Positions 1 to 64,000 of a stretch of DNA of 64,000 bases are shown here, in pieces. The notes under the pieces were generated by a model. It worked only from the letters and a program-made list of their open reading frames with translations. It searched no databases and was not told the DNA's origin. The stretch is from Alphaproteobacteria bacterium. GTDB lineage: Bacteria > Pseudomonadota > Alphaproteobacteria > Thalassobaculales > Thalassobaculaceae. Numbering within the stretch: the stretch's first letter is position 1; each line of letters starts with the position of its first letter. The stretch lies in the NCBI GenBank assembly GCA_024742275.1, contig JANSYS010000003.1:124001-188000 (forward strand), in the 5' to 3' direction. The translations under genes and the position numbers were made by a program.

Positions 1-428
1 TCATGGGCGTGCCGGCGACCGGGAACGGACGGCGCCAGTCCCACGCCCACCATCCCATGCCCCGCATGACGAACACCTACATGGCCGCCGGCGACGCCGA
101 CCCGGAAGAAATTCTGAAGTCGGTCAAGCGCGGTCTCTACGCCGTCAACTTCGCCGGCGGATCGGTCGACATCACCTCGGGCAAGTTCGTGTTCTCCATG
201 AACGAGGCCTATCTCGTCGAGAACGGCAAGATCGGCCCCGCCGTCAAGGGCGCAACGCTGATCGGCAACGGTCCCGACGCCATGGGCAAGATCACCATGG
301 TCGGAAACGACATGCAGCTCGACGATGGGATCGGCACCTGCGGCAAGGATGGCCAGGGCGTGCCCGTCGGCGTCGGCCAGCCGACCCTTAAGATGACCGG
401 AATCACCGTCGGCGGCACGGCGGCCTGA
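1..428 (+). CDS. tldD: Metalloprotease TldD, C-terminal part (gene cut by window edge)
   Basis: The reading frame is open from the first base and ends at 428; the first ATG at position 3 is internal, so the gene starts outside the window. The residues include MTNTYM, the DPEEI...[10 protein letters not shown] segment, [20 protein letters not shown] and GTCGKDGQ, all typical of the C-terminal third of TldD. In the family TldD is the zinc-metalloprotease subunit of the TldD/TldE heterodimer, which degrades unfolded peptides and matures modified peptides such as microcin B17. The catalytic HExxxH helix would lie upstream and cannot be checked. The partner gene pmbA/tldE is also in this window, about 57 kb away, so the two subunits are not in one operon. 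Confidence 0.93.
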
Positions 429-550
429 GCCGGGACGTGCCGGCGCGCCGGAACCCCCAGGGAGACGATGCAAACAAACTGAAGAGTATTTAACTCAACA
501 AGTCACTGTTATTAAGACAGCTTTAAACGGTGGTGGTCTATTAGGGCCCA

Positions 551-931
551 ATGCATGAGCCTCTGAACGCAGAAACGACCTTTCCACCTGGAGCAGCCCG
601 ATCCAGCACTTTGAGCTTCGCCCCCGCTGGCGTTGCGGGCGCAGCGATGTTGATAGCGGCTGCCATGGGCGGGCTTGCACCGGACGCCGACGGCACCGGA
701 CCCGTGGCGGCAGTCTTCCCGCCCTGGTGGTCCGCTCATGACGTCATGGCCGGAGTTTCCCGGACGGACGCCTCGATTCTGCGCGAAGGGTTCAGTTCCT
801 CCATCATCCTGGCGAGCAGTCCGACACCCGGTCTCGCCGAACGCCTGCGCGAAGCGGGCGCGCTGTTGGTTCTCGACCCTGTGGCGGCTGCCGGCTGCCT
901 CGGTCTGGAGCCCTCGGCACCCTTCAGCTAA
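551..931 (+). CDS. Small membrane-anchored protein of unknown function
   Basis: This 126-residue protein starts at an ATG and ends 21 bp before the chemoreceptor gene, so the two may be co-transcribed. A hydrophobic stretch around residues 20-40 (AGVAGAAMLIAAAMGG) looks like a single membrane helix. It is followed by VAAVFPPWWS and a C-terminal part with a hydrophobic strand (SSIILAS) and ALLVLDPVAAAGC. Proteins with this layout, one helix then FPPWW and a closing LLLDP.A..GC motif, occur in other alphaproteobacteria without a known function. The upstream 120 bp is unusually AT-rich for this window and probably carries the promoter. The product may be periplasmic. Confidence 0.6.
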   Translation: MHEPLNAETTFPPGAARSSTLSFAPAGVAGAAMLIAAAMGGLAPDADGTGPVAAVFPPWWSAHDVMAGVSRTDASILREGFSSSIILASSPTPGLAERLREAGALLVLDPVAAAGCLGLEPSAPFS

Positions 932-952
932 CGCCTCTCGAAAGAAAGCGCT

Positions 953-2410
953 ATGTCCGATATCCACAGCATTCGCCGCCGTGCCGTCCAGGCACTGTCG
1001 TTTTTCGTCGCCGCCCATGTCCCGCTGGTCGCGATCACCGTCTACATGCTGGGCCGCGACATGCTCTGGCCGACCGCCGCGACCGCCGTCGCGGCAGCCG
1101 CCGTCCTGGCCGCCGCCCGGCTGCAGCCCGACGCTCCGGCGACCCGCTACCTGATCGCAGCGGTAACCATGGGCATCGTCTCCGTGCTCGTGGGCCTGTT
1201 CTGGGGCAACTCCTGGCAGGTCGACATGCACATGTACTACTTCGCCGCCTTGGCGATCCTGACTCCGATGGTCTGCACGGTCTCGATCCTCGTGGCGACG
1301 ACCGTCGTCGCGGTGCATCATCTCACCCTCAGCTTCCTGCTGCCCGCCGCCGTCTTCCCGGACGACGCCTCGCTCGCCCGTGTCGTTCTGCATGCCGTCA
1401 TCGTCGTCGGCGAGGCCGGCGCCCTGCTCTGGATCGTTCACAACATCGGACGGGCGTTCGACGCGTCGGCGCGCTCGCTCGCCGCTGTCGAAGAGGCGCA
1501 GGCCGAGCAGGCCCGCCTGGCCGAGCAGCAGCGCGAGAACGACCGGCTCGCCGCCGAGGAGAAGGCCGCGGCGCTGGTCGCCCTGTCGGACAGCCTGCAG
1601 CAGACCGTCGGCGGTATCGCGGAAACCGTCGCCGCCGCCTCGGAGGAATTGAACCGCACGGCCACGAGCCTGACCGAGACCACGTCTCGGGTCGGCGAAC
1701 GAGCCGGCGCGGTCGCCCGCGACGCCACCGAGAATCAGTCCCGGGCCGAGGCGGCCGCCGACGCCCTCGACCGCGTTTCCCAATCGATCGCGCGGATCAG
1801 CGATCAGGTGACCACGTCGAGCCGGATCACCGGCGAAGCCGTCCAGCGCGCCGCGGACACCGACCGGACCGTGGCCGGACTGGCCAAGGCGACCGACCGG
1901 ATCGGCGAAGTGCTGACCCTGATCCAGGATATCGCCGAACAAACCAATCTGCTGGCCTTGAACGCCACCATCGAGGCCGCCCGGGCCGGCGACGCCGGCA
2001 AGGGATTCGCAGTGGTCGCTTCCGAGGTTAAGAGCCTCGCGGGTCAGACGGCCAAGGCGACCGAAACCATCGCCGGCGAGATTTCGTCGATCCAGGCCGA
2101 ATCCCGAGGTGCGGTCGACGCCATCCGCGCGATCGGCGAGACGGTCAGCCGGATCGACGAGGTCGCCCGGACGATCGCCGATGCGGTGAACGAGCAGGAA
2201 GCAACCGCTCGCGAACTCGGCAGCGAGGTTGCCGCCATGTCCCAGAGCGCCAGTCAGGCCGCCAGCGGCGTGACCGAGATGGCCGACGAAGCGCGGGACG
2301 GCAGCCGGGCCGCCTCCGATGTCCTCAACTCGAGCCGGGAACTGGCGGCGAACGCCGACAGCCTGCAGCAGCAGATCACCGACTTCTGTGCCCGCGTGCG
2401 GACGGGCTGA
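953..2410 (+). CDS. Methyl-accepting chemotaxis protein with a membrane-embedded sensor region
   Basis: The 485-residue protein has a hydrophobic N-terminal half of about 180 residues, with around six membrane helices and no sizeable periplasmic loop. It includes the [11 protein letters not shown] and [18 protein letters not shown] segments found in several alphaproteobacterial sensors. A charged coiled coil (about residues 180-220) leads into the cytoplasmic signalling domain, whose hairpin tip [18 protein letters not shown] is canonical, followed by [15 protein letters not shown]. No HAMP domain is evident. The fold implies a signal sensed in or near the membrane and passed to CheA/CheW; the stimulus is unknown. 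No other chemotaxis genes are nearby, so it is an orphan receptor. Confidence 0.93.
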
Positions 2411-2461
2411 CCTCTGCGTTTCGCCCGCCAGGCGGCGACCGCCGTCGTCCGGCGAGCGAAA

Positions 2462-2482
2462 CCGGAGGCCCGTTGCCTCCGG
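2462..2482. other. Perfect hairpin upstream of nudC
   Basis: An 8-bp perfect inverted repeat (CCGGAGGC and GCCTCCGG, 5-base loop) sits 52 bp after the chemoreceptor stop and 27 bp before the nudC start. There is no T-tract, so it is not a classical intrinsic terminator. It may help end the upstream transcript or shape the nudC leader. Function is inferred from position only. Confidence 0.4.
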
Positions 2483-2509
2483 ACTCCAGGCGTGTAAACT
2501 CGCGCGACC

Positions 2510-3535
2510 ATGAGTCTAGATCCCCCCGGCACGGACCCGTCTGTCCCCGTCACCGACCTGATCACCAAACGCCCGAACGTCTACGGCTTCGGCGGCCTCG
2601 ACCGGTCTGCCCATATCCGCGAGCGCGAAGGATGGCTCGAAGAGCTGATGGCACGGCCCGACACGGTGTTGGTGCCGGTCTGGCGCAGCCGTTCGCTGGT
2701 CGCGCCGGGCGACTTGCCGCGCGCCGGCATGCTGTCGGTCGACGAACATAGAGGGCTGGTGCGTGTCGCCGACTTGACCGCCTTTCTCGGCGAGTACGAC
2801 GGGGTCGCCCATGTGGCGATCGACCTGTCGCCGCTGGAGGAGACGGACATCCTCAACATCCTGGCGGCCCACGGCGTGTTCCAGGACCTGAGGCAGATCG
2901 GCCCGCTGCTCAACCGGTTCGAGGGCTCGGTCCTGGCCTATGCCCGGGGCCTGATGTGGTGGCACCAGCGCCACCGGTTCTGCGGGGTCTGCGGGTCGCC
3001 GACCGACAGCGTCAAGGGCGGCCACCAGCGCGTCTGCTCGAACGCCGACTGCCGAGCGCCGCATTTCCCGCGGACCGATCCCGCCGTGATCATGCTGGTC
3101 CATGACGGCGACCGCTGCCTGCTCGGTCGCCAGAAGGTTTGGCCCGAGGGGATGTACTCGACGTTGGCCGGTTTCGTGGAACCGGGCGAGACCCTGGAAG
3201 AGGCGGTGGCCCGCGAGGTCTGGGAGGAAAGCGGCATCCACGTCCGAGACGTGCGCTATCATTCGTCCCAGCCCTGGCCGTTCCCGTCCTCGCTGATGCT
3301 GGGTTTCCATGCCGAGGCGAAGTCGTTCGACATCGTGCGCAACGACGAGGAACTCGGCGACGCGCAATGGTTCAGCCTGGACCAGCTCGCCGACTTCGAG
3401 TCCCTCGGCAAATTCCTGCCCCGGCGCGACAGCATTGCCCGACGGCTGATCCAGGACTGGGTCGAGAGTATCCGCCCCGACCTGTTGGACGCCGTCGACC
3501 GGGTGCCGAGCGCCTATCCCGTGCGCCCAAGTTGA
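2510..3535 (+). CDS. nudC: NAD(+)/NADH diphosphatase (NudC, Nudix hydrolase)
   Basis: This 341-residue protein has the full NudC layout. An N-terminal domain is followed by a four-cysteine zinc ribbon (CGVCG...C.NADC, about residues 160-185), the Nudix box (GFVEPGE...REVWEESG, about residues 222-244) and the diagnostic SQPWPFPSSLM motif that separates NADH pyrophosphatases from other Nudix enzymes. The family hydrolyses NAD(H) to NMN(H) and AMP and removes NAD caps from RNA. The ATG at 2510 gives a normal family length. The gene appears to be transcribed alone. Confidence 0.95.
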   Translation: MSLDPPGTDPSVPVTDLITKRPNVYGFGGLDRSAHIREREGWLEELMARPDTVLVPVWRSRSLVAPGDLPRAGMLSVDEHRGLVRVADLTAFLGEYDGVAHVAIDLSPLEETDILNILAAHGVFQDLRQIGPLLNRFEGSVLAYARGLMWWHQRHRFCGVCGSPTDSVKGGHQRVCSNADCRAPHFPRTDPAVIMLVHDGDRCLLGRQKVWPEGMYSTLAGFVEPGETLEEAVAREVWEESGIHVRDVRYHSSQPWPFPSSLMLGFHAEAKSFDIVRNDEELGDAQWFSLDQLADFESLGKFLPRRDSIARRLIQDWVESIRPDLLDAVDRVPSAYPVRPS

Positions 3536-3647
3536 CCTCGACGACGCGTGGGTGTAGACCCCTGCGCGTCGGGATCAAGCGGCCTCCCGGCCTCCAAAGG
3601 CATCCGCCCAAGAGCCGCCTGACACCCTTTTTTGGGAGTGTTGGGCC

Positions 3648-4482
3648 ATGGGTGCCTTTTCACACGTCTCTTCCACGACCATTCGCCCCGAAACACTGAT
3701 TCGCGCGATCGGTACCGAGCGCGCGCCGCTCCTGGTCGACGTCCGTCGGCGCGCGGCCTTCGACAAATCCGAAAGCGTCCTGCCCGCCGCGTTTTGGCGC
3801 GATCACCGCGATGCCCCCGCCTGGGCCCATCGTCTGGAGGCGGCGGCCGGCGGCCGGGGACTCGTCGTCTACTGTGTCCATGGCGAGCAGGTCAGCCTCG
3901 CGGCCGCCTCTCTTCTGCGTCAGTCGGGCGTCTCGGCCAAGGCGCTCGTCGGCGGGTTCGACGGGTATGTCGCGGCGGGAGGCCCGTTGGTCGCCAGAAC
4001 CACAACGACCGCTCGACCCCGTCCAGGTAGACGACCGGCGAGCGACCCGGAATCGCCCGCCTTGCCTGCGCCTGGTTCATCCGCCGGTTCGTCGATCCGC
4101 TGGCGGAGATCCACTTCGTCGACCAGGCCTGGGCAGCCGCCGTCGCGACGGAGATCGGCGCCGTCGCGTTCGACGTCGACGGGGGCGAGATCGCCCGCGA
4201 GGGGACGGCAAGCTGTCTCGATGCCCTGATGATCCGGTATTGCGTGGCCAATCCGCCCCTGCTTAGTCTAGCCGAGATCGTGCGCGGAGCCGAAACCGCG
4301 CGCCTCGACCTCGCACCGCAAGCGGCGGGATTGCACGCATTGGCCCTCGGCCTTCGTGCAACCGGTGAGGACGCCCTGGAGACGCTGGAGCGCGGCTTCG
4401 TCCTCTGTGACGCCCTGTACGACTGGGCCCGCTTCGCTTCGGAAGAAGCAAGCGACGAACCGATGCGGGCGGGAGCCAGGGC

Positions 4483-4486
<4 letters not shown>
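3648..4486 (+). pseudogene. chrB: Rhodanese-ChrB chromate resistance fusion protein, frameshifted
   Basis: The first frame from the ATG at 3648 encodes a rhodanese-like domain (APLLVDVRRRAAFD, the putative active cysteine in VVYCVHGEQ, and LVGGFDGYVAAGGPLV). It then runs into meaningless Arg/Ser/Pro-rich sequence ending at 4229. The next frame, open from a TAG at 4028-4030 to 4486, encodes a ChrB C-terminal domain: ARLACAWFIRRFVDP, AFDVDGGEI and EIVRGAETARLDLAPQAAGL. Together they match the known rhodanese plus ChrB_C fusions, so one base appears to be missing between about 4028 and 4060. No slippery heptamer was seen there. The stop overlaps the chrA start by four bases, indicating translational coupling. 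ChrB proteins regulate or assist chromate efflux. This may be a real mutation or a sequencing error. Confidence 0.85.
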
Positions 4487-5835
<1,349 letters not shown>

Positions 5836-5883
5836 CGGACGAGACGGGCGGGCCGGCGGTTTCGCCGGCCCGCCGACTCGCGT

Positions 5884-6834
5884 ATGACTGTCTCCATGAG
5901 CGATCGGGACCTCTCCAGCGCAAGCGACATTCCCCAGGGCAATTGGGTCGACCGGTGGCTGCCGGCGTCCTGGCGGCCCTACGCGCGGCTGGCGCGACTC
6001 GACCGGCCGATCGGCACATGGCTGCTCTACCTGCCCTGTCTCTGGGGCCTCGGACTCGGCTGGCAGGCGATCGGCACGCCGATGTCTACCGACCCTCTCC
6101 TGGACATGCTGCGGCTGGTCGCGCTGTTCACCCTTGGCGCCGTCGTCATGCGCGGGGCGGGATGCACGGTGAACGATCTATGGGACCGGGACCTCGACAA
6201 GCAGGTCGCCCGAACCGCCGACCGGCCGATCGCCAGCGGCGCGGTATCGCCGTTCGCAGCCCTGGTGTTCCTCGCCGTCCAACTCTCGATCGGGCTGGCG
6301 ATCCTGCTGCAGCTCAACAAGCCGTCCTGGGCCATCGGGACGGCTGTACTGGTGCTGGTGTTCCTCTATCCGGCCGCCAAGCGAGTCACCGATTGGCCGC
6401 AGGCGGTCCTTGGACTGACCTTCAACTGGGGGGCACTTCTGGGTTTCGCGGCGGTGACGGAAACCATCTCGACCGCCTCGCTCCTAGCCTATGCCGCCGG
6501 CTTCTTCTGGACGCTGGGATACGACACCATCTATGCCCACCAGGACAAGGAGGACGATGCCATCGTCGGCGTCCGGTCCTCGGCCCTGGCCCTGGGGGAG
6601 AAGACGAAACCGGCGCTGGCCGCTTTCTTCGGGGTCACCGTGGCGCTCTTGGCCGCCAGCTTCTGGACGGCCGGCCTCGGCCCTCTTGCCTATGCCGGCC
6701 TGGCCCTGACCGGGTTGCACTTCGTGCGTCAGATCCGGGCGACCGACCTGAACGACCCCCATGCCTGTCTGCGAACCTTCAAGTCGAACCGCGACGCCGG
6801 CCTGCTCGTCGCGCTTGCCATCGTGCTCGGCTGA
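5884..6834 (+). CDS. ubiA: 4-hydroxybenzoate polyprenyltransferase UbiA
   Basis: The 316-residue integral membrane protein shows both aspartate-rich motifs of the UbiA superfamily: NDLWDRDLD followed by RPIASG, and DTIYAHQDKEDD. It also has the family opening RLDRPIGTWLLYLPCLWGLGL. In ubiquinone synthesis it attaches the polyprenyl tail to 4-hydroxybenzoate in the inner membrane, with magnesium bound by the aspartates. A second in-frame ATG at 5896 is a possible alternative start; neither has a convincing ribosome binding site. The gene ends 7 bp before the methyltransferase gene, so the two are probably co-transcribed. Confidence 0.95.
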   Translation: MTVSMSDRDLSSASDIPQGNWVDRWLPASWRPYARLARLDRPIGTWLLYLPCLWGLGLGWQAIGTPMSTDPLLDMLRLVALFTLGAVVMRGAGCTVNDLWDRDLDKQVARTADRPIASGAVSPFAALVFLAVQLSIGLAILLQLNKPSWAIGTAVLVLVFLYPAAKRVTDWPQAVLGLTFNWGALLGFAAVTETISTASLLAYAAGFFWTLGYDTIYAHQDKEDDAIVGVRSSALALGEKTKPALAAFFGVTVALLAASFWTAGLGPLAYAGLALTGLHFVRQIRATDLNDPHACLRTFKSNRDAGLLVALAIVLG

Positions 6835-6841
6835 GCCGGCG

Positions 6842-7516
6842 GTGGGCGACCCGCGCGCCTTCGTCCGCCAGAACACGCTCCTGAAGCCGCCGTCGCTCGT
6901 CCCCGAACTGCGCCTGCACTTGGCCGACAAGGCGGTGCCGCTTTGGGAGCTGACGGAAGAGGAACTGGCGGAGAAGGACCTGCCGCCGCCCTATTGGGCC
7001 TTCGCCTGGGCCGGCGGCCAGGCGCTGGCCCGGTACATCATCGACCATCCCGAGACCGCTGCCGGCAAGCGCGTGTTGGACGTCGCCTCGGGCAGCGGCA
7101 TCGTCGCCGTCGCTGCGCTCTGGGTCTCCGCCGCCCATGTGGTGGCCAATGACATCGACGCCTTCGCCGCCGCGGCGATCGTCCTGAACGCAGAAGCGAA
7201 CGGGCTCGAAAGCGGCCTCGAAACCGTCCGGCGCGACATGCTGGACGAACCGGTTCTGGCGGCGAACGGACTACCGCTGTTCGATCTCGTGCTGGCCGGC
7301 GACGTCTGTTACGAACAACCGATGGCCGACCGCGCCATCGCCTGGCTGCGCCGCCACGCCGCCGCCGGCGCCGTCGTCCTCATGGGCGATCCCGGCCGCA
7401 GCTACGTCCCGGAGAGCGGGTTGACGAAGATGGCGGAATACATGGTGCCGACGCCGCGGGAACTGGAAGATAGCGACCTGCGACGCACCATCGTCTGGCA
7501 GGTCGACGCGGCGTAA
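6842..7516 (+). CDS. Class I SAM-dependent methyltransferase, ETFB-lysine methyltransferase type
   Basis: The product (224 residues from the GTG at 6842) contains LVPELRLHLA, the PPPYWAFAWAGGQALARY segment, the SAM-binding glycine loop VLDVASGSGIVAVAA, NDIDAFA and FDLVLAGDVCYE. This matches the METTL20-like family, which methylates lysines of the electron transfer flavoprotein beta subunit or related protein targets. A longer frame opens at 6761 but would overlap the ubiA coding region by 74 bp, so the GTG 7 bp after the ubiA stop is preferred. The exact protein substrate here is an inference from family only. Confidence 0.8.
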   Translation: MGDPRAFVRQNTLLKPPSLVPELRLHLADKAVPLWELTEEELAEKDLPPPYWAFAWAGGQALARYIIDHPETAAGKRVLDVASGSGIVAVAALWVSAAHVVANDIDAFAAAAIVLNAEANGLESGLETVRRDMLDEPVLAANGLPLFDLVLAGDVCYEQPMADRAIAWLRRHAAAGAVVLMGDPGRSYVPESGLTKMAEYMVPTPRELEDSDLRRTIVWQVDAA

Positions 7517-7659
7517 GGCCGTCACGTTCACGCCCGGCTCGCGCAGCGGTGAGCCGGCCGGAGCGGATCGTGCGTTTCCGCGGTCGCTCTCGATCACCAT
7601 TCTCCTCTCCAGGACAGCCGGCAGTCAGGTGCCGGCGGAGAACGAAGCGGGTGCGAGAC

Positions 7660-8106
7660 ATGCGAAGGGCGATGATACTCGATCGCCGGGTGTACAGAGC
7701 GGGACAGACTCTGTTCCAAGAGGGGGACCAGGCCTGGGCGGCCTTCCTCATCGAGAAGGGATCTGTCGAAATCCTGCGCAATGCCGGCGGCGATCAAGAG
7801 ACCAACCTGGCGACGGTCGGCGCCGGCGAGTTGATCGGCGAGATGGGACTGATCGACAACGCGCCGCGCAGCGCCACCGCCCGGGCGAAAGCCCTGACCG
7901 TGGTTCAGGTGATCAGCGAGCAGAACTTTTCCCGCCTGCTGGCCAACGCAGAGCCCGGACTCGTCGCCCTGCTCAAGGTTCTGCTGCGCCGGCTCCGCGC
8001 CGCCAACGACACGTTGATCCTCGAGAGCGAGCATTTGGCCGCGCTACCTGTCTCCGGATGCCCGCCGCCGCTTTCCAAGTGCGACGAACGGCGGCATTTC
8101 TCCTGA
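7660..8106 (+). CDS. Cyclic nucleotide-binding domain protein
   Basis: This 148-residue protein consists almost entirely of one cNMP-binding beta-roll: a start like VYRAGQTLFQEGDQAWAAFLIEKGSVEI, then the phosphate-binding-cassette region GELIGEMGLIDNAPRSATARA. It ends with a helix resembling the Crp C-helix (LVALLKVLLRRLRAAND). There is no DNA-binding helix-turn-helix, unlike Crp/Fnr regulators, so it is a stand-alone sensor domain. GEMGLIDNAPRSATARA fits the cassette consensus with the ligand-binding Arg, so nucleotide binding is plausible. GTG at 7651 and ATG at 7672 are alternative starts. Confidence 0.8.
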   Translation: MRRAMILDRRVYRAGQTLFQEGDQAWAAFLIEKGSVEILRNAGGDQETNLATVGAGELIGEMGLIDNAPRSATARAKALTVVQVISEQNFSRLLANAEPGLVALLKVLLRRLRAANDTLILESEHLAALPVSGCPPPLSKCDERRHFS

Positions 8107-8113
8107 TCCGCCC

Positions 8114-8815
8114 TCACCCATGGCGGACCGCCCCCGCCGCCAACGTCGCCGTGAGAAGGGTGCGGCGCGGCAGACCCGGCGTGCCGATATGGCCGCGCAA
8201 CCAGCGCTCGAACGGCTCCGCGCCGGCATAATCCCGGTGCAGGCGCTCCAGTACCTCACGCTCGCTGAGGGCGGGCGCGGCGCGGCCCCTCGCCGGAACC
8301 GCCGCGAGCGGCACGATGCGGCCGTCCAAGGTCAGACAGCCGCGCAGCGCGTTGTAGACCAGGGCGCGATCCGGTACCGGTCCGTCCGAGGTCACGACGT
8401 CCAGCCCCTGCTCGTCGCGCCGGTAGTTCACCCCGACCGCCTCGGTCTCGTCCATCCGTCGCAGCGCCGTCCGGTCGAGCCAGGTGATCCAAAGCTCGAC
8501 CTCCGTGCCCGACGACGGCGCCAGCGTCGCCGGTACCGCTCCGTATCCCGCCATATGAGCCGCATAGACGACGTCGAGACCCCGGGCGATCAGACGGGTG
8601 ACGGGGATGGTCGCCCGCTGATCCCGGTACTTGCGGGCGAGCTGCGCCGGCGCGCGATTGGATCCCACGGCAATGACGGGGGTGAGCGCCGAGACGTCCA
8701 GCGCTGTCGGCAAAGGCTCGACCCGACCGTCGCGGAACAGATAAGGCTCCGGGTGGGCGGGATAGGGGTAGTCCATGGCCCGCGCCAGGGCCTCGTCCCG
8801 CATCAGCGCACTCAC
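8114..8815 (-). CDS. Uncharacterised protein with a gamma-glutamylcyclotransferase-like start
   Basis: This 233-residue protein is best started at the GTG at 8815, because AGGAGGGAGG lies about 9 bases upstream; the ATG at 8803 is too far from that site. The segment VIAVGSNRAPAQLARKY resembles the GSN substrate loop of the GGCT fold. YAAHMAGYGAVPATLAPSSG and WLDRTALRRMDETE also fit that fold. It differs enough from ChaC and classical GGCT enzymes that the reaction cannot be named. It ends 8 bp from the convergent cyclic-nucleotide-binding gene and starts 127 bp from the divergent dehalogenase-like gene. Confidence 0.65.
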   Translation of the reverse strand: MSALMRDEALARAMDYPYPAHPEPYLFRDGRVEPLPTALDVSALTPVIAVGSNRAPAQLARKYRDQRATIPVTRLIARGLDVVYAAHMAGYGAVPATLAPSSGTEVELWITWLDRTALRRMDETEAVGVNYRRDEQGLDVVTSDGPVPDRALVYNALRGCLTLDGRIVPLAAVPARGRAAPALSEREVLERLHRDYAGAEPFERWLRGHIGTPGLPRRTLLTATLAAGAVRHG

Positions 8816-8941
8816 CGCACCCTCCCTCCTGCGTTCCCACGGGCCGTCCGGAAGCGGGGCCCGTACAGCCGTCCTATTCCCATACTGGAACGGAACGCCG
8901 CGACGTTGCATGGTTATTTCCCGAGGGCTTGGGAGAGATCG

Positions 8942-9823
8942 ATGTTCGAAGGGTTCAGCACCGAGCGGGTTGCCGTCGAAGAGTCGACCCTGCATGTCCG
9001 CGTCGGGGGTTCCGGGCCGCCCGTTCTGCTTCTGCACGGTTTTCCGCAGACCCATGTCGCCTTCCACAAGGTCGCGCCTCTCCTGGCCGACCGGTTCACC
9101 GTCTTCGTGCCGGACACGCCCGGCTACGGGGCGTCGCGCGGTCCGACGCCGACCCCTGAGACCTTCTCGAAACGCCATCTGGCCAAGCTCTGCGCCGGCC
9201 TTATGACGGAGCTCGGCCATGACAGCTTTCATCTGTCCGGCCACGATCGGGGCGCACGGATCGGCTACCGCATGGCCCTGGACATGCCGGAGAGGGTGCG
9301 CAGCTTCGCCATCCTGGACATTCTCCCCACCCTGGAGAACTGGCGCCGCATGGATTGGCGCTCGGCACTGAGCGGCTACCATTGGCTGCTGCTGGCGCAG
9401 AACGACCCGTTCCTGCGGCAGATGGTCGGCGCGGACGGCCCCGGCTATGTCCGACACCTGATCAACCGCTGGGCCGGCCACCGCGAGCGGCTCGACGACG
9501 CGGCGATCGCAGCCTACTGCGACGCGTATCGCGACCAGGCCGTGGTGGACGCCATGTTCGCCGACTACCAAGCCGGAGCGACGGTCGACGTCGCGCTCGA
9601 CGAGGCCTCGATCGAGGCGGGCCAGCGCCTTGCCTGCCCCTGCCTCCTGCTCTGGGGCGCGCGCTATCTGAAGGAAAAGGACGAGCGGCATCTGGACGTC
9701 TGGCGCCGCTGGGCCGACGATGTGGATGCTGTCGAGCTCGATTGCGGGCACTTCCTCGTCGAGGAGGAGCCCGCCGCCTGCGCCGAGGCGATGGCCGCCC
9801 TGTTCACCCGCGCGGAGTCCTGA
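8942..9823 (+). CDS. Alpha/beta hydrolase closely resembling fluoroacetate (haloacetate) dehalogenase
   Basis: The 293-residue protein has the oxyanion-hole motif HGFPQTH, the nucleophile elbow SGHDRGARIGYRMALD (Asp nucleophile plus two Arg that bind the carboxylate), the cap-domain YHW, ADYQAGATVD and the C-terminal DCGHFLVEE carrying the catalytic histidine. The His-Trp pair and the downstream Tyr match residues that stabilise the leaving fluoride in characterised fluoroacetate dehalogenases. Length also matches the family (about 294-302). The ATG at 8942 is preferred because the frame upstream of it overlaps another gene antisense. It ends 4 bp before the RraA-family gene. Activity on haloacetates is inferred; epoxide hydrolysis is the main alternative. 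Confidence 0.82.
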   Translation: MFEGFSTERVAVEESTLHVRVGGSGPPVLLLHGFPQTHVAFHKVAPLLADRFTVFVPDTPGYGASRGPTPTPETFSKRHLAKLCAGLMTELGHDSFHLSGHDRGARIGYRMALDMPERVRSFAILDILPTLENWRRMDWRSALSGYHWLLLAQNDPFLRQMVGADGPGYVRHLINRWAGHRERLDDAAIAAYCDAYRDQAVVDAMFADYQAGATVDVALDEASIEAGQRLACPCLLLWGARYLKEKDERHLDVWRRWADDVDAVELDCGHFLVEEEPAACAEAMAALFTRAES

Positions 9824-9827
9824 CCGA

Positions 9828-10517
9828 ATGCTCGAAGATCCCCCCGTTCTCACCATCCGCCGCAGGTTTCCCCGGCCGAGCGAGACCCAGCTCCGCCGCT
9901 TCCGCGGCGCCTACACCGCCCAGGTTGTGGACGCCATGGACGGGCGCGGGGCGATGGACCCCTCGATCAAGCCGCAGATCGCCCCGGGAGTCTCCATCGC
10001 CGCCCCGGTGCTGACCGCCTTCGCCCACCCGGCCGACAATCTGGCGCTGTTCGCCTGCATCGACGTGCTGGCGGCGGGCGACGTCGTCGTCTGCGCGGCC
10101 GACAACTACCGCCAGACGGCCCTGACCGGCGATCTGCTGACCGGCATGCTGCGAAACGCGGGCGCCATCGGTCTGGTGACGGACGGCGCGGTCCGGGATC
10201 AGGACGGGATCGAAGGCATGGGTCTGCCGGTTTGGCACGGTGGGGTCTCGCCGAACTCGCCGGCTCGGGTCGGACCCGGTACGGTCGGCCTCGACATCCT
10301 CTGCGGCGGCGTGGCGGTCTCCTCGGGCGATCTGGTGGTGGCCGACCGCGACGGCGTCGTCATCGTTCCCCACGCCCGAATCGACGCGGTCGCCGACAGG
10401 CTCGAGGCGATCCGGAGCGCGGAGAAGGATATGGAGGCGAAGGTTCGGGCCGGCCTTGCCAGACCGGTCTGGCTGGACGATGTCATCCACTCGTCCAAGG
10501 CGAAGGAAGTAGACTGA
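9828..10517 (+). CDS. RraA family protein (possible 4-hydroxy-4-methyl-2-oxoglutarate aldolase / oxaloacetate decarboxylase)
   Basis: The 229-residue protein has the RraA/HMG-aldolase core: YTAQVVDAMDGRGAM near the N-terminus, then AAPVLTAFAHPADN, IDVLAAGDVVVCA, LTGMLRNAGAIGLVTDGAVRD and SSGDLVVADRDGVVIVP. The GLVTDGAVRD stretch contains the Arg-Asp pair that binds substrate and metal in the aldolase members. Many homologues have broad pyruvate-lyase activity, so the substrate is uncertain. It starts 4 bp after the dehalogenase-like gene, suggesting one operon and perhaps a shared organic-acid pathway. Confidence 0.8.
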   Translation: MLEDPPVLTIRRRFPRPSETQLRRFRGAYTAQVVDAMDGRGAMDPSIKPQIAPGVSIAAPVLTAFAHPADNLALFACIDVLAAGDVVVCAADNYRQTALTGDLLTGMLRNAGAIGLVTDGAVRDQDGIEGMGLPVWHGGVSPNSPARVGPGTVGLDILCGGVAVSSGDLVVADRDGVVIVPHARIDAVADRLEAIRSAEKDMEAKVRAGLARPVWLDDVIHSSKAKEVD

Positions 10518-10561
10518 CGCGCTGCCGGGAACTCGGCAGGCAAAAGACTCGGGACAGAACG

Positions 10562-11227
10562 ATGCGCGATGCAGAATCCGCCCGCCGCGACCGACGCGCC
10601 CGTCTGGAAAGGCGCCTGAGCGGTCGCATACCGAAGGCGCCCGGCCGTACTCTCGACCCCAGCCGGCGCCTGCGCGGTCTGGTCGATACCGAGGAGGATG
10701 CGCCACCGGCCGACATCCCGCCACGGGGCGCTTTCGCAGGCTCTCTGGCGTCCCGGCTCGGACCGAAGGGACGGTTTCTCATGGCGGCTGTTTTCATCGG
10801 CGTAGTGATCACCGTCGGCGACCTGTTCTGGGAACGCTACACCAACCAGACGGCGATTTCGGCGGATCACACAAACGCCGCCCAGGTCGGCCTCGGTCAT
10901 ACCCTCTACGACCAGCATTGCGCGTATTGTCACGGGCTAAATCTTGCCGGAAAGCCGGATTGGGACGGCGACTACCCCAATGGAAACCGCCCCGCTCTGC
11001 CGCTCGACGGCACGGCGCCGACCTGGCGGCTCGGCGACCGGGACCTGTTCGACGTAATCAAATATGGTGGACAGCCGTTCTCCCCGCCGACCTACATAAA
11101 CGACATGCCGGCCTTCGAGACAGAGTTGGCCGACGCGGATATCTGGGCGGTCATCGCGTTCATGAAATCGCGCTGGCCACAGGACGCGCTCACCCGGCAG
11201 AAAGAGGCCACGGCCGAGAGCCAATAG
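10562..11227 (+). CDS. Membrane-anchored class I c-type cytochrome
   Basis: The 221-residue protein has a basic, Arg-rich N-terminus of about 75 residues, one transmembrane helix (FLMAAVFIGVVITVGDLF) and a periplasmic domain with the haem motif CAYCH. The motif is followed by GLNLAGKPDW, and a candidate axial methionine lies in NDMPAF ahead of the closing helix ADIWAVIAFMKS. It probably carries electrons in the periplasm between a dehydrogenase and an oxidase. The ATG at 10562 follows the RraA gene by 44 bp, so it may belong to the same transcript, although its partner is not obvious. Confidence 0.85.
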   Translation: MRDAESARRDRRARLERRLSGRIPKAPGRTLDPSRRLRGLVDTEEDAPPADIPPRGAFAGSLASRLGPKGRFLMAAVFIGVVITVGDLFWERYTNQTAISADHTNAAQVGLGHTLYDQHCAYCHGLNLAGKPDWDGDYPNGNRPALPLDGTAPTWRLGDRDLFDVIKYGGQPFSPPTYINDMPAFETELADADIWAVIAFMKSRWPQDALTRQKEATAESQ

Positions 11228-11274
11228 CGCGCCGCTGTGAGGTCCCTGTTACCAGCGCATAGCGGTCCGGGCCC

Positions 11275-12102
11275 TCAGCCCTCGCCCTTGTTGCCCTCGC
11301 GCCGGCTCGGATGCGGAATGGCGACGGAATGGAAGCCGCCGTCCACATGCATCACTTCGCCGGTGACTCCGGAAGACAGTCCCGACAGCAGGTAGAGTCC
11401 GGCCCTGCCGACCTCCTCCAGCGCGGCGTTCCGGCCGAGCGGAGCGGCATTCTCCGAGAACCGGAAGGTGTATCGGGCATCGGCGATCGCCGATCCCGCC
11501 AGCGTCCGCATCGGTCCGGCCGAGAGCGCGTTCACCCGAATCCCGTCCGGACCCAGATCGGCGGCGAGGTATCGCACGCTGGCTTCGAGCGCCGCCTTGG
11601 CGACGCCCATGACGTTGTAGTTCGGTGTGCTGCGCTCGGCCCCGAGATAGGACAGGGTGAGCAGACTGCCCCCCTCCGTCATCAGCGGCGAGAGACGCTG
11701 CGCCAACGCCGTGAACGAGTAGCAGGAGACGTCCATGGTGTTGATGAAGTTGGCGCGGCTGGTGTCGTAGTACTTGCCCTTAAGCTCGGACTTGTCCGAA
11801 TAGGCGACGGCGTGCAGGACGAAGTCGAGCTTGCCCCAGCGCTCCTTGATCGTCGCCGCGACGGCATCCAGCGAGGCGTGATCCGTCACATCGCAGGGCA
11901 GGACGATATCGGCACCGACCGACTCGGCGAGCGGCCTGACCCGCCGCTCGATGCTCTCGTTCTGGTAGGTGAAGGCGAGCTGCGCACCGTGATCTGCGAC
12001 GGCCGCGGCGATCCCCCAGGCGATCGAGCGGTCGTTGGCCACGCCGATGATGAGCCCGCGCTTGCCGGCCATGATCGGCTGGGGAGAGGGCAATTCTGAC
12101 AT
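11275..12102 (-). CDS. fabI: Enoyl-[acyl-carrier-protein] reductase FabI
   Basis: This 275-residue protein opens with KRGLIIGVANDRSIAWGIA, the distinctive FabI dinucleotide-binding segment. It has the active-site spacing Y-x6-K (YNVMGVAK), SYLGAERSTPNYN, and the closing GEVMHVDGGFH. It catalyses the last, NADH-dependent step of each fatty acid elongation cycle in the cytoplasm. It is the last gene of the fabA-fabB-fabI set, about 100 bp after fabB. The C-terminal tail ends close to the convergent cytochrome c gene. Confidence 0.97.
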   Translation of the reverse strand: MSELPSPQPIMAGKRGLIIGVANDRSIAWGIAAAVADHGAQLAFTYQNESIERRVRPLAESVGADIVLPCDVTDHASLDAVAATIKERWGKLDFVLHAVAYSDKSELKGKYYDTSRANFINTMDVSCYSFTALAQRLSPLMTEGGSLLTLSYLGAERSTPNYNVMGVAKAALEASVRYLAADLGPDGIRVNALSAGPMRTLAGSAIADARYTFRFSENAAPLGRNAALEEVGRAGLYLLSGLSSGVTGEVMHVDGGFHSVAIPHPSRREGNKGEG

Positions 12103-12205
12103 CGGGCTCCTGTTCCTGACGGGCCCGCGGCCGACCGGTCGAGGGCATTGCTTTGACGGCGGCGCGGAGTGCGCTGCCGATCGGGTTGCTCAGATATCCA
12201 CCAGT

Positions 12206-13429
12206 TCAGACATCCGGGCGCTTGAAGGCCAGAACGGCATTGGTGCCGCCGAACCCGAAACTGTTCGACAGAGCCACGTTGATCTCGGTGTCGAGCATCG
12301 GCTCGCGCACGATCGGCATCGACTCGGCTTCCGGCTCCATGGAGTCGATGTTGATCGACGGCGCGATGAAGCCGCCTTGCATCATCAACAGCGTGTAGAT
12401 CGCCTCGTGGACGCCGGTCGCGCCCTGGCTGTGACCGGTCATCGACTTGGTCGAGCTGATATATGGGATCTTGTTCTGGCCGCGGAATACCTCGGAGATC
12501 GAATTCAGCTCCACCATGTCGCCCACCGGCGTCGAGGTCCCGTGGGTATTGATGTAGTCGACCGGATCATGCACGTCGGCCAGGGCCAATTGCATGCAGC
12601 GCAGCCCACCCTCGCCCGAGGGCGCGACCATGTCTGCGCCGTCCGACGTTGCGCCGTAGCCGACGATCTCGCCGTAGATCTTCGCGCCGCGCGCTTTGGC
12701 GTGCTCGAGTTCCTCCAGCACCACCACGCCGCCGCCACCGGCAATGACGAAGCCGTCGCGGTTCACATCGTACGGGCGCGACGCCTTCTCCGGCGTCTCG
12801 TTGTATTTCGAGGACAGGGCGCCCATGGCGTCGAACAGCACGGAAAGGGTCCAGTGCAATTCCTCACCGCCGCCGGCAAAGACGATGTCCTGCTTGCCGA
12901 ACTGAATGAGTTCGGTGCCGTTGCCGATGCAATGGGCGCTGGTCGAACAGGCGGAGCTGATGGAATAGCTGAGACCCTTGATCTTGTAGATCGTCGACAG
13001 GTTCGCCGAATTGGTCGACGACATCACCCGCGGAACCATGTACGGGCCGACGCGTTTCGGGCTCTTCTCCCGCGCGGTGTCGAAGGCCAGCATCATGTTT
13101 TTCGTCGACGGGCCGCCGGAGCCCATGACCAGACCGGTTCGCGGATTGGAAATATCGCCGGTCTCCAGACCGCTATCGGCGATTGCCTCTTCCATCGCGA
13201 GGTAGTTGTAGCCGGCGCCGTCGCCCATGAAGCGCAGCAGCTTGCGGTCGATCCTGTCCTCGAGGTTGAGCTTCAGCGAACCGTGAACGTGGCTGCGAAA
13301 GCCCATCTCCTTGTATTCGGGCGCGAAGGTGATGCCGGATCGTCCGGTCTTCAAGGATTCGGTCACCTCGTCTTTGTCATTTCCGATCGGGGAAACGATT
13401 CCGATGCCGGTGACGACGACGCGTCGCAT
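12206..13429 (-). CDS. fabB: 3-oxoacyl-[acyl-carrier-protein] synthase I FabB
   Basis: The 407-residue protein shows the thiolase-fold condensing enzyme residues: the nucleophile in [11 protein letters not shown], the first histidine in [12 protein letters not shown] and the second in [11 protein letters not shown]. The opening [18 protein letters not shown] and the fully preserved Cys-His-His triad indicate an active enzyme. FabB elongates the cis-3-decenoyl intermediate made by FabA and is needed for unsaturated fatty acids. It lies 11 bp after fabA in the same direction, so the two are co-transcribed. Confidence 0.97.
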
Positions 13430-13440
13430 GTTGTTCTCCG

Positions 13441-13998
13441 TCAGGCCAGGGCCGCCGCCGGATTGGCGAACAGGCCCACGCGAATATCCTTCGCTTCGAA
13501 CACCCGTTCGCCGTCGCAGTCAACCCATCCGTCGGCGATACCGAGAAACAGCTTGCGGCTGATGATCCGTTTCAGGTCGAGATGGTATTTGACCTTGGTG
13601 GCGGTCGGCAGGATCTGGCCGGTGAACTTGACCTCGCCGACCGACAGCGCGCGGCCCGAACCGGGACCACCAAGCCAGCCGAGCGTGAAGCCGAGCAACT
13701 GCCACAGCGCATCCATCCCAAGACATCCCGGCATTACCGGGTCGTCCTCGAAATGGCACGGGAAGAACCAGAGATCCGGCTTGATGTCGAACTCAGCCTC
13801 GACCTCCCCCTTACCGTACGTTCCGCCGCTTTCGGAAATGTTGGTGATACGGTCGAACATGAGCATCGGCGGCAGAGGAAGCCGCGCGTTACCAGGACCG
13901 AACAGGCGCCCGTGGGCGCATTCGAGCAAGTCCTCGTAGGAGAAACTGCTCCGATTCTTGAAATCCAATGCCGGCCTCGCCGTCCGTTGGTCCGTCAC
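13441..13998 (-). CDS. fabA: 3-hydroxydecanoyl-[acyl-carrier-protein] dehydratase/isomerase FabA
   Basis: The hot-dog-fold protein has the family motif [20 protein letters not shown] with the catalytic His and Asp, and [20 protein letters not shown] near the N-terminus. It dehydrates 3-hydroxydecanoyl-ACP and isomerises the product, the branch point to unsaturated fatty acids. No ATG lies in the usual place, so the GTG at 13998 (185 residues) is preferred. The frame runs open to 14061, but the extra residues do not look coding. It leads the fabA-fabB-fabI set and faces irr across a 232-bp divergent region. Confidence 0.94.
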
Positions 13999-14230
13999 TC
14001 CGCCGGAGCCGCCGATGGCGCATCTCCGGCACGATGAGCCGCGACATCGGGCCGGGCTCAATGGGCGTCAAGCAAACCACATCGCACCCGCGCTTGCAAA
14101 GGGCATGGATTGCCAATTCCCAACCTGCGTGATAATCGTTTTGTTTCAACGCTTTTGGAAGTGTTGACCTGATTGTCCCGGCGTCGGATCACGAGCCGGC
14201 GGGACGGTAGCGGGAAGCGGGAGACAACGG
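13999..14230. promoter_or_regulatory. Divergent control region between fabA and irr
   Basis: The 232 bp between the fabA and irr start codons must hold promoters in both directions. The part from about 14110 to 14180 is the AT-richest stretch nearby and includes TGATAATCGTTTTG. No clear palindromic Irr or Fur box was found by eye. Because irr sits beside the fab genes, iron control of fabA is a reasonable guess, but no operator can be shown. Confidence 0.45.
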
Positions 14231-14659
14231 GTGCGCGCCAACACGTCACGACCGTCCGCCGCCACGGTGGATACTTTGCGGGAAGCCGGCCTGCGGCCTA
14301 CGCGGCAGCGCCTGTCCCTCGCCCGTCTGCTGTTCGACGGCGGCGACCGTCATGTGACGGCGGAGCAACTCCACTCGGAGGCGGAGCGGCACGGCATGCG
14401 CGTTTCCCTCGCCACCGTCTACAATACGCTCAACCAGTTCACCGATGCCGGCCTGCTGCGCGAGGTCGTCGTCGAGGCGGGACGGTCGTATTTCGATACC
14501 AACACCCTAGGCCACCACCATTTCTTCGAGTCGGAGACCGGTCGGCTTGTGGACATTCCGGCGGACCAGGTATCCATCGGTGCCTTGCCGAAGGCGCCGG
14601 AAGGCGCCGAGATCGAACGGGTCGATCTGATCGTGCGCGTGCGTAGGATCGCCCGCTGA
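14231..14659 (+). CDS. irr: Fur-family iron response regulator Irr
   Basis: The 142-residue protein has the Fur winged-helix start (LRPTRQRLSLARLLF, RVSLATVYNTLNQFTDAGLL) and the HHHFF.ESETGRLVDI region that marks Irr rather than Fur or Zur. Irr is the global iron regulator of alphaproteobacteria; it senses haem and represses iron-consuming genes or activates uptake when iron is low. There is no Cys-Pro haem-regulatory motif and no cysteine at all, as in Irr proteins that rely on the histidine cluster. The start is a GTG, preceded by AGCGGGAGAC. Rubrerythrin follows 78 bp downstream. Confidence 0.93.
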   Translation: MRANTSRPSAATVDTLREAGLRPTRQRLSLARLLFDGGDRHVTAEQLHSEAERHGMRVSLATVYNTLNQFTDAGLLREVVVEAGRSYFDTNTLGHHHFFESETGRLVDIPADQVSIGALPKAPEGAEIERVDLIVRVRRIAR

Positions 14660-14737
14660 GCGGTCGGTCCGACGGCTCCGGGCCTCGCATCGACATCCGC
14701 AGCGGTTTCCGCGATATCGACCGGAGGATGTGACCGC

Positions 14738-15160
14738 ATGCCGCCGCTCAAAGGCTCCAAGACGGAGCAGAACCTGAAGCAGGCCTTCGCCGCCGAGGCG
14801 CAGGCCAACCGCCGCTACCTGTATTTCGCGCAGCGCGCGGACATCGAGGGCTTCAACGACATCGCCGCCGTATTCCGCTCGACGGCGGAAGGAGAGACCG
14901 GCCACGGCCACGGGCACCTGGAATTTCTCGAAGAGGTCGGCGACCCGGTTACCGGCGCCCCGATCGGCGATACCGGGGCCAACCTCCGCTCGGCCATCGC
15001 CGGCGAGACCCGTGAGTACAGCGACATTTACCCGGAGATGGCCCGCATGGCCCGGGAGGAGGGCTTCGACGAGGTCGCCGATTGGTTCGAGACCCTGGCC
15101 AAGGCCGAGAAGAGCCATGCCGCCCGGTTCCAGAAGGCGCTCGACTCGATGGAGGGCTGA
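14738..15160 (+). CDS. Rubrerythrin-type diiron protein without a rubredoxin domain
   Basis: The 140-residue protein is a four-helix ferritin-like domain. Its iron-binding pattern is visible as [40 protein letters not shown] and [12 protein letters not shown], giving the Glu and ExxH residues expected for a diiron centre. Classical rubrerythrins carry a C-terminal Cys4 rubredoxin domain; this protein has no cysteines, so electrons must come from elsewhere. The family reduces hydrogen peroxide or stores iron. Its place right after irr suggests it is part of the iron and oxidative-stress response. Confidence 0.9.
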
Positions 15161-15208
15161 CGGTGGCGGGTCGCGGCCTTGGCAAGCGGACCGCCCGGCA
15201 GGGAAACG

Positions 15209-17137
15209 CTAGCGGCGGCCGAACAGGCGCTCGATGTCGCTGAGCTTCAGTTCGACATAGGTGGGGCGCCCATGGTTGCATTGGCCGGAATGGGGGGTCG
15301 CCTCCATCTGGCGCAGCAGCGCGTTCATCTCATCCGCATTCAATCGGCGGCCAGAACGGACCGAACCGTGACAGGCCATGGTTCCGCACACGTCCGCCAG
15401 CCGATCCTCCAGAGACAGCGCCGCATCGGCCTCCGCCAGATCCTCGGCCAGGTCCCGGACCAGCCCGACCGCATCGGTCTGGCCGAGCAGAGCAGGCACC
15501 TCGCGGACCACCACGGCACCCGGTCCGAACCCTTCGAGCACCAGGCCGAGGGTCTCCAGCTCCGGCGCACGGGCCACCAGCCGGTCGACCGACGCCTCGT
15601 CCAGTTCCACGACTTCGGGCAGGAGCAAAGCCTGGCGCGCCACGCCGCCGGCCGCCAAAGCCGCCTTCATACGCTCGTAGACCAGACGCTCGTGGGCCGC
15701 ATGCTGGTCGACGATGACCAAGCCGTCGCCGGTCTGGGCGATAATGTAGTTGGCATGAACCTGCGCCTTGGCGGCCCCCAGCGGATGCGCCGGATCCGGT
15801 TCAACAGTCGCCGGGGATCCGGGTTCGACCCGCGCGCCCGGCGCGCTGTCGAACGCGAAGCGGCCGCCGTCGGGGGCCTGCCAAGCGGCCTGGGCCTCCG
15901 CCAGCCCGCGTGACGGATGGTTGGGATGGTGTGCAGTCCAAGGCGCGACCGCCCCGGTATGGGGCCGGGGATAGCCGACCGGATAGTCCGGCGCCGCCGC
16001 CTCGCCCTGCGGCCGAAACGCGCCGAGGGTCGCCGCACCAACCGTCGTCGACGCTCGGTGCCCGGCCTCGGCCAGGGCGTGTTTGAGCGCGCCGACGATC
16101 AGCCCCCGCACCATGCCGGGATCGCGGAACCGGACCTCGGTCTTCGCCGGATGGACGTTCACGTCCACCTCCTCGGCCGGCATCTCCAGAAACAGCGCGA
16201 CCATCGGATGCCGATCGGCGGAGATGAAGTCCATATAGGCACCCCGCACCGCCCCGAGCAGCAGTTTGTCGCGGACCGGACGACCGTTCACGAAGAGGAA
16301 CTGCTGAGCGCTGGTCCGCTTGTGGAGTGTCGGCAGTCCGGCATGCCCCGTCAGCCGGTAGCCCGATCGCTGCGCGTCCACGGTCAGCGCATTGTCTTCG
16401 AAGTCCCGCCCCAGAATCGCGCCAAGGCGCACCAGCCGCGCACCGCCCCGATCGCCCTCTTGAGTGGATTCCGCGGCCAAACCGGGGACGGATACGGGGG
16501 GCGGCGCCAGATCGAGCACCGTCCGGTTGCCATCGCCCAGCGAGAAGGCGACGTCTGGATGGGCCATGGCGAGCCGCTGGACGATCTCCACCGCATGGCC
16601 CTGTTCGGTACGGGGCGCTTTCAGAAACTTCAGACGCGCCGGGGTGGCGAAGAACAGGTCCCGCACCTCGACCCGGGTACCCGCGGTCAGCGCTGCCGGC
16701 TCCGGCGGGCTAAGGCGTCCGCCCTCGACGCGGATCCGCCAGGCGCCGTCCGCGCCACGGGCCCGCGAGGTGATCGACAGCCGGCTGACCGCACCGATCG
16801 ACGGCAGCGCCTCGCCGCGAAAACCAAGGGTCGCAATATGGGTGAGGTCGTCGTCCGGCAGTTTGGAGGTCGCATGACGTTCCACCGCGAGCGACAGACC
16901 GTCGGGATCCATGCCGCATCCGTCGTCGGAAACCTGGATCAGGGTCCGCCCGCCGTCGCGCAACACGATGTCGATTCGCCGTGCCCCGGCGTCGAGCGCG
17001 TTCTCAACCAGTTCCTTCAGCGCGCTCGCCGGACGCTCCACCACCTCGCCCGCGGCGATCTGGTTGACCAGCGTCTCCGGCAGGCGTCTCAGCGTCGGCA
17101 GCGCGGACGCGGCGGCGTTGCCGCCCCCTTCCGGCAT
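15209..17137 (-). CDS. mutL: DNA mismatch repair protein MutL
   Basis: The 642-residue protein starts with the GHKL ATPase motifs ([48 protein letters not shown]). The C-terminal dimerisation domain includes [13 protein letters not shown], which fits the metal-binding endonuclease motif DQHA(x)2E(x)4E, plus [11 protein letters not shown] and CNHGRPT near the end. An endonuclease-active MutL fits an organism that lacks MutH. A Pro- and Ala-rich linker separates the halves around residues 340-440. Its ATG overlaps the pgi stop by one base, so it is coupled to pgi. Confidence 0.97.
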
Positions 17138-18444
17138 CAGGTCGCCTCGCGCAGGAACTGACGGGCGAGCACCTTGCTTTCCTCGACGGCCGGCTGATCG
17201 AAGGCGTCGATGCCGAGCAACTGGGCGGCGGCGATCGTCTCGATGATGAACTGCATCATCAGTCCGCCCATGACTTCCTCGTTCAGGGTATTGAAGCGGA
17301 TCACGCGCGTCGGGCAGCCGTTCTTGACCAGGGTGTCGATCGTGGCCCGCTGCTCGGCCGCCATGAGATCCCCCATGGTCCGGCCGACCAGGTAGTCGAG
17401 GTCTGGCGCCGCCGTGCCGGCCACCTCGGCCCGCACCCTGCCGCCGCGTCCGCGCGGATCGCTGCAGATCACGGTGAACAGCTTATCGCGGGGCCCGGCG
17501 AGATAGAGCTGCATCTGGCTATGCTGGTCGACGGCGCCGAGCGCGTTCACCGGCGTCGTCCCGTGCCCCTCCTTCCCGAGGCTCTCGGCCCAGAGCTGAC
17601 GGAACCAGAAGGAGAGCCGGTCGAGCCGGTCCACATAGGGGAGCAAAACAGTCTGACTGACGCCGTGATCGCGGGCCAGGGCCACATTGAGAACGGCGCC
17701 GGCGATCGCCGGATCGTCCAGCGCCTTCTCGGCCGACAGGACCGAGTCGAGCACCGCCGCCGCGCCGCGGCGTACACCCTCGACGTCAACGCCGGCGATC
17801 GCCGCAGGCAGCAGGCCGGTGACGGACAGGGCGGAGTAGCGGCCGCCGATCATCGGATCGTGTTCCAGGCAGAACAGGCCGTGCTCGGTGGCGATCCGGC
17901 GCAGCGGGTTGTCGGTCGCCTCGGCGATGCAGGTGATGTGGGTGCCGAGGTTCTCGGAACCGATCCGCTCGATCAGCCGATCGATGACGATGAGCGTCTG
18001 CGCCAGGGTCTCCGCCGTTCCGCCTGATTTCGAGATCGCCAGGAACCCGGTCCGCCCCATGTCGAGCCGGGCAAGGCGGGCGTCGAAGCCGATCGGATCG
18101 ATATTGTCGAGAAAATGAACCCGGGGACCGGTAACGCCACCGCCGTCCACCAAGGAACACAAGGTCGCACCGCCAAGCGAGGAGCCGCCGATCCCGAGCA
18201 CCACAACGTCGTCGTAAAGCGAACGGTACCGGTCGACGATGGGTTTCCACGCGGTGAAATCGTCGCGTCGGTTCGGCAAGGCCAGCAGCGGCAGGCCGGA
18301 ATCCGCGCGCCGGGCCCGGATCCAGTCGAGCGCCGCCCCTGCCGCCTCGCCCATCGCCTCGAACGACCGGACCGGCAGTCCGGCCGACACCTTCGGCGCG
18401 AAACAGGCGTCTATGTCGTTGGCAATCGGCAGTTCATGCAGCAT
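17137..18444 (-). CDS. pgi: Glucose-6-phosphate isomerase
   Basis: The 435-residue protein is a bacterial phosphoglucose isomerase of the shorter type. It has [13 protein letters not shown], the phosphate-binding [35 protein letters not shown], the [21 protein letters not shown] region and a C-terminal catalytic lysine in [11 protein letters not shown]. The reaction interconverts glucose-6-phosphate and fructose-6-phosphate. It is followed directly by mutL, an arrangement without obvious functional meaning. Confidence 0.95.
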
Positions 18445-18519
18445 TCGGCCCTCCTGTACCCCAAGAGTAGTCGATCGCCTCCCGTGCCGTCACCCGCCTG
18501 TCGTAGACGCAACAGCGGA

Positions 18520-19851
18520 TCAGCCGCCGGACGCGCTCGGCCGTGGCTCGATGCCGACGGGCTGACCGGCAACGACAACGGTCAATTCCCCGGCGCGGTA
18601 GAGCCTTGCCGCCACCCGGCGCGCATCCTCGAGGGTGATCCCGTCATAGAGATCTTCCAGACGGTCCAGGTAATCGATCGGCCGCTCGTTCTCCTGCAGC
18701 CCGACAAGCAGCGAGGCGATGCCCGGCGAATCGGTCAGGCTGAGCGGGAACGACCCGAGCACGTAGGTCCGGGCATCGTTCAATTCCTCCTCGGTAGGTC
18801 CCGTTTCGGCCATGCGCGTCCATTCCTGGCGCACCAGATCGACCGCCTCCGCCACCCGGGCGTTCTGGGACGCCAGACCGCCCATGATCAGCGGCGCATG
18901 ATCCAGCGGCAGCAGATAGGCCCATACCCCGTACACCAGCCCGCGCTTCTCGCGGATCTCCTCCATCAGGCGAGACCCGAAACCACCTGCCATGACCCGG
19001 TTCAGAAGGTTGGCCGTGAACCAGTCCGGATCCTCCGGCTCGATACCGGGCTGGCCGAAGACCACCACCGACTGCGGAATCTCGAGATCGACAACGACGG
19101 TCTCGCCAGTGAGCTTGGGGGACACGTCCATCACGGTCGGCACCGCGGACTCCTGCGGCAAGCCGCCGAACGCGGTGTCCAGCAACCCGCCCAACTCCTC
19201 GGCCGAGATGTCGCCCACCACCCCGACGATCAGGTCCTCCCGGGCCAGGACTCCGTTGGCGAAGGCCCGCAGGTCGTCCGCCGTGATCGCCGACACGCTC
19301 TCCAGTGTCCCGTCGCCGGACCGGCCGTACGGGTGGTCCGGAAAACTCGTCGCCCACCACGTACGGCTGGCGATCGTCCGCGGGTTCTGCAAGTCCCGGC
19401 GCAGGGACGCCGAGATTTGTGCGCGGATGCGCTCCACCGGCTCCGGATCGAATCGCGGCTCGGTCAGGGCCAGCCGCAGCAGGTCGACCGCCTCGTCCCG
19501 CGTATCCGTCAGCGTGAAGAGACGGCCCGAGAACCGGTCGGAGCGGCTTTCGAAGCGGAGGGTGATCGAATTGTCGGCCAACGCCTTCTGAAACGCCTCC
19601 GAATCGAGATCGCCGGCGCCCTCGTCGAGCAGCGCGGACACCATGCGGGCGCGGCCCTCCTTGCCCGCCGGATCGGACGATTCGCCCCCGCGGAAGGAGA
19701 AGTTCAAGGCGAGGACCGGATTGCGATGGTCCTCGACCAGCCACGCCTTGATGCCCCCCGGGCTGGTTACGGGTTGGATATCCAGCGCCGCCAGCGCGTT
19801 GCCGGGGAGCAGCACCAGGATGCAGACGGCGAGTTTCAGAAACGGGCGCAT
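18520..19851 (-). CDS. M16 family peptidase-like protein, non-catalytic subunit
   Basis: The 443-residue protein has a signal peptide (FLKLAVCILVLLPGNALA) and the M16 two-domain layout, with the C-terminal VMAGGFGSRLMEEIREKRGLVYGV segment. Where catalytic members have HxxEH, it reads GRARMVSALLDEG, so the zinc site is absent. Such proteins pair with a catalytic partner, as in mitochondrial processing peptidase and many bacterial tandem M16 genes. It starts 5 bp after the catalytic gene. It probably acts in the periplasm on short or unfolded peptides, binding substrate rather than cutting it. Confidence 0.88.
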   Translation of the reverse strand: MRPFLKLAVCILVLLPGNALAALDIQPVTSPGGIKAWLVEDHRNPVLALNFSFRGGESSDPAGKEGRARMVSALLDEGAGDLDSEAFQKALADNSITLRFESRSDRFSGRLFTLTDTRDEAVDLLRLALTEPRFDPEPVERIRAQISASLRRDLQNPRTIASRTWWATSFPDHPYGRSGDGTLESVSAITADDLRAFANGVLAREDLIVGVVGDISAEELGGLLDTAFGGLPQESAVPTVMDVSPKLTGETVVVDLEIPQSVVVFGQPGIEPEDPDWFTANLLNRVMAGGFGSRLMEEIREKRGLVYGVWAYLLPLDHAPLIMGGLASQNARVAEAVDLVRQEWTRMAETGPTEEELNDARTYVLGSFPLSLTDSPGIASLLVGLQENERPIDYLDRLEDLYDGITLEDARRVAARLYRAGELTVVVAGQPVGIEPRPSASGG

Positions 19852-19856
19852 GGTCG

Positions 19857-21239
19857 TCAGCTCCGGGGCTCGGGACGAAGGACGCTGGTGACGGCGCGGC
19901 GGTCCACCAGGACCGCGCGCAGCGCCTCCAGAACGGCATCGGGGGTCACGGCGGCCAGGCGCTCGGGCCATTCCTCGACATCGGCGATCGTGCCGCCGGT
20001 GGCGAGGGTCACGCCGAACACCCGGGCCGGCGACAGGGAATCGTCGCGCGAGAAGATCGCGCTGCGGGTCAGGCGTCGGATCGCCGAGTCGACCTCTTCC
20101 GGCGTCACCCCGTCGCGCAACACCGTTCGGATCTCAGCCTCCACGGCCTCTTCCAACGTCTCGACGGTCACACCGTCGCGGGGGCTGGCGTAGACGGCGA
20201 AGGTCTGCGGCCCAAGGCCGGACGGCGAGTAACCGGCGGCCGCATAGACCGCTTTGGCCTGGTCGACCACCAAGGCCCGGTACAGGCGGCTCGTGCTGCC
20301 GCCGCCCAGAATCTCGGCCGCCACCTCGAGGGCCGGCGTCTGGTCGGTGTCGCCCCAAACCTGGCCCGGCGCCAACCAGCGACGGGACCAGGTCGGCTGG
20401 TCGACGCGTGGACTGGAACCCTCGATCCGTCGGGCGGAGAGCTGCTCTGGCTCGCCGCCGCGCAGGGCGATCCGGTCGGGCACGTCGCGGGCGGGAACCT
20501 GGCCGTAGGTCTCTTCGGCCAGCCGGCGCACCTCGTCCGGCGTGACGTCCCCCGCGACCACCAGCACCGCATTGTTGGGAGCGTACCAGGTCTCGTAGAA
20601 CGCCTCCGCATCCTCCCTGGTGAGCTCGACGATCTCCTCCTCCCAGCCGATGATTGGAATTCGGTAGGGGTATGCGAGGTAGGTGGCGGCATTGACCTGT
20701 TCGCCATGCAGGGAGGCTGGATTGTTGTCGATCCGCGACCGACGCTCCTCGCGCACCACGTCCAGTTCCGGTCTGACCTGGTCGTCCGAGAGTTTCAGGT
20801 TGGCCATGCGGTCGGCCTCCAACGCCATCATCCGGCCCAGGTGCTGCTTCGCCACGTTCTGGTAGTAGCCGGTGTAGTCGTAGGAGGTGAACGCGTTCTC
20901 CCGACCGCCGATGCGCTTGACGATCGCCGAGAATTCGCCCGGCGCCATCGTGTCGGTGCCCTTGAACATCAGATGTTCGAGGAAATGGGCGATGCCGGAC
21001 TTGCCCTTCGGCTCGTCCGCCGATCCGACCTTGTAGAACACCATGTGGCTGACCACCGGCACCCGGTCGTTCTCGACGACAACCACCTGAAGGCCGTTAT
21101 CCAGGGTGAAGGTCGTCGGGTCGAAGACCGCCGCGCGTGCGGGTGTCGCCAGGACGACGAGAAGCGCCACGAGACCCGTCAGACGGCCGGCGGCGGCAAG
21201 AAATCTCGGAGACGGAGTTGGTATCGGGGACGACTGCAT
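19857..21239 (-). CDS. M16 family zinc peptidase, catalytic subunit (pitrilysin type)
   Basis: From the ATG at 21239 the protein has 460 residues: a signal peptide (GLVALLVVLATPARA), then FTLDNGLQVVVVENDRVPVVSHMVFYKVGSADEPKGKSG and the inverted zinc motif HFLEH with its downstream Glu (EEERRSR-type region after RPELDVV). The C-terminal half has the GGGSTSRLYRALVV motif. It should be a periplasmic metallopeptidase forming a heterodimer with the adjacent non-catalytic M16 protein. A GGAG about 10 bases upstream supports 21239; an upstream ATG at 21269 would lengthen the signal sequence. Confidence 0.9.
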   Translation of the reverse strand: MQSSPIPTPSPRFLAAAGRLTGLVALLVVLATPARAAVFDPTTFTLDNGLQVVVVENDRVPVVSHMVFYKVGSADEPKGKSGIAHFLEHLMFKGTDTMAPGEFSAIVKRIGGRENAFTSYDYTGYYQNVAKQHLGRMMALEADRMANLKLSDDQVRPELDVVREERRSRIDNNPASLHGEQVNAATYLAYPYRIPIIGWEEEIVELTREDAEAFYETWYAPNNAVLVVAGDVTPDEVRRLAEETYGQVPARDVPDRIALRGGEPEQLSARRIEGSSPRVDQPTWSRRWLAPGQVWGDTDQTPALEVAAEILGGGSTSRLYRALVVDQAKAVYAAAGYSPSGLGPQTFAVYASPRDGVTVETLEEAVEAEIRTVLRDGVTPEEVDSAIRRLTRSAIFSRDDSLSPARVFGVTLATGGTIADVEEWPERLAAVTPDAVLEALRAVLVDRRAVTSVLRPEPRS

Positions 21240-21417
21240 CGGCAAGGAGCTCCAAACGGACCTGTACACCCGTGGCGGATGTCCACCCGGTTCACATGGC
21301 GGCTCTATGCTCGTTCGTCAAACCACCGCCGGGACACCGCCGATAAGGGCGCCCAAAAGTGGCGATTTCGCGACCGGCACCGGGCGCGAGAGAGGCACGG
21401 TGCCGGTTTCGGCATGT

Positions 21418-22038
21418 TCAGAACAGGCGCTGAAGCAGCCCTTCGCGACGGCGCGTGATCGTCGGCAACTCGCCCTCGCTCGGCTTGCGGCCAAGAGCCG
21501 CGTTCTCCTGCAGGCGCTGCTGCTCCTTGGTGGCGTCCAGGAGGATGCCCGGCGCGGGCGGTTCTTTCCAGAACAGGAGCCGATCGATCGGGTACTGGGT
21601 TTCGTAGACGTAGTCCGCCGTTTCGACGTCGACCGTCTCACGGATACCCGGCTCGGCCTGATCGAGACCAAGCTGCTGGCGGAAACGCGCCTCGCCGATC
21701 GAGCTGACGATCACCGGCGCAGCCGGCACCGCTCCCGCGGCGGCCGAACCGGTGGTCGCGATCCGGGCCGGCCGACCGAGAATCCGCTCGGCGGCCGTAT
21801 CCGTGGTCGACTTCTCCTGCGGACGAGGGACGCCGGGCTGGGGCGGACGCAGATCGTAGTTCGGCGGCAGCACCAGCGGCGCCCGGGCCACCACCTGGAA
21901 CTCGTCCGGCGGATCCTTGGTCTGGCCGAGCGCGTCGCGGAGCTGCCCGCAGCCGCCCAGGCCGACCGCCATGATCACCGCCAGAACGGTGGCGGGAACG
22001 ATACGGGCAATGCGCCCGAGTTCGACGGTCTCACCCAT
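21418..22038 (-). CDS. DUF3035 lipoprotein
   Basis: The 206-residue protein has a lipoprotein signal ending in VGLGGC (lipobox, Cys about residue 30). The DUF3035 hallmark PDEFQVVARAPLVLPPNYDLRPPQPG follows, then Ala- and Gly-rich spacers and a basic C-terminal end. The family is common in alphaproteobacteria just downstream of lspA and near M16 peptidases, as here; its role is unknown, though the lipobox places it in the envelope. Its start codon overlaps the lspA stop by 8 bp, so translation is coupled. Confidence 0.88.
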   Translation of the reverse strand: MGETVELGRIARIVPATVLAVIMAVGLGGCGQLRDALGQTKDPPDEFQVVARAPLVLPPNYDLRPPQPGVPRPQEKSTTDTAAERILGRPARIATTGSAAAGAVPAAPVIVSSIGEARFRQQLGLDQAEPGIRETVDVETADYVYETQYPIDRLLFWKEPPAPGILLDATKEQQRLQENAALGRKPSEGELPTITRRREGLLQRLF

Positions 22039-22537
22039 CGTTCACTTGTCCTCCCTCGGTCTCCGCTCCGCGGGTGCCGACGCCGAAGGCATCGAGCAGC
22101 AGAAGACCCACGCCCAAGGTAATCGCGGAGTCCGCGATGTTGAAGGCCGGCCAATGCCAGCCGCCGTAGTGCACGTCGATAAAATCGACGACAGCGCCGT
22201 ATAGCATGCGGTCGATCACATTGCCGATGGCCCCGCCGATCACCGCACCGAGCCCCCAGACGAGCGGCCAGTGCCGGATTCGTGCAAGCCATCCTACCAT
22301 GAAGGCGCAGACGAGCAGCGCGAAACCGCTGAGCAGCCACGGCCCCCAGGGCGCGTCGCTGGACAGCAGGCCGAAGCTCACCCCACGGTTCCAGACCGGA
22401 ACGAAGTTCAAGACCGGAAAGATCTCGATCCGGCGCGGAGGATCGAACAGCGTGGACAGCGCCCACATCTTGGTCGCCTGGTCGAGCAGGACGATCAGAA
22501 CGGCCAAGCCGAGGCCTCGAGTCAGCGCGGATCTCAT
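22031..22537 (-). CDS. lspA: Lipoprotein signal peptidase LspA (signal peptidase II)
   Basis: The 168-residue inner-membrane protein has four hydrophobic helices and the family motifs LLDQATKMWA, VWNRGVSFGLL, GGAIGNVIDRMLYGAVVDFIDVH and WPAFNIADSAIT. The two catalytic aspartates lie in NVIDR and NIADS. It removes signal peptides from lipoproteins after lipidation and is the target of globomycin. It starts 10 bp after ileS, a classical ileS-lspA pair. Confidence 0.96.
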   Translation of the reverse strand: MRSALTRGLGLAVLIVLLDQATKMWALSTLFDPPRRIEIFPVLNFVPVWNRGVSFGLLSSDAPWGPWLLSGFALLVCAFMVGWLARIRHWPLVWGLGAVIGGAIGNVIDRMLYGAVVDFIDVHYGGWHWPAFNIADSAITLGVGLLLLDAFGVGTRGAETEGGQVNDG

Positions 22538-22547
22538 GCCGGGCCGC

Positions 22548-25370
22548 TCACTCCGCGGCGTCGACGAGACCGGAAACCGCGTCCTCGCAGCGGCCGCAGA
22601 TCGGGTCGCCGACGGACACCTCGGGCAGAACGCGCCAGCACCGCTCGCACTTCTCGCCCTCCGCCGTCCGAGGATCGCAGGCAACGCCCGGAACCTCCGG
22701 CAGGCGATAGGCACTCTCCGGTCCCTCGCCTTCGACCAGGGACGCGCCGGAGGTGATGAAGATCTCGGCCGGATCCAGCCCCTCGAACGCCGCCTTCTCG
22801 GCCGCGGACATATGCACCGTCGGCGCCGCCTGGAGCGACGATCCAATACGCTTCTCGGCCCGCTCGAGCTCCAGCGCACCGGTGACCACCCGGCGGACCT
22901 GACGGATCGTCGACCATTTCTCGGCGAGCGCCTCGTCGCGCCACGCGGTCGGGATCGTCGGATAGGCCTGCAGATGGACCGAATCGAAGGGGCCGGTATT
23001 GCGGGACCGCCAGGCTTCCTCCGCGGTGAAACAGCAGATCGGCGCAAGCCAGGTGGTGAGGCACTCGAACAGCGTGTTCATCACCGTGCGAACCGCCCGG
23101 CGCCGATCGCTCCGGGGATCGTCGCAGTAGAGCGAATCCTTGCGGATGTCGAAATAGAACGCCGACAGGTCGCTGGCGCAGAACTGATGCAGCGTCAGGA
23201 ACATGGTGTGGTAGTCGAAATCGTGGGTGCATTGGCGCACCACCGCGTCGACCTCCGAGATCCGGTGCAGCACCCAGCGCTCCAACTCCGGCATCCGGTC
23301 GACGGAGATCGCCTCGGCCTCGGTGAAGCCGTCCAATGCGCCGAGGACGTAGCGCAGCGTATTGCGCAGGCGCCGGTAGTGATCGACCGCGTGCTTGAGA
23401 ATGCCGGGGCCGACCCGCAGGTCCTCGGTGAAGTCCGAACTGACCACCCAGATCCGCAGGATGTCGGCGCCGCTCTGCTCCATCACCTCCAGCGGATCGA
23501 CGCCGTTGCCGAGCGACTTCGACATCTTCCGGCCGTCCTCGGCATTGATGAAGCCGTGGGTCAGCACCGCCTCGTAAGGCGCGCGGCCGCGGGTGCCGCA
23601 GCCGACCAGCAGCGAGGAGTGGAACCAGCCGCGGTGCTGGTCGGAGCCTTCGAGATAGAGCTGTGCCGGCCAGGGCAGGTCGGCCCAGGCCTCGTCGTCC
23701 GATTCCAGAACGAAGGCGTGGGTCGAGCCGCTGTCGAACCAGACATCGGCGATGTCGGAGACCTGTTCGTAGTCCTTCGGATCGTAGTCGGGACCTAGGA
23801 AGCGGGACGGATCGCTGGAGAACCAGGCGTCGGCCCCCTCCTGCTCGAACGCGTCCGCCACCCGGTCGATGACCGCCTGATCGCGCAACGGCTCGCCGGT
23901 CTCCTTCGACGTGAAGACCGGGATCGGGACGCCCCAGGCGCGCTGGCGGCTGATGCACCAGTCGGGCCGGGACTCGATCATGCCGCGCAGCCGGTTCTGG
24001 CCGGCGGCGGGGACGAACCGGGTCTCGTCTATCGCCTTCAGCGCCGTCTCCCGCAGCCCGTTGGTCTCCATGGAGATGAACCACTGGGAGGTGTTGCGGA
24101 AGATCAGCGGCGCCTTGGAGCGCCAGGAATGGGGGTAGGAGTGCTTGATCTTGCCGCGCGCGACCAGGCCGCCGTGATCGCGGATGATGGCCGCGATCTT
24201 CATGTTGTCCTCGAGCACATGCATGCCGGCGAAGATCGGAACGTGATCGTAGAACACACCGTCGTCGCCGACGGTCTGCGGCACCTCCAGGTCATGCGCC
24301 TTGCCGAGCACGAAGTCGTCGGCACCGTGACCCGGCGCGATGTGGACGAAGCCGGTACCGGCATCGTCGGTGGCGAAATCCGCCGACAGAGCCGGAACGT
24401 CATAGTCGTAGCCCTGGCCGCGCAGAGGGTGGGCGCAGACCGTCCCGGCGATCTGCGCGCCCTTCAGGCCGGCGATTTCCGTCAGCGCCTCGATCCTGGT
24501 CTGCGCCTTGAAGTCTTCCAGCAGGTTGCGGGCGACCACCAGCTTCTCGCCGACCTTGGCGAGGCTGTTCTCGGCGACCTCGGTCGGCTCCACCACCACG
24601 TAGTCGATCTCGTCGCCATAGGCGACCGCGCGGTTGCCCGGCATGGTCCAGGGCGTGGTCGTCCAGATCACGATCGCCGCCCCCTCCAGCGCCGGATCGC
24701 CGGCTTTCACCACCGGAAAGCGGGCATGGATCGTGGTCGAGGTGTGGTCGTGATACTCGATCTCGGCATCGGCCAGCGCGGTCTTCTCGACCACCGACCA
24801 CATGACCGGGCGCGCGCCCTTGTAGAGACTGCCGTTCATCAGGAACTTGCCGATCTCGCGCGCGATCTGCGCCTCGGCCTTGAAGGTCATGGTGGTGTAG
24901 TAGTTGTCCCAGTCGCCGGTCACGCCCAGGCGCTTGAACTCCTCGCGCTGGGTGTCGATCCACTGGTCGGCGAACTCGCGGCACTGGCGGCGGAACTCGA
25001 CCACCGGAACCGCGTCCTTGTCCTTGCCCTTGGCGCGGTAGTCCTCTTCGATCTTCCACTCGATCGGCAGGCCGTGGCAGTCCCAGCCCGGCACGTAGTG
25101 GGTGCGCTTGCCGGCCATATGCTGGGTGCGGTTGACCAGATCCTTCAGGATCTTGTTCAGCGCGTGTCCCATATGCAGATGACCGTTCGCGTAGGGCGGG
25201 CCGTCATGCAGGATGAACGGCTCGGCGCCCTTGCGGACCTCGCGGATCCGACGGTCGAGGTCGATCTCCTTCCACCAGGCGAGAATCTCCGGCTCGCGCT
25301 TCGGCAGGCCGGCGCGCATGGGAAAGTCCGTCTTCGGCAGGAACACCGTGCTCTTGTAGTCCGTCGTCAT
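22548..25370 (-). CDS. ileS: Isoleucine-tRNA ligase
   Basis: The 940-residue class I synthetase has the HIGH-type motif in YANGHLHMGHALNKILKD, the editing domain with TTTPWTMPGNRAVAYG, and the KMSKS motif in GRKMSKSLGNGV. The C-terminal zinc site reads CERCWR...CGRC. It charges tRNA-Ile. Length fits the family (about 940). It leads the ileS-lspA-DUF3035 group and lies just downstream of ribF. Confidence 0.98.
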   Translation of the reverse strand: MTTDYKSTVFLPKTDFPMRAGLPKREPEILAWWKEIDLDRRIREVRKGAEPFILHDGPPYANGHLHMGHALNKILKDLVNRTQHMAGKRTHYVPGWDCHGLPIEWKIEEDYRAKGKDKDAVPVVEFRRQCREFADQWIDTQREEFKRLGVTGDWDNYYTTMTFKAEAQIAREIGKFLMNGSLYKGARPVMWSVVEKTALADAEIEYHDHTSTTIHARFPVVKAGDPALEGAAIVIWTTTPWTMPGNRAVAYGDEIDYVVVEPTEVAENSLAKVGEKLVVARNLLEDFKAQTRIEALTEIAGLKGAQIAGTVCAHPLRGQGYDYDVPALSADFATDDAGTGFVHIAPGHGADDFVLGKAHDLEVPQTVGDDGVFYDHVPIFAGMHVLEDNMKIAAIIRDHGGLVARGKIKHSYPHSWRSKAPLIFRNTSQWFISMETNGLRETALKAIDETRFVPAAGQNRLRGMIESRPDWCISRQRAWGVPIPVFTSKETGEPLRDQAVIDRVADAFEQEGADAWFSSDPSRFLGPDYDPKDYEQVSDIADVWFDSGSTHAFVLESDDEAWADLPWPAQLYLEGSDQHRGWFHSSLLVGCGTRGRAPYEAVLTHGFINAEDGRKMSKSLGNGVDPLEVMEQSGADILRIWVVSSDFTEDLRVGPGILKHAVDHYRRLRNTLRYVLGALDGFTEAEAISVDRMPELERWVLHRISEVDAVVRQCTHDFDYHTMFLTLHQFCASDLSAFYFDIRKDSLYCDDPRSDRRRAVRTVMNTLFECLTTWLAPICCFTAEEAWRSRNTGPFDSVHLQAYPTIPTAWRDEALAEKWSTIRQVRRVVTGALELERAEKRIGSSLQAAPTVHMSAAEKAAFEGLDPAEIFITSGASLVEGEGPESAYRLPEVPGVACDPRTAEGEKCERCWRVLPEVSVGDPICGRCEDAVSGLVDAAE

Positions 25371-25432
25371 CTCGAACGTCCGTATCGTTGGGAAGCCGGG
25401 GCCGCGCGGAACGCGCCCGACGCCGCACGCGC

Positions 25433-26374
25433 TCAGTGCCCCAGAAGCTCCCGCGCCTGAGCCGCATCGGCGCCGATCTGCGCCGTCAGCTCGTCCAGGC
25501 CGCCAAACTTCCGCTCCGGCCGGATAAAGTCAACCAATCTAACGCGCAAATCCCGCCCGTAGAGGTCGATTTCCTGATCGAACAGATGCACCTCCAGCAG
25601 CACGCCCCGATCGTTGACCGTCGGGCGGATGCCGAGATTGGCGACCCCGGGCATCCAGGTGCCCGCCCTCTCGCCGGAGATCAGCATGGCGCGCACCGCG
25701 TAGACGCCGAGGCGCGGGCAGAGCAGGTCGCCCAGCCTCAGGTTGGCGGTCGGAAATCCGATCGTCCGGCCGCGGCGGTCGCCTTCCTCGACGCCGGCCG
25801 TGATCTCCCAGGGCGCCCCCAGCAGCGAGGCGGCGCCCCGCGGGTCGCCTTCCATCAGGCACTGGCGGATCCGGGACGACGAGTACACCGCCCCGTCGCT
25901 CTCATGGACGGCGGCGACCTTGGTGGCGCCGAAACCCTTCTGGGCGGCGCGCTCGACCAGCATGTCCGGCGTGCCGCGCCGGCGATGTCCGAAGTTGAAG
26001 TCGTAGCCGATCACCACATGGCGCAGGCCGAGCCGCCCGAGCAACACGTCGTCGATGAAGGCCTCGGCCCCGAGTTGCGCGAAGTCCTGGTTGAACGGGA
26101 TCTCGAACAGGGTATCGACGCCGAGATCCTCCAGACGCGACGCACGCCCCTTCGAGGTGGTCAGGCGGAACGGTTCCAGATTGGCCTGAAAGAACTGGCG
26201 CGGATGCGGCTCGAAGGTGACGACGGAGAGCGGTGCGTGCAGGTCGCCGGCGATCCGGGCCGCCTCACCGATCACCGCCCGGTGGCCCAGATGGACACCG
26301 TCGAAGTTGCCGATCGCGGCGACCGATCCCCGGTGCCGGGGCTCGACGGCGTCGAGAGAACGCAGAATCTCCAC
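25433..26374 (-). CDS. ribF: Bifunctional riboflavin kinase / FAD synthetase RibF
   Basis: The 313-residue protein has an N-terminal nucleotidyltransferase domain (AAIGNFDGVHLGHRAVI, VVTFEPHPRQFF, VIGYDFNFGHRRRGT) and a C-terminal kinase domain (RGRTIGFPTANL, GVYAVRA, GVANLGIRPTV). It converts riboflavin to FMN and then FAD. The GTG at 26374 is preferred because AAAGGGA lies just upstream; the longer frame to 26476 would overlap the MaoC gene. The ribF-ileS-lspA order is widely conserved. Confidence 0.95.
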   Translation of the reverse strand: MEILRSLDAVEPRHRGSVAAIGNFDGVHLGHRAVIGEAARIAGDLHAPLSVVTFEPHPRQFFQANLEPFRLTTSKGRASRLEDLGVDTLFEIPFNQDFAQLGAEAFIDDVLLGRLGLRHVVIGYDFNFGHRRRGTPDMLVERAAQKGFGATKVAAVHESDGAVYSSSRIRQCLMEGDPRGAASLLGAPWEITAGVEEGDRRGRTIGFPTANLRLGDLLCPRLGVYAVRAMLISGERAGTWMPGVANLGIRPTVNDRGVLLEVHLFDQEIDLYGRDLRVRLVDFIRPERKFGGLDELTAQIGADAAQARELLGH

Positions 26375-26394
26375 GGGACGTCCCTTTCCGTCGG

Positions 26395-26853
26395 TCAGGC
26401 CGCTTTGCTCGCCGCCCGCGACGGGACGAGGATAGTGGCGTCGCCGTCGATGACGACGGTGCGTCCGACCCGGCACCGCGAGCGGAAGGCGACCCGCTTC
26501 TTCTCGGCGTTGATGTCCATGACCTCGACCGTGGTGGTGACCGTGTCGCCGATCCTCACAGGGGCCAGGAACCGCAGCGTCTGGGAGATGTAGACCGAGC
26601 CCTTACCCGGCATGAGGGTCCCGAAGATCTTGGAGATGAAGGCGGCCCCGAGCATGCCGTGGGCGATGCGGCCCTTGAACATGGTGGTCTTGGCGTAGTC
26701 CTCGTCCAGATGCAGCGGGTTCCTGTCGCCGGAGACCTCGGCGAACTGTTCGATCATGTCCTCCGTGACCACGCGCTCGTAGTCGGCGGTCATGCCGACC
26801 GCAAGGTCTTCGAGGAAGTATTGACCGGCCTCCTCGGAATCTCCGTCCGTCAT
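26395..26853 (-). CDS. MaoC-like dehydratase ((R)-specific enoyl-CoA hydratase type)
   Basis: The 152-residue protein is a single hot-dog domain with the hydratase signature FAEVSGDRNPLHLDEDYAKTTMFKGRIAHGML, which contains the catalytic Asp and His. PhaJ-type members hydrate trans-2-enoyl-CoA to (R)-3-hydroxyacyl-CoA, feeding polyhydroxyalkanoate synthesis; other members act in fatty acid or branched-acid degradation. The ATG at 26853 has GGAGAGGGA upstream. It precedes ribF by 20 bp, so both probably share a transcript. Confidence 0.87.
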   Translation of the reverse strand: MTDGDSEEAGQYFLEDLAVGMTADYERVVTEDMIEQFAEVSGDRNPLHLDEDYAKTTMFKGRIAHGMLGAAFISKIFGTLMPGKGSVYISQTLRFLAPVRIGDTVTTTVEVMDINAEKKRVAFRSRCRVGRTVVIDGDATILVPSRAASKAA

Positions 26854-27043
26854 GCGTCCCTCTCCCCGGCTTTTCCGCCGCTTATGCTGCAGCGCGATAT
26901 TGCTGGCGGCGACTATACAGTCGGGGACGAATCGCCTCAAGCGAGGGCGGCGCGGGCGCTGGTTGACCGGTCTTGTGTCCGGGTCTCGGGGATGGTCTTG
27001 GCGGACCAGAAATCGACCAACATGGCCGACACCCACGCGCCGA

Positions 27044-28039
27044 CTATTGCTCCGGATCGATGGGCGAAAAGTCGATGGTGGGGAATAGGGAATACAAAGC
27101 GCGTACCTGAGCCTTGATGCTTGGATCGATCTCTTGGTGCGCGCGGTTGCCTCCGGTGCGATATCGCACGGCCGTTGGATTGGATTTGGTCAGTGCGCCA
27201 GTCCGAATTGCCGCCTCGTCGAGCTTATCCTGATGAACCGGCAGACCCACATGTCGCAGAACGCGCTCGGCAGCCACCGTCCAATCATCCCTGTTCTCTT
27301 CGTAGGACAATACGAGAACGCGATTGGTTTGGGACGCCAGGTGCATCCACGTGGCGAACATCTCCACATAGTGGAATGCCATTCTCGCAACCGCTACGTT
27401 GAGCGCTTCTGCGCCAACCGGAGGACGATACGGGAGTCCATAAGCTGTGCTCTGGATGTGATCCGCGAAGCTCAGCAGGCTCGCGAAGATGTTCCGGTGG
27501 ATGAAGACCGGCGATATGCCGAAGAGCGCACATCGGGCGATGCATCTCGGGTGTCCCGCCAGATGCCCCCGGGCGATGGCCGGCGTCCGCGCAGCGCTAT
27601 CAAAAAGCCGGTAGTCGAAATTCACACCGTTCGGCGTGGTCAGCGGTGTCAGATTCCAATTCGACCGGCCAGTGTAGTTCGCCAAGATCGTATTGAGATA
27701 TGTAGAGCCCGATTTCGGAAACGGAAACAGAAAGATCGAGCTCTGATCAATCGTTCGCCAACCTTTGTCTTCAAGATCCAGAAACGTCCGAAAGAACATT
27801 GCGGCATCCGGATTCATGTCCGGGAAGTACGTGGCGATGAAGCGTTCGCAGGTTCCATAGTTGAACGATAGAATGAGTTCCGTCGCCAGATCGGTTCGCC
27901 CCTGCAGCCCCGCCAGGATTGCGGTTGCGATCGCCTTGTCGACAGTGGCACCTTGGACGTCGGCAAGGGCTTGGGCCGCCTCCTTCACCATTCCAATGGC
28001 GATCGAACGCAGCGCGCGCCTGATCCGTTCGTCGGCCAC
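27044..28039 (-). CDS. Sulfotransferase family protein
   Basis: The 331-residue protein has the PAPS-binding 5'-phosphosulfate loop in FPFPKSGSTYLNTILANY (about residues 106-123) and a likely 3'-phosphate site in VFIHRNIFASLLSFADH. The late region VLVLSYEENRDD resembles other bacterial sulfotransferases that act on small molecules, lipids or surface polysaccharides. The substrate is not evident. It starts with GTG after AAGGGA. Its codon use is less GC-biased than its neighbours and it is flanked by AT-rich DNA, which suggests recent acquisition. No PAPS-synthesis genes are nearby. Confidence 0.82.
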   Translation of the reverse strand: MADERIRRALRSIAIGMVKEAAQALADVQGATVDKAIATAILAGLQGRTDLATELILSFNYGTCERFIATYFPDMNPDAAMFFRTFLDLEDKGWRTIDQSSIFLFPFPKSGSTYLNTILANYTGRSNWNLTPLTTPNGVNFDYRLFDSAARTPAIARGHLAGHPRCIARCALFGISPVFIHRNIFASLLSFADHIQSTAYGLPYRPPVGAEALNVAVARMAFHYVEMFATWMHLASQTNRVLVLSYEENRDDWTVAAERVLRHVGLPVHQDKLDEAAIRTGALTKSNPTAVRYRTGGNRAHQEIDPSIKAQVRALYSLFPTIDFSPIDPEQ

Positions 28040-28309
28040 CGTCCCTTTGATGTCGGCGTCCGAGGTCCGCGTCCGAGGTCCGCGTCTGCAGTGGCTGGAC
28101 CCAACGAGATCATTTCAACCTATCCAAACATATAACTCTGTAAAACACCGTTAGAGAGAAAATTAAGAACAATTTTCAGATGTATCCAGCCCCGAAATTC
28201 CTCCTTTGAGAGTTTCAGTTTGATTACGGTACATTTTTAGATTGTTCGTATTCCTGAAGCCGACCCGCGACGCTTGATCTGTTCCTCACCGCGTGCGATC
28301 CGCCTGTCC
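28040..28309. other. AT-rich intergenic region upstream of the sulfotransferase gene
   Basis: This 270-bp gap separates two divergent genes, the sulfotransferase (minus) and birA (plus). From about 28120 to 28250 it is strikingly AT-rich for this genome and probably holds the sulfotransferase promoter. It also contains a 13-bp tandem duplication close to the sulfotransferase start. No gene was recognised. Confidence 0.6.
28058..28086. repeat. Two exact 13-bp tandem copies plus a partial third
   Basis: The unit GTCCGAGGTCCGC occurs twice back to back (28058-28070 and 28071-28083), followed by GTC. It lies about 20 bp upstream of the sulfotransferase GTG, in the leader region. Replication slippage is the simplest origin. 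Confidence 0.75.
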
Positions 28310-29059
28310 ATGACAGCGCCGATCATCGATCTCGACACCGTCGACAGCACCAACCTGGAAGCCCGCCGGCGGATCGCTGCGGGCGCGGTCGACGGCACCG
28401 TCGTCACCGCCCGCCAGCAGACCGGCGGTCTCGCCCGTCGCGGCCGGACCTGGACCAGTCCGCCCGGCAACCTGTACTGGAGCCGCATCTCCTATCCCGC
28501 GCCGACCTGGCCGCCGGTGTGGGGCCTGTCGATGGTTTGCGGCCTGGCGGTGCTCGACCTCGCCTGCGCCGCCCTGCCCGACGACGTCGCGGTGACCCTC
28601 AAATGGCCGAACGACGTCCTGGTGGAAGGCGCGAAGGTGGCTGGCATCCTGCTGGAAAGCGGCGAGAGCGGCGGTCGACCGTGGGTGATCAGTGGGATCG
28701 GAATCAACCTGGTTTCCGCACCCTCGACCGGCCTGCTCTACGCCGCGACCGATCTGCGCTCATCCGGTGCGGAGGACATCGATCGCGACCGGGCCGCCGG
28801 CGATCTCGCAGGCCATTTCGACCGGCGGCTGGCGGCCTACCTGGCGGGCGGCCTGCCCGCGATCCGGGCGGCGGTTCTCGACCACCTGGCAGGCCTCGAC
28901 GAGCCGATCGTCGCCCGGATTTCCGACGATCCGGATCAGAACGTCGCCGGAACGCTGCGCGGCCTCGACGCGCAGTGCCGGGCCGAGATCGAGACCGCCG
29001 ACGGAACCGTACGGGCGATCGCCGCGGGCGATCTGTTCTTCGGAGCGGGACGTGCCTGA
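28310..29059 (+). CDS. birA: Biotin-[acetyl-CoA-carboxylase] ligase (monofunctional BirA)
   Basis: The 249-residue protein contains DLDTVDSTNLEARR, the biotinyl-AMP loop region GGLARRGRTWTSPPGNLYWS, TLKWPNDVLVEGAKVAGILLE and a short C-terminal SH3-like domain ending AAGDLFFGAGRA. It attaches biotin to carboxylase carrier proteins. There is no N-terminal DNA-binding domain, so it does not regulate biotin genes. The usual GRGRRGRxW loop reads GLARRGRTW here, with the GRGR start altered. The ATG at 28310 is preferred over an upstream TTG. Confidence 0.92.
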   Translation: MTAPIIDLDTVDSTNLEARRRIAAGAVDGTVVTARQQTGGLARRGRTWTSPPGNLYWSRISYPAPTWPPVWGLSMVCGLAVLDLACAALPDDVAVTLKWPNDVLVEGAKVAGILLESGESGGRPWVISGIGINLVSAPSTGLLYAATDLRSSGAEDIDRDRAAGDLAGHFDRRLAAYLAGGLPAIRAAVLDHLAGLDEPIVARISDDPDQNVAGTLRGLDAQCRAEIETADGTVRAIAAGDLFFGAGRA

Positions 29060-29183
29060 GCGACGGCGCGCGCAGGCGGAAACGGATCTGGACGCGATCC
29101 TGGCGGGGTGACAGGGGCGGCATCGCGTCGTAGGAAGACGCGACACAAGTCCCTCAAGCCAAAAATCCTCAGGGAGTGCCGAC

Positions 29184-29984
29184 ATGCCCATGCCCGCCGA
29201 ACTCGTCAAAGCCGCCGCGACCACGCTGCTCGATCATCGCGCCCGCAAGGCGACCCTGGAGGCGCTTCCGGGAGACCAGAAACCGGAGGCACTCGACGAC
29301 GGCTACGCGATCCAGGCGGAACTGATCGAGCGGCGCGCGGCCGACGGCGCGACGACCATCGGCTACAAGATCGGCGCGACCAATGCCGGCGCCCGCGAGC
29401 TGCTCGGCCTGCCGGACATGTTCTGGGGGGTGTTGCTCTCCACGATGACGACCGAAAGTCCGGCGTCGTTTCAGGGCAAGGATCTCTACATCCGGGTGAT
29501 CGAGCCCGAGATCGCCCTGCGCTTCGGCAAGCCGCTGGACGGTCGGAGCAAGACCGTGACGGAGGCGGATGTGATCGACGCGGTGGACGCGGTGCTGCCG
29601 GCCATCGAGATCGTCGACACGCCGTTCGGCGCCGGCTGGACCAAGGCCGGCGGCGCGTCGCTGATCGCCGACGACGGGGCGCACGGCGCCTGGATCATGG
29701 GCGCGCCGGTCGACGGCGCAAAGGACATGGACCTGCAGGGCCTCGCCGTCACGCTGACCGCCGACGGCCAGAGCGTGCGTGAGGGCAAGGGCGGCAACGT
29801 GGAGGGCGGGCCCTTCGCCGTCACCGCCTGGCTGATCAACGAGATCGCCCGGCACGGCAAGTCGATCGCCGCCGGCGACTACGTCACCACCGGCTCCACC
29901 ACGCCGCCTTACCCGGCCAATCCGAAGGAGACCGTCGTCGCCGATTTCGGCCCGCTCGGCTCGGTCAAGGTCGACTTCACCTGA
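29184..29984 (+). CDS. 2-keto-4-pentenoate hydratase family protein
   Basis: The 266-residue protein matches the MhpD/HpcG hydratase family: DGYAIQAELIERRAADGATTIGYKIGATN, PEIALRFGKPL, VDAVLPAIEIVDTPF and the GKGGNVEGGPFAVTAWLINE segment. These enzymes add water to 2-hydroxy-dienoates after meta ring cleavage of aromatics, in a metal-dependent reaction. No meta-cleavage dioxygenase or aldolase is next to it, so its pathway is unclear. It is preceded by CTCAGGGAG as a ribosome binding site. Confidence 0.82.
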   Translation: MPMPAELVKAAATTLLDHRARKATLEALPGDQKPEALDDGYAIQAELIERRAADGATTIGYKIGATNAGARELLGLPDMFWGVLLSTMTTESPASFQGKDLYIRVIEPEIALRFGKPLDGRSKTVTEADVIDAVDAVLPAIEIVDTPFGAGWTKAGGASLIADDGAHGAWIMGAPVDGAKDMDLQGLAVTLTADGQSVREGKGGNVEGGPFAVTAWLINEIARHGKSIAAGDYVTTGSTTPPYPANPKETVVADFGPLGSVKVDFT

Positions 29985-30065
29985 CCCGACGGCGCCGGCA
30001 CCCTCCGGCGCCACGGCCAGCGGGCGGTTCCACCACTTCACGCCATTCCATGAACACCCCTCGGC

Positions 30066-30154
30066 CTTGTGCCGGGGGAAGGCGTCATTCCGCCGAAAGG
30101 TGAGGTGCCAGCCCCCAACCCATCCGCCCGGCCCCGGCCTCACCCCGGCACAAG
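30066..30154. repeat. Inverted repeat in the hydratase-amidase intergenic region
   Basis: The arms CTTGTGCCGGGG (30066-30077) and CCCCGGCACAAG (30143-30154) are perfect 12-bp inverted copies in the 218-bp gap between two convergent genes. The CCCCGGCACAAG core followed by ACCGGGG resembles the dispersed GC-rich intergenic palindromes common in alphaproteobacteria. A related hairpin lies at 59929-59947. It could form a long RNA stem at the 3' ends of both genes. Confidence 0.65.
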
Positions 30155-30202
30155 ACCGGGGAGTGGGTTGAGGATGAGGGAAGAGGCGGGGCCGGAAGCG
30201 GC

Positions 30203-31612
30203 TCAGGATCCAGGGCGCGGATCGATAGGGACGCCGGACCCGAGACCGGCGGCCTCCTCGTACAGCGACGCAGCGCTCAGCAGGTCCGCCTCGCCGCGCG
30301 GTCTGCCGGCGATCTGCAGGCCCACCGGAAGCCCGTCCGACGTGAACCCGGCGGGCACCGACATCGCCGGGCAGCTGGCGCAGGTGAAGGCGTAGGCGAC
30401 GGTGCACCACTCGATGTAGTTCGAGAAGGTGTGGCCGTTGCACGCCTCGACGTAGCGGTGCTCGACCGGATAGGGCGGCACGATGGTCGCCGGCGACAGG
30501 ACCAGGTCGTAGGTCCGATAGAACTGCTCGACCCGGTGGTAGAGACGTCCGCGCGCCAACTCGGCGCGGGCGATCTCGTCCATGGTGAGCTCGAGGCCCT
30601 TCTCGATGTTCCAGACGACCTCCGGCTTCAGCAGGTCGCGATGGGTCTCCAGCAACGCCTTCTTTGACGCGGCGAACTGAACGGCCCGCAGGGTCTGGAA
30701 CACCATCTGCACGTCGGAAAAATCCGGGCTCGCCTGCTCGACGATGCAGCCCATGTCCTCGAACACCTTGGCCGCCTTCTCGACGATGGCGGCGACCTCG
30801 CCGTCGACAGGCGTGATGCCGCCGAGATCGGTAGAGAGCGCCACCCGCTTCGGCTTCCGCTTCGCCTTCACCGCGTCAGTGAAGGACTCCGCCGGCCGGG
30901 TGAGCGAGATCGGATCGACCGGATGCTGTCCCGCCATGGCGTCCAGCATCAGCGCCACGTCCGGCACATTCCGCGCCATCGGCCCCTCGACCGACATGGT
31001 CATGAACGGCAGATCCGACGGCCCGTGGGCGACTCGGCCGGGGCTGGGACGGAATCCGACGATGCCGCAGAAGCTCGCCGGGTTGCGCAGGCTGCCGCCG
31101 AGATCTGAGCCGCTCGCCAGCCAGGCCGTGCCGGAGGCCAGCGCCGCCGCCGACCCGCCGGAGGAGCCGGCGACGCTGCGCGACGTGTTCCAGGGGTTCA
31201 CCGTGCGGCCGAAAACCTCGTTGAAGGTATTGGCGCCGGCGCCGAATTCCGGCGTGTTGGACTTGGCGTAGACCACGCCGCCCTCGGCCTCCAGCATCTC
31301 GACCGTCACGTCGGACCGTTCGGGGATGTTGTCCTTGAAGATCGGCGAGCCGTAGGTGGTCAGCACCCCCTCGGTCGCGGTCAGATCCTTGATCGCCACC
31401 GGCAGACCGGCAAGGACACTGTCCTTCGGCGCGGCGGCGGCCCGCTCCCGCGCCCGGTCGAAGCACAGGGTCGGCAGGGCGTTTATGGTGCCGTCGACCG
31501 CCTCGATGCGCTGCTCCAGCGCGTCCAGGAGGTCGCCGGTTGTGACCTCGCCCTTCTTCAGGAGGGAAACGATCTCGGTGGCGGTCTTCGGAATCAGGTC
31601 AGCGACGGACAT
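30203..31612 (-). CDS. Amidase (amidase signature family)
   Basis: The 469-residue protein has the Ser-cisSer-Lys triad of the family: the lysine in GLPVAIKDLTAT, the cis-serine in RSVAGSSGGSAAALASG and the nucleophilic serine in SGSDLGGSLRNPASFCG. The rest follows the fold, including EGPMARNVPDVALMLDAM. It hydrolyses a carboxamide to acid and ammonia; the substrate is not predictable. The adjacent pobA and isochorismatase-like genes on the same strand suggest a catabolic group for an aromatic or amide compound. Confidence 0.9.
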   Translation of the reverse strand: MSVADLIPKTATEIVSLLKKGEVTTGDLLDALEQRIEAVDGTINALPTLCFDRARERAAAAPKDSVLAGLPVAIKDLTATEGVLTTYGSPIFKDNIPERSDVTVEMLEAEGGVVYAKSNTPEFGAGANTFNEVFGRTVNPWNTSRSVAGSSGGSAAALASGTAWLASGSDLGGSLRNPASFCGIVGFRPSPGRVAHGPSDLPFMTMSVEGPMARNVPDVALMLDAMAGQHPVDPISLTRPAESFTDAVKAKRKPKRVALSTDLGGITPVDGEVAAIVEKAAKVFEDMGCIVEQASPDFSDVQMVFQTLRAVQFAASKKALLETHRDLLKPEVVWNIEKGLELTMDEIARAELARGRLYHRVEQFYRTYDLVLSPATIVPPYPVEHRYVEACNGHTFSNYIEWCTVAYAFTCASCPAMSVPAGFTSDGLPVGLQIAGRPRGEADLLSAASLYEEAAGLGSGVPIDPRPGS

Positions 31613-31696
31613 GCGCGGCGGCTCCGGGTCAGTGGGGCTGGTATCGGACAGCGCCCGGCGACGAATGGCAACCGCCGGAATGCACCCGACCTTCGG

Positions 31697-33513
<1,817 letters not shown>

Positions 33514-33624
33514 GAGTCCGCTCCAGTCTTCTCGATGCGAGGAGGATCAGGGTAGCAGCCGACGCCCAGTCCGTCCCCTTCCCTGAAGTCTTTGACAGCG
33601 GTGCTTCCAGCGGACCACCCCGTA

Positions 33625-34374
33625 TCACCGCTCCAGGTTGAGCCCGATCCGCGCCGCCGTCGCCATCACCATCTCGGCCAGCACCGGCAGCCGGGCGGCC
33701 GGGAAGCGGGCGGCGGGGCCGGTGACGCTGATGGCGCCGACCACCGTGCCGTGTCGTCGGATCGGCGCCCCGACGCAGCGTACGCCCGGATTGCGCTCCT
33801 CGTCGTCGACCGCGTAGCCCCGCGCGCGGCAGACAGCCAGATCGCGGGCTAGCCGGACCCGATCAACGATGGTGTTCGGCCCGAAGCGCGGCAGGCTCCC
33901 GCCCTCGAGCAGGTCGGCGATCAGCAGGTCCCGCGCGACATCGTCCAGGGTCGACAGAATCGCCTTGCCGGTGCTGGTGCAGTGCGGCGGCTCGCGCTCG
34001 ATGCGGACGATCTCGTTGCGCGCGCCCTCCATTTCCCGCCGCTCGATCGAGACCACGTTGCGGCCGTCGAAGACGCAGATATGGACCGCCTCGCCGCTCT
34101 GACCGGCCAGGGTCCCGGCGGGCCCGCCGGCATGGCGCATCAGATCGACATCCGCCAGCACCACGCCGCCCAGCGCCAGGAGGCGAAAGCCGAGCCGGTA
34201 GGCGTCGCGCCGACCGTCCTGCACCAGGAAGCCAATCTCGCGCAGCGCGGCGAGTTGGCGGTGGACGGTGGTTTTCGGCAAGCCGGTCCGCTCGGCGATC
34301 TCCGCCAGGGTCAGGCGGCTGTTCTCCCGGGTGAAGCAGTCGAGCACCGCCGAGGTCTTGCGCAGGGACTTCAT
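33625..34374 (-). CDS. IclR family transcriptional regulator
   Basis: The 249-residue protein has an N-terminal winged helix (LTLAEIAERTGLPKTTVHRQLAALREIGFLV) and the C-terminal IclR effector domain (GRNVVSIERREMEGA, PPHCTSTGKAILSTL, GYAVDDEERNPGVRCVGAPIRR). IclR proteins act as repressors or activators of catabolic genes in response to small acids. It is transcribed away from the DapA-family gene, whose promoter region it most likely controls, and may also control itself. A candidate operator lies in the gap. The effector is unknown. Confidence 0.9.
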   Translation of the reverse strand: MKSLRKTSAVLDCFTRENSRLTLAEIAERTGLPKTTVHRQLAALREIGFLVQDGRRDAYRLGFRLLALGGVVLADVDLMRHAGGPAGTLAGQSGEAVHICVFDGRNVVSIERREMEGARNEIVRIEREPPHCTSTGKAILSTLDDVARDLLIADLLEGGSLPRFGPNTIVDRVRLARDLAVCRARGYAVDDEERNPGVRCVGAPIRRHGTVVGAISVTGPAARFPAARLPVLAEMVMATAARIGLNLER

Positions 34375-34402
34375 GGAAAGCTCCGGTTCCGGGCACGCGA
34401 AC

Positions 34403-34421
34403 AGTTCCGGTTTGCGGAATT
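34403..34421. promoter_or_regulatory. Candidate IclR operator between the regulator and the DapA-family gene
   Basis: The 19-bp sequence AGTTCCGGTTTGCGGAATT is an imperfect palindrome of the TTCCG-N-CGGAA type that many IclR regulators bind. It lies 29 bp upstream of the regulator start and 119 bp upstream of the divergent gene. Further GTTCCG half-sites occur nearby, at about 34385 and 34435. This is inferred from symmetry and position. Confidence 0.5.
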
Positions 34422-34539
34422 CATCAAACGCGGCGGTTCCGCCCGACGCAAGGGGGCAAGCAAACTCGGTCCCAGCGACAACGTCCCGGCACCTTTCGTT
34501 CCACGATGAAGAACAGCCGGACATCCAGGAGGAACCACC

Positions 34540-35436
34540 ATGGCCAGCGCCGCCACCGATCTCGCCGGGGTCATCCCCCCGTCCACCACCCCCTTCGACG
34601 CCCAGGGCGCCATCGACTTCGAGGCGGCCGGCAAGCAGATCGACTGGCTCATCAAGGAGGGGGCGGCCGGGGTCGCGGTCGGCGGATCGACCGGCGAGGG
34701 CCATACGCTCGACGCCGAGGAGACCCGCGATCTGGTGGCCGCCGCCACCGACGCGGCGGCGGGCCGGGTCCCGGTGGTCGCCGGCATCATCTGCGACAGC
34801 ACCCGCGAGGCGGTGCGCCGGGGCCGGCTGGTGGCCGACCTCAATCCCGCCGCGCTCCAGGTCACACCGGTGCACTACCTCTTCCGGCCGAGCGACGACG
34901 ACATGGTCGAGCATTTCCGGACCATGGCCGGCGAGACCGGGCAGAAGATCATCATCTACAACGTGGTGCCCTGGACCTATCTGTCGCCGGCGCTGCTGCT
35001 GCGGATCTTCGACGAGGTACCCGAGGTGATCGGGGTGAAGCAGTCGGCCGGCGATCTGAAGCTGTTCGCCGACCTGATGATGGACGTGAAGCCGGGCAAG
35101 TCGATCTTCAGCGCGGTCGACGCCCTGATGTACCCGTCCTACGCCATGGGCGCGCACGGCTCGATCGCCGCGATCCTCGCCGCCGCGCCGGGCGCCTCGG
35201 TGAATCTGTGGGATCTGGTGAAGGCGGGCGACCACGCGGCGGCGCTGGACCTGCACTGGAAGCTGCTCCGGACCTGGAACGCGCTGCTGCCGCACGACAA
35301 TCTGCCGGCGGCGACGAAATACGCCCAGGCGCTCCAGGGTGTGCCGTCCGGTCTCCCCCGCCAGCCGATGGCGCCGGCGAGTGCAGAGCAGAAGAAGGCC
35401 ATCGAAGCGGCGCTGAAGGGACTGGGGGCGATCTGA
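34540..35436 (+). CDS. DapA family dihydrodipicolinate synthase-like lyase
   Basis: The 298-residue TIM-barrel protein has GVAVGGSTGEGHTLDAEE near the N-terminus, the catalytic tyrosine in IIIYNVVPWTYL and the Schiff-base lysine in EVIGVKQSAGDLKLF. These are the residues of pyruvate- or aldehyde-dependent class I aldolases and dehydratases. The divergent IclR gene and catabolic neighbours point to a catabolic lyase rather than lysine synthesis. The substrate could be a keto-sugar acid or an aromatic-derived acid. Confidence 0.85.
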   Translation: MASAATDLAGVIPPSTTPFDAQGAIDFEAAGKQIDWLIKEGAAGVAVGGSTGEGHTLDAEETRDLVAAATDAAAGRVPVVAGIICDSTREAVRRGRLVADLNPAALQVTPVHYLFRPSDDDMVEHFRTMAGETGQKIIIYNVVPWTYLSPALLLRIFDEVPEVIGVKQSAGDLKLFADLMMDVKPGKSIFSAVDALMYPSYAMGAHGSIAAILAAAPGASVNLWDLVKAGDHAAALDLHWKLLRTWNALLPHDNLPAATKYAQALQGVPSGLPRQPMAPASAEQKKAIEAALKGLGAI

Positions 35437-35526
35437 GGAGGGTCCTCGTCTCATTCCACTCCCTGGAGCTGTTCCAGAGAGTAAGGAGCAGCCGGAGTTC
35501 GGATCGGCGAATTCGAATCATGAAAA

Positions 35527-35551
35527 AGCCGGTGCCATCACAGCACCGGCT
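35527..35551 (-). terminator. Intrinsic terminator after the peroxiredoxin gene
   Basis: A perfect 9-bp stem (AGCCGGTGC and GCACCGGCT) with a 7-base loop is followed, read on the minus strand, by TTTTTC. It lies 60 bp after the peroxiredoxin stop. On the plus strand it is followed by CTTTCC, so it may also stop transcripts of the DapA-family gene, which ends 90 bp away. Confidence 0.85.
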
Positions 35552-35611
35552 CTTTCCAAGTCTCTCACGGCCCCGGATCGGCGCCCGGAACGCAGGGGTG
35601 CGCGACGCGCG

Positions 35612-36271
35612 TTACTGCGGCTGCGGGACGTAGCGCAGATACGGCTTCTCCGCGCGCCAGCCGTTCGGGAACTTCTCCTTGGCCTTCTCGTCGTTCAGCG
35701 CCGGCACGATGATGACCTCGTCGCCATGCTTCCAGTTCACCGGCGTGGCGACCTGGTGCTTGGCGGTGAGCTGCATCGAGTCGATCACCCGCAGAACCTC
35801 GTCGAAGTTGCGGCCGGTGCTCATCGGATAGACCAGGATCAGCTTGATCTGCTTGTCCGGGCCGATCACGAAGACGTTGCGAACCGTCGCGTTGTCGACG
35901 GCGGTGCGGCCCTCGGAGGTGTCTCCGGCACCCTCCGGCAGCATGCCGTAGAGCTTGGAGACGTTGAGGTCGGTGTCGCCGATCATCGGATAGTTCGGCT
36001 TCGCGCCCTGGGTCTCCTCGATATCGGCGGCCCACTTGGCATGGTTGTCGACGTTGTCGACGCTGAGGCCGATGATCTTAACGCCGCGCTTGTCGAATTC
36101 GGGCTTCATCCGGGCCATGTAGCCGAGCTCGGTCGTGCAGACCGGGGTGAAGTCCTTGGGATGGGAGAACAGCACGCACCAGCTGTCGCCGATCCAGTCG
36201 TGGAAGGAGATCTCGCCCTCTGTGGTCTTGGCGGTGAAATCCGGAGCGGTCTGGCCGATCTTGAGAGTCAT
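35612..36271 (-). CDS. 1-Cys peroxiredoxin (Prx6 type)
   Basis: The 219-residue protein has the peroxidatic cysteine in HPKDFTPVCTTELG (Cys45) and the C-terminal extension of the Prx6 group, including GRNFDEVLRVIDSMQLT and NGWRAEKPYLRYVPQP. There is no resolving cysteine in the usual C-terminal place; the only other Cys is in SWCVLF. It reduces hydrogen and organic peroxides, needing an external thiol such as glutathione. It is a single gene, divergent from the downstream dehydrogenase and ended by a strong terminator. Confidence 0.94.
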   Translation of the reverse strand: MTLKIGQTAPDFTAKTTEGEISFHDWIGDSWCVLFSHPKDFTPVCTTELGYMARMKPEFDKRGVKIIGLSVDNVDNHAKWAADIEETQGAKPNYPMIGDTDLNVSKLYGMLPEGAGDTSEGRTAVDNATVRNVFVIGPDKQIKLILVYPMSTGRNFDEVLRVIDSMQLTAKHQVATPVNWKHGDEVIIVPALNDEKAKEKFPNGWRAEKPYLRYVPQPQ

Positions 36272-36511
36272 TGCGTCACTCCATCGTTTTCAGCATCACG
36301 CGCGGGATATCCCGCCGCGTCTCGTCAAAGCGGTCATCAGCGCCAGGGCGCCCCCATCGGATCCCAGGTCCTTCAACCAGCGGGGGTCGCCCTGGCGAGG
36401 CGTTTGCGGGCCTGAAGTATCACGGGTAGGTGATAAGTGTTAGCCTCGTTTCAAGCCGGTTCCATGGCGTTTCAGCCCGATCCCACCGATGCCCGAACAG
36501 GAGACCCGACC

Positions 36512-37528
36512 GTGGCGACTTTCGCACCCGACGACCTGCGCGCCCTCATCGCCGACGTGTTCATCAAGTCCAATGTGGCGCCCGACATCGCCGGCGTGGT
36601 CGCGGACGCCCTGGTCCGCGCCGAGGCGGACGGGATCTCCAGTCACGGGGTCGCCCGCGTGCCGCCCTATGCCGAACAGGCCAAGAACGGCAAGGTCGAC
36701 GGACACGCGCGGCCCACGGTGACCCGGAGCGCCGCCGCCGTGCTTGATGTCGACAGCCGGATCGGCTTCGCCTTCCCCGCCATTCGCGAAGGGCTCGACC
36801 GGGCGGCGGAGATCGTCGGCGAGACCGGCGTCGTCGCCGTTTCAATCAAGCACAGCCATCATTTCGGCGTCGCAGGCCATCACGTCGAGGATGCCGCCAA
36901 TCGCGGGCTGGTCGCGCTCGCCTTCTCCAACACCCCGGCGGCGATCGCCCCCTGGGGTGGGAAGACGGCGCTGTACGGGACAAATCCGATCGCCTTCGCC
37001 TCGCCGCGCGGCGACGGCAAGGCGCCGCTGGTGATCGACCTTTCCGTCTCCACCGTGGCCCGCGGCAAGGTGGTGCTCGCGGCGAAAACGGGCGAGGCGA
37101 TTCCCGACGACTGGGCGCTCGACGGCGACGGCAACGCCACGACCGACGCGGAGGCGGCGCTGGCCGGATCAATGGCACCGCTGGGCGGGCGAAGCGCCGG
37201 CGCCAAGGGGGCGGCGCTCGGCCTGATGATCGAACTGCTGTGCGGCGCCCTCACCGGCTCCAATTTCGGCTATCAGGGGTCGTCCTTCTTCGAGCCGACC
37301 GGGGCCCCGCCCTCTATCGGACACCTGATTCTGGTTATGGATCCCAAAGCATTCGGGGGCGGTGCCGACTTCGCCGCCCGATCCGAGGAGATGTTCGCCG
37401 AGATCCTGAAACAGCAGGGCACCCGCCTGCCGGGCGACAGTCGGCTGGCCAAACGTGCGCTCGCACACAAAGGAATTACGATTCCCCATACGCTCGCCGA
37501 CGACTTGAAAGCGCGTGCTGGCGTATAA
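36512..37528 (+). CDS. Malate/L-lactate dehydrogenase family oxidoreductase
   Basis: The 338-residue protein belongs to the Ldh2/MDH2 family, not the Rossmann LDH family: ADGISSHGVARVPPYAEQ, the catalytic-region SIKHSHHFGVAGHHVEDAANRGLVALAFSNTP, GTNPIAFASPRG and GAKGAALGLMIELLCGALTG. These enzymes reduce 2-oxoacids or imino acids such as delta1-piperideine-2-carboxylate with NAD(P)H. The GTG at 36512 has AGGAGA upstream; the frame is open to 36437, with an ATG at 36464 lacking a clear site. The substrate is undetermined. Confidence 0.87.
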   Translation: MATFAPDDLRALIADVFIKSNVAPDIAGVVADALVRAEADGISSHGVARVPPYAEQAKNGKVDGHARPTVTRSAAAVLDVDSRIGFAFPAIREGLDRAAEIVGETGVVAVSIKHSHHFGVAGHHVEDAANRGLVALAFSNTPAAIAPWGGKTALYGTNPIAFASPRGDGKAPLVIDLSVSTVARGKVVLAAKTGEAIPDDWALDGDGNATTDAEAALAGSMAPLGGRSAGAKGAALGLMIELLCGALTGSNFGYQGSSFFEPTGAPPSIGHLILVMDPKAFGGGADFAARSEEMFAEILKQQGTRLPGDSRLAKRALAHKGITIPHTLADDLKARAGV

Positions 37529-37578
37529 GCGATCGGGGAGAGGCCGGGAACCGGCAGTCACAAGCTGAGGAGCTGTGC

Positions 37579-38412
37579 GTGAACGTAGACCTTACCGAAT
37601 TGGGCAACGAGGTGATGGAGATCCTCACCACATACGGCCTCGAGGTACTCGGCGCCGTGGCCATTCTGATCGTCGGATGGATCGTGTCCGGATGGGCCAA
37701 GGCCGGAACGCGCCGGGCGCTCGGCCGCGTGCAGTGGATGGACGATACGGTTCGACCGATATTCGCGTCCGTTGTCGGCTATCTCGTCCTCGTCATCACC
37801 CTGATCGCGGTGCTGAATCAGTTCGGCGTGCAGACCGCCTCGATCATCGCCGTCCTCGGTGCCGCCGGTCTGGCGGTTGGCCTGGCGCTGCAGGGCACGC
37901 TCTCCAACGTGGCGGCCGGCGTCATGCTTCTGTTCCTGCGTCCGTTCAAGGTGGGCGACTTCGTCGAAGCGGGCGGGGCCAGCGGCACGGTGAAGGAGGT
38001 CGGGCTGTTCAACACCGAACTCGCCACGGGGGACAATGTCTACATCGTCGTCCCCAACTCCGCGATCTTCAGCGGTGACATCTCCAACTACTCGCGCCAC
38101 GCGACCCGGCGGCTGGATATCGCGGTGGGCGTCGCCTACGACGCCGACCTGACCAAGGCGATGGATGTGTTCATGGCCACCCTAAAGGCCGATGGCCGCG
38201 CCCTGGGCGATCCGGCTCCGGAGGTGATGGTGATGGAGCTGGGCGACAGCGCGATAACCATCAACCTGCGCTTCTGGGTCAACGCCGGCGACTACTGGCC
38301 CTGCAAGTGGGCCATGAACAAGGCGATCAAGGAAGCACTCGACGCCGCCGGCATCGAGATCCCGTTCCCGCAGCGGGTGGTCCACATGAAGACGGGCGCG
38401 CCCGCCGCCTGA
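37579..38412 (+). CDS. mscS: Small-conductance mechanosensitive channel (MscS family)
   Basis: The 277-residue protein has three N-terminal membrane helices, the pore helix GAAGLAVGLALQGTLSNVAAGVMLLFLRPFKVGD and the cytoplasmic beta and alpha/beta domains (GTVKEVGLFNTELATGDNVYIVVPNSAIFSG). It matches E. coli MscS in length and in the Ala/Gly-packed TM3. It releases solutes during hypo-osmotic shock. The GTG at 37579 is preceded by GAGGAG. It lies 50 bp after the dehydrogenase gene, so it may be in the same transcript. Confidence 0.95.
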   Translation: MNVDLTELGNEVMEILTTYGLEVLGAVAILIVGWIVSGWAKAGTRRALGRVQWMDDTVRPIFASVVGYLVLVITLIAVLNQFGVQTASIIAVLGAAGLAVGLALQGTLSNVAAGVMLLFLRPFKVGDFVEAGGASGTVKEVGLFNTELATGDNVYIVVPNSAIFSGDISNYSRHATRRLDIAVGVAYDADLTKAMDVFMATLKADGRALGDPAPEVMVMELGDSAITINLRFWVNAGDYWPCKWAMNKAIKEALDAAGIEIPFPQRVVHMKTGAPAA

Positions 38413-38424
38413 CGCGGCGGCTTC

Positions 38425-39318
38425 TCAGCGGAGCGATACCGGGTCGCGCAGCAAGGCGACCCGGTAGATCCCGATCCGCCGGAACCCAACCGCCTCGTAG
38501 GCCTTGGCTCCGGCCGGAGACTGGGTGAACAGGATCGCCCGCCGGACACCGGACACCCGTGCGGCCGCCAAGGAGTCCGCCAGCAGGTATCTGGCATAGC
38601 CCCGGCTACGATGCTCCGGCGGGGTCCAAACCGGTCCGATCTGGACCCGACCAGGCAGCGCGGCGTTGAATCCGGACAGGGACACCGGCACGCCGCCGTC
38701 GGTCAGCACCCATAGGCTCTCGGAGCGCATGAACGCGTCGACCCGGTCGGCCACGATCCGGTCCAGAGCCTGCCCCGGGGTGCGCCCCAAGGCTTCGATC
38801 TCGAAGTCCCGGATCCAAACGCTCAGAAGCTCTCGGCCGGCCTCGCGGGCGAGTATGACGGTCAGGCGGTCTGCTTCTCCGGGCCTTGGCGGCCTCCTCA
38901 GGTCGTCCAGCCCCAGGGCATAGAGATCCTCACGGGCATGAAGGGCGCAGTCGGCTGCCGTCGCGCCCACGAGATCCATCACCGCCTGCACCTGATCCTC
39001 GTCGCCGAGGGCGCCCGCGATCGGACGGGTGACCTCCGACCCAAGGGTATCGATCAGGGAGGCCAGGGCGGGCGCTTCCGGCGCCTGCAGCAGGATGTTG
39101 CCGTTCCAGCAATGGGCGAGCACGCCGCACAGGGCGCCATCGGGCCCGAAGGCTCCCCAGTAGTCGGCGGATCCGCGCCTGCCTGAATATTCGAGCCCCT
39201 GATTCCGCGCATTGTTCAGCATGAACATGCTGGAATCCGCATGGTCCGCCAGAAACCCGTTCACGGCCTCCAAGTCTCGGTCCGCAAGGTTTCTGACGCT
39301 CAGGCTGGAGATGGACAT
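38425..39318 (-). CDS. GNAT family N-acetyltransferase
   Basis: The 297-residue protein has a divergent N-terminal half and a C-terminal GNAT domain: VSLSGFNAALPGRVQIGPVWTPPEHRSRGYARYLLADSL, with the acetyl-CoA-binding R-x-x-G-Y-A segment, then AILFTQSPAGAKAYEAVGFRRIGIY. Proteins of this layout acetylate amines or peptides, but the substrate is unknown. It is convergent with the MscS gene, 12 bp away. The ATG at 39318 fits the conserved start; the frame opens upstream. Confidence 0.83.
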   Translation of the reverse strand: MSISSLSVRNLADRDLEAVNGFLADHADSSMFMLNNARNQGLEYSGRRGSADYWGAFGPDGALCGVLAHCWNGNILLQAPEAPALASLIDTLGSEVTRPIAGALGDEDQVQAVMDLVGATAADCALHAREDLYALGLDDLRRPPRPGEADRLTVILAREAGRELLSVWIRDFEIEALGRTPGQALDRIVADRVDAFMRSESLWVLTDGGVPVSLSGFNAALPGRVQIGPVWTPPEHRSRGYARYLLADSLAAARVSGVRRAILFTQSPAGAKAYEAVGFRRIGIYRVALLRDPVSLR

Positions 39319-39431
39319 GGCACGCGATCCCGGACGATTGCCGACGGTGCCTCCCACCGCTCAGAGCAACCATCGCCTGCAGATCGCCCGCGCGCCAGCC
39401 CTGAGTCGGCCGGAGATGTCGGCAACCCGGA

Positions 39432-39506
39432 CGTCGGGATCGGGAGCGTCGGGATCGGGAGCGTCGGGATCGGGCGCGTCGGGATCGGGCGCGTCGGGAT
39501 CGGGCG
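39432..39506. repeat. 15-bp minisatellite, five tandem copies
   Basis: Five nearly identical 15-bp units CGTCGGGATCGGGAG/CG run from 39432 to 39506, then a decayed sixth copy. They fall in the 220-bp gap between the GNAT start and the HtrA-like stop. Neither gene reads through them, and any coding effect would need loss of the HtrA-like stop. In open frames the repeat would give Gly-Ala-Ser or Pro-Asp-Ala runs, so it can look like a gene. Confidence 0.8.
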
Positions 39507-39538
39507 CGTCGGGGGGTCCGGCGTCGGGAGAGCCGCCC

Positions 39539-40495
39539 TCAGTAGCTGCGCTCGAGCTTCAGCCAACCGCGCCGGTCGCGGGACGTCAGAACCACGTCGC
39601 GGACGCCGGAGCCGCCGAGGACCTTGAGCGGCACCTCCACCCCGGCGGACCCGAGATCCCGGACCTTCCGCCACAGCTGCTCCATGTCGCCGACCGGTTC
39701 GCCGCCGATCCCGAGGATGACGTCGCCGGGCCCGATCCCGGCGGTTTGGGCAGGCCCGCCCTGCGCCACGCGGCTGACGACCAGCGCGCCGTCGACCTCG
39801 TCCGGATAAAGACCGATCCAAGGCTGCGCCGGCGTCGTGGCCCGACCGAAAGCGAGCAGGTCGCCCAAAATCGGCGGCAGAAGATCGACAGGGACGTACA
39901 GATTGCCCGGCAGACCGCCGCCGACATCGCCCAGAATCAGGGAGCCCACGCCGACAAGCCTGCCGTCGGTCGCGAACAGCGCGGCGCCGCTAAAATTCGG
40001 TATCGGCGGCGAGGTGTAGAGCGCGTTCTCCAGCAGGTACTCCCATCTACCGGCGAAGGATCGGATACCGACCAGGACGGTGGAGCGGGCGTAGCCGGGG
40101 CCGGCGGCCAGCAGGGTGTCGCCTTCCGTCAGGCCGTCCGCGCTGCCAAGCCGCGCCGGCGTCGCCGCCAGGGGCGCAAGGGCGCGGATCAGCCCGAAAC
40201 CGGTCTCATGGTCGTAGGCGACGGTCTCAGCCGGCACCCGATTCGCGCTCGGATCGATCACCCAGACCTCGTCGGACTCCATGATCAGATAGCCGACCGT
40301 GAGGATCAGGCCGCTGGAATCGATCAGGATTCCGCCGCCCGCTCTTTGCTTTCCGAGATAGCCGGCGGTTCGGGCATCGGCCGGGACGGAGCTGCGGATT
40401 TCAACGACGGCATTCAACGGGTTGTCGTCCGCTCGTGCTCCGACGGCGGGAGCCGCCAGCAGTAAGACGACCATCAAGAAGGCGAGTCTGCGCAT
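39539..40495 (-). CDS. HtrA/DegP-like periplasmic protein with a PDZ domain and degenerate triad
   Basis: The 318-residue protein has a signal peptide (AFLMVVLLLAAPAVGARA), a trypsin-like domain and a C-terminal PDZ domain (GALVVSRVAQGGPAQTAGIGPGDVILGIGGEPV). In the protease domain, the LTNNH motif reads LTVGY (His to Tyr69), the TDLAV motif reads TGFGL (Asp to Gly99), and the serine region reads NFSGAAL with Ser169 kept. The catalytic dyad partners are therefore missing, so it is unlikely to be a protease. It could bind misfolded or partner proteins. It is a single gene, followed by a minisatellite. Confidence 0.86.
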   Translation of the reverse strand: MRRLAFLMVVLLLAAPAVGARADDNPLNAVVEIRSSVPADARTAGYLGKQRAGGGILIDSSGLILTVGYLIMESDEVWVIDPSANRVPAETVAYDHETGFGLIRALAPLAATPARLGSADGLTEGDTLLAAGPGYARSTVLVGIRSFAGRWEYLLENALYTSPPIPNFSGAALFATDGRLVGVGSLILGDVGGGLPGNLYVPVDLLPPILGDLLAFGRATTPAQPWIGLYPDEVDGALVVSRVAQGGPAQTAGIGPGDVILGIGGEPVGDMEQLWRKVRDLGSAGVEVPLKVLGGSGVRDVVLTSRDRRGWLKLERSY

Positions 40496-40670
40496 GGCGC
40501 TCCTCCTCTTTCTGCAGGCAAAGAGGGTAGACTACTGGCGCGGTCCGTCCAGTCAGCGCGTGTCGATTTGTAAGAAGCTTGATATCGTGTTGATTCAGAA
40601 CCGTTCCGTATTGACCTCGGCGCAAGGCGTCCGGTCCTGAGCGGGCGGGGAACGCGCGCGGGAGACTGTG

Positions 40671-41084
40671 ATGGCACGCGGACAGGATTACGTGAAGACG
40701 AAGGCGCTCGAAGCGGTCGAAGCGGCCGACGGCAACCGGCACGAGGCGGCGCTGCTGCTCCGCGTCTGGGCCGATGCGGACGACAAGCTGTACCGCGCCT
40801 TGACCGCACCGCTGATGGCGAACCTCACGGCGCTCGCCGTTCAGCGGGCCACTGGAGCGTCCGATGGCCGCCGGATCGGCGGAAGCGGAGCGAAGAAGAA
40901 GGGTGGCAAGGGCGGCAAGCAGCAGATCGCCGAGGCGGATCTGCTCGCCGCCATCGGCTCGCGAACCGGCCAAACCATGTCGAGCTATCGTCAGTCGGCA
41001 GCGCCGCCGGCCCAGGGCAGCGCCCGCCACAAGCAGGCGGTTACGCTTCTGGCATCTGCCTATCGCAGAAAGCCGTCCAGCTAG
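40671..41084 (+). CDS. Uncharacterised small basic protein
   Basis: The 137-residue protein has an N-terminal helical segment (YVKTKALEAVEAADGNRHEAALLLRVWADADDKLYRALTAPLMANLTALAVQRA) seen in other alphaproteobacterial hypothetical proteins. A Gly/Lys-rich linker (GAKKKGGKGGK) and a shorter helical end follow. The NRHEAALLLRVWA pattern recalls short DNA- or ligand-binding helix motifs, but no function can be assigned. The start is ATG with GGGAGAC upstream; a GTG directly precedes it. It is convergent with the next gene, 25 bp away. Confidence 0.6.
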   Translation: MARGQDYVKTKALEAVEAADGNRHEAALLLRVWADADDKLYRALTAPLMANLTALAVQRATGASDGRRIGGSGAKKKGGKGGKQQIAEADLLAAIGSRTGQTMSSYRQSAAPPAQGSARHKQAVTLLASAYRRKPSS

Positions 41085-41109
41085 ACCGGATGTTGGCGCG
41101 ACGGCCGTA

Positions 41110-41751
41110 TCAGACCGGTCGCGCCTTCACCATGTTCTCGTAGAGATTGGCAATATAAGTAGGATCGGCGCCGATCTGCTGATTGGTGCGCGACCGGTGC
41201 TCCGCGGTCTCGGCCACGCCCGCGCTGATCATGTTGGGCGCCGCCTCGTCCGGGCAGATCGCGAGGCCGGTCTTCTCCAGGCTCGCCATGATTTCCTGGC
41301 TATGCTTACGGAAGCGCTGGAACGACGAATCGAACTTACCGGAGTCCTTCTTGCCGGGGCTCGACGCGCGAGACAGAGCCATGGAGAAGATGTCCAGGAC
41401 GAGATTGGCGTTCCGCGTCTCGATCCATTCCGTAACCATCGCCCCCCAGACCGCACTCACATAGGTCCTGGACGCCGACGACATCATGCCTTTGGACAGG
41501 GTCTGATCGGCGGCCTGTACCATCGCGTCTGTCGGCGACCGCGGAACCATCACGAAACCCGCGAGCGTCAGCGACTCGACCACTTCTTCGGCGTCCTTGC
41601 GGTAGTTCTCCCACTCGTTCTCGATCAGGAACGAGCCGAGGAAATCCACCTCGTTGTTCTGTACATTATTGAGAAAACGCGCGAATTCCTTCGCGAAGTA
41701 CTCAACGACGGACGGCTGCTGATTTACCTGTGACGCATTCCTGCCACGCAT
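41110..41751 (-). CDS. Uncharacterised protein with two VPR-PT type repeats
   Basis: The 213-residue protein is not recognised. It holds two copies of a short motif: AGFVMVPRSPTDAMVQAA at about residues 64-81 and TGLAICPDEAAPNMISAG at about residues 161-178. Motifs of the form G-[hydrophobic]-x-x-P-x-x-P-T-x-x-M are common in small phage proteins and in poorly characterised bacterial ones. The rest is mainly helical and charged. Codon use is slightly less GC-biased than the genome average, and the gene is preceded by a 300-bp AT-rich gap. It may have been acquired with phage-derived DNA. Confidence 0.6.
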   Translation of the reverse strand: MRGRNASQVNQQPSVVEYFAKEFARFLNNVQNNEVDFLGSFLIENEWENYRKDAEEVVESLTLAGFVMVPRSPTDAMVQAADQTLSKGMMSSASRTYVSAVWGAMVTEWIETRNANLVLDIFSMALSRASSPGKKDSGKFDSSFQRFRKHSQEIMASLEKTGLAICPDEAAPNMISAGVAETAEHRSRTNQQIGADPTYIANLYENMVKARPV

Positions 41752-42049
41752 CGCTGTCTTCCTACCCGGTTCGGCACGAGGCGTTCAAGCCGCTCTCCGG
41801 CCCTCTTCAGCCTTCGTACCTATACTCTTCCTCTCATGGTCCCGCACACGGTTGCTACTCCGTCTACGTCCTATTCCACATCGCAAATTAAGCGACGGGT
41901 ATTCTGGTATGTGTTTCAAACACGACGCCGATTTCAGGCATCACCCTAACATCCCACGGTACCCGTCGTCGCGAACTATAGACATCATGCGCAATTTTTG
42001 AAATCCCAACGAGCGGGATTCTCGGGAAAAAGCTATCTGGAACGACGGT
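41752..42049. other. AT-rich intergenic region of about 300 bp
   Basis: This stretch is clearly less GC-rich than its surroundings (for example 41877-41905 and 41985-42060). It contains no convincing gene on either strand. It probably carries the promoter of the minus-strand gene ending at 41110 and the end of the minus-strand gene at 42050. Confidence 0.5.
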
Positions 42050-42418
42050 TTACCGGGTGATTCGGGGTTTCAGGAAGCGAGGCGGCGCCGGAATGACGAC
42101 ACGGTCCTGGGTCTCGCGCAAATCCTGCCAGTCGCGCGCCGTGTCGCGGACATTCTCGCGAACCGGGGTCCGCCGCTGCTCCACCGTCTGGGCCCGATAC
42201 CGTCGCGCCCGATGGTCGGCGCTGTCGCCGATGCTGGACCGCTGCCACGGGGGAAGGGCGTCGAACGCTGCCGAGGCTGTCCGCAGATCGGCGCTACGCC
42301 CGGACCGAAACGCCCGATTGACTTCACGCGCCACGATGCTTCCCGCGCCAAGTTCGGCGTTCACCACCTCCGAGAGCACGCCCAATGCGCGACGATCCTG
42401 CGGGTCGATCTCAGACAT
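42050..42418 (-). CDS. Uncharacterised Arg-rich protein
   Basis: The 122-residue protein has an N-terminal segment (EIDPQDRRALGVLSEVVNAELGAGSIVAREVNRAFRSGRSADLRTASAAFDALP) with good coding character, then an Arg/Gln-rich tail (RAQTVEQRRTPVRENVRDTARDW). No family is recognised. The ATG at 42418 has GTGAGAA upstream. It follows the HPt-like gene on the same strand after 119 bp, so it may be linked to that pair. Its reality rests on codon use and on the conserved-looking N-terminus. Confidence 0.5.
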   Translation of the reverse strand: MSEIDPQDRRALGVLSEVVNAELGAGSIVAREVNRAFRSGRSADLRTASAAFDALPPWQRSSIGDSADHRARRYRAQTVEQRRTPVRENVRDTARDWQDLRETQDRVVIPAPPRFLKPRITR

Positions 42419-42537
42419 CCGTTTCTCACCCAGACATCCCACCAAAGCCGGTCCGGACCGAGCCCGCCGGCAGGGAAAGACTATTCCAACCGGCGCGAAG
42501 AGTCAGCCGTCAAGGCGTCGCGGGCCGGACTCCGCGG

Positions 42538-43032
42538 TCAACTGTCCTTGAATTTCGTCCGGACCGCCGAGAAAGCCTTCAGGACCGCCGCCTCGGTCGG
42601 GCCGCCCCGACCGGTTATGCGGTTGGCAAGCACCACATAAAGCGCGTCGATATGCAGATCGATAACATCGGATCGGCGCCGGTCGAGTCTGGTCAAGCCG
42701 GCCGCGAAATCGTTGAGAGACTTGCCGATGGCGGTCAACAGGTCGTAGCCGATGGTGCCGCCCGCGCCTTTGATGTCGAGCGAATTCGAGTAGATCAGCG
42801 CCAGCGCCTGCCTCTCCTGCTCCGGCCCCTCGCCGGCCTCGCGCAGTGCTTTCCGCATGGCGACCAGCCGGTCGGCGATATCTGCGGTAAAGGTGTCGCG
42901 TGCCTTATGAACGACCTGCTCGAGCTTCTGCACCATCGCCGGTGAAAGCTTGAGGTCGAATCCCTTGGAATGGTTGACCGCCTTGCGCCGGAGATCCGGG
43001 CGCGGAGGGATGATCTGGGCCCTTCGCGCCAT
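42538..43032 (-). CDS. HPt-like protein without the phospho-histidine
   Basis: The 164-residue, mostly helical protein has LDIKGAGGTIGYDLLTAIGKSLNDF at about residues 85-109. This is the histidine-phosphotransfer motif (H-x-[IL]-K-G followed by a Gly-rich turn), but the histidine position is Leu85. Related alphaproteobacterial proteins keep the His. Lys and Gly of the motif are present, so the fold is likely intact but phosphotransfer is unlikely. Its ATG overlaps the receiver stop by ATGA, so the two are translated together. It may act as a docking protein. Confidence 0.72.
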   Translation of the reverse strand: MARRAQIIPPRPDLRRKAVNHSKGFDLKLSPAMVQKLEQVVHKARDTFTADIADRLVAMRKALREAGEGPEQERQALALIYSNSLDIKGAGGTIGYDLLTAIGKSLNDFAAGLTRLDRRRSDVIDLHIDALYVVLANRITGRGGPTEAAVLKAFSAVRTKFKDS

Positions 43033-43523
43033 CAGTCGATGTGCCGCCGGTCGGGGCCGTCGTATTCAACCTGCCGGCGCCGACGGTCCGGACCGAAATA
43101 GCCTTCGGCATTGACGAACGCCCGGGGCCGGGCGATCACCGCGACGAGACGCCGGTAGAGGCCCTCGACGTTGAAGGGCTTGGCCAGGAACTCGGTTACG
43201 CCGCGATCCCGCGCCCGCATGACGTATTCCTCCTCGGAATTCGCCGTCAGCATGATGATCGGGGTCATGCGATCCGGTGAATCGCTGGCGGTGCGGACCC
43301 AGTCGATCAGATCGATCCCGTCCTCCGGGTCCATGTAGTACTCGGTGATGATGATATCCACAGGCTCGCCGCGCAGCACGTTGCGGGCGCGCTCCACAGA
43401 TGTGACGCTGCGGACGCGCGTCACTTCGAGCATCGCCAGGATGTCTCGGATCAACTGGGTCGACAGTTTGTTCTGATCGACGATCAGGAAACTCACCTTA
43501 GAGAAGTCGATTTTTTCGGGCAT
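43032..43523 (-). CDS. Response-regulator receiver protein with Asp-to-Glu at the phosphorylation site
   Basis: The 163-residue protein is a single receiver domain with a C-terminal YFGPDRRRRQVEYDGPDRR tail, a layout shared by a set of alphaproteobacterial receivers whose partner is an HPt-like protein. The acidic pair reads VDQN (one Asp lost) and the phosphorylation site reads IITEYYMDPEDG, with Glu61 in place of Asp. Thr (IMLTAN) and Lys (FLAKPF) are kept. Glu can mimic phospho-Asp, so it may be locked on. The ATG at 43523 begins the domain. No kinase gene is nearby. Confidence 0.85.
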   Translation of the reverse strand: MPEKIDFSKVSFLIVDQNKLSTQLIRDILAMLEVTRVRSVTSVERARNVLRGEPVDIIITEYYMDPEDGIDLIDWVRTASDSPDRMTPIIMLTANSEEEYVMRARDRGVTEFLAKPFNVEGLYRRLVAVIARPRAFVNAEGYFGPDRRRRQVEYDGPDRRHID

Positions 43524-43672
43524 GCGCGCGCCGTTACTCGGCCTCTCCAGTGATCCCTTCAATTCGTCTCAAACATAAGCGCGCCGGGGCGATATGTAAA
43601 TCAATGCGCGCGTCGGCGGCGTTCGGGTTCGGCTGGTTTACTTCCAACCGGCCGGCCGTCAGGATCGCGTCG

Positions 43673-44554
43673 ATGACCGCTGACTCCATTCCCGTCTGCC
43701 AAGCTGCGGACCCGAGCCCCCGATCGCCAGGATTTGCGGTGCCCGCAGGCGCGACCGACTGCCATTTTCACGTATTTGGCCCGGCCGACCGGTTTCCCTA
43801 TGCACCGAATCGAACCTACACCCCGCCCGACCACCCGGCCGACGCGTACCGCCACCTGATCGACACCCTCGGCGTGACCCGCTGCGTTACCATCCACCCG
43901 AGCGTCTACGGTACCGACAACGCCATCACCGAATGGCTGCTCAGGGAAGCCGCCGGCTGGGCCGGGATCGAAATGCGCGGGATCGCGGTGCTGGGCGCCG
44001 GGACTGACCGATCCACCCTGCACCGGCTCGATGGTCTCGGTGTGCGCGGGGTGCGCTACAACCTGCTGTACAAGGGCGGACCGCCGGCGGACGAAATCCG
44101 CGCCATGGCCGATCGGATCGTCGATCTGGGGTGGCACATCCAATTCCTCGTCGACGTTTCGACGTTCGATCTGTCGACCTATTGTGACCTGCCGGTCGAG
44201 ATCGTCGTCGATCACATGGGCCATATGGACCCGAGCAAGGGCATCGAGGACCCGGGCTTCGCCACCCTGCTCGATCTGTTGCGCCGAGGAAGAGCCTGGG
44301 CAAAGCTGTCGGGCGCCTATCGCAGCACCGCCCGGCGTCACCCGCCCTACGACGACGTGGTACCGATCGCCCGCGCCCTGGCCGAGACCGCGCCGGATCG
44401 CTGCGTATGGGGAACCGATTGGCCGCATCCCTTCGTCCAGATCCCGATGCCGAACGACGGCGACCTGATGGACGAACTCGCCGTCTGGGTGCCGGACGCG
44501 GCCCGCCGGAAAGCCATCCTGGTCGACAACCCGGCCCGCCTGTACGGGTTCTGA
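43673..44554 (+). CDS. Amidohydrolase family protein, 2-pyrone-4,6-dicarboxylate lactonase type
   Basis: The 293-residue protein has the metal-binding start GATDCHFHVFGPADRFPYAP, then VEIVVDHMGHMDPSKGIEDPGF and the C-terminal CVWGTDWPHPFVQIPMPNDGDL. These match the LigI/PDC-lactonase group of the amidohydrolase superfamily, which opens lactone rings in lignin-derived aromatic degradation. The C-terminal aspartate that acts as general base lies in GTDWPHP. It is a single gene; no lig or pca cluster is beside it. The ATG at 43673 is chosen because the frame upstream to 43550 lacks conserved features. Confidence 0.83.
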   Translation: MTADSIPVCQAADPSPRSPGFAVPAGATDCHFHVFGPADRFPYAPNRTYTPPDHPADAYRHLIDTLGVTRCVTIHPSVYGTDNAITEWLLREAAGWAGIEMRGIAVLGAGTDRSTLHRLDGLGVRGVRYNLLYKGGPPADEIRAMADRIVDLGWHIQFLVDVSTFDLSTYCDLPVEIVVDHMGHMDPSKGIEDPGFATLLDLLRRGRAWAKLSGAYRSTARRHPPYDDVVPIARALAETAPDRCVWGTDWPHPFVQIPMPNDGDLMDELAVWVPDAARRKAILVDNPARLYGF

Positions 44555-44566
44555 CCGTCGCGTTGC

Positions 44567-45664
44567 TCAGTCGACACGGGTGGCGGTCACCGAAATCGAG
44601 ATCGTCACATCGTCGCCGACAGCCTGGTTGGTCGCCCATTCACCTGTCCCGATGGCGAAATCCTGACGGTTCACGACCAGAGACCCCGCCGCGTGCGCGG
44701 TTTCTCCGTCGATCCGAATGGCGAAGGGCAGCGCGATCTCGCGGGTCCGCCCCTTCAGCGTCAGCACCCCGACCGCTTCCAACGCGTCCGCGCCTCCGCC
44801 ACGTCTGATCTCCCGCGCCTCGAACACCGCCTGGGGAAAGGCGTCGACGGCGAAGAAATCGCTCCCCCGCGCCTCGGCGTCCCGGTCGTCGTCGCCCGTA
44901 TCGATCGACGCAGTGTCGATCACCACCCGCACCCGGCCGGACGGGCCCTCCGGATCGAAGCGGATATCAATGTCGTAGTCGCGGAACTCGCCTTCGATCG
45001 GAGAGCCCAGTTGGGTGAAGGTGAAAGCGATCCGGCTGCGGTCCGGGTCGGTGCGCCAGGACGCAAGGCCCTCCGGCGACGCCGCACCCGCGCCGACCGG
45101 TGCCATGAAAACCGCAAGAACAAGGATCGCCGGCAGCATCCGGCGCAGGGTCGCATCCCGGTCCACAAGATGGTGCTTGAGCGCCGCAGCCGCGTGCAGC
45201 GCCACCAGCACGAGCAGGACATAGGCCAGGGTTGCGTGCGCCGTCGCCAAGAGATCCGCAAGACTCCTGTCCGGAGCCACCAGGTCCGGCAGCACGACAA
45301 GACCGAACAGGTTCACCGGCGTATTCGCCGCCGACGACATCAACCATCCGAGCATCGGCATCGCGATCAGGCAGACGTAGAGCAGCCAATGGGCGACGGT
45401 CGACGCCCGGCGCTGCCAGTCAGGCCCGCCTAGAAACCGCGGCTGCGGATTGGCCAGCCGCCAGAGCAGCCGCAGCGCGGTTACCGCCAGGATCGAGAGA
45501 CCGATCGACTTGTGCCAGCCATAGGCCTGAAGCTTGGCGAGCCCGATCGGCAGGGCGTCCATCCACCAGGCGATGGCGAACATGGCGGCTATGGCGGCGG
45601 CGGTCAGCCAATGGAAGCCTTTGGCCACCCAACCGAACCGATCCTCGGAATTCCGCAGTTCCAT
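44567..45664 (-). CDS. Fusion of cytochrome b561 domain and YceI domain
   Basis: The 365-residue protein joins two families. Residues 1-175 form a four-helix b561-type cytochrome (KGFHWLTAAAIAAMFAIAWW, YGWHKSIGLSILAVTALRLLW, AHWLLYVCLIAMPMLGWLMS, ALHAAAALKHHLVDRD), with histidines positioned for haem b. After a further hydrophobic segment, residues 200-365 form a YceI-like lipocalin barrel (WRTDPDRSRIAFTFTQLGSPIEGEF, FAVDAFPQAVFEAREI, LTLKGRTREIALPF) that can bind a polyisoprenoid. The fusion suggests electron transfer to or from a quinone-like ligand in the periplasm. The ATG at 45664 begins the conserved part. Confidence 0.9.
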   Translation of the reverse strand: MELRNSEDRFGWVAKGFHWLTAAAIAAMFAIAWWMDALPIGLAKLQAYGWHKSIGLSILAVTALRLLWRLANPQPRFLGGPDWQRRASTVAHWLLYVCLIAMPMLGWLMSSAANTPVNLFGLVVLPDLVAPDRSLADLLATAHATLAYVLLVLVALHAAAALKHHLVDRDATLRRMLPAILVLAVFMAPVGAGAASPEGLASWRTDPDRSRIAFTFTQLGSPIEGEFRDYDIDIRFDPEGPSGRVRVVIDTASIDTGDDDRDAEARGSDFFAVDAFPQAVFEAREIRRGGGADALEAVGVLTLKGRTREIALPFAIRIDGETAHAAGSLVVNRQDFAIGTGEWATNQAVGDDVTISISVTATRVD

Positions 45665-45713
45665 CCAACGCTCCTCGGGCCCCTCGAAGAAGGATAGGCG
45701 GGAACGGCGGCGA

Positions 45714-46649
45714 TCAACCCCCTGCGGCAGTCCTGGTCGGCGATCCATCTGCGGCCGTGCGGATCGCGCGCTGCGCGAGATGCTCGCGCCAGGACAGATA
45801 GATGCCGCTGGCGATCAGGATGGCGATACCGGACCAGGTGAACACGTCCGGGAAGTCGCCGAACCAGAGGTAGCCGATCAGCGTGGCCACGACGATCTCG
45901 GCATAGATGAAGGGCGAGATTACCGAGGCCGGCGCCTGTTCGAAGGCGCGGATCATGAAATAGTGGCCGAAGGCGCCGATCGAGCCCATCACCGCCATGC
46001 GCGCCCAATCCGCCGCGTCAGGGGTCTGCCAGACGAACGGCAGCAGCCCGGCGGTACCGACCATCCCGACCAGGGAGGTGTAGGCGAGGGTGACCAGCGG
46101 CGGAGCGGCCGTGCTCAGGTGCCGGGTCAGCAGGGCATAGGCGGCGATGCACCCGCCGGCCGTCAACGCCAGCAGCGCTCCCGGCTGAAACACGCCGAGT
46201 CCGGGACGCAGGATCACCAGCACGCCGAGAAACCCGACCAGGACCGCGCCCCAGCGCCGGGCGCCGACCTGCTCGCCGAGGAACAGGGCGGAAATCGCCG
46301 TGACGATCAGCGGAGCGACGAACATCAGCGCCAAACCGTCGGCCAGCGGCAGCGTCCGCAGCGACCAGTAGAAGAACCCGGTTCCGGCCAGGATCGCGAT
46401 GCCCCGGGCGAGCTGCAGCGGCAGACGGTTGCCGCGTTTCAGGTCGGCGGCGTGGCGCACCGCCGCGATGGGCAGGATGAACAGCGATTGGAAGGCAAAA
46501 CGGGCGAAGACGAGCTGGACGACCCCGTAGCGGTCGCTCATGGATTTCGCCAACCCCTCCATGATCGGCAGCAGCGATACCGCGAGCAGCATCAACGCGA
46601 TTCCGTGCAGGACGCGGTCGGGCGGCGGCGGGGTTGTCGGCTCGGTCAT
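45714..46649 (-). CDS. EamA family (DMT superfamily) transporter
   Basis: The 311-residue protein has ten predicted helices arranged as two EamA repeats; the first begins LHGIALMLLAVSLLPIMEGLAKSMSD and includes VFARFAFQSLFILP, and the second includes ASVISPFIYAEIVVATLIGYLWFGD. Such carriers export small metabolites, often amino acids or drugs; the substrate is not predictable. It lies 49 bp upstream of the b561-YceI gene on the same strand. A second, related EamA gene is present at 48.6 kb. Confidence 0.88.
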   Translation of the reverse strand: MTEPTTPPPPDRVLHGIALMLLAVSLLPIMEGLAKSMSDRYGVVQLVFARFAFQSLFILPIAAVRHAADLKRGNRLPLQLARGIAILAGTGFFYWSLRTLPLADGLALMFVAPLIVTAISALFLGEQVGARRWGAVLVGFLGVLVILRPGLGVFQPGALLALTAGGCIAAYALLTRHLSTAAPPLVTLAYTSLVGMVGTAGLLPFVWQTPDAADWARMAVMGSIGAFGHYFMIRAFEQAPASVISPFIYAEIVVATLIGYLWFGDFPDVFTWSGIAILIASGIYLSWREHLAQRAIRTAADGSPTRTAAGG

Positions 46650-46902
46650 CGGGAGTCCTCGGCGGAGGCGCGGCTCGGCGCGCCGTCGGACGACGCGCGG
46701 AGGCGCCAGGCGGCCCACCATCCTACGACACCGTCGCAACCGGTGGAGGGGTCGAAGTTCGAGACCAAGACACGGCATGTCCGAGGGCCGAAACCCTCCG
46801 TTTCTGACACCTGCCGCTTCGTTCAGCGAACTTCCGCGCTATATCGTTGAGACACCGGACCTCGTGTTCGACACTTTCGGACGTCTGCCCGGGGGAGTCC
46901 AA

Positions 46903-47718
46903 ATGCTGCGTCTGCTGCCGATCGTCGTTCTTCTCGCACTGGTCTCCGGGCGGGCCGCGGCCCAGACACCGGTCGACCTTCAGCTCGTGCTGGCGGTCGA
47001 CGTCTCCCGTTCCATGGATCAGGACGAACAGCGCCTGCAGCGCGCCGGTTACGTCGCCGCCTTGCGCGATCCGCAGGTGATCCAGGCGATCGAGGGCGGT
47101 CCGCTCGGCCGGATCGCCGTGACCTACGTGGAATGGGCCGGACAGGGTTTGCAGAACGTTCTGGTGCCCTGGACGCTGGTCGACGGCGCCGGAGCGGCGC
47201 GCCAGATCGCCGACAGGCTCGCGGCGATGCCGTTGCAGCGCCTGCGCCGCACGTCGATCAGCGACGCGCTGACCTTCTCGGCCCGACTGTTCGAGGCTTC
47301 CGGATTCACCAGCACCCGGCGGGTGATCGACGTCTCCGGCGACGGACCGAACAACAGCGGCTTCGTGGTGACCGGGGCCCGCGACGCCGTCTTGGACCAG
47401 GGGATCACGATCAACGGCCTGCCGATCATGCTGAAGACCGCGTATCCGAGCGGCTTCTTCGACGTACGCGATCTGGATCTCTACTACGAGGATTGCGTGA
47501 TCGGCGGATTCGGCGCCTTCATCGTCACCGTGCAGCATCCCGGCGAGTTCGCCGCCGCGATCCGCCGCAAGCTGATTCTTGAGATCGCCGGCCGTCAGCC
47601 GCCGGCTCGACCGATTCCGGCCCAGTGGACCGATCCCCAGACCGGCCGGACAACCGCCGAAACCGATTGTCAGATCGGCGAGAAACTCTGGGACGCCTGG
47701 ATGAACGGGATGGAATGA
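46903..47718 (+). CDS. DUF1194 protein, von Willebrand factor A-like
   Basis: The 271-residue protein has a signal peptide (LPIVVLLALVSGRAAA) and a VWA-like domain with the metal site DVSRSMDQDEQRLQRAGYVAAL. It includes VIDVSGDGPNNSGFVVTGARD and ends TDCQIGEKLWDAWMNGME. DUF1194 is widespread in alphaproteobacteria and its role is unknown; the VWA fold and export suggest a periplasmic binding role. The ATG at 46903 is chosen for the signal peptide. The upstream 250 bp separates it from the divergent EamA gene. Confidence 0.85.
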   Translation: MLRLLPIVVLLALVSGRAAAQTPVDLQLVLAVDVSRSMDQDEQRLQRAGYVAALRDPQVIQAIEGGPLGRIAVTYVEWAGQGLQNVLVPWTLVDGAGAARQIADRLAAMPLQRLRRTSISDALTFSARLFEASGFTSTRRVIDVSGDGPNNSGFVVTGARDAVLDQGITINGLPIMLKTAYPSGFFDVRDLDLYYEDCVIGGFGAFIVTVQHPGEFAAAIRRKLILEIAGRQPPARPIPAQWTDPQTGRTTAETDCQIGEKLWDAWMNGME

Positions 47719-47822
47719 TCGAAATGATCGACGTTAGCGCACGACCTGGTGCCGAATCCGCATGGATGCCTTTCCGTCAGCGCGCCTGCGGGAGGAGGAC
47801 CGACAGCGTATAAACTCGGTCC

Positions 47823-48575
47823 ATGTCCAATTCTTCCCCTGCCGACGGTCCAATCACGGTCGCCCTGACCCGCGAGTCGCTGCGCTCCGGCCAGCTTCGG
47901 GACGTCCTCGAACGGCACGGCCCGGACTTCAAGACGCTCAGCGACGACGAACTCGCGGCCTCACGGGCGTCGATGTTTCCGCCGAGCGGGCGCCCCGACC
48001 GGGACGTCTGGCTGTTCGGCTACGGCTCGCTGATTTGGAACCCGGCGATTGAATTCGCCGAGCAACGCAACGCAACCGTGCGCGGCCTTCACCGCCGGTT
48101 CTGCTTGCGCACCGAACTTGGCCGCGGCACGCCGGAGCTTCCGGGCCTGGTATTGGGGCTCGACCGGGGCGGGCAATGCCGTGGGGTCGCCTTCCGCATC
48201 CCGAAGGACATCGCCGAAACGGAGCTGGAGATCGTCTGGCGGCGCGAGATGGTGACCTACGCCTACCGGCCGCGCTGGCTCAAGGCGGCGACGGACGAGG
48301 GACCGATCGACGTCATCGGATTCGTGATCAACCGGACCCACGACCGCTACTGCGGACAGCTTCCCGAGGACGACGTGGCCGCGACCATCGCCCACGCCTG
48401 CGGATTTCTCGGTCCCTGTTGCGACTACCTGTTCAACACGGTCGATCACCTGCGCGATCTCGGCATGCCCGACACCGGGCTGGAGCGGCTCGCCCGCCGC
48501 GTCGCCGCGAAACAGGCGAGCGCCGGGCCCACATCCGCCGACGGCGATCTCGACGCGCGGTCGGAGAACGCGTAA
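47823..48575 (+). CDS. chaC: Glutathione-specific gamma-glutamylcyclotransferase (ChaC family)
   Basis: The 250-residue protein has the ChaC signature VWLFGYGSLIWNPAIEF and the GGCT-fold core RRFCLRTELGRGTPELPGLVLGLDRGGQCRGVAFRI, with WRREMVTYAYRPRW and the NRTHDRYCGQL segment. ChaC proteins degrade glutathione to cysteinyl-glycine and 5-oxoproline in the cytoplasm. It is preceded by a GGTCC leader and followed 28 bp later by an EamA transporter gene, likely co-transcribed, which could export a product. Confidence 0.92.
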   Translation: MSNSSPADGPITVALTRESLRSGQLRDVLERHGPDFKTLSDDELAASRASMFPPSGRPDRDVWLFGYGSLIWNPAIEFAEQRNATVRGLHRRFCLRTELGRGTPELPGLVLGLDRGGQCRGVAFRIPKDIAETELEIVWRREMVTYAYRPRWLKAATDEGPIDVIGFVINRTHDRYCGQLPEDDVAATIAHACGFLGPCCDYLFNTVDHLRDLGMPDTGLERLARRVAAKQASAGPTSADGDLDARSENA

Positions 48576-48603
48576 GACGAACCGTCTGACGCCAGAGGGT
48601 GCC

Positions 48604-49503
48604 GTGGCCCCGACGAACACGCAGAACTATCTCGACGACGGACATGTCGGGCGCGGCATCGCGCTGATGTGCGCCGCCTTCCTGCTGTTCACCTGCCTCG
48701 ACACATCGGCCAAGGTCCTGTCCAGGGATCTCGACACCCTGCAGATCGTCTGGGCCCGTTTCGTCGGTCACGCGCTGCTGGTGATCCTCGTCATCACGCC
48801 GCGCAAAGGGACCCGGGTCTTCGCTTCGAGCAACCTGCGCCTGCAGATTGCCCGATCCTGCCTGCTGGTGATGTCGACGGTGCTCAACTTCACCGCCGTC
48901 AGTTATCTGCCGCTGACCACCACCGCCTCGATCTTCTTCGCCGCGCCGCTGCTGGTTGCCGCCCTCTCAGTCCCGCTGCTGGGCGAGACCGTCGGCTGGC
49001 GTCGCTGGTCGGCCATCGCCGTCGGCTTCGCCGGCGTCCTGGTCATCATCCGGCCGGGGGCGGAGGAGATGCACTGGGCGGTCGGACTCTGCGTCGTCAA
49101 CGCGCTGGTGGCCGCGCTCTACAACATCGCGACCCGCAAGCTGGCAGCCCGGGACCATTCCGACACCACCTCGCTGTATTCGCCGCTGGTGGGCGCCGTC
49201 GTCCTGCTGCCCGCCCTGCCCTATGTCTGGGCCGCGCCGGAAACCGCACTCCAATGGGGTCTGCTGATCCTGCTCGGCGTCTTCGGCGGCGTCGGACACT
49301 GGTTGGTGATCATCGCCCATCGCTACGCGGGCGCCTCGGTGCTGGCGCCCTTCACCTACAGCGCGATTCTATGGATGACCGCCTCCGGCTACCTGGTCTT
49401 CGGTGACCTGCCCGACCAGTGGACCGTGGTCGGCGCCGGGATCGTGGTTGCCAGCGGCCTTTACGTCTTCCACCGTGAACAGGTGCGCAAGGCCGAGCGT
49501 TAG
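48604..49503 (+). CDS. EamA family (DMT superfamily) transporter
   Basis: The 299-residue protein has ten helices in two EamA repeats: VGRGIALMCAAFLLFTCLDTSAKVLS and IVWARFVGHALLVILVI in the first, SVLAPFTYSAILWMTASGYLVFGD in the second. The start is a GTG 28 bp after chaC. Export of an amino acid or peptide breakdown product is possible from context, but the substrate is not shown by the sequence. It is similar in design to the EamA gene at 45.7 kb. Confidence 0.87.
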   Translation: MAPTNTQNYLDDGHVGRGIALMCAAFLLFTCLDTSAKVLSRDLDTLQIVWARFVGHALLVILVITPRKGTRVFASSNLRLQIARSCLLVMSTVLNFTAVSYLPLTTTASIFFAAPLLVAALSVPLLGETVGWRRWSAIAVGFAGVLVIIRPGAEEMHWAVGLCVVNALVAALYNIATRKLAARDHSDTTSLYSPLVGAVVLLPALPYVWAAPETALQWGLLILLGVFGGVGHWLVIIAHRYAGASVLAPFTYSAILWMTASGYLVFGDLPDQWTVVGAGIVVASGLYVFHREQVRKAER

Positions 49504-49547
49504 CCCGTCGGCGCACCCTCGAAATGACCGTCAATGGAGAAACACAG

Positions 49548-50321
49548 ATGAGCGTCGCCACCGAGCTTTTCGACCTCACCGGCAGGGTGATCCTGATCAC
49601 CGGCGCGTCGCGCGGCATCGGACTGGCCATGGCCAGGGCGTGCGGCGCCCATGGGGCCACCGTCGTCCTGAACGGACGCGACGCCGATGCCCTGGGGTCG
49701 CAAGTCGACGCCCTCGCGGCCGAAGGGATCGCGGCGGAGGCGGAAGCGTTCGACGTCACCGACGAGGCGGCGGCTCGCGCGGCCCTGGAGCGGATCCTCT
49801 CCCGGCACGGACGGCTTTGGGGCCTGATCGCCAATGCCGGCGTTCAACACCGCGTGCCGGTGCTCGACTTCCCGACGGAGGATTTCAGGCGCGTCGTCGA
49901 GACCAATCTGACCGCCTGTTTCACCCTCGGACGCGACGCCGCCCGGCATATGGCCGAGGCGGGAGGCGGACGCATCGTCAACACTGTCTCCATGCTCGGC
50001 CCTCAGGCACGGCCGACCGTACCGGCCTATATCGCCGCCAAGGAGGGTCTGCGGGCGCTGACCCGGGCGATGGCGGTGGAACTCGGCGCGAAAGGGATCA
50101 CGGTCAACGCCGTCGCCCCCGGTTATGTCGCTACCGAAATGAATACCGCCCTGATCGAGAACGAGCAGTTCAACGACTGGGTGGTCGGCAAGACGCCGCT
50201 CGGACGCTGGGCGGATCCTGCCGAACTCGGCGGCGCGGCGGTCTACCTGATGGCCGACGCCGGCAGCTTCGTCAGCGGCCAGATCCTCGGCGTCGACGGC
50301 GGCATGAGCGTGCAGGTCTGA
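49548..50321 (+). CDS. Short-chain dehydrogenase/reductase (gluconate 5-dehydrogenase-like)
   Basis: The 257-residue SDR protein has the cofactor motif LITGASRGIGLAMA, the NAG motif (LIANAGVQHR), the active site Ser in IVNTVSMLG, and Y-x3-K in YIAAKEG. The closing GQILGVDGGMSVQ is typical. It reduces a ketone or oxidises an alcohol with NAD(P). The layout fits gluconate 5-dehydrogenase or 3-oxoacyl reductase relatives, but the substrate is unknown. ATG at 49548 is preferred over 49524 because GGAGA lies at the right distance. Confidence 0.86.
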   Translation: MSVATELFDLTGRVILITGASRGIGLAMARACGAHGATVVLNGRDADALGSQVDALAAEGIAAEAEAFDVTDEAAARAALERILSRHGRLWGLIANAGVQHRVPVLDFPTEDFRRVVETNLTACFTLGRDAARHMAEAGGGRIVNTVSMLGPQARPTVPAYIAAKEGLRALTRAMAVELGAKGITVNAVAPGYVATEMNTALIENEQFNDWVVGKTPLGRWADPAELGGAAVYLMADAGSFVSGQILGVDGGMSVQV

Positions 50322-50356
50322 GGGATCCGCGCGCCCGCCCATTCGACTCCCGTACC

Positions 50357-51574
50357 CTAGCGCGCCGCCAGGGCCTTCACCCGGTCGAGAACGGTGGCGA
50401 TCCCGGATTCCGGATCGCCGAGATCGACACTCGCCGCCGCCGCCAGCGCCCGCTCGGCGATGGCATCGTCGGCGGAGAGCCGGGAAATCGCGTTGCGCAG
50501 GCTTGTCTCGTCCTCGCGACCGGCGGCCAGCGCCACCGTGGCGCCCGTCTCTTCCAGGCGCCGCGCGGTCACCGCGTGCTCCAGGTTCCAGGGCAGGATG
50601 AACTGGGGTGTGCCGGCAAGCAGGGCGGCCACCGCCGTCGACAGGCCACCGTGATGGACGATCAGGCGCATCGACGGCAGGATCGCCGCGAAGTCCTGCG
50701 GCTTGGCGTGAATCGTCAGGCCGTCGCCGCTCTCCCGGCGCGCGCCGTCCGGCCCGAGGTCGGAGATGTAGGCCTGCGCCCGCACCTTCGCCGCCTTGAC
50801 GGCCTTGACCGCCGTCGGCGTCAGTTTGTGGGTGCGTGGCAGATACAGAAACACCCCGCGCGGCTTCCGCTCCGCCACCGGCCTGGGTTCGATGCCGCGC
50901 GGCATGTTGAAGGGCGGCAAAGTCGGCACCGTGCGATAGGCCGCATAAGGGTCGACCAGCGGCAGGGAGAAGACGAAGGTTTCATCACCATGCAGCACAT
51001 CGGCGAGGTACTCGACGCCGGGATCGCCAAGCGCCCGCAGGGCGGCGTTTACCGCCTCGAGCAGGGCGCGCTCGTTCTGGACGCTGAAGTCCTGAAGTTC
51101 GGTCTGCCATGGCCGGATCGGCGGCATGGGACGTCCGGCCGGCGGGGTGGTGTAGCCGTTGCCGACGCCGATCCGCGGCACCCGCCCCCGCGCTGCAAGG
51201 TTCAGGGTCGGCGAGAAGTCGCCGACCACCACGTCGGGCCGGACGATGTCGATCAGGTCGCGCCAGGCGGAAATCCGGTGCCGCAGGGCCGTCGCGCTTC
51301 CGTAGCCGATGATCTTCAGCACGTCGGCGAAATTGTGGGTCGGAATCTGCCGGAGCTTCGGGTCGTTGGGGATGTTCCAGCGCGGCGCCTGAATGACGGA
51401 GACGCCGGGCAGGCGACCGCCGGTCTCCCGGTCGGCCAGGGCATCGCCGCGCTCGATCTCCTGCAGGGCGCAGACGATTTCCCAGCCCTCGGCGGACAGC
51501 CGTTCGGCGATCGGCCGGAACCGCGTGACGTGACCGAGACCGGCCCCGAACTCCCAACCAAAAAGTACGCGCAC
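50357..51574 (-). CDS. UDP-glycosyltransferase-like protein (MGT/UGT type)
   Basis: The 405-residue protein has a GT-B fold: VRVLFGWEFGAGLGHVTRFRPIAERL at the N-terminus, DVVVGDFSPTLNLAARGRVPRIGVGN in the middle and the donor-binding HHGGLSTAVAALLAGTPQFILPWNLEHAVTARRLEETGA near the C-terminus. It probably transfers a sugar to a small acceptor; the acceptor is not predictable. The start is uncertain: the GTG at 51574 begins the first strand of the domain, while an ATG at 51616 lacks a ribosome binding site. Confidence 0.78.
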   Translation of the reverse strand: MRVLFGWEFGAGLGHVTRFRPIAERLSAEGWEIVCALQEIERGDALADRETGGRLPGVSVIQAPRWNIPNDPKLRQIPTHNFADVLKIIGYGSATALRHRISAWRDLIDIVRPDVVVGDFSPTLNLAARGRVPRIGVGNGYTTPPAGRPMPPIRPWQTELQDFSVQNERALLEAVNAALRALGDPGVEYLADVLHGDETFVFSLPLVDPYAAYRTVPTLPPFNMPRGIEPRPVAERKPRGVFLYLPRTHKLTPTAVKAVKAAKVRAQAYISDLGPDGARRESGDGLTIHAKPQDFAAILPSMRLIVHHGGLSTAVAALLAGTPQFILPWNLEHAVTARRLEETGATVALAAGREDETSLRNAISRLSADDAIAERALAAAASVDLGDPESGIATVLDRVKALAAR

Positions 51575-51681
51575 TTCGCCAGATCCCGTGCTTCGATAGG
51601 CATGTCCCACCTCCATAGCGCGCCCAGACGGCCAAGGCCACACGAGGCGACGCTGGCGACCTCAAGACTCGGAGACTCTCG

Positions 51682-52383
51682 ATGACTTTCTCCATCGCGG
51701 CGCGCGATCCCGAAACCGGCGCCTTCGGCGTCGCCGTTACCACGTCCGGTCTGGCCGTCGGCAGTCGCTGTCCCTACGCCAAGGCGGGCATCGGCGCCGT
51801 TCTGACCCAGCACCGCACCGACCCGCGCCTGGGCCCGCTCGGCCTGCAGCTCCTGTCGCGCGGTCTCACCGCCGAGGAGACGCTGGCGGCTCTGGTGGCC
51901 GGCCGGGAGGACGCCAAATGGCGCCAGGTGGCGGTGGTCGATGCGGCCGGGCGCACGGCGGCCTGGCACGGCAGCGAGATCTATTCCCATCACGGCCATG
52001 CCGCCCGAGACGGCGCCATCGCGATCGGCAACCTGCTGTGCAGCGAGACGCTGCCAGACGCCATGCTCGACTGTTTCCACCGACGCAGCGGCGAGCCGCT
52101 CGAGCTGCGACTTGTCGGCGCGCTGGAGGCCGGCTTGGAGGCCGGCGGCGAACTCGGCCGCCTCAAGTCGGCCGGACTGCTGATCGTCCGCAACGAGGAT
52201 TTCGCCTGGATGGATCTGCGGGTCGACCGCTCCGCCGACCCGATCGCGGAACTGCGCAGCCTCGCCGTCGACTACGCGCCGGTCGCCGCCGAGTTCGAGC
52301 GCCGCGTCGTCCTGCCGGAGACCGTGCCGAACGACGCGGCGATGGAGAAGGCCCACGCGGCGCTCCTCGCCTCGCGGAATTGA
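51682..52383 (+). CDS. DUF1028 protein (Ntn-hydrolase-like fold)
   Basis: The 233-residue protein opens MTFSIAARDPETGAFGVAVTTSGLAVGSRCPYAKAGIGAVLTQ, which is the diagnostic start of DUF1028, and continues with LLSRGLTAEETLAAL and AIAIGNLL. The family has an Ntn-type fold and is often found with peptidoglycan or small-molecule hydrolases, but its reaction is not established. It begins 107 bp after the glycosyltransferase start, in the divergent direction, and ends 46 bp before an amidohydrolase gene. Confidence 0.85.
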   Translation: MTFSIAARDPETGAFGVAVTTSGLAVGSRCPYAKAGIGAVLTQHRTDPRLGPLGLQLLSRGLTAEETLAALVAGREDAKWRQVAVVDAAGRTAAWHGSEIYSHHGHAARDGAIAIGNLLCSETLPDAMLDCFHRRSGEPLELRLVGALEAGLEAGGELGRLKSAGLLIVRNEDFAWMDLRVDRSADPIAELRSLAVDYAPVAAEFERRVVLPETVPNDAAMEKAHAALLASRN

Positions 52384-52429
52384 ACCGGGAGGCTTGAGCG
52401 CCGGCCCCGCCGGCCGTATGTGATCGGCC

Positions 52430-53206
52430 ATGACCCTCCTCGCCGCGTCCGACCCGCCCGCTTTCGAGATCGTCAATCCCGACGGCCCCGCCGACATCCT
52501 GTTCGTTTCCGACCACGATTCGAACGCCGTTCCCGCGGCCCTCGACCGGCTTGGCCTGGCGCCGGAGGAGATCGATCGGCATATCGGCTACGATATCGGC
52601 ATTGCCCGGATCGCCCGTCGGCTGGCCGCGCGCTTCGACGCGCCGCTGGTCGCAAGCGGCTACTCCCGTCTGGTCTGCGACGTGAACCGGGTGCCCTACG
52701 CCCCCGCCTCGATCCCGGAAGTCTCGGACGGCACGCCGGTTCCCGGCAATCAGGACCTCCACGCCGACCAGCGGCAGGCCCGCTACGACGCCCTGTTCCA
52801 TCCGTATCACGGCGCCATCGCCGATCTGCTGGACGCCCGCGCGGCTGCCGGTCGCGCGCCGCTTCTCGTCGCCCTGCACAGCTTCACGCCCACCCTGCGC
52901 AGCGCGCCGGCCGACCGGCCCTGGGAGATCGGCTACCTGTGGGCCGACGACGCTCGGACCTCGGCGGCGGCGATGACCGCGTTTCGTCGCCTGTTTCCGG
53001 ATGTCTGCGTCGGCGCCAACCAGCCCTATTCCGGCTCCACGCCCGAAGGCTACACGGTGCCGGTCCACGGGGACCGGCGCGGCCTGCGGAACCTGTGCCT
53101 GGAGTTTCGTCAGGACCTGATCGCCGACGCCGAGGGCGGCGATCTGTGGGCCGACAGGTTCGGCGATGCGCTGGCGGAAATGCTGCGCTCCGGCGGCGAG
53201 GGGTAG
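52430..53206 (+). CDS. N-formylglutamate amidohydrolase family protein
   Basis: The 258-residue protein has ILFVSDHDSNAVPAALDRLG, the motif RLVCDVNR, LLVALHSFTP and the C-terminal LRNLCLEFRQDLI. These are shared with HutG2-type enzymes, zinc hydrolases that deformylate N-formylglutamate at the end of histidine degradation. No other hut genes are close, so a related deformylase or amidase role is possible. It is followed after 59 bp by DUF1244. Confidence 0.85.
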   Translation: MTLLAASDPPAFEIVNPDGPADILFVSDHDSNAVPAALDRLGLAPEEIDRHIGYDIGIARIARRLAARFDAPLVASGYSRLVCDVNRVPYAPASIPEVSDGTPVPGNQDLHADQRQARYDALFHPYHGAIADLLDARAAAGRAPLLVALHSFTPTLRSAPADRPWEIGYLWADDARTSAAAMTAFRRLFPDVCVGANQPYSGSTPEGYTVPVHGDRRGLRNLCLEFRQDLIADAEGGDLWADRFGDALAEMLRSGGEG

Positions 53207-53265
53207 CGCCGACCGGCCGCGCGACCGATATTCCGGCTCGAAACCCCAACACCGGAGGATCGACC

Positions 53266-53577
53266 ATGGCCGACCACCCGAAGATCGACGACGCCACCCG
53301 CACCGAGCTTGAGGCCGCGGCCTTCCGCACCCTGGTCGGGCACCTGCGCGAGCGTACCGACGTGCAGAACATCGACCTGATGAACCTGGCCGGCTTCTGC
53401 CGCAACTGCCTGTCCAAGTGGTACCGCGCGGCGGCGGAGGAGAAGGGCATGGATCTCGACTACGAGCAGGCCCGCGAAATCGTCTATGGCGAACCCTATG
53501 CCGACTGGAAGGCGAAGCACCAGACCGAGGCTTCCGCCGAACAGAAGGCGGCGTTCGACGGTCAACCCAAGCACTGA
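53266..53577 (+). CDS. DUF1244 protein
   Basis: The 103-residue protein has the family hallmark LVGHLRERTDVQNIDLMNLAGFCRNCLSKWY with two conserved cysteines, followed by ACEEKGMDLDYEQAREIVYGEPYADWK-like helical sequence (here AAEEKG...). The family is common in proteobacteria, small and cytoplasmic, without known function. Strong start: CCGGAGGATCG lies just upstream of the ATG. It follows the amidohydrolase on the same strand. Confidence 0.9.
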   Translation: MADHPKIDDATRTELEAAAFRTLVGHLRERTDVQNIDLMNLAGFCRNCLSKWYRAAAEEKGMDLDYEQAREIVYGEPYADWKAKHQTEASAEQKAAFDGQPKH

Positions 53578-53695
53578 TCGGCGTTTTCGGGATCGCCTCA
53601 CTCGCGTCTAACACCGGTCATGATTGACGGCGTATGATGTCGTCCCGGCCACACGGCCCTGGAACCAGAACGGTCCTGGAGAAGGAAACGTCATC

Positions 53696-54427
53696 ATGCC
53701 GGATCAGATCCGTATCGTCGCCATGCTGCTCGCCTCGGTCGTGGTCGCCGTCGGGGTCGCGGTGGCCGGTAAATTCATCGGCGGCGGGTTCCGCGATGGC
53801 AAGGCGGCAGACCGGTACGTCACCGTCAAGGGCGTCGCGGAACGGGCCGTCAGCGCCGACCTCGCGGTCTGGCCGGTGCGCATCACGGAGACCGGCGACG
53901 ATCTCAGCGCCACGCAGTCCCGGCTGGAGCAGGATGTCGACTCGCTGGTCGTTTTCCTGGTGGGCGAGGGTATCGCCCAGGACAGCATCCTGCGCGGTAG
54001 GGTCGAGGTGCAGGACCTGATGGCCCAGGCCTATCGGCCGGAGGGTATCGACAAGGGTCGTTACATTCTGGCGCAGACCGTGACCGTCCGGACCGACGAC
54101 GTGACGCTGGTCGACATGGCGGCGTCGAGGATCGGGGAACTGGTCAAGATGGGTGTGGTCTTCGCCGAGACCGGCGGGCCGAGCTACCTCTTCACCGGAC
54201 TGAACGACATCAAGCCCGACATGATCGCCGAAGCGACCAAGGCGGCCCGAGAGGGGGCTCAGCGTTTCGCCGAGGACAGCGGCAGTACGGTCGGCGCGAT
54301 CCGGCGGGCGAATCAGGGCGTGTTCACCATCGGCCCGCTGGACGGCTGGAGCAGCGGCAATGCGGCGGGCGCCATCAGCAAACAGGTCCGCGTGGTCTCG
54401 ACCATCGACTTCTTCCTGCGGGATTGA
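53696..54427 (+). CDS. SIMPL domain protein (DUF541), periplasmic and membrane-anchored
   Basis: The 243-residue protein has an N-terminal membrane helix (IVAMLLASVVVAVGVAVAGKFI) and a SIMPL/DUF541 domain: RYVTVKGVAERAVSADLAVWPVRI, LEQDVDSLVVFLVGEGIAQDSI and KAAREGAQRFAEDSGSTVGAIRRANQGVF. The family is periplasmic and linked to oxidative stress or interaction with other envelope proteins. GAGAAGGA lies about 12 bases upstream of the ATG. It is convergent with a GT4 gene. Confidence 0.86.
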   Translation: MPDQIRIVAMLLASVVVAVGVAVAGKFIGGGFRDGKAADRYVTVKGVAERAVSADLAVWPVRITETGDDLSATQSRLEQDVDSLVVFLVGEGIAQDSILRGRVEVQDLMAQAYRPEGIDKGRYILAQTVTVRTDDVTLVDMAASRIGELVKMGVVFAETGGPSYLFTGLNDIKPDMIAEATKAAREGAQRFAEDSGSTVGAIRRANQGVFTIGPLDGWSSGNAAGAISKQVRVVSTIDFFLRD

Positions 54428-54455
54428 GCGTCACGACCCGAACGGATGTCCGCTT

Positions 54456-55538
54456 CTACGCGGCCCGATCCCGGCCGGGACGCCGCTCGAAGAGCTGCAG
54501 ATTCTCGACGAACATCTCCGCGGCCCGCCGCCATGTGAAGGACAGTCCCCGTGTCCTGGCCACCTCCCGGTCGATCCGCAGCGCCCCGGCGACGGCGCGG
54601 CCCAGGTCCTCGTCCAGCACCCCCGCCCCGCTGTCGGCGATGACGTCGAGCGGGCCGGGGACAGGGTAGGCCGCCACCGGCACCCCGCTCGCCAGCGCCT
54701 CGATCAGCACGAGGCCGAACGTGTCCGTCCGGCTGGGAAACACGAAGACGTCGGCAGACGCGTAGTGCGCCGCAAGATCCTCTCCGCTCTTCGAGCCGAC
54801 GAAGACCACCTCCGGGTACCGCCGCGCCAGCTCCGCCCGCTGCGGACCGTCGCCGACGACGACCTTCGTTCCGGGATGGTCGACGGCCAGAAAGGCGACG
54901 ATGTTCTTCTCCACCGCCACCCGGCCGACATACATCAGAATCGGGCCGGGAAGATCGAGGATCGGCGGGCGCGGATGGAACAGCGACACGTCCACGCCCC
55001 GGGTCCATTCACGGATATTGGCGAAGCCGTTGGCCTCCAGTTCGCGCCGCATCGACGCCGTCGCCACCATCACGCCGCTCGAGGGGGCATGGAAGCGCCG
55101 CATGACCCGGTAGGTCCAGGCCGGAGGGAGTCCCGTTCGGGCGGAGACATACTCCGGAAACCGGGTGTGGTAGGCGGTGGTGAAGGACAGTCCCCGGCTC
55201 AGGCAATAGCGCCGCGCCGCATGGCCGAGCGGTCCCTCGGTGGCGATGTGGATGGCGCAGGGATGGGCCGCCTCCAGCAGGTCCGCCATCCGCCGCTCGG
55301 GAAACAGCGCCAAGCGGATCTCGGGATAGGTAGGGCAGGGTACCGTCCGGAATCGGTCCGGGGTGACGAAGGTCACGGTGTGCCCCATGGCCACCAGTTC
55401 CTCCGCCGTGGTCGTCAGGGTACGGACCACCCCGTTGACCTGAGGGTGCCAGGCATCGGAGACGATGGCGACGTGAAGCGGTTCGGCAGTACCGCATGCG
55501 CCGCGATGCGGTCCGTCGCGAAAAACGGCTGCGCCCAT
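54456..55538 (-). CDS. GT4 family glycosyltransferase
   Basis: The 360-residue protein has VAIVSDAWHPQVNGVVRTLTTTAEEL at the acceptor domain and, at the donor domain, ILMYVGRVAVEKNIVAFL, VGDGPQRAELARRYPEVVF and the E-x7-E region VFVFPSRTDTFGLVLIEALASGVPVAAY. It transfers a sugar from a nucleotide donor, probably to a lipid or surface glycan. It lies 22 bp after the metallophosphoesterase gene, a pairing common in alphaproteobacteria, and the two are likely co-transcribed. Confidence 0.9.
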   Translation of the reverse strand: MGAAVFRDGPHRGACGTAEPLHVAIVSDAWHPQVNGVVRTLTTTAEELVAMGHTVTFVTPDRFRTVPCPTYPEIRLALFPERRMADLLEAAHPCAIHIATEGPLGHAARRYCLSRGLSFTTAYHTRFPEYVSARTGLPPAWTYRVMRRFHAPSSGVMVATASMRRELEANGFANIREWTRGVDVSLFHPRPPILDLPGPILMYVGRVAVEKNIVAFLAVDHPGTKVVVGDGPQRAELARRYPEVVFVGSKSGEDLAAHYASADVFVFPSRTDTFGLVLIEALASGVPVAAYPVPGPLDVIADSGAGVLDEDLGRAVAGALRIDREVARTRGLSFTWRRAAEMFVENLQLFERRPGRDRAA

Positions 55539-55560
55539 CTCCGACCCGCCCGGTTCCGGC

Positions 55561-56334
55561 CTAAACCGCGAAGGAGAGTTGGCGGATCTCTGCCCAATGC
55601 AGGATCTCCATCTCTCCGTCGATGTGCTCGACCAGGGCCGTACAGCTCTCCACCCAGTCGCCGTCGTTGCAGTAGAGGATGTCGTCGATCATCCGCATCT
55701 CGGCCTTGTGTATGTGGCCGCACACCACGCCGTCCACGCCGCGGCGCCGCGCCTCGTCTGCCAGCGCGCCTTCGAAGGCGCCAATGAACTCCACCGCCCG
55801 CTTGGCCTTGTGCTTCAGATAGGCCGAGAGCGACCAGTAGGGATAGCCGAGGCGACGGCGGACCGCGTTGAATACCGTGTTGACCGAGAGCAGCGTGCTG
55901 TAGGACCAGTCGCCGAGAACGGCGATCCACTTGGCATGGGTCACCACCATGTCGAACTCGTCGCCATGGATGACCAGGAAACGCTTACCCTGTTTGGTGA
56001 CGTGGATGTGCTCGGGCCGGATCTCGATCTGCCCGAAATCGGAGTTCAGGAACTGCCGGAACAGCTCGTCGTGGTTGCCGGGGATGAACATGACCTTGGT
56101 GCCCTTGCGAGCCTTGCGCAGCAGCTTCTGCACCACGTCGTTGTGTTCCTGGCGCCAACCCCAGCTCCGCTTCATCCGCCAGACATCGAGGATGTCGCCG
56201 ACCAGATAGAGATACTCGGACTCGGTGTGCTTGAGGAAATCAAGAAGGTACTCCGCCTGGCACCCACGGGTCCCGAGATGGATGTCGGATATCCAGATCG
56301 CCCGGTACCGAGCCACACCCCGCTGCGCGTTCAT
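55561..56334 (-). CDS. UDP-2,3-diacylglucosamine diphosphatase-like metallophosphoesterase
   Basis: The 257-residue protein has every calcineurin-type motif: DIHLG, GDILDVW, GNHDE, HGDEFD and GHIHKAE. The layout, with the WRMKRSWGW segment and a helical insert, matches LpxH-type enzymes acting on UDP-diacylglucosamine or a related pyrophosphate in lipid A synthesis. The partner GT4 gene supports a surface-lipid role. The ATG at 56334 is preferred; the frame opens 24 bp further. Confidence 0.87.
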   Translation of the reverse strand: MNAQRGVARYRAIWISDIHLGTRGCQAEYLLDFLKHTESEYLYLVGDILDVWRMKRSWGWRQEHNDVVQKLLRKARKGTKVMFIPGNHDELFRQFLNSDFGQIEIRPEHIHVTKQGKRFLVIHGDEFDMVVTHAKWIAVLGDWSYSTLLSVNTVFNAVRRRLGYPYWSLSAYLKHKAKRAVEFIGAFEGALADEARRRGVDGVVCGHIHKAEMRMIDDILYCNDGDWVESCTALVEHIDGEMEILHWAEIRQLSFAV

Positions 56335-56549
56335 CCCGCACCCCCAAGCCGCCGCCACCCTCCGAACGAAGAGCTCTACAACTTGGGAGCGCAGATACTT
56401 CGCCCTCTACATGTAGTAAAGTTAAATATCGATGACAGTCAGAACCTGCATAAACATTTCAATCAATTCGCCCGATCTTGGAGTCGATTGTCACAAATAC
56501 TTAAAGATACTATTTAGCGCTCGAGAGAACGGTTGACGGCTCCCCACCG
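56335..56549. other. AT-rich intergenic region
   Basis: From about 56410 to 56520 this gap is much AT-richer than its neighbours. It separates two minus-strand genes (YHS upstream, metallophosphoesterase downstream) and presumably carries the promoter for the latter. A 34-codon ORF from 56432 on the plus strand is the only reading frame of note and lacks coding character. Confidence 0.5.
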
Positions 56550-57068
56550 CTACGGCACGAGCTGATCGGCCACGTCCGACCAGGCGGAAGCGTTCCACGC
56601 CCTGTCGGCGGCGGCGATGTAGCCATCCGGGTTCCGCTGCCAGATCTGCCGAACCGCGCCGTTCCGCGACAGGTAGAGCTTGCCGTCGATGATATCGAAC
56701 ACCCGTGGGTCGGGGACGTAGGCCTTGCCGAGGGACATCCCGTAGAGGCTGTAGCCGCCGTATTGCGGCGCGAACCGCTCGGGCCTATCGCGAAACAATG
56801 CCGCGTGTTCGGCCGAGGCGAAGCGCCAGACAGCGCCGTTCCACTCCACCGAATAGGAGTCCGAGCCCGGAACCGGCTCGCGGTCGAGGAAGTACGCCAC
56901 CGGATCGTAGCCCGCGAGGGCTACGCCGTCGCGCATGTAGACATCCGAGAGACCGGAGGGCGCCGCACCGCGGGCCGGCGTGCCCGCGCCGGAGCAAACG
57001 GCCAGCGCGGCGAAGCCGGCAAGCCCCAAGACGGCAGCGAGCCTAATGGTGGCGGGCAGGTGAATCAT
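56550..57068 (-). CDS. YHS domain protein, exported
   Basis: The 172-residue protein has an N-terminal signal sequence (LAAVLGLAGFAALAVCSGAG) and a YHS domain: VYMRDGVALAGYDPVAYFLDREPV, then YSVEWNGAVWRFASAEHAALFRDRPERFAPQYGGY. Cys in the signal region could be a lipobox (AVCSGAG), making it a lipoprotein; this is uncertain. YHS proteins bind metals or help metal enzymes such as P-type ATPases. GAGGAGA lies upstream of the ATG. Confidence 0.85.
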   Translation of the reverse strand: MIHLPATIRLAAVLGLAGFAALAVCSGAGTPARGAAPSGLSDVYMRDGVALAGYDPVAYFLDREPVPGSDSYSVEWNGAVWRFASAEHAALFRDRPERFAPQYGGYSLYGMSLGKAYVPDPRVFDIIDGKLYLSRNGAVRQIWQRNPDGYIAAADRAWNASAWSDVADQLVP

Positions 57069-57228
57069 CGTCGTCTCCTCATGGTTCCGGCGCATCGGCC
57101 GGCCCCTCCGCCCGATCCGCCATATGGGGAGGACGGCGTCACGCCGCCAGAGGAAAGGCGTCACAACCGCGAGAGCCCAGCGGCGGCGCCCGGAGACTTC
57201 GGTTTCGGATAGGCCGTCCCGCCGCGGG

Positions 57229-58575
57229 TCAGCCGTCGCCGCCGCCGACCAGCAATCCCTCGATCCGCACGGTCGGGCTGTCCATGCCGTACTTGAGCTC
57301 GAGGTCGTCGGCCGCCACCATCGAGGCGAACATCTCGTTCAGATGGCCGCCGATGGTCATCTCCGACACCGGGAAGGTGATCTCGCCGTTCTCGATCCAG
57401 TAGCCAGCGGCCCCCCGGCTGTAGTCTCCGGTCACAAGGTTGACGCTGGTGCCCATCATCTCGGTTACGAAGAAGCCCGTCTCGATATCCTTGATCAGAT
57501 CCTCGGGCGATACCGTGCCGGCGGCGAGGTAGAAGTTGCTCACGCTCGGGCTCGGCGGACCGCCGGTGCCGCGCGAGGCGCTGCCCGTGCTCTGCAAGCC
57601 GAGCTGGCGGGCGGTGGCGAGATCGAGAGTCCAGCCCGTCAACCGGCCGCCGTCGATCACCGCACGCGGCGCGGTCGCCAGCCCCTCCGCATCGAACGGC
57701 TTGGACCGGAAGCCGCGCGGACGGTGCGGATCGTCCAGGATCCGGATGTCCTCGCGGAAAAGCTGCTCGCCCATCCGGTCCTTGAGGAAGCTGGTGCCGC
57801 GGGCGATGGCGGTGCCGCTGATCGCCGACGCCAAGTGGCCGAGCATGGACCGCGCGGCCCGCGGCTCCATGACCACCGGAATGCGGGCGGTCTTCGGCCG
57901 GCGCGGGTTCAGGCGCCGCACCGCCCGATCGCCGGCCCGACGACCGACCGCCTCCGGATCCTCGAGATCGGCGTCGAAGACCTTGGCGCTGTAGTCGTAG
58001 TCCCGTTCCATCTTCTGCCCGGTCCCGGCGATCACCGAGACGCCGAGGGAGTAGCTGGAGCGTTTGTAACCGCCGGCGAAGCCGTTGGTGGCTGCGAGGG
58101 TCACGTCGGTCACGCCGAACCCAGCCTCGGCTCCTTCCGAATTGGTGACGCCGTCCACCGACCGGGCCGCGTCCTCGGCCGCCCGGGCGCGCTCGACGAG
58201 CGTGTCGGCGCTCGGCTCGGTGGGGTCGAACATCTCGATTTCCGGCCACTCGGCGGCGATCTGGCCGGAATCTGCGAGGCCGGCATAGGGATCCTCCGGC
58301 GCCACCTTCGCCATGGCGACCGCCCGCTCGACCATGTCGTCCAGCGCGTCGCCCTTGAAGTCGGTGGTCGAGACCGCCGCCTGCCGTCGCCCGACGAATA
58401 CGCGGAGCCCGAGGTCCTTGCCCTCCGACCGCTCCACCGATTCCGGTTTGCCGAGACGCTGGGACACCGACTGCGACAGCCCCTGTGCCAGGATGGCGTC
58501 AGCGGCATCCGCTCCCGCCCGCTTGGCGCGGGTCAGCAGATCGTCGAGCAGATCGTGCGGCGAGAGATCGGTCAT
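57229..58575 (-). CDS. pmbA: Metalloprotease PmbA/TldE
   Basis: The 448-residue protein is the TldE subunit: RSEGKDLGLRVFVGRRQAAVSTTDF in the first domain, IPVVMEPRAARSMLGHLASAISGTAIARGTSFL and, near the end, NLVTGDYSRGAAGYWIENGEITFPVSEMTIGGHL. Unlike TldD it has no zinc-binding HExxxH; TldE is the structural partner in the hexameric protease. It is single here, while its TldD partner is at the other end of the window. Confidence 0.95.
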   Translation of the reverse strand: MTDLSPHDLLDDLLTRAKRAGADAADAILAQGLSQSVSQRLGKPESVERSEGKDLGLRVFVGRRQAAVSTTDFKGDALDDMVERAVAMAKVAPEDPYAGLADSGQIAAEWPEIEMFDPTEPSADTLVERARAAEDAARSVDGVTNSEGAEAGFGVTDVTLAATNGFAGGYKRSSYSLGVSVIAGTGQKMERDYDYSAKVFDADLEDPEAVGRRAGDRAVRRLNPRRPKTARIPVVMEPRAARSMLGHLASAISGTAIARGTSFLKDRMGEQLFREDIRILDDPHRPRGFRSKPFDAEGLATAPRAVIDGGRLTGWTLDLATARQLGLQSTGSASRGTGGPPSPSVSNFYLAAGTVSPEDLIKDIETGFFVTEMMGTSVNLVTGDYSRGAAGYWIENGEITFPVSEMTIGGHLNEMFASMVAADDLELKYGMDSPTVRIEGLLVGGGDG

Positions 58576-58686
58576 GGGATCATCCTATCGGAGCTGGCTC
58601 AATTGGAACTGGCGCGGCGTGTGCCGACCAATTAAGGGGCTAGAGCGAATGGCGCAACCATGCGCCTGTCTTACCCGGAGGGGGCG

Positions 58687-59898
58687 ATGGCATTGGATAT
58701 GGAGCGTCTGAAGCGGATCGAAAACGGCGAGAAGGTCCATGGCACCTTTTCACCGCCTGAAATGGCCCGCCGCCAGGCCGGACTGCGCGCGATCCTGGAG
58801 GAGCTCGGGCTCGACGCCGCGATCCTGACGTCCTATCACGGCATCAACTACTACACCGACTTCCTCTACACCCGCTTCGGCCGACGCTACGCCTGCGTGG
58901 TCACCGCCGACGCCATCACTACCGTCACCGCCAACATCGACGCCGGGCAGCCCTGGCGACGCACCGTGGGCGAAAACGTAGTCTACACGGACTGGCGCCG
59001 GGACAACTGGTTCCACGCGCTGCAGACCCTCCTGCCGAAGGCCCGGCGGATCGGCATCGAGTTCGACCATGTGGATCTCGATACCAGACGGCTGCTGGGC
59101 GACGCGTTTCCGGTCGCGGACTTCGCCGATATCGCCGCCGCCTCGATGCGCCAGCGCATGAGCAAGTCCGCCGAGGAGATCACCCTGATTCGAGAGGGCG
59201 CCCGGATCGCCGACATCGGCGGCGCCGCCTGCGTCGAGGCGGTCGGCGTCGGCGTGCCGGAACACGAGGTCGCGCTCCAGTCGACCCAGGCCATGGTGCG
59301 CGAGATCGCCCGCTGCATGCCCCATGCGGAGCTCATGGACACATGGACCTGGTTCCAGTCCGGCATCAATACCGACGGCGCCCACAATCCGGTGACCTCC
59401 CGGCGGATCGAGGCGGGCGACATCCTCTCGCTCAACTGCTTCCCGATGATCGCGGGCTACTACACCGCGCTGGAACGGACCCTGTTCTGCGGAACCGTCT
59501 CCGACGCGCACCAACGGTACTGGGACATCAATCTCGAGGTCTATCATGCCGGTCTGGACCTGATCCGTCCCGGCAACCGCTGCTGCGATATCGCCCACAG
59601 CCTCAACGAGATCTACGCTCGGCACGGGGTGCTGGAGAACCGAACCTTCGGCTACGGGCATTCCTTCGGCGTGCTGTCCCACTATTACGGCCGCGAGGCT
59701 GGTCTGGAACTGCGCGAGGATGTGGAAACGGTGTTGGAACCCGGCATGGTGGTGTCGATGGAGCCGATGATCATGATCCCTGAGGGGCAACCGGGCGCCG
59801 GCGGATACCGCGAGCACGACATCCTGATCGTCACCGAGGCCGGGGCCGAGAACATCACCGGCTTCCCGGTCGGACCCGAGAAGAACGTGGTGGGGTGA
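58687..59898 (+). CDS. Creatinase (creatine amidinohydrolase)
   Basis: The 403-residue protein matches Pseudomonas creatinase along its whole length and in exact size: AAILTSYHGINYYTDFLYTRFGRRYACVVT, QPWRRTVGENVVYTDW, LMDTWTWFQSGINTDGAHNPVTSRR, CFPMIAGYYTALERTLF, YGHSFGVLSHYYGREAGLELRED and EPMIMIPEGQPGAGGYREHDIL. The His in GAHNPV corresponds to the catalytic base. It hydrolyses creatine to sarcosine and urea. GGAGGGGG lies just before the ATG at 58687. Sarcosine oxidase, creatininase and urease genes are not nearby. Confidence 0.94.
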   Translation: MALDMERLKRIENGEKVHGTFSPPEMARRQAGLRAILEELGLDAAILTSYHGINYYTDFLYTRFGRRYACVVTADAITTVTANIDAGQPWRRTVGENVVYTDWRRDNWFHALQTLLPKARRIGIEFDHVDLDTRRLLGDAFPVADFADIAAASMRQRMSKSAEEITLIREGARIADIGGAACVEAVGVGVPEHEVALQSTQAMVREIARCMPHAELMDTWTWFQSGINTDGAHNPVTSRRIEAGDILSLNCFPMIAGYYTALERTLFCGTVSDAHQRYWDINLEVYHAGLDLIRPGNRCCDIAHSLNEIYARHGVLENRTFGYGHSFGVLSHYYGREAGLELREDVETVLEPGMVVSMEPMIMIPEGQPGAGGYREHDILIVTEAGAENITGFPVGPEKNVVG

Positions 59899-59928
59899 CT
59901 TCCTCACCTCCCATGCCTCTCCCGCACT

Positions 59929-59947
59929 CCCCGGCCGTGTGCCGGGG
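59929..59947. repeat. GC-rich hairpin of the dispersed alphaproteobacterial type
   Basis: CCCCGGC-CGTGT-GCCGGGG forms a perfect 7-bp stem with a 5-base loop between two convergent genes. It is followed by TCCATGG, an AACGCGATCC segment, and GGTCCTGAATCAGGTCC near 60003. The latter has its own TCCTGA/TCAGGT symmetry. The same CCCCGGC core appears near 30150, consistent with a repeated intergenic family. Confidence 0.65.
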
Positions 59948-60045
59948 TCCATGGCCAACGCGATCCTCATCCTTGGGACGAGGCCGCGCTCGCCGACGCG
60001 TGGGTCCTGAATCAGGTCCGGCAAACAAAGGGCGGAATTGAATCC

Positions 60046-61629
60046 CTATCCCTTCCGTCGGCTCGTCTTCGGATACATCACCCACGCCACCAAGCCCGAT
60101 GCCGCCGCCAGCACCGCAAGCCCCACGGTGGCCACGCGGAAGGCGTCGATCAGCGCCTCGCGGGCGGCGGCGACGATAAGCGGCCCCGCCGCCCCGGCGC
60201 CGTCCGGCGCCGTAAGGTCGGCCAGGCGGCCGGGATCGCGCCGGATCGCCTCGCGTACCGGCTCAGGCATCTCGATCTCCGCCATGAGCGGCGCCTGCAG
60301 CCAGTTGAATGCGGTCAGCAGCAGCGGCCCGACCGCCGCCACGGCGATGAGGAAGGCAACGCGGCTGGCGGCGTTGTTGACCGCCGAGGCGATGCCCGCA
60401 TGGCGGTCGTCGACCGCGTTCATGACGCCGGTCGTCAGCGGCGGGATCGACACCGCCATGCCGAGCCCCAGCACCAGAACCCCCGGCAGGAAAGTCGCCC
60501 AGTAGGGCGCGCCGGAGGTCGGGATCGCCAACATTCCAAGGCCTACGGCGGTGATGACGGAGCCCGCGACCAGCGGCATCCGCGCCCCGTAGCGATCGAT
60601 CAGGGTTCCGCCCCAGCGCGCCAGCAGGAACAACATCAGCGCGAAAGGCAGGAACGCCGCACCGGCTTCGGTCGCGGTGTAACCGTAGAGCCGGATCAGG
60701 CCGAACGGGAACAGGAACACGGCGGCGCCCAGCGCGCCATAGAGCAGCAGGGTCAACAGGTTGGCCGCTGTGAATTCCCGGCTGGCGAACAGGCGCAGCG
60801 GCAGGAGCGGCATCGCGGTCCGCGCCTCCACCCGCACGAACAACACGAGCGCCAGGACCCCGAGCACGGCGGCACCCAGGCCGATACGCGGATCGAAGCC
60901 CGTTTCTCCGGCTTGGATCAGGGCGTAGGACACCATTCCGAGACCGAGCATCGCGAGCAGCCCACCGAGCCAGTCCAGGTCGCCGCGGGCTTGGGGACTG
61001 CGGTTCTCCCGAACCGAAACCAGCGCCAGCACCAGGGCCGCGGCGGCGATCGGCGGGTTGATCCAGAACACCGACGCCCAGCCGAAACTGTCGACCAGCC
61101 ACCCTCCCAGGACCGGCCCTCCCGCCGAAAACACCGCGGCGAAGGCGGACCATGCACCGATCGCCCGCCCCCGTTTGTCGCGCGGATACGAGGCCGAGAG
61201 GATCGCCAGGCTGTTCGGCACCAGCAGCGCGGCGCCGATCCCCTGGAACGCGCGGGCAACGATCAGCGTCTCGGCGATGTCCGCCAAGGCGCAGGCGACG
61301 CTGGCGAGCGAGAAGATCACCAGCCCGAGAATGAAGATCCGCCGCCGTCCGATCCGGTCGCCGAAGGCGCCGCCGAGCAGCAGCAGGGCCGCCAGGGTCA
61401 GCATGTAGCTGTTGGCGATCCACTGCAGGTCGCCCACGGTGGCTCCCAGTTCGCGCTGCATGTCGGCCAGGGCGACGTTGACCACGGACCCGTCGATGAA
61501 GGCGAGACTCGAGCCGAGCACGGTCGTCGCCAGGATCAGTCCGCGCCGCAGCCGGCTCGGCGGCGGCGAGGCGTCTGACGGCGACGCGTCTTCCGGCGGG
61601 GCGGTATCTGAAGGAACGGGCTCGATCAT
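60046..61629 (-). CDS. MFS drug exporter, DHA2 (14-helix, EmrB/QacA) family
   Basis: The 527-residue membrane protein has an N-terminal cytoplasmic Pro/Ser-rich tail of about 30 residues, then LGSSLAFIDGSVVNVALADMQRELG, the family-typical motif with a conserved Asp. It also has LLLGGAFGDRIGRRRIFILG (MFS motif A), RAFQGIGAALLVPNSLAIL and GPVLGGWLVDSFGWASVFWIN. Fourteen helices can be counted. It exports drugs or toxic metabolites using protons. It is convergent with the creatinase gene. Confidence 0.92.
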   Translation of the reverse strand: MIEPVPSDTAPPEDASPSDASPPPSRLRRGLILATTVLGSSLAFIDGSVVNVALADMQRELGATVGDLQWIANSYMLTLAALLLLGGAFGDRIGRRRIFILGLVIFSLASVACALADIAETLIVARAFQGIGAALLVPNSLAILSASYPRDKRGRAIGAWSAFAAVFSAGGPVLGGWLVDSFGWASVFWINPPIAAAALVLALVSVRENRSPQARGDLDWLGGLLAMLGLGMVSYALIQAGETGFDPRIGLGAAVLGVLALVLFVRVEARTAMPLLPLRLFASREFTAANLLTLLLYGALGAAVFLFPFGLIRLYGYTATEAGAAFLPFALMLFLLARWGGTLIDRYGARMPLVAGSVITAVGLGMLAIPTSGAPYWATFLPGVLVLGLGMAVSIPPLTTGVMNAVDDRHAGIASAVNNAASRVAFLIAVAAVGPLLLTAFNWLQAPLMAEIEMPEPVREAIRRDPGRLADLTAPDGAGAAGPLIVAAAREALIDAFRVATVGLAVLAAASGLVAWVMYPKTSRRKG

Positions 61630-61791
61630 GGCCGGCGCAATCTAGCGGGGTCGGCGGGTTTGTCCCACCGCGTAGATCGGGGTCCGCGACGATCGCTGTA
61701 ACCGGTGACCGACTCCACCGCTCTGGGAGCCGGCGATTGAAGCCGGGAGCCGGCTTCGGTATAGGGGACCGAACGCACGGCGGAGGGTGCC

Positions 61792-62166
61792 ATGGTCTAT
61801 TGGGTTATCGGCGGCGAGTACACCGATACGAGCTTCACCAACATCGTCGGTGGCGACGCCGAGAAGAAGATCGGCCCGTTCGACGACTACGAGACGGCTA
61901 AATCGGTCTGGGGCAAGCTTGCCTGGCAGCATGTGGACGACGCCCATGTCCGCTATCGCATCCTGAACGAGGAGGCGACGGAGTTCTGGGTGGTCGGCGG
62001 GGTCTACAAGTCGACCGACTTCACCGAGACGGCCGATGGCTCGCCGGAGCAGAAGTTCGGCCCCTTCTCGGACTACGAGGAGGCAAAGTCCGTCTGGTCG
62101 CAGAAGGCATGGGAAAGCGTGGACGACGCCCATTCCCGCTGGCGAATCGAGAAGATCAGCCACTGA
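61792..62166 (+). CDS. DUF4170 protein with two tandem repeats
   Basis: The 124-residue protein is an internal duplication of one DUF4170 unit. Residues 3-58 (YWVIGGEYTDTSF ... KKIGPFDDYETAKSVWGK ... VDDAHVRYRI) repeat as residues 66-121 (FWVVGGVYKSTDF ... QKFGPFSDYEEAKSVWSQ ... VDDAHSRWRI). The family is small and found mostly in alphaproteobacteria, usually as a single unit, and has no known role. It ends in an 11-bp overlap with the convergent MATE gene. Confidence 0.85.
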   Translation: MVYWVIGGEYTDTSFTNIVGGDAEKKIGPFDDYETAKSVWGKLAWQHVDDAHVRYRILNEEATEFWVVGGVYKSTDFTETADGSPEQKFGPFSDYEEAKSVWSQKAWESVDDAHSRWRIEKISH

Positions 62167-63562
62167 CCGGTCGCGGCGGACGGAATCGACCCGCCACCCG
62201 CCGCAGCCGCAGCGCAAGCATTCCCCAGACGGCGAAAAGACCGAGCGCCAGCCCGGCCCAAACGCCCGCGCCGCCGAACCCCAGGGGAAAGGCGAACAGG
62301 AGGGCCGCGCCGATCCCCATGGGCCAGTAGCCGATCAGGGCGATCACCATAGGCACCCGTGTATCCTTGAACCCGCGTAGCACTCCCGCCGAGACCGCCT
62401 GCCCACCGTCCGCGAACTGGAACAGGCCGGCGATGGCGAGATACGCGACCGCATGACCGACGGCCGCGGCCTCCGCCGGATCGCCGATGTCGAGAAACAG
62501 GGATACCAGCGTCTTGCCGAAGAACACGTAGACAAGCGCCGAGGGGATCATCACAACCGTCCCGACCAGGATCGAAACCCGACCGGCCAGGACCGCGCCA
62601 TCCGGCTGACGGCGCCCGACCGCCAAACCGACCCTTACGGTTGCGGCCTGAGCGACCCCGAACGGGATCATGAAGGCGATGGCGGCGAACTGAAGCGCGA
62701 CCGCGTGACCGGCGAGTTCGGCAACGCCGATCAGACCGATCAGGAAGCCCGTGGCGGCGAACAGACCGGCTTCCGCCAGCTTGGTGCAGCCGATGGGCAG
62801 CCCGACCGACCAGATCTCGCGGAAGCGCGGCCAGTCGGCCCGCCAGAAACGGGCCAGCAGCATGTAGCGCCGATAGCGCCGGTCCCGTTGGATGTAGACC
62901 AGCAGCGCCACGAACATCGCCGCCTGCACGCAGGTCGTGGCCAGGCCCAGACCGAAGAGTTCCAGGCGCGGGAAGCCGAACTTTCCGAACATCAGAACGT
63001 AGTCGACCGCGGCGTTGACCGGGATGCCGACGGCCAACAACCACATGGCCGGACGCGGGCGGCCGTGGGCGGCGATGAAATTCCGCAGCAGCGCGAACCC
63101 GGCCATGAAGGGCAACCCCCACATAACGCCGTCGCAATAGCTTTGCGCCCGCGCCGCGAGAACGGGCGATTGGCCCAGGGCGATCAGGATGTCCTCCGCG
63201 TAGGCGAAGTACAGCCACGATGCCGGCATCACCGCCAGGATCAACCAGAAACCCTGGCGAAAGGTCCGGCGGACGCCCTTGTAGCGCCGGCCGCCAAGCT
63301 CCTGGGCGAACATCGCCGACGTCGCGAACAGGGTGCCGAGGATCGTGACGAACACCGGAAAATAGAGGTTGTGGCCGAGCTGGGCGGCGGCCAGCGCCTC
63401 GGGACCGAGCCGCCCCGTCATCAGGACGTCGGTGGTCTGCAGCGCCATCTGCGCAAGCTGGGTCGCGGCGATCGGAATGGCCAGCGCCAGGGTGGCCCGT
63501 ACCTCCGTCGCGAACGCGGTAGGGTCGGGCTTGCTGTCAGCGGAAGGCGCCGGGGAGGCCAT
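62156..63562 (-). CDS. MATE family multidrug efflux transporter (NorM type)
   Basis: The 468-residue protein has twelve helices in two six-helix halves: LALAIPIAATQLAQMALQTTDVLMTGRLG and GTLFATSAMFAQELGGRRYKGV in the first, GLPIGCTKLAEAGLFAATGFLIGLIG and FRQGFWLI-type helices across. It exports cationic drugs or metabolites using sodium or proton gradients. The ATG at 63562 is preferred because GGAG lies 6 bases upstream; a second ATG at 63574 lacks a site. Its end overlaps the convergent DUF4170 gene. Confidence 0.9.
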   Translation of the reverse strand: MASPAPSADSKPDPTAFATEVRATLALAIPIAATQLAQMALQTTDVLMTGRLGPEALAAAQLGHNLYFPVFVTILGTLFATSAMFAQELGGRRYKGVRRTFRQGFWLILAVMPASWLYFAYAEDILIALGQSPVLAARAQSYCDGVMWGLPFMAGFALLRNFIAAHGRPRPAMWLLAVGIPVNAAVDYVLMFGKFGFPRLELFGLGLATTCVQAAMFVALLVYIQRDRRYRRYMLLARFWRADWPRFREIWSVGLPIGCTKLAEAGLFAATGFLIGLIGVAELAGHAVALQFAAIAFMIPFGVAQAATVRVGLAVGRRQPDGAVLAGRVSILVGTVVMIPSALVYVFFGKTLVSLFLDIGDPAEAAAVGHAVAYLAIAGLFQFADGGQAVSAGVLRGFKDTRVPMVIALIGYWPMGIGAALLFAFPLGFGGAGVWAGLALGLFAVWGMLALRLRRVAGRFRPPRPVSG

Positions 63563-63680
63563 CTGTCGCTCCATGGGGCACCGCCGGGGGGCGGCGCCGG
63601 TCTCCGGCTCTAGAAGCGGGGGGCGCTTCGGTCAAGCATCTTGGCCGGCCAGCGGACGGCGCACGTTGCCGGACCCGATG

Positions 63681-64000
63681 TCACCGCGGGTCGGGATCGG
63701 GCAGCTCGGCGAGAACGCCCACATAGTCGCTGCCATCGATTCCATTTATCGGCCTGTCGCCGACAGCCCGGACGGTCGCCCCCTGGACCGGCAATCCCCG
63801 GCACAGCAGAAAGTCGATCCGCCGACCGCCACATGTGGGGAAGGGGGCGGCTTCGGCGAGGTCGTGAAAGCCCGCCTCCCGAAGCGTCCGCGGGGCCCAC
63901 CCCTCCGGCTCCGCGTTCAGGTCGCCCGCGACGACGGTGGGTTTGTCCTCCGGCAGCCGGTCGAGGAGGTGGACGATCTGTCCGCGTCGCAGCGCATCGG
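63681..64000 (-). CDS. Endonuclease/exonuclease/phosphatase family protein, C-terminal part
   Basis: An open frame enters from the right edge and stops at 63681, encoding about 106 residues. These include TVVAGDLNAEPEG (the GDxN metal-binding motif), then TCGGRRIDFLLCRGLPVQGATVRAVG and the end GSDYVGVLAELPDPDPR. The layout is that of the last third of EEP-fold phosphodiesterases. The usual SDH near the C-terminus, whose His is catalytic, reads SDY here. The start lies outside the window. Confidence 0.75.
   Translation of the reverse strand, partial: DALRRGQIVHLLDRLPEDKPTVVAGDLNAEPEGWAPRTLREAGFHDLAEAAPFPTCGGRRIDFLLCRGLPVQGATVRAVGDRPINGIDGSDYVGVLAELPDPDPR

Follow-up and report, generated by a model that had tools for sequence, protein, structure and literature searches.

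In the stretch of alphaproteobacterial DNA analysed here (the window, 64 kb in full), a receiver and an HPt-like protein encoded next to each other both lack the residue that would normally carry the phosphate. Because both sites are missing here and in close relatives, the pair probably works by binding partners and not by passing phosphate. Our preferred explanation, which we consider probable, is that the pair is an old paralogue of an Asp/His receiver-HPt pair and has been maintained as a phosphorylation-free module that would act through protein binding. It is very likely that phosphotransfer has been lost in this pair. The features concerned are the following.

43032..43523, minus strand: pseudo-receiver of 163 aa with a C-terminal FGPDRRRR...GPDRR tail (translation, PF00072 match and orthologue alignment)
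43341..43343, minus strand: codon of Glu61, the phospho-Asp position of the receiver (translation; Glu in 36 of 36 members of the clade)
42538..43032, minus strand: pseudo-HPt of 164 aa, a CheA-P1-like helical bundle preceded by an N-terminal extension of some 30 residues (translation, profile and predicted fold)
42778..42780, minus strand: codon of Leu85, the phospho-His position of the HPt (translation; His in none of 36)
43030..43034, minus strand: TGATG, in which the receiver stop and the HPt start share one base (read from the sequence)

The PF00072 profile recognises the receiver at 71.7 bits (curated cut-off 30.2). Translation agrees with what the earlier note had read in this protein: Glu61 stands at the phospho-Asp position, in IITEYYMDPEDG, one metal acid is gone (in the motif FLIVDQN, DD1 is present and DD2 is Gln), and the switch residues Thr93 (in MLTAN) and Lys115 (in AKPF) are retained. 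With Glu61 and the Gln at DD2, the full receiver acid set of phospho-Asp and both metal acids is absent, and the protein is a pseudo-receiver as the term is used in the 2025 review PMC12632262, namely, a receiver by profile without the residues for phosphotransfer chemistry. The two genes were described earlier as overlapping by ATGA. This was an error, as the stop TGA and the start ATG have only a single A in common. Three of the 73 related pairs analysed below (L029, L033, and L036) have the receiver and the HPt within one reading frame, which is a hint of joint action.

The HPt-like protein has Leu85 in NSLDIKGAGGT at the phospho-His position, and translation thereby confirmed the earlier reading of LDIKG without the H of H-x-I-K-G. 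The PF01627 profile scores only 15.7 bits against this protein, under the curated cut-off of 24.6. In the PDB, a profile built from 16 orthologues picks out CheA HPt chains at E values of 2.1e-4 to 1.5e-3, and in that alignment the Leu85 column falls on the CheA phospho-His; the same profile matches the repeat protein BRIC1 (6ff6) at 2e-10. The predicted fold superimposes on CheA P1 (1i5n) over 122 residues at 2.7 A (Z 15.4), and its other matches include BRIC1 6ff6 (Z 15.0) and designed four-helix bundles (best Z 13.2); Foldseek alone gave an E value of 0.075 with probability 1.00. The mean pLDDT of the model, whose underlying alignment includes one His-bearing row (L128), is 79, with residues 1 to 10 and 12 to 27 below 50. 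Judged by profile and predicted fold, the HPt-like protein is a relative of HPt domains. CheA P1 is its closest natural match in both solved fold and sequence profile, but CheA P1 belongs to a kinase and carries the phospho-His, whereas the window HPt is a separate protein without that His.

Among 61 related genomes, 28 have an HPt match and 16 a close orthologue; an order-wide search of 36 genomes found a match in 19. All 16 orthologous pairs of the order combine Glu61 in the receiver with an HPt lacking the His (14 Leu and 2 Arg), which indicates that the double change is more than chance. The pair also occurs in named records, among them Thalassobaculum litoreum, T. fulvum, Nisaea, and Ferrovibrio; this named set comprises 18 loci (L111 to L128), one of which (L128) is an Asn/His pair. 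The HPt profile matched 128 of 385 genomes of the class. In the 20 class genomes with matches of at least 95 bits, those HPts all read as non-His, and below 95 bits the pairs, as far as the weak matches were read, were mostly Asp/His, with exceptions. A phylum-wide draw of 299 genomes gave three with a match of at least 95 bits, all Alphaproteobacteria. At least eight GTDB families, as well as the named Ferrovibrio records, contained Glu pairs.

Trees were built, with the trait columns left out, from 73 non-redundant adjacent receiver-HPt pairs of Alphaproteobacteria. These were kept from 145 HPt hits after removal of 50 duplicates (including 14 of the 18 named loci L111 to L128), 1 gappy sequence, and 21 hits without a same-strand receiver within 250 bases (16 without the His and 5 with it). 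Many His-less HPts without a receiver within 250 bases occur in Ferrovibrio-type genomes (L130, L131, L134 to L138, and L140; nine were read). In the tree set, 36 pairs have a Glu receiver, and their HPts carry Leu (25), Phe (7), Arg (2), Tyr (1), or Ile (1) and never His; the other 37 are Asp/His (28), Asn/His (4), Asp/Arg (3), Asp/Leu (1), and Asp/Met (1). Loci were picked by likeness to the window HPt, so the split of 36 to 37 does not reflect how often each type occurs in nature. The 36 Glu receivers form a single clade (100/99), each of 200 bootstrap trees having a single change, and their HPt partners likewise form a single clade (100/99). The co-occurrence of Glu61 and the missing His within a clade, which the earlier note had proposed to look for, is therefore found in 36 of 36 pairs and on both trees. 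The single clade of Glu receivers indicates that the Asp/Glu difference arose in one event, with the His absent on the same side of the branch. The trees are unrooted, and we infer the direction as loss of Asp and His rather than gain. Both trees place the double change at one event, which leaves only two independent contrasts and makes a statistical test of co-loss uninformative. His versus not-His requires four changes on either tree, with single losses on other branches. Relatives lacking one site were seen among Asp receivers at L025, L036, L101, and L142 and among Asn receivers at L031, L105, L106, and L107. Such branches (four Asn/His pairs and five Asp receivers with Arg, Leu, or Met in the HPt) indicate that one site can be lost without the other.

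All 16 genomes of the order in which the Glu pair was found also have an Asp/His paralogue (L037, L038, L039, L055, L075, L076, L077, L079, L080, L082, and L083 and the Nisaea-type L187 to L191). The paralogue in the window's own genome (L039:9661-10726) has the same gene order, the FGPDRR C-terminal tail, and homologous proteins on both sides, but unlike the Glu pair it retains both acids as well as the Asp and the His. In NCBIfam its receiver had no match over the cut-off among the matches listed and its HPt had no match. No kinase was seen next to the Asp/His pairs at L039 and L055 that might provide input; the neighbours are, by eye, purE/purK-like and transporter-like. The dN/dS values from five sequence pairs each (Nei-Gojobori) are 0.08 to 0.27 for the receiver and 0.10 to 0.31 for the HPt. 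The joint absence in the clade, the low dN/dS, and the retained paralogue together point to an old, maintained, non-phosphorylatable pair and not to decay. The conversion away from a phosphorelay step, which had been put forward in the earlier note, is thus well supported by the sequences, through the clade-wide joint absence of both sites and purifying selection.

The receiver has kept much of its switch. Glu61, Gly69, Thr/Ser93, Ala94, Phe112, and Lys115 are invariant in the 36 members of the clade, and both Y-T coupling positions (Thr/Ser and an aromatic residue at K-3) are retained in 36 of 36, compared with 47% of pseudo-receivers according to section 7 of PMC12632262. DD1 is always acidic (32 Asp and 4 Glu), and DD2 takes ten residue types, with Asp in 1 of 36. 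Retention of the switch positions throughout indicates that these parts are under selection, although the known phosphorylation chemistry is impossible. It was suggested in the earlier note that the Glu may lock the receiver in an active state, and on this point the sequences give mixed support. The conservation of Glu61, Thr/Ser93, Phe112, and Lys115 while DD2 varies freely would fit a receiver held on. Against this, K+2 is Phe or Tyr in all 36 Glu receivers and Val or Ile in 26 of 28 Asp/His relatives, and according to section 18 of PMC12632262, Phe at K+2 pushes CheY towards inactive forms and the Glu hypothesis has been disproved for some pseudo-receivers.

The phosphorylation-free binding module may be pictured as follows. 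An ancestor with Asp and His would have given rise to a pair in which the HPt still uses the former phosphotransfer face to dock on the receiver, with a hydrophobic contact of Leu or Phe at position 85 and Met, Ala, or Leu at position 90 of the HPt replacing the His and Gln. A standing receiver-HPt complex would result, and its amount, not phosphorylation, would carry the signal; likely output contacts are the FGPDRRRR tail of the receiver, the N-terminal extension of the HPt, and the co-conserved neighbour p213 described below. HPt position 90 is Met, Ala, or Leu in all 36 Glu pairs and Gln, Gly, or Glu in all 28 Asp/His pairs, and the polar phosphosite may thus have turned into a hydrophobic contact patch at positions 85 and 90; the Arg at position 85 in 2 of 36 pairs speaks against such a contact. 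Lys88 of the HPt is retained in 36 of 36. In known complexes, the beta1-alpha1 and beta5-alpha5 face of the receiver serves HPt docking. Of the 20 positions at which the Glu receivers depart most strongly from the Asp/His group, seven lie there, 17, 20, 22, and 27 on the beta1-alpha1 side and 117, 119, and 120 on beta5-alpha5; this grouping was made post hoc, and the top two positions, 131 and 100, are off this face.

Two other readings overlap with that of a binding module. As a decoy or competitor, the pair might have no output of its own and instead dampen or tune the relay of the Asp/His paralogue by binding to that paralogue's kinase, HPt, or receiver. The paralogue's presence in every order genome with the Glu pair would suit such a role, but a mimic is expected to keep its docking side, and in both proteins the docking-side positions differ from those of the Asp/His pairs. 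The Glu pair also has its own neighbour genes, and we regard this reading as rather unlikely. Alternatively, the two proteins may be separate effectors that have only an operon in common, each with a partner of its own (p213 for the HPt, for example). Sixteen of the 21 receiver-less HPt hits lack the His (two of them, L099 and L100, lie at contig ends), which suggests that the receiver is maybe not the sole partner. In three of these loci (L131, L140, and L136, in genomes G237, G328, and G405, respectively) a weak, one-repeat p213-like ORF lies directly downstream of the His-less HPt. On the other hand, 36 non-redundant His-less HPts adjoin a Glu receiver and three relatives have a receiver-HPt fusion, and we consider separate effectors unlikely.

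Three uncharacterised proteins near the pair bear on these readings.

42050..42445, minus strand: ORF of 131 aa; the protein probably has 122 aa and starts at the ATG at 42418, where the alignment with relatives begins; found close to the pair in 15 of 19 loci
41110..41751, minus strand: p213, 213 aa, strongly conserved, containing two stretches of some 65 residues each that resemble one another (G[FY].[IV]VP..PT..M, by eye)
40668..41084, plus strand: protein of 138 aa, convergent to p213, in the same 15 of 19 loci

All three accompany the pair in these 15 loci. They are missing at L122, L125, L126, and L127, and L122 stops 365 bases beyond its HPt match, too early for a judgement. Further gene groups (clusters 3, 5, and 12) are common to 12 to 15 of the same loci, so part of the neighbourhood is ordinary synteny. 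None of the three proteins had a match over the cut-off in Pfam or NCBIfam. Twelve of the 385 class genomes have a strong p213 match (E value of 1.3e-45 or lower); ten of these matches are near full length, one is in two pieces (G307), and one covers the second half only (G383). All 12 genomes are among the 20 with a His-less HPt (Fisher p 7e-18, with kinship ignored), and by GTDB family strong matches occur in 5 of 10 families with a His-less HPt and in none without. p213 lies on the HPt contig within about 2 kb in families f1, f97, and f135 and on a different contig in G091, G156, G212, G307, and G383, a separation that may partly come from assembly; in G091, p213 and the HPt are each at least 70 kb from one contig start, and linkage there is unlikely. 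Weak matches (E values of 1.8e-6 to 9.9e-4) were seen in 11 more genomes. In PHROGs, p213 matches phrog_5913 (7.1e-7) and phrog_12449 (2.8e-5), phage families of unknown function, and its one-repeat relatives matched no Pfam family over the cut-off. The predicted structure of p213 is uneven (mean pLDDT of the five models, 36 to 75) and gave a best Foldseek E value of 0.12. With this uneven model, RyR repeat domains (Repeat12-like) took ranks 1 to 11 of a fold search, at Z scores of just 5.4 to 7.7 and an rmsd of about 4 to 5 A; no RyR family was among the Pfam matches listed for ten members at E values up to 1. A wider proposal is that a phosphorelay step was converted once, in one lineage, into a permanent heterocomplex of Glu receiver and His-less HPt (through the old phosphotransfer face) which together with p213 would be an undescribed alphaproteobacterial module. 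We put this forward only tentatively, as the linkage of p213 is partly general synteny and two of its 12 matches are partial or split.

Phosphotransfer could also proceed through other residues, such as Thr60 or another residue in the receiver and His127 or His42 in the HPt. Thr60 is present in 34 of 36 receivers of the clade and H127 in 29 of 36 HPts. However, H127 is as common elsewhere (33 of the 37 other pairs), which makes it an old family feature, and 7 of 36 Glu pairs have Gln or Ala in its place; H42 is found in 18 of 36 Glu pairs, and the metal ligand DD2 is almost never Asp. We therefore hold this route to be very unlikely. All columns of both alignments were scanned for a replacement His or Asp; H127 and H42 failed, and the other conserved His in the HPt that the earlier note had named as evidence against its reading does not exist as a universal column. 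Finally, a functionless, decaying duplicate, which the missing phosphorylation residues alone might suggest, is hardly credible given the dN/dS of 0.08 to 0.31, the spread over eight GTDB families and the Ferrovibrio records, and the conserved neighbourhood.

Pseudo-receivers and pseudo-HPts are already known singly. Plant pseudo-HPts of the AHP6 type lack the His and are thought to compete for partners; they are eukaryotic, and we know of none with an adjoining Glu receiver in one operon. Bacterial pseudo-receivers (PMC12632262; FrzS, PMC1974792) resemble the window receiver in lacking the phospho-Asp, for which Glu is the commonest replacement according to PMC12632262. They differ in that the HPt partner here is also siteless and in the complete retention of the Y-T coupling positions. 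Section 6 of the same paper gives 2.0% for receivers without the Asp and 0.9% for Hpt domains without the His, and its abstract describes how bacterial pseudo-receivers are turned on and off as still a mystery. In the open-licence literature, we found no paper on a matched, conserved pair of pseudo-receiver and pseudo-HPt. Two paralogous pairs, with and without phosphate chemistry, in the same cell, as in the window's order, provide a clean natural experiment on what the receiver-HPt contact does alone, and p213 is a candidate for the third part of the module.

Some minor observations were made along the way. No tRNAs were found within the 64-kb window. Two single-contig genomes of about 1.5 Mb (G001 and G005), whose genus also contains genomes of about 5 Mb, have no HPt match and are possibly reduced relatives. 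A 15-base tandem repeat occupies window positions 39427 to 39529 (5.5 copies, 98% match at 39432 to 39513) and sits just before the end (39539) of a protease/PDZ-like ORF.
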